Source: Rheinheimera sp.
GTDB taxonomy: Bacteria > Pseudomonadota > Gammaproteobacteria > Enterobacterales > Alteromonadaceae
Assembly: GCF_020217005.1 (NCBI RefSeq)
Contig: NZ_JAIWOI010000204.1
Coordinates: forward strand, 1-10,000
Length of the DNA: 10,000 nt
Direction of reading: 5' to 3'
Shown piece by piece: positions 1 to 10,000 of this stretch. Positions within the stretch are counted from its first letter, which is position 1; the number at the start of each line of letters is the position of its first letter. Below the pieces are notes generated by a model. The model saw only the letters and a list, made by a program, of their open reading frames with translations. It had not been told where the DNA came from and ran no database searches. The translations under genes and the position numbers were made by a program.

Positions 1-294
1 GCTGAATTCGTCAATGTGGCCAAAATATCTCAGGCCTCTGTTGCACGCTTGATTGAATACCAGGCCGAAGATATTGATATCACGACAGAAGCTGAGTTGA
101 AAAAGTGGGTGCGTGACCACGAACTGATGGAATATGAAATGGACTGTCTGTCAGAGCTTATCGAACTGGTGACGCCGTTAAATGATGGTTTTCAGCGTGA
201 ACAGGTGCAAATGCTAAAAGCCTGGGTTCGTGAGCAAGGTTTGAGCAATTTAGGGATGGAACTTGTTCCCGAAATTCAAAACTCAGACGTCTGA
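1..294 (+). CDS. Small acidic hypothetical protein, C-terminal part (5' end outside window)
   Basis: I do not recognise this protein. The frame is open to the left edge, giving 97 visible residues before the TGA at 292-294. A GTG at 16-18 could serve as a start, but no Shine-Dalgarno sequence precedes it, so the real start is more likely at or beyond the window edge. The protein is rich in Glu, Asp and Leu, has no obvious signal peptide or membrane segment, and looks mainly helical (for example the stretches around EAELKKWVRDHELMEYEMD). That suggests a soluble cytoplasmic protein. There is no linked gene on its strand until the riboswitch-controlled gene at 656. The stop codon lies inside a 12-bp palindrome. 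That it is a real gene is likely from its composition; its function is unknown. Confidence 0.6.
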   Translation, partial: AEFVNVAKISQASVARLIEYQAEDIDITTEAELKKWVRDHELMEYEMDCLSELIELVTPLNDGFQREQVQMLKAWVREQGLSNLGMELVPEIQNSDV

Positions 295-368
295 AAGTCT
301 TGCAGTCTGAGGCAATAGTTCTTTTAGAGTCAATGCTTTAACTTTATAGAAAAGTCATAAAATTTTTC

Positions 369-397
369 TTGCATAATAACTAGTCGCTGCTTAAAAT
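369..397 (+). promoter_or_regulatory. Candidate sigma-70 promoter for the riboswitch transcript
   Basis: TTGCAT (369-374, weak -35, 3 of 6 consensus) and TAAAAT (392-397, good -10, 5 of 6) are separated by 17 bp. Transcription would start near 404, immediately before the aptamer, which is where a promoter is expected. The call rests on these two boxes and their position only. Confidence 0.45.
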
Positions 398-404
398 GCG
401 CGCG

Positions 405-486
405 CTCGAAAGGCAAGTCTCCCGAAAGGGAGTACACGCAAAGCTGCAGATCTAAGGGGAAACCTATGATGGCTGGGCTGCCGTAA
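405..486 (+). ncRNA. Cyclic di-GMP class I (GEMM-I) riboswitch aptamer
   Basis: The region shows the GEMM-I hallmarks in order. GGCAA at 412-416 is the 5' core. A 5-bp stem, CTCCC 419-423 with GGGAG 428-432, is capped by a GAAA tetraloop (424-427). The conserved ACGCAAAGC follows at 436-444. An 11-nt tetraloop receptor variant is formed by UCUAAG (451-456) and UAUGA (465-469); relative to the classic CCUAAG/UAUGG its outer C-G pair is replaced by a compensating U-A. The receptor helix is itself capped by GG-GAAA-CC (457-464). The 3' core GGCTGGGCTGCC (471-482) lets GCC close on GGC 412-414. By eye the base aligned with Vc2 G20 is G412, which fits c-di-GMP rather than cGAMP, but this is not decisive. 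The aptamer lies about 170 nt upstream of the only following plus-strand gene, so it probably controls that gene. Confidence 0.88.
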
Positions 487-655
487 TCTTGTGGTTACGT
501 AGGACGCATCTAAGCCAGTTTACTGGTATCAAAGCTCCTCCTTTCGTGTTCGCTGATGAATAACAGCAATAATGCTGTTGTTGAAGTTTCAGCCTGTTTA
601 CACAGACCAATCAGCCTGATCTGACGATCAGTGTTAGCCAACACCGGAGCTTATT
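487..655 (+). promoter_or_regulatory. Long leader between aptamer and start codon, possible expression platform
   Basis: These 169 bases hold no gene. They contain several small hairpins: CCAGT/ACTGG (515-519 with 522-526), AACAGCA/TGCTGTT (562-568 with 573-579), CTGATC/GATCAG (616-621 with 626-631) and GTGTT/AACAC (631-635 with 640-644). None is followed by a T-run, so a transcription terminator is not evident and control at translation seems more likely. The ribosome binding site GGAG is at 646-649, 6 nt before the ATG, directly after the last hairpin. A pyrimidine-rich stretch at 534-546 resembles an anti-Shine-Dalgarno: its GCTCC (534-538) can pair with GGAGC (646-650). Confidence 0.4.
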
Positions 656-1024
656 ATGAAATTTAAATTTGTTGCTTTAATCGCTATCGCCGCCGCTCAA
701 TTTGTTGCACCAACTGCTTCAGCAAACGACCAGATGGTTCAATCAATCTGTGCTTATGTTGCTGATAACAACAAAAATGACCTGCGTAAAGCATTGTCTG
801 ATAACCGTTTACGTTTAAAAAGCATCTACGATGGTATCGTATGTAACGGTTTGCCTTTAGTGCGTCATGCGATCAAACACAACGCCGCTGATACTGCCGA
901 GTTCATCATCAAGCAGTTACCAGGCAGCCAGGTTGCTAAATCAGGCGACGTAGAATGGGCGACCAGCAACGGTTTTGCTGCTTCTCCAATTCTGGAAGCG
1001 ATCAAAGCCCGTAGCGCAAGCTAA
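656..1024 (+). CDS. Small secreted protein, probable DUF3718 family, under riboswitch control
   Basis: The 122-aa product begins with a clear signal peptide: MKFKF, a hydrophobic run to about residue 19, and likely cleavage at ASA-ND (23/24). The mature part is about 99 residues, presumably periplasmic, with two cysteines (C32 in SICAYV and C63 in IVCNGLPLV) that could form a disulfide. The pattern of a C-containing N-terminal helix, an RLRLKSIYDG stretch and VCNGLPL matches what I recall of DUF3718, a family of unknown function in Alteromonadales-type bacteria; I could not confirm this by search. The ATG is supported by GGAG 6 nt upstream and by the signal peptide. The gene stands alone between a c-di-GMP riboswitch and a strong terminator, so c-di-GMP probably sets its expression. 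This hints at a surface or lifestyle role (biofilm versus motility), but that is inference. Confidence 0.85.
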   Translation: MKFKFVALIAIAAAQFVAPTASANDQMVQSICAYVADNNKNDLRKALSDNRLRLKSIYDGIVCNGLPLVRHAIKHNAADTAEFIIKQLPGSQVAKSGDVEWATSNGFAASPILEAIKARSAS

Positions 1025-1038
1025 TAGAATTTGAAGTT

Positions 1039-1066
1039 AAAAAAGGCGCCTGATGGCGCCTTTTTT
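1039..1066. terminator. Bidirectional intrinsic terminator
   Basis: A perfect GGCGCC/GGCGCC stem around a TGAT loop (1051-1054) is flanked by an A-run on the left and a T-run on the right, giving 12 pairable bases on each side. It ends the plus-strand gene at 1024. Because the A-run reads as T on the other strand, it can also end the rsmD transcript, whose stop is at 1105. Confidence 0.93.
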
Positions 1067-1104
1067 ATTGGCTGTTACTGAGCTTCGGCTCATAGTCTGG
1101 GGAA

Positions 1105-1698
1105 TCAGGCTTGCCAGAGCCGATACGCCAATTGCCCCGCGACTTTTTCTTTCAGTAATTGCCATTCTGCTGGCAGTTGATCCACAGCCAGTTCTTTTTC
1201 TGTTTCCAGATAAATTAAAGCGCCTGGTTTGAGCCAGCCTTGCTCGGCCAATGCTTTACAGCAAGGTATGGCCATATCGTGCCGGAAAGGTGGATCAATA
1301 AAAACCAGATCAAATTGACGCTGCGCTGGTTTTTGTAACCACAACAAAGTGTCGGTTTGCTGAACTTCAGCCTGATCACTACCAAGACTTTTTAAGTGCT
1401 GTTTCAACAGTTGAGCGGCTTTGGCATCTTTCTCCAGTAATAAGACAAAATCGGCGTACCTTGATAAAGCCTCTAAACCTAAACTACCACTGCCCGCAAA
1501 ACAGTCCAGCACAGAACTACCTGCCACATCCTGCATTAACCAGTTGAACAACGTTTCTTTCACCCGATCTGAGGTAGGTCTTAATCCTGCTGCATCCAAT
1601 ACAGGTAAGCGCCGGCCTTTCCATTTGCCACTGATCAGTCTGACAAAACCTGGTCCCTGATGCGCCGGAGCGCTATTTCGGCCCTTTACTGTTTTCAT
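1105..1698 (-). CDS. rsmD: 16S rRNA (guanine(966)-N(2))-methyltransferase RsmD
   Basis: RsmD transfers a methyl group from S-adenosylmethionine to N2 of G966 of 16S rRNA during assembly of the small ribosomal subunit in the cytoplasm. The 197-aa length matches the family (E. coli about 198). The N-terminal stretch RLISGKWKGRRLPV (20-33) and RPTSDRVKETLFNWL (40-54) are typical. The SAM-binding motif I is VLDCFAGSGSLGLEA (63-77) and the catalytic DPPF motif is at 135-138. The gene is divergent from ftsY across 84 bp, the same arrangement as in E. coli. An AGGA-like ribosome site lies 12 nt from the ATG, which is somewhat far. The reading downstream runs into the bidirectional terminator at 1039-1066, so rsmD is probably transcribed alone. 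Confidence 0.96.
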   Translation of the reverse strand: MKTVKGRNSAPAHQGPGFVRLISGKWKGRRLPVLDAAGLRPTSDRVKETLFNWLMQDVAGSSVLDCFAGSGSLGLEALSRYADFVLLLEKDAKAAQLLKQHLKSLGSDQAEVQQTDTLLWLQKPAQRQFDLVFIDPPFRHDMAIPCCKALAEQGWLKPGALIYLETEKELAVDQLPAEWQLLKEKVAGQLAYRLWQA

Positions 1699-1707
1699 TG
1701 AGTATTT

Positions 1708-1744
1708 TTGTCCTGCATCTTAAAGATGGTACTATATGAGTCAA
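1708..1744. promoter_or_regulatory. Overlapping divergent promoter candidates for rsmD and ftsY
   Basis: Toward ftsY (plus): TTGTCC (1708-1713) and TACTAT (1730-1735) with a 16-bp spacer, each 4 of 6 consensus. Toward rsmD (minus): TTGACT (complement of 1739-1744, 5 of 6) and TAAGAT (complement of 1717-1722, 4 of 6), also 16 bp apart, giving a short leader. The boxes interleave, so the two promoters would compete. Based on motif matching by eye only. Confidence 0.35.
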
Positions 1745-1782
1745 TTTTACCTTAGTTTTCGGATCTTCTGGCAGCGACCTTT

Positions 1783-2970
1783 ATGACAAAGCAAAATAAA
1801 CTCTTCTCCTGGCTTGGTTTTGGTAAAAAAGCAGAGGCTGCACCTGCTGAAACAGCAGCAGAACAGCAAAATCTGCCTGCGGTGCAACAGGCTGACCCTC
1901 AAGTACAAAAAGCTGAAGCTGATGGGATACAGACAGAAGTCACTGAAACTAAGGACTCAGTTCAGGTCAATGAGTCAGAGCCTATGGCTCCTGCTCCCCA
2001 GGCCAGTATTGTTCCCGCCATTACTTTGCAACCTCAACCCGCAGAGCGGCCTGGCTTTTTTGCCCGTCTGAAACAAGGACTGACTAAAACCAGCCAAAAT
2101 TTGGGTAACGGTTTAGCCAGTCTGTTTTTAGGCAAAAAAATCGATGACGATTTATACGAAGAATTAGAGACTCAGCTGTTAATGGCTGATGTTGGGGTTG
2201 ATACCAGTCAAAAATTGATTAAACAGTTGGTACAGCATGCAGATCGGAAGCAGTTAAAAGATGCTGATGCTTTGTATGACAAACTGCAGCAGGAAATGGC
2301 CCTTTTGTTGGATGAAGTTGAACAACCCCTACAATTGCAGGGGGCAGAGGGTCCTTTTGTTATACTGATGGTGGGGGTCAATGGCGTGGGTAAAACCACC
2401 ACTATAGGCAAAATGGCGCAGCAGTTTAAGCAACAAGGTAAATCAGTGATGTTAGCTGCTGGCGATACGTTCAGAGCTGCAGCTGTGGAGCAGTTACAGG
2501 TGTGGGGCGAGCGTAATGCGATTCCAGTGATCGCTCAGCACAGTGGTGCTGACAGTGCTTCGGTGATTTTTGATGCTTATCAGGCAGCCAAAGCCCGTGG
2601 CATAGAGGTATTGATTGCCGATACCGCTGGTCGTCTACAAAACAAAGCTCATTTGATGGAAGAGCTGAAAAAAATTGTTCGGGTGATGAAAAAAATCGAT
2701 GCCCATGCCCCACATGAAGTGATGCTGACACTGGATGCCGGCACAGGACAAAATGCGTTAAGTCAGGCTCGCTTATTTAAAGAAGCTGTCGATATTACCG
2801 GGATCAGCTTAACTAAGCTTGATGGTACAGCGAAAGGTGGGGTGATTTTTGCGATTGCTGACCAGTTTAAAGTCCCTATTCGTTACATTGGTGTTGGCGA
2901 AGGCATTGATGACTTGCGGGTGTTTGACAGTAAAGATTTTATCAAGGCATTGTTTGCCAGGGATCTCTGA
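1783..2970 (+). CDS. ftsY: Signal recognition particle receptor FtsY
   Basis: FtsY is the membrane-associated SRP receptor GTPase. It pairs with Ffh to hand ribosomes making inner-membrane proteins to the SecYEG translocon. The 395-aa protein has an N-terminal acidic, Ala/Gln/Glu-rich A domain (about 1-90) of low complexity that starts with a lysine-rich amphipathic tip (KQNKLFSWLGFGKK). The helical N domain spans about 91-185. The G domain follows, with the P-loop GVNGVGKTT (198-206), DTFRAAAVEQL (228-238), DTAGR (280-284), TKLDGTAKGG (344-353) and the closing GVGEGIDDLRVF (370-381). The A domain is shorter than in E. coli (497 aa in total). The Shine-Dalgarno is weak. It is the first gene of ftsY-ftsE-ftsX; ftsE starts 2 nt after its stop. 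Confidence 0.97.
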   Translation: MTKQNKLFSWLGFGKKAEAAPAETAAEQQNLPAVQQADPQVQKAEADGIQTEVTETKDSVQVNESEPMAPAPQASIVPAITLQPQPAERPGFFARLKQGLTKTSQNLGNGLASLFLGKKIDDDLYEELETQLLMADVGVDTSQKLIKQLVQHADRKQLKDADALYDKLQQEMALLLDEVEQPLQLQGAEGPFVILMVGVNGVGKTTTIGKMAQQFKQQGKSVMLAAGDTFRAAAVEQLQVWGERNAIPVIAQHSGADSASVIFDAYQAAKARGIEVLIADTAGRLQNKAHLMEELKKIVRVMKKIDAHAPHEVMLTLDAGTGQNALSQARLFKEAVDITGISLTKLDGTAKGGVIFAIADQFKVPIRYIGVGEGIDDLRVFDSKDFIKALFARDL

Positions 2971-2972
2971 TT

Positions 2973-3656
2973 ATGTTGCGTTTTGAGCAAGTCACAAAAA
3001 GTTACAGCGGTGGTTTTGTCGCGCTGGATAGAGTCAGCTTCCATCTGGAAAAAGGTGAAATGGCTTTTTTAACAGGACATTCCGGAGCTGGTAAAAGTAC
3101 TCTGTTAAAACTCATTAGCCTGATTGAAAGACCGACCACAGGCAAAGTTTTTATCAATGGTGTGGACTTAAGCCGGGTCAGTAGAGGGCAGGTGCCTTAT
3201 GTGCGCCGAGATATAGGCATGATTTTCCAGAATCACAAGCTGCTGATGAACCACAGTGTGTTTGACAATGTAGCCTTACCTTTGGTGATTGAAGGCTTCA
3301 GCGGCAAAGATATGATCAAAAGGGTGCACGCGGCTTTAGATAAAGTCGGGCTGCTGGATAAAGTGCGTTGCCTTCCACATACCTTATCAGGTGGTGAACA
3401 ACAACGTGTAGGCATTGCCCGAGCCGTAGTGAACAGACCTCCTTTATTGTTAGCGGACGAGCCAACAGGGAATCTGGACCCGGATTTATCCAAAGATATT
3501 ATGAATGTATTTGAAGCCTTTAATCAGGTGGGCGTTTCGGTGTTGATTGCCAGTCATGATTTGAGCTTGTTGGCGCGTATGAGATATCGCACTTTGACGT
3601 TAAAAAATGGCCGTATGATCAATGACGGTTTAACGTCTTATGGAGCAGACGAATGA
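2973..3656 (+). CDS. ftsE: Cell division ATP-binding protein FtsE
   Basis: FtsE is the cytoplasmic ATPase of the FtsEX divisome complex. Its ATP cycle is passed through FtsX to periplasmic amidase activators. The 227-aa protein has all ABC ATPase motifs: Walker A GHSGAGKST (35-43), Q-loop Q86 in IFQNHKLL, signature LSGGEQQR (138-145), Walker B LLLADE (158-163) and the switch histidine H195. Family length in E. coli is 222. The start is set by AGGG at 2959-2962 inside the end of ftsY, so translation is probably coupled. The gene ends in an ATGA overlap with ftsX (3653-3656), typical for partners made in fixed ratio. Confidence 0.97.
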   Translation: MLRFEQVTKSYSGGFVALDRVSFHLEKGEMAFLTGHSGAGKSTLLKLISLIERPTTGKVFINGVDLSRVSRGQVPYVRRDIGMIFQNHKLLMNHSVFDNVALPLVIEGFSGKDMIKRVHAALDKVGLLDKVRCLPHTLSGGEQQRVGIARAVVNRPPLLLADEPTGNLDPDLSKDIMNVFEAFNQVGVSVLIASHDLSLLARMRYRTLTLKNGRMINDGLTSYGADE

Positions 3657-4633
3657 GTATTTTATTTCAGGGCCGAGCCACAGGAGCGACGGCGGTGAAA
3701 CAAAGTCTGTGGAACAGATTTGTTATGTTTTGGGTGCATCATCTGCGTCAGGCCATGGCCAGCTTAGGGGAGATTTGGCTTACGCCCGCTTCTTCATTAT
3801 TAACGGTCGCCGTATTGGGCGTCAGTTTGACCTTACCTGTAACTTTGCATTTAATGGTCAAAAACCTGCAGCAAGTCAGTAGCAGCGTTGATCAGGCTGC
3901 GCAAATCAGCTTGTTTTTAAAAGCCGATACCAATGAAACCCAGATAGCTGAACTCATTGCTTTATTGCAAGCTAACCCTGAGGTGGCGGATGTGCAATTT
4001 ATTGATAAAAGTCAGGCGCTGGCAGAGTTTACTGCAGAATCAGGTTTTGGTGATGCTTTAAGTTATATCGAAGACAATCCTTTACCTCATGTCATACTGG
4101 TTAGTCCAAAAAATACCTCCAGTGTAGCGGCTTCGGCTTTGCTCGCCACCTTACAGCAAGAGCGTTATGTAGAGCTGGCCAAGCTGGATATAGGCTGGCT
4201 GGAGCGATTGGACGCCATTGTCAGTTTAGTGCGTCAGGTGGCTATTGCTGTAGCTTTGTTACTGATAGTGGCTGTACTGCTGGTCGTTGGGAATACGATT
4301 CGACTCATGATCCTGAATAAAAAGGATGAAATTGAAGTGATGAAATTGGTTGGAGCGACCAATAGTTATATTCAGCGTCCTTTTTTGTATACAGGGATCT
4401 GGCTTGGCTTTTTTGGTGGCATTCTGACCTTTTTAATAGAAGAAGTACTGCTGTGGTGGTTAAAACAAGCCATCGTCAGCGTGACTCAGCTATATGAAAG
4501 TAGCTTTACTCTGCAACCTCTGAGTTTGGCAGAGTTAGGTTATTTGTTGTTGGTTGCTGTTGGCTTAGGCTTTGTTGGCTCCTTGCTGGCAGTCCGGCGT
4601 AATATCAGCCAAATCGAAGCCACAGGTCTGTAA
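3653..4633 (+). CDS. ftsX: Cell division protein FtsX
   Basis: FtsX is the membrane subunit of FtsEX. It belongs to the type VII ABC (mechanotransmission) class, which does not move a substrate across the membrane. The 326-aa protein has a cytoplasmic N-terminus and four membrane segments at about 47-70, 192-215, 244-268 and 294-315. The large periplasmic loop, about 71-190, is the part that binds EnvC in E. coli; envC itself lies in this window. The typical IEVMKLVGAT motif is at 227-236, between the second and third membrane segments. The start has GGAG at 3642-3645, 7 nt upstream. The stop is 8 bp from the end of the convergent EAL-HDOD gene, with no terminator hairpin between, so transcripts from the two strands probably overlap. 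Confidence 0.95.
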   Translation: MSILFQGRATGATAVKQSLWNRFVMFWVHHLRQAMASLGEIWLTPASSLLTVAVLGVSLTLPVTLHLMVKNLQQVSSSVDQAAQISLFLKADTNETQIAELIALLQANPEVADVQFIDKSQALAEFTAESGFGDALSYIEDNPLPHVILVSPKNTSSVAASALLATLQQERYVELAKLDIGWLERLDAIVSLVRQVAIAVALLLIVAVLLVVGNTIRLMILNKKDEIEVMKLVGATNSYIQRPFLYTGIWLGFFGGILTFLIEEVLLWWLKQAIVSVTQLYESSFTLQPLSLAELGYLLLVAVGLGFVGSLLAVRRNISQIEATGL

Positions 4634-4641
4634 ATCCAGGG

Positions 4642-5862
4642 CTAATGCTGTTGCACTGCCAGCAAGCGTTGGCCCCATTCCACAGCTTCAAAATAAACCA
4701 GATTTAAATCAACAGATTCTGGAACCATGCGCGATGACAGCTGAGTTTGTTGTTGCCATAGACCCTGTTCAAAAGCGCGTTCGATAGCCAAATAGTCTGC
4801 CAACACACCGATGTTTTCCAGCAGAGCCTGTTTTATTTCAGGTAACAGAGGTAGCTGAGCCATTAACTCTGCCAAAGGTTGCTCCAATAACGCATCCACC
4901 AACGAAAACAGACCCGTTAAAAACGCCGCAGGAGGGTTTTCCTGATCGCCACGTATATTCGCCAGTCGATCACAAAAACGTGCTCTGATCAAAGACATCA
5001 CCAGCAGCTCATCAGAATGACCCTCTGCAAGGTTGGCCAGAGCCAGTAGCGAAATAAATTTCTTTAGTTCGGCTTCTCCCATATAGACCATGGCATGCTT
5101 TAGTGAGCCTATACTTTGTTTACGGGCAAAGTTGGCGCTGTTGATAAACCTTAACAACTTGTAGGACATATCTAAATCCCGTTCAACTATGGCCGCCAAA
5201 CCGTCGAAATCTAACCTTATCTTGCTGGATTCACTGATCAGGGCCAGCAAATTCAGTTTGTTGCTGCCTAGTTGTTTGTGTTTTAACATTTCAGGCCTGG
5301 CAAAAAAGTAACCCTGATACAAGTCAAAACCCAGTTGTTTTAGTTGTTCGTATTCATCCGCAGTTTCTACCTTCTCAGCCAGTAGAGTGACAGGGTAGGC
5401 GGCAATACGGCGCAGATATTTGCTTATTTGCAATATATTGAACATCTGCACATCGACCTTAATGATGCTGATGTAAGGTAAAAATACGTCCCACTTGGCG
5501 TCAAAGTTATGGTCATCCAAAGCGAGGCGATAACCCATTTTATGCAGCTCTTTACAGGCAGTCAGCAGTTCATGACTAATAGGTACGGTTTCTAGTATTT
5601 CAATCACCATACTATTGGGATCAATAGAAGTAGGGAAATGGTGGATTAATGTGTCCGCAGAGAAGTTTATAAAGGCCTGCTTACCGCCTGTTATTTTCTC
5701 AACACCCAATAATAAGTGGTGTTGAGTGATCAGTTTGGATGTGGCCTCATCGGCATCAATATTGGGAAAACAATTGTCCACTCCGTCTCTGAATAACAAC
5801 TCATAGCCAGTGACGGTCTTTTGGCGATCAAAAATTGGCTGACGCGCGACATAACAATACAT
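4642..5862 (-). CDS. EAL-HDOD signalling protein (c-di-GMP phosphodiesterase-like domain plus HDOD)
   Basis: The 406-aa protein has an N-terminal EAL-type domain (about 1-195) and a C-terminal HDOD domain (about 200-395). EAL landmarks are present in altered form: GYELLFR (19-25) replaces the EALxR motif but keeps E21; N66 is in INFSAD; E88 and E91 in VIEILET; D116 and D117 in LDDHNF; K135 in IIKVD; E163 in LAEKVE; Q183 in YQGYFFARP. Most metal and catalytic positions therefore survive, but the loop-6 DFGTG motif is degenerate (DHNFD), so activity on c-di-GMP is uncertain and a sensor or scaffold role is possible. HDOD is an HD-related domain often acting in signalling without catalysis. There are no membrane segments. 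AAGG lies 8 nt before the ATG. The gene separates ftsX from rpoH. Confidence 0.92.
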   Translation of the reverse strand: MYCYVARQPIFDRQKTVTGYELLFRDGVDNCFPNIDADEATSKLITQHHLLLGVEKITGGKQAFINFSADTLIHHFPTSIDPNSMVIEILETVPISHELLTACKELHKMGYRLALDDHNFDAKWDVFLPYISIIKVDVQMFNILQISKYLRRIAAYPVTLLAEKVETADEYEQLKQLGFDLYQGYFFARPEMLKHKQLGSNKLNLLALISESSKIRLDFDGLAAIVERDLDMSYKLLRFINSANFARKQSIGSLKHAMVYMGEAELKKFISLLALANLAEGHSDELLVMSLIRARFCDRLANIRGDQENPPAAFLTGLFSLVDALLEQPLAELMAQLPLLPEIKQALLENIGVLADYLAIERAFEQGLWQQQTQLSSRMVPESVDLNLVYFEAVEWGQRLLAVQQH

Positions 5863-5890
5863 TGAATTAGCCTTGCTGATTTTTATTGTA

Positions 5891-5918
5891 TTTATAAGCG
5901 ATGATCACAAGTTCTAAA
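5891..5918 (-). promoter_or_regulatory. Candidate sigma-70 promoter for the EAL-HDOD gene
   Basis: On the minus strand TTTAGA (complement of 5913-5918, 4 of 6) and TATAAA (complement of 5891-5896, 5 of 6) are 16 bp apart. This would start transcription near 5884, about 20 nt before the ATG at 5862. Motif match by eye. Confidence 0.4.
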
Positions 5919-5971
5919 TTTATCATATAAGAAAAACCTATGCCTACATATGAATTGATATTATTAAAAAT

Positions 5972-6000
5972 TTGGGCTTATTCAATTAGGGTCTTAAAAC
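5972..6000 (+). promoter_or_regulatory. Tentative rpoH promoter upstream of the CIRCE operator
   Basis: TTGGGC (5972-5977) and TAAAAC (5995-6000) are 17 bp apart, each a weak match. The start site would fall just before the CIRCE element, so a repressor bound there would block early elongation or initiation. An alternative -10 is TAATAT (6037-6042), at the right edge of CIRCE. I cannot choose between them from sequence. Confidence 0.25.
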
Positions 6001-6012
6001 CAGTAAATTTTT

Positions 6013-6039
6013 TTAGCACTCTCCGTTAAAGAGTGCTAA
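6013..6039. promoter_or_regulatory. CIRCE element, HrcA repressor operator, upstream of rpoH
   Basis: TTAGCACTC (6013-6021), a 9-bp spacer (6022-6030) and GAGTGCTAA (6031-6039) match the CIRCE consensus TTAGCACTC-N9-GAGTGCTAA at all 18 half-site positions and in spacing. CIRCE is bound by HrcA, the heat-shock repressor whose activity depends on the GroE chaperonin; its usual targets are groESL and dnaK operons. Here it lies 36-62 bp before the rpoH start codon and is the only such site in the window. If transcribed it would also form a 9-bp RNA hairpin in the rpoH leader. It lies on the far side of rpoH from any chaperone gene, so rpoH is the probable target. Confidence 0.93.
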
Positions 6040-6074
6040 TATTTGAGCCAATCAAGCGATTAGGGGGAAAGAAC

Positions 6075-6929
6075 ATGACTCAGGCTTCACAAATGATGAC
6101 TCTGACAGTGGCTGGAAGTGGCAGCCTTGAAGCTTACACTCATGCGGTAAGTACTATCCCAATGCTCACAGCAGAAGAAGAACGTTCTTTAGCTGAAAAA
6201 TTGCAACAAGACGGCGATTTAGAATCGGCCCGCGTTTTAATTATGTCTCACCTACGTTTTGTAGTGCATATTGCCCGTAGCTATTCTGGTTATGGTTTGC
6301 CTATCAGCGACTTAATTCAGGAAGGTAATATAGGCCTGATGAAAGCAGTGAAACGTTTTGATCCTTCCGTGGGGGTGCGTTTAGTGTCTTTTGCGGTGCA
6401 CTGGATTAAAGCTGAAATTCATGAATTTGTGCTGAAAAATTGGCGTATTGTCAAAGTGGCAACTACAAAGGCACAACGTAAATTATTCTTTAACCTGCGT
6501 AAAGCCAAAAAGCATTTAGGCTGGTTCAGTAAGGAAGAAGTACAAAGTGTTGCTGATTCGTTGGGGGTTCCTGTGCACGAAGTGCTGGAAATGGAGTCCC
6601 GTATGAGCAACCACGATATGCCTTTTGATGCATCGGATGATGAAGACGAAAGCAACTACACTGCTCCGGTGTTTTATTTGCAGGATAAAGGTTCAGATTT
6701 AGCCAACCGTATTGAAGAAGACCAATGGGATAACGCATCAGTAGACAGATTACAGGCTGCCATGCGTACGCTGGATGAACGTAGTCAGGATATTATCCGT
6801 GCTCGTTGGCTGGACGATCAAAAACTGACATTGCAGGAATTGGCAGACCGGTATCAGGTTTCTGCTGAGCGGGTTCGCCAGCTAGAAAAGAACGCAATGA
6901 AAAAACTTCAGACAGCAATGGCAGCTTAA
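6075..6929 (+). CDS. rpoH: RNA polymerase heat-shock sigma factor RpoH (sigma-32)
   Basis: RpoH directs RNA polymerase to chaperone and protease promoters during heat or envelope stress. Starting at 6075 the protein is 284 aa, the same as E. coli RpoH, and follows it along its length. Region 2 includes [14 protein letters not shown] (79-92) and [20 protein letters not shown] (101-120). The RpoH-specific box QRKLFFNLR is at 134-142, and the region 4.2 helix-turn-helix spans about 251-276 ([20 protein letters not shown]). The ATG has a strong ribosome site AGGGGG at 6062-6067, 7 nt away. An in-frame GTG at 6033 would add 14 residues, but it lies inside the CIRCE operator and has no ribosome site. 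The gene is separated from ftsX by the EAL-HDOD gene, so it needs its own promoter. Confidence 0.97.
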
Positions 6930-6962
6930 TAAGCAGCGCCAAGCAGTCGGCATCCACTAATG

Positions 6963-7009
6963 AGGGTCAGAGTAAAACTAAAGCGGCGGTTTAGTTTTAC
7001 TCTGACCCT
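6963..7009. repeat. Perfect 20-bp inverted repeat, REP/MITE-like palindrome
   Basis: The arms 6963-6982 (starting AGGGTCAGAG) and 6990-7009 (ending CTCTGACCCT) are exact reverse complements around the 7-base loop GCGGCGG. The element lies between the convergent ends of rpoH (6929) and yibQ (7016). No T-run follows on either strand, so it is not a normal intrinsic terminator, though the stem could slow polymerase or protect RNA ends. GGGTCAGAGT...ACTCTGACCC termini are, as I recall, common in dispersed palindromes linked to REP-associated tyrosine transposases (RAYT, Y1_Tnp family). No transposase is present here, so it would be a non-autonomous copy. The other half of the window does not contain a second copy. 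Confidence 0.8.
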
Positions 7010-7015
7010 TGTTGT

Positions 7016-8065
7016 TTAATAACTACTTCCCAACTGATAAAAAGGTAAAGAGTTTGTCGGCTTTTTAACAGCTTCAGGCAAAGACCAGGGCTTTTGAGTC
7101 AGGACAGGCGCTGGTTTTATCGGGGCCAAGGTTAAAGGGTTGAGCAATTCAGGTATATCCCAGTTTTGGCTGTACATGGCAATGATAGCCTCTGGTTCTT
7201 CTATTGCAGGGAGATAAACAGGTTCATTGAATTCTACTTTTGCTTCAGTATGCATTGGTTTTTTCTCACTAGTGGTTGCTCTGGCCAACCGTGCCGGTTC
7301 CCGTTCAGGTAAAGACAAGGGCACATCTGCCGTTTGTGCTGCGGTCATCACTTCATAGTCTGCTGGCAGTAAAGCGGAAAGCTTCACAACTTCTATACCT
7401 TGTCCTGTTAAATCTGCTAAATGTTGTTTCAGGTAAGCGTAAGTTTCTGGGTAGGGATGGCCAATAGCTATAGCAGATTGGTGCTGTTTAGCTAATTTAA
7501 TCATCAACTTAAATTGTTTATCTAAAGCTTTATAAGACCTGTCGTTATCCAGAAATACCTGACGGGTTAACAAAGGGATCTGGTGTTTTTTGGCATAAGC
7601 AGCAGCCTGACTGCGGGCTGTGGTTTTGCTGTCGAGGAAAAACAGCTGACGTTTGGCGATGTACCCTAAAGTCCAATCCATCACTTTGGCCTGCTCAGTG
7701 AAGTAGCTGCCCATATGGTTATTGACGCCTATAGCGTAAGGCACATCAGCAAAAGCTGCCTGCAATTTACGCTCTATTTCAGGCCGACTCATAGTAACTT
7801 TTAACGCATTTTTACTTAAGTCGGCTCGCCGCGCAGACTCCATTGGCATATGCAAAATAACGTCCCGCTGCTGCTGATACGCTGCTTTAGCTACCTCGTT
7901 GCTATGCGGCGTGTGAGGGATCACAGCAAAAGTCAGATCATAAGGTAAGGCCAATAGTTTGTAGTCAATCTGATGGTAGCCAATATCATCGATCACTATA
8001 GCCACTTTGGCGGCAAAAGAGGGCAAACTGCAAAGCGCAAAAGCTAAGCTCAGTACATACTTCAT
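7016..8065 (-). CDS. yibQ: Divergent polysaccharide deacetylase family protein (YibQ-like), secreted
   Basis: The protein belongs to the divergent polysaccharide deacetylase group (Polysacc_deac_2) that lies after envC in many gammaproteobacteria; the substrate is unknown. The 349-aa product has a signal peptide (MKYVLSLAFALCSLPSFA, cleavage near residue 19) and a NodB-like barrel at about 20-235 with VIDDIGY (24-30; D26 and D27), HMPM (72-75), NNHMGS (115-120), DSKT (145-148) and IGHPYPET (201-208). These Asp/His motifs suggest a metal site, so activity is plausible. Residues from about 240 to the end form a Pro/Glu/Ala-rich tail without domain motifs. It is last in gpmI-envC-yibQ, 3 nt after the envC stop, with AGGA 9 nt before its ATG. 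Confidence 0.9.
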   Translation of the reverse strand: MKYVLSLAFALCSLPSFAAKVAIVIDDIGYHQIDYKLLALPYDLTFAVIPHTPHSNEVAKAAYQQQRDVILHMPMESARRADLSKNALKVTMSRPEIERKLQAAFADVPYAIGVNNHMGSYFTEQAKVMDWTLGYIAKRQLFFLDSKTTARSQAAAYAKKHQIPLLTRQVFLDNDRSYKALDKQFKLMIKLAKQHQSAIAIGHPYPETYAYLKQHLADLTGQGIEVVKLSALLPADYEVMTAAQTADVPLSLPEREPARLARATTSEKKPMHTEAKVEFNEPVYLPAIEEPEAIIAMYSQNWDIPELLNPLTLAPIKPAPVLTQKPWSLPEAVKKPTNSLPFYQLGSSY

Positions 8066-8068
8066 TCA

Positions 8069-9232
8069 CTAGGATCCTGCGCGTTTCTGTAACCAGGTAA
8101 TAGGATTAATAGCTGTGCCTTTTTGCCGGATCTCAAAATACAATCCGGCCTGAGCCTGACCACCACTGGCACCCACTAAGGCCACAGCTTCACTGGCGTT
8201 AACCGACTCACCTGGTTTTTTTAATAAAGTTTGGTTGTGGCCATACAAGCTCATCACACCATTGCCATGGTCCAGCACTATGACCCAGCCATAGCCCTTT
8301 AGCCAATCAGCATAAATCACCTGACCATCAGCTACAGCTTTAACTTTAGAGCCTTCGGCCGCAGCAATTAAAATGCCGCGGGAACTGACACCAGCCAGAC
8401 GTTTTTCGCCATAGCCCTGTAAAATATCGCCCTGCACAGGCCAGGGTAATTTACCTTTGGTTTTGGGCAGATTTAACCGCTTTTTAGCCGCTATAGCCGC
8501 AGCCTTTAGTTTACCTAAAGTACTTTGCAGGCTTTGTTCATTTTGCTTCAGGTAGTCCAGCTGTTGCGCTTGATCCGTCAAAAAGCTTTTCATTTTTTTC
8601 ACAGATGCCAACTGACTGGTTTTGGCGTTGAGCAGTTCTTGCTGCTGTTGCTTCAATTGAGCCTGCAATTCCTGCTGTTGCTCAGCCTTTTGCTGGAGCT
8701 CGAGCTCTACTTGTTTTAACGAATCCGCTGTCTGTTGTATTTTGCTGATTTGTTGCATCCGCGCCTGATTCAGATACTGATAATAAGTCAGCACCCGTTC
8801 CAGCTTATTACTGTTTTGCTGGTTGAGCAGCATTTTGGTGTAATCATGGTCACCTGTCACAAAAGCGCCTTTGAGTTGCTGTGCAAGCAAAGACTTTTGT
8901 AATTCGAAACTTTGTTGTAACTGTTGCTGTTCAAGTTCCAGTTGCTGCTGCCGCTGATGCACTAGTGCAAGTTCGTCATTATTTTGCCGAATTTGTCGCG
9001 TTAGTTTTGCCAGGGATTGATCGGCGGATTTCAATAATTCCTGCGCCTTACTAAAAGCTTTTTGCTGTTGCTGCAGTTCCTGTTCGGTTTTCTGTATTTG
9101 ACCTTTGAGTTGCGACAGTTCCTGTTGCACCTCTTTTTGGTCCTGAGCCAGCACTGGCATCGAGCCTAAACAGAGCAGCAGAGCTAAGCTCTGCTGCATC
9201 TTTATTTTATAGTTCACAGATCTAAATGGCAT
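8069..9232 (-). CDS. envC: Murein hydrolase activator EnvC
   Basis: EnvC is a periplasmic protein that, bound to FtsX, activates the AmiA/AmiB amidases to split septal peptidoglycan in cell division. The 387-aa product has a signal peptide ending near VLA-QD (29/30) and a long Gln/Leu/Lys-rich coiled coil (about 31-255) broken near 122-160. A C-terminal LytM (M23-like) domain spans about 262-382. The zinc-binding residues of active LytM enzymes are replaced: RGILIA (285-290) stands where H-x3-D would be, and YGHNQ (330-334) lacks the HxH pair. This is the degenerate pattern of EnvC, an activator and not a hydrolase. The first ATG overlaps the gpmI stop by 1 nt (TAATG) and has only a weak ribosome site. 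M12 is a possible alternative start that also leaves a good signal peptide. Confidence 0.94.
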   Translation of the reverse strand: MPFRSVNYKIKMQQSLALLLCLGSMPVLAQDQKEVQQELSQLKGQIQKTEQELQQQQKAFSKAQELLKSADQSLAKLTRQIRQNNDELALVHQRQQQLELEQQQLQQSFELQKSLLAQQLKGAFVTGDHDYTKMLLNQQNSNKLERVLTYYQYLNQARMQQISKIQQTADSLKQVELELQQKAEQQQELQAQLKQQQQELLNAKTSQLASVKKMKSFLTDQAQQLDYLKQNEQSLQSTLGKLKAAAIAAKKRLNLPKTKGKLPWPVQGDILQGYGEKRLAGVSSRGILIAAAEGSKVKAVADGQVIYADWLKGYGWVIVLDHGNGVMSLYGHNQTLLKKPGESVNASEAVALVGASGGQAQAGLYFEIRQKGTAINPITWLQKRAGS

Positions 9233-10000
9233 TAATTTAACTTCATGAGAATTTTGCCTGTCATTTCTGGCGGAATAGGCATACCCATCAAGTGCAGCAT
9301 AGTTGGGGCTATGTCACTTAAAATACCGCCTGACGTCACAGCAGCATGACGGCCTACATATATCAATGGTACAGGATCACTGGTGTGGGCGGTATGAGCC
9401 TGACCAGATTCCGGATCCATCATTTGTTCGGCGTTACCATGGTCGGCAGTGATTAAACATTCCCCCCCCACTTGTTGCAAGGCATCTACCACACGACCAA
9501 TACAATGATCGACAGCTTCAACAGCTTTGATGGCGGCAGATAAAATACCTGTGTGGCCCACCATATCGCCATTTGGATAGTTGCAAATAATCACATCAAA
9601 CTCACCGCTGTGAATAGCATCGACTAGCTTGTTGGTCAGCTCGGTGGAATTCATTTCCGGTTGCAAATCGTAAGTGGCCACGTTAGGAGATGGCACCAGT
9701 ATGCGTTGTTCACCGTCAAATACATCTTCACGACCGCCGCTAAAGAAGAAGGTGACGTGGGCATATTTTTCAGTTTCTGAAATACGCAACTGAGTCTTTT
9801 GATGTTTAGCAAGCCATTCCCCCAAGACGTTGTTCAGACTTTCTGGTGGGTAGGCACATGGTGCTTTTATATCAGCCGCATATTCTGTCAACATCACAAA
9901 ACTGGAAAGTTGTGGTTGGTATTCACGGTTAAAACCTGAGAAATCCGCATCTATAAAAGCGCGACTAAACTGACGGGCGCGGTCTGCGCGGAAGTTCATA
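9232..10000 (-). CDS. gpmI: 2,3-bisphosphoglycerate-independent phosphoglycerate mutase, C-terminal half (5' end outside window)
   Basis: GpmI (GpmM in E. coli) interconverts 3- and 2-phosphoglycerate in glycolysis and gluconeogenesis, using manganese and a phosphoserine intermediate. Only about 256 codons are visible; the family is about 510 aa. The Met at 9997-9999 is internal, in the conserved NFRADRARQ motif, and the real start lies to the right of the window. Metal-binding motifs of the phosphatase-like domain are intact: [12 protein letters not shown] (residues 140-151 from that Met), [10 protein letters not shown] (184-193) and [10 protein letters not shown] (202-211). The catalytic serine lies in the missing part. 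It is the upstream gene of gpmI-envC-yibQ, as in E. coli. A run of eight G on the coding strand (9462-9469) codes for part of VGGE. Confidence 0.96.

Follow-up and report, generated by a model that had tools for sequence, protein, structure and literature searches.

In Escherichia coli, the level of the heat-shock sigma factor sigma-32 (RpoH) is controlled through mRNA structure, DnaK/GroE and FtsH; E. coli is not known to have HrcA. In Bacillus subtilis and many other bacteria, HrcA and its operator CIRCE govern a regulon consisting of groESL and dnaK. The locus described here, from a Rheinheimera sp. genome, raises the question of whether the two types of control meet, since a CIRCE palindrome stands directly before rpoH. 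The whole stretch of DNA that was analysed (10,000 nucleotides) is referred to as the window.

The rpoH locus and its operator

A pattern search found a single CIRCE match in the window, TTAGCACTC-N9-GAGTGCTAA at 6013-6039 (+ strand; half-sites 6013-6021 and 6031-6039), which bears out the claim of an earlier note that a mismatch-free CIRCE with a 9-bp spacer precedes rpoH (0/18 mismatches). Dinucleotide shuffles of the window (n = 200) contained on average 0.01 matches even at up to three mismatches. The operator lies near the start codon, with 35 bases between its end and the A of the rpoH ATG (6075). The target gene itself (6075..6929, +) passes the RpoH equivalog model (TIGR02392, 414.3 bits; cut-off 323.1), and among the matches listed the named loci of Alishewanella agri and Rheinheimera pleomorphica encode RpoH proteins of 84% and 83% identity, respectively. 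A probable ribosome-binding site, AGGGGG (6062..6067, +), was read from the sequence at a place that is G-rich in the genus alignment. The same alignment points to a candidate sigma-70 promoter (5955..5984, +), with TTGATA at 5955-5960, 18 bases, and TATTCA at 5979-5984; the candidate -10 element reads TATACA or TATAAG in many relatives, and a generic promoter scan did not flag this promoter before rpoH. Transcription from it would place the operator ~20-50 bases into the transcript. Upstream of the operator, all 22 aligned genus members share TCTTAAAA (5992..5999, +) without change.

In 25 aligned relatives (22 genus members and three close relatives), 18/18 half-site bases are invariant, as are the first two and last two bases of the spacer (4/9); the spacer occurs in 13 distinct versions in the same sequences, with variation confined to its middle five bases. 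Operator and rpoH are separated by 33-37 bases in each of the 22 genus members as well as in G038, G083 and G063. Three relatives (G056, G069 and G118) carry tandem CIRCE pairs before rpoH, 31 bp apart start to start (L040 2403-2460; L042 2598-2655; L044 2312-2369).

The gene order around the operator is ftsY-ftsE-ftsX, a divergent EAL-HDOD gene (4642..5862, -; start 5862) that shares its intergenic region with rpoH, and rpoH. Similar EAL-HDOD open reading frames lie between ftsX and rpoH in G056 and G069, whereas in E. coli MG1655 rpoH follows ftsY-ftsE-ftsX without an intervening EAL-HDOD gene. Downstream of rpoH, the terminator scan and a motif search found a terminator-like palindromic stem of 20 pairs (6963..7009, +); membership in a repeat family was considered for this palindrome and rejected, since a search of the genome allowing one mismatch gave no second copy of its motif GGGTCAGAGTAAAACTAAA. 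Elsewhere in the window, a c-di-GMP-I riboswitch aptamer (RF01051, 60.2 bits) occupies 402-485 (+), before a gene for a DUF3718 protein (656-1024).

HrcA and the operator in related genomes

The genome (G000; 3.92 Mb in 379 contigs) contains one hrcA, encoding 340 amino acids from a GTG start (PF01628, 129 bits; TIGR00331, 232.5 bits, cut-off 197.2), so that CIRCE and hrcA occur within one genome. An alignment to Thermotoga HrcA (1stz, E 1.5e-19) covers residues 6-157, and the helix-turn-helix motif SSATVRN and the wing PHTSAGRVPT are retained. The Pfam score of 129 bits compares with values of up to 211 in relatives from the same order. In G084, HrcA (L058 4124-5062, -) is strongly diverged, at 118 bits against the NCBIfam cut-off of 197.2, so annotation by that cut-off would miss this hrcA; the rpoH of G084 nevertheless has a perfect CIRCE. 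The best match among named loci to the rpoH loci of G084's genus is Pseudoalteromonas.

In 147 related genomes searched for HrcA, CIRCE (up to two mismatches), groES and RpoH, with the coordinates joined, HrcA exceeded the Pfam cut-off in 38, and all 38 have CIRCE before rpoH, 33-162 bases ahead of the point where the RpoH match begins (this point may lie some codons inside the gene). Among the remaining genomes, with HrcA absent or below the cut-off, 0/109 do, a group that includes G060 with its weak sub-cut-off HrcA match. An RpoH match at E 1e-60 or better was present in 143/147 genomes; the four others also lack CIRCE. Fisher's test gives p 1.7e-34 for the association of hrcA with rpoH-CIRCE, with G060 entered as hrcA-positive and kinship ignored. 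CIRCE matches with two mismatches at places other than rpoH numbered six in five genomes: the hrcA-negative G023, G042, G065 (two) and G134, and the hrcA-positive G130. These extra sites look like chance, because a reversed control pattern yields a similar number (five matches in four genomes: G033, G105, G108, and two in G133). In the 350 bases before rpoH of 23 hrcA-negative relatives and E. coli, the best CIRCE match has 5-9 mismatches, about the level of shuffled sequence. The invariant half-sites, the variable spacers and the co-occurrence with hrcA together make it very probable that 6013-6039 is an HrcA operator under selection.

A wider search shows that this arrangement extends well beyond the family. 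Among named genome contigs, at least 118 stretches combine a core CIRCE with a following rpoH coding motif; when rescored, 74 were perfect, 38 had one mismatch and six had two. The matches listed include Pseudoalteromonas, Methylobacter, Nitrosomonas, Accumulibacter, Thauera, Aromatoleum and Thioalkalivibrio, as well as Rheinheimera pleomorphica and Alishewanella agri. Many of these records are metagenome-assembled genomes (MAGs) under the names given by their depositors, and two look mislabelled: a 'Klebsiella pneumoniae' MAG record (L145) that carries rpoH-CIRCE although its group is not known to have hrcA, and a 'Rheinheimera tuosuensis' MAG record (L072) with no blastn match to the 25 rpoH loci of the clade. 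In an evenly drawn sample of 151 genomes, almost all from different families of the class (taken here as Gammaproteobacteria as GTDB delimits them, betaproteobacteria included), hrcA is present in 108 and rpoH-CIRCE in at least 55, a lower bound because the search pattern was strict. With two spacer ranges searched, rpoH-CIRCE occurs in at least 52/108 hrcA-positive versus 3/43 hrcA-negative genomes; the latter three are 62-86% complete.

The site is also known from print. Table 8 of Rodionov et al. 2004 (PMC545781) gives a perfect CIRCE at rpoH of Geobacter sulfurreducens, with predicted HrcA control; as here, it lies near the start codon (at -51). According to the same source, Geobacter sulfurreducens also has CIRCE at groESL and at hrcA-grpE-dnaK-dnaJ, whereas here rpoH alone has it. 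The passages available from PMC10696704, PMC10490939, PMC11764788 and PMC12281610 describe no CIRCE at rpoH, and HrcA and rpoH are absent from the main text of a comparative study of proteobacterial regulons (PMC5343134). In Neisseria gonorrhoeae, the phrase 'represses rpoH' used of MtrR (PMC10850145) apparently refers to another transcription factor acting on rpoH, but one that involves neither HrcA nor CIRCE. Among the best-matching titles and abstract beginnings, drawn largely from outside the subscription journals, none was seen to treat HrcA as a regulator of rpoH in gamma- or betaproteobacteria. The likeliest place for earlier reports of rpoH-CIRCE in these classes would be the work of Permina and Gelfand from 2003. 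The earlier note had set a CIRCE at rpoH apart from the normal HrcA targets, groESL and dnaK; being common in the class and in print since 2004, the site alone is less exceptional than this suggests. It is already known, and the unusual part is the regulon around it.

Chaperone genes and the promoter of hrcA

At up to two mismatches, every CIRCE in the 31 hrcA-positive genomes of the organism's own family sits at rpoH, with one site each in 29 genomes and the tandem pairs in G056 and G069. The genome under study has a further match only at three mismatches. At this looser threshold, G015 (a single contig of the same genus) has the rpoH site only, and G021 (also a single contig) has, like G000, one further match; the reversed control pattern gives none in G015, G021 or G000. 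As G015 and G021 are single contigs, the lack of sites elsewhere cannot reflect an assembly gap in these two genomes. Upstream of groES (30 regions, from 29/31 family genomes and G130), dnaK (20) and hrcA (10), the best CIRCE match has 6-9/18 mismatches, as in shuffled sequence, and six hrcA loci (L039, L054-L058) contain no CIRCE at up to three mismatches. Thus groESL, which is called 'the only constant member' of the HrcA targets in PMC545781 for the bacteria treated there, does not appear as a target here, with no CIRCE in the 29 family groES regions; nor was CIRCE found at hrcA or the dnaK operon in the organism's own family.

Outside the family, CIRCE stands before both groES and rpoH in six of seven hrcA-positive relatives; in the seventh, G130, it is found at rpoH without groES, in addition to the extra two-mismatch site noted above. 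In the class sample, a CIRCE search allowing two mismatches gave a single site in 16/151 genomes, and three of these genomes match the rpoH patterns: G000, G236 (76% complete) and G245 (73% complete). Compared with the Bacillus subtilis type of regulon, the operator is the same and the repressor is orthologous, but the direct chaperone operators are absent here and any action of HrcA on the chaperones would pass via sigma-32. Because rpoH is the sole gene with CIRCE found in the genus, this cascade would be the only route open to HrcA.

The chaperone genes have promoters of a kind that such a cascade would use. A sigma-32-like promoter, in the genus CTTGGxT-14-CCCCATAT, lies at a nearly fixed place upstream of groES, and one that reads CTTGAAT-14-CCCCATTA in the genus lies at a nearly fixed place upstream of dnaK in most regions; the groES match is weak in G057, and the dnaK match is at a different place in G056. 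For groES, scores of 11-12 are mostly no higher than the maximum among 20 shuffles (10-13); for dnaK, scores of 12 compare with shuffle maxima of 11-12. The argument thus rests on position and on conservation over genomes, not on single scores. A sigma-32-like promoter, CTTGAAT-13-CCCCACAA, also precedes hrcA in the genome under study. With a score designed after reading the hrcA upstream sequences, 13/13 regions of the first set reached p <=0.025 each, with a set mean of 12.0 (maximum of 200 shuffled sets, 9.8); with an earlier unweighted score, hrcA regions (9-11) exceeded the shuffle maximum in 0/10. The promoter is present in 13/15 own-family regions scored (G057 lies outside this count), with none before hrcA in G056 and G069 of the family, and in 1/6 hrcA loci of other families (L004, from G101). 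A further CTTGAAT-13-CCCCATAA was read from the sequence at the 3' end of hrcA, before grpE.

Mechanism, alternatives and significance

Beyond the features read from the DNA (the operator, hrcA, their strict co-occurrence, the lack of operators at those chaperone genes that were examined, and the sigma-32-like promoters), we infer HrcA binding, the direction of regulation, the sensing of GroE, and a loop. With considerable confidence, the best explanation is that 6013-6039 is a working operator at which active HrcA lowers rpoH transcription; with rpoH the sole CIRCE gene found in the genus and in the hrcA-bearing family relatives, HrcA would act on the chaperones through sigma-32 only. In Bacillus, free GroE keeps HrcA active. 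By analogy, HrcA would leave the operator when unfolded protein engages GroE, and rpoH would be transcribed; sigma-32 would then switch on groESL, dnaK, grpE and hrcA, and the new GroE and new HrcA would shut rpoH again. The likely mode is that HrcA blocks polymerase at the operator, which would lie in the early transcribed region. The supply of chaperones would thus set, through HrcA, the level of the heat-shock sigma factor, and HrcA in this organism is best read as a predicted repressor with one target, rpoH, that forms part of a negative-feedback loop. The earlier note had proposed HrcA control above sigma-32, and the presence of hrcA and the retention of the palindrome in all 38 hrcA-bearing relatives speak for that proposal.

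A palindrome that is probably transcribed could also act chiefly at the RNA level, as a hairpin in the 5' leader of rpoH that influences mRNA stability or translation, with HrcA binding secondary. The site does fold well alone (-12.4 kcal/mol, z -5.3), but the 81-nt leader as a whole shows no unusual stability (z -1.1), the 18 half-site bases are invariant in 25 relatives although compensatory changes would leave a hairpin intact, and presence of the palindrome tracks hrcA over 147 genomes, all of which makes a role chiefly in RNA quite improbable. Still more remote is the idea that the operator serves the divergent EAL-HDOD gene, or both genes, from their common intergenic region: the operator lies 35 bases from rpoH versus 150 from the EAL-HDOD gene, its distance to rpoH is steady, and in G057, with an FtsX-like open reading frame (named from its translation) next upstream, it is still found at rpoH.

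The alternative with the most in its favour, which we nevertheless regard as unlikely, is that the operator is a relic or contributes only a minor input and that sigma-32 is still set by DnaK/GroE, FtsH and mRNA structure, with little effect of HrcA. It draws on the divergence of HrcA in the family, in the genome under study as in G084, and on region 2.1 of RpoH, in which L47 and A50 are kept, mostly with R at 51, in hrcA-positive genomes and in five hrcA-negative relatives (the hrcA-positive loci other than L014, L042, L046 and L049 were compared). L47 and A50 are known from E. coli for their part in control by chaperones and FtsH. A relic, however, is not expected to hold 18/18 bases across a genus, nor to persist where the groESL and dnaK operators are missing. 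Loss of chaperone control in the RpoH of hrcA-positive genomes was considered and rejected, as region 2.1 shows no clear difference from the five hrcA-negative relatives and E. coli. Protein-level control of sigma-32 therefore probably remains, and a working HrcA operator would probably add a transcriptional layer to it, HrcA being perhaps one input among others.

The E. coli type of rpoH mRNA thermosensor, in which a stable structure of the 5' coding RNA conceals the start region, was considered as a function that HrcA might replace. The 5' coding RNA of rpoH has z +1.75 here versus -1.53 in E. coli, and genus averages are 0.19 (12 hrcA-positive) versus -0.62 (25 hrcA-negative groups), a weak difference (p 0.026) that ignores kinship; the same weak comparison gives p 0.20 for accessibility of the start region. 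The comparison took in 35/38 hrcA-positive genomes, 25/109 others and E. coli (loci L207-L236, L301-L320 and others). A less structured rpoH mRNA in hrcA-positive genera might, weak as the difference is, reflect a trade-off between repressor and RNA control.

The neighbours of hrcA bear on its history. In the genome under study the gene is flanked by nadK and grpE, and both adjoin it in 12/14 hrcA loci compared (neither was matched in L004, and nadK was unmatched in L006). E. coli has grpE-nadK-recN-bamE-yfjF-ratA-smpB with hrcA missing; it resembles the present organism in its orthologous rpoH beside ftsYEX and in the common grpE-nadK-recN-bamE neighbourhood, and differs in having no HrcA match among the control genomes searched and no CIRCE at rpoH (best 7-8/18 mismatches). 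Because the neighbours nadK and grpE are conserved, and nadK stands beside grpE without hrcA in E. coli, loss of hrcA seems likelier than its acquisition by horizontal transfer, and the HrcA-free control of rpoH in E. coli looks derived. With rpoH-CIRCE found across gamma- and betaproteobacteria, and in print for one deltaproteobacterium, the simplest account is that HrcA control of rpoH is old and disappeared, along with hrcA itself, in lineages like the one leading to E. coli. A fuller proposal, plausible but taken jointly a little short of probable, is that the HrcA of this clade shed every chaperone operator and became a dedicated regulator of sigma-32 synthesis in a loop in which sigma-32 activates hrcA and HrcA represses rpoH; that chaperonin load, read at one promoter, is the main transcriptional set-point of the heat-shock response; and that rpoH has long been under HrcA in gamma- and betaproteobacteria, the E. 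coli design having arisen through loss of hrcA between grpE and nadK.

What is usually said about the control of sigma-32 comes from E. coli, a bacterium without HrcA. Should HrcA stand above rpoH in roughly half or more of the families of this class that have hrcA, the E. coli picture would describe a derived state. In a genus with a single operator, one promoter would mirror the entire output of HrcA, which would make such a genus well suited to finding out what HrcA senses; feedback by a repressor could also be compared there with feedback by RNA and proteolysis on the same sigma factor.
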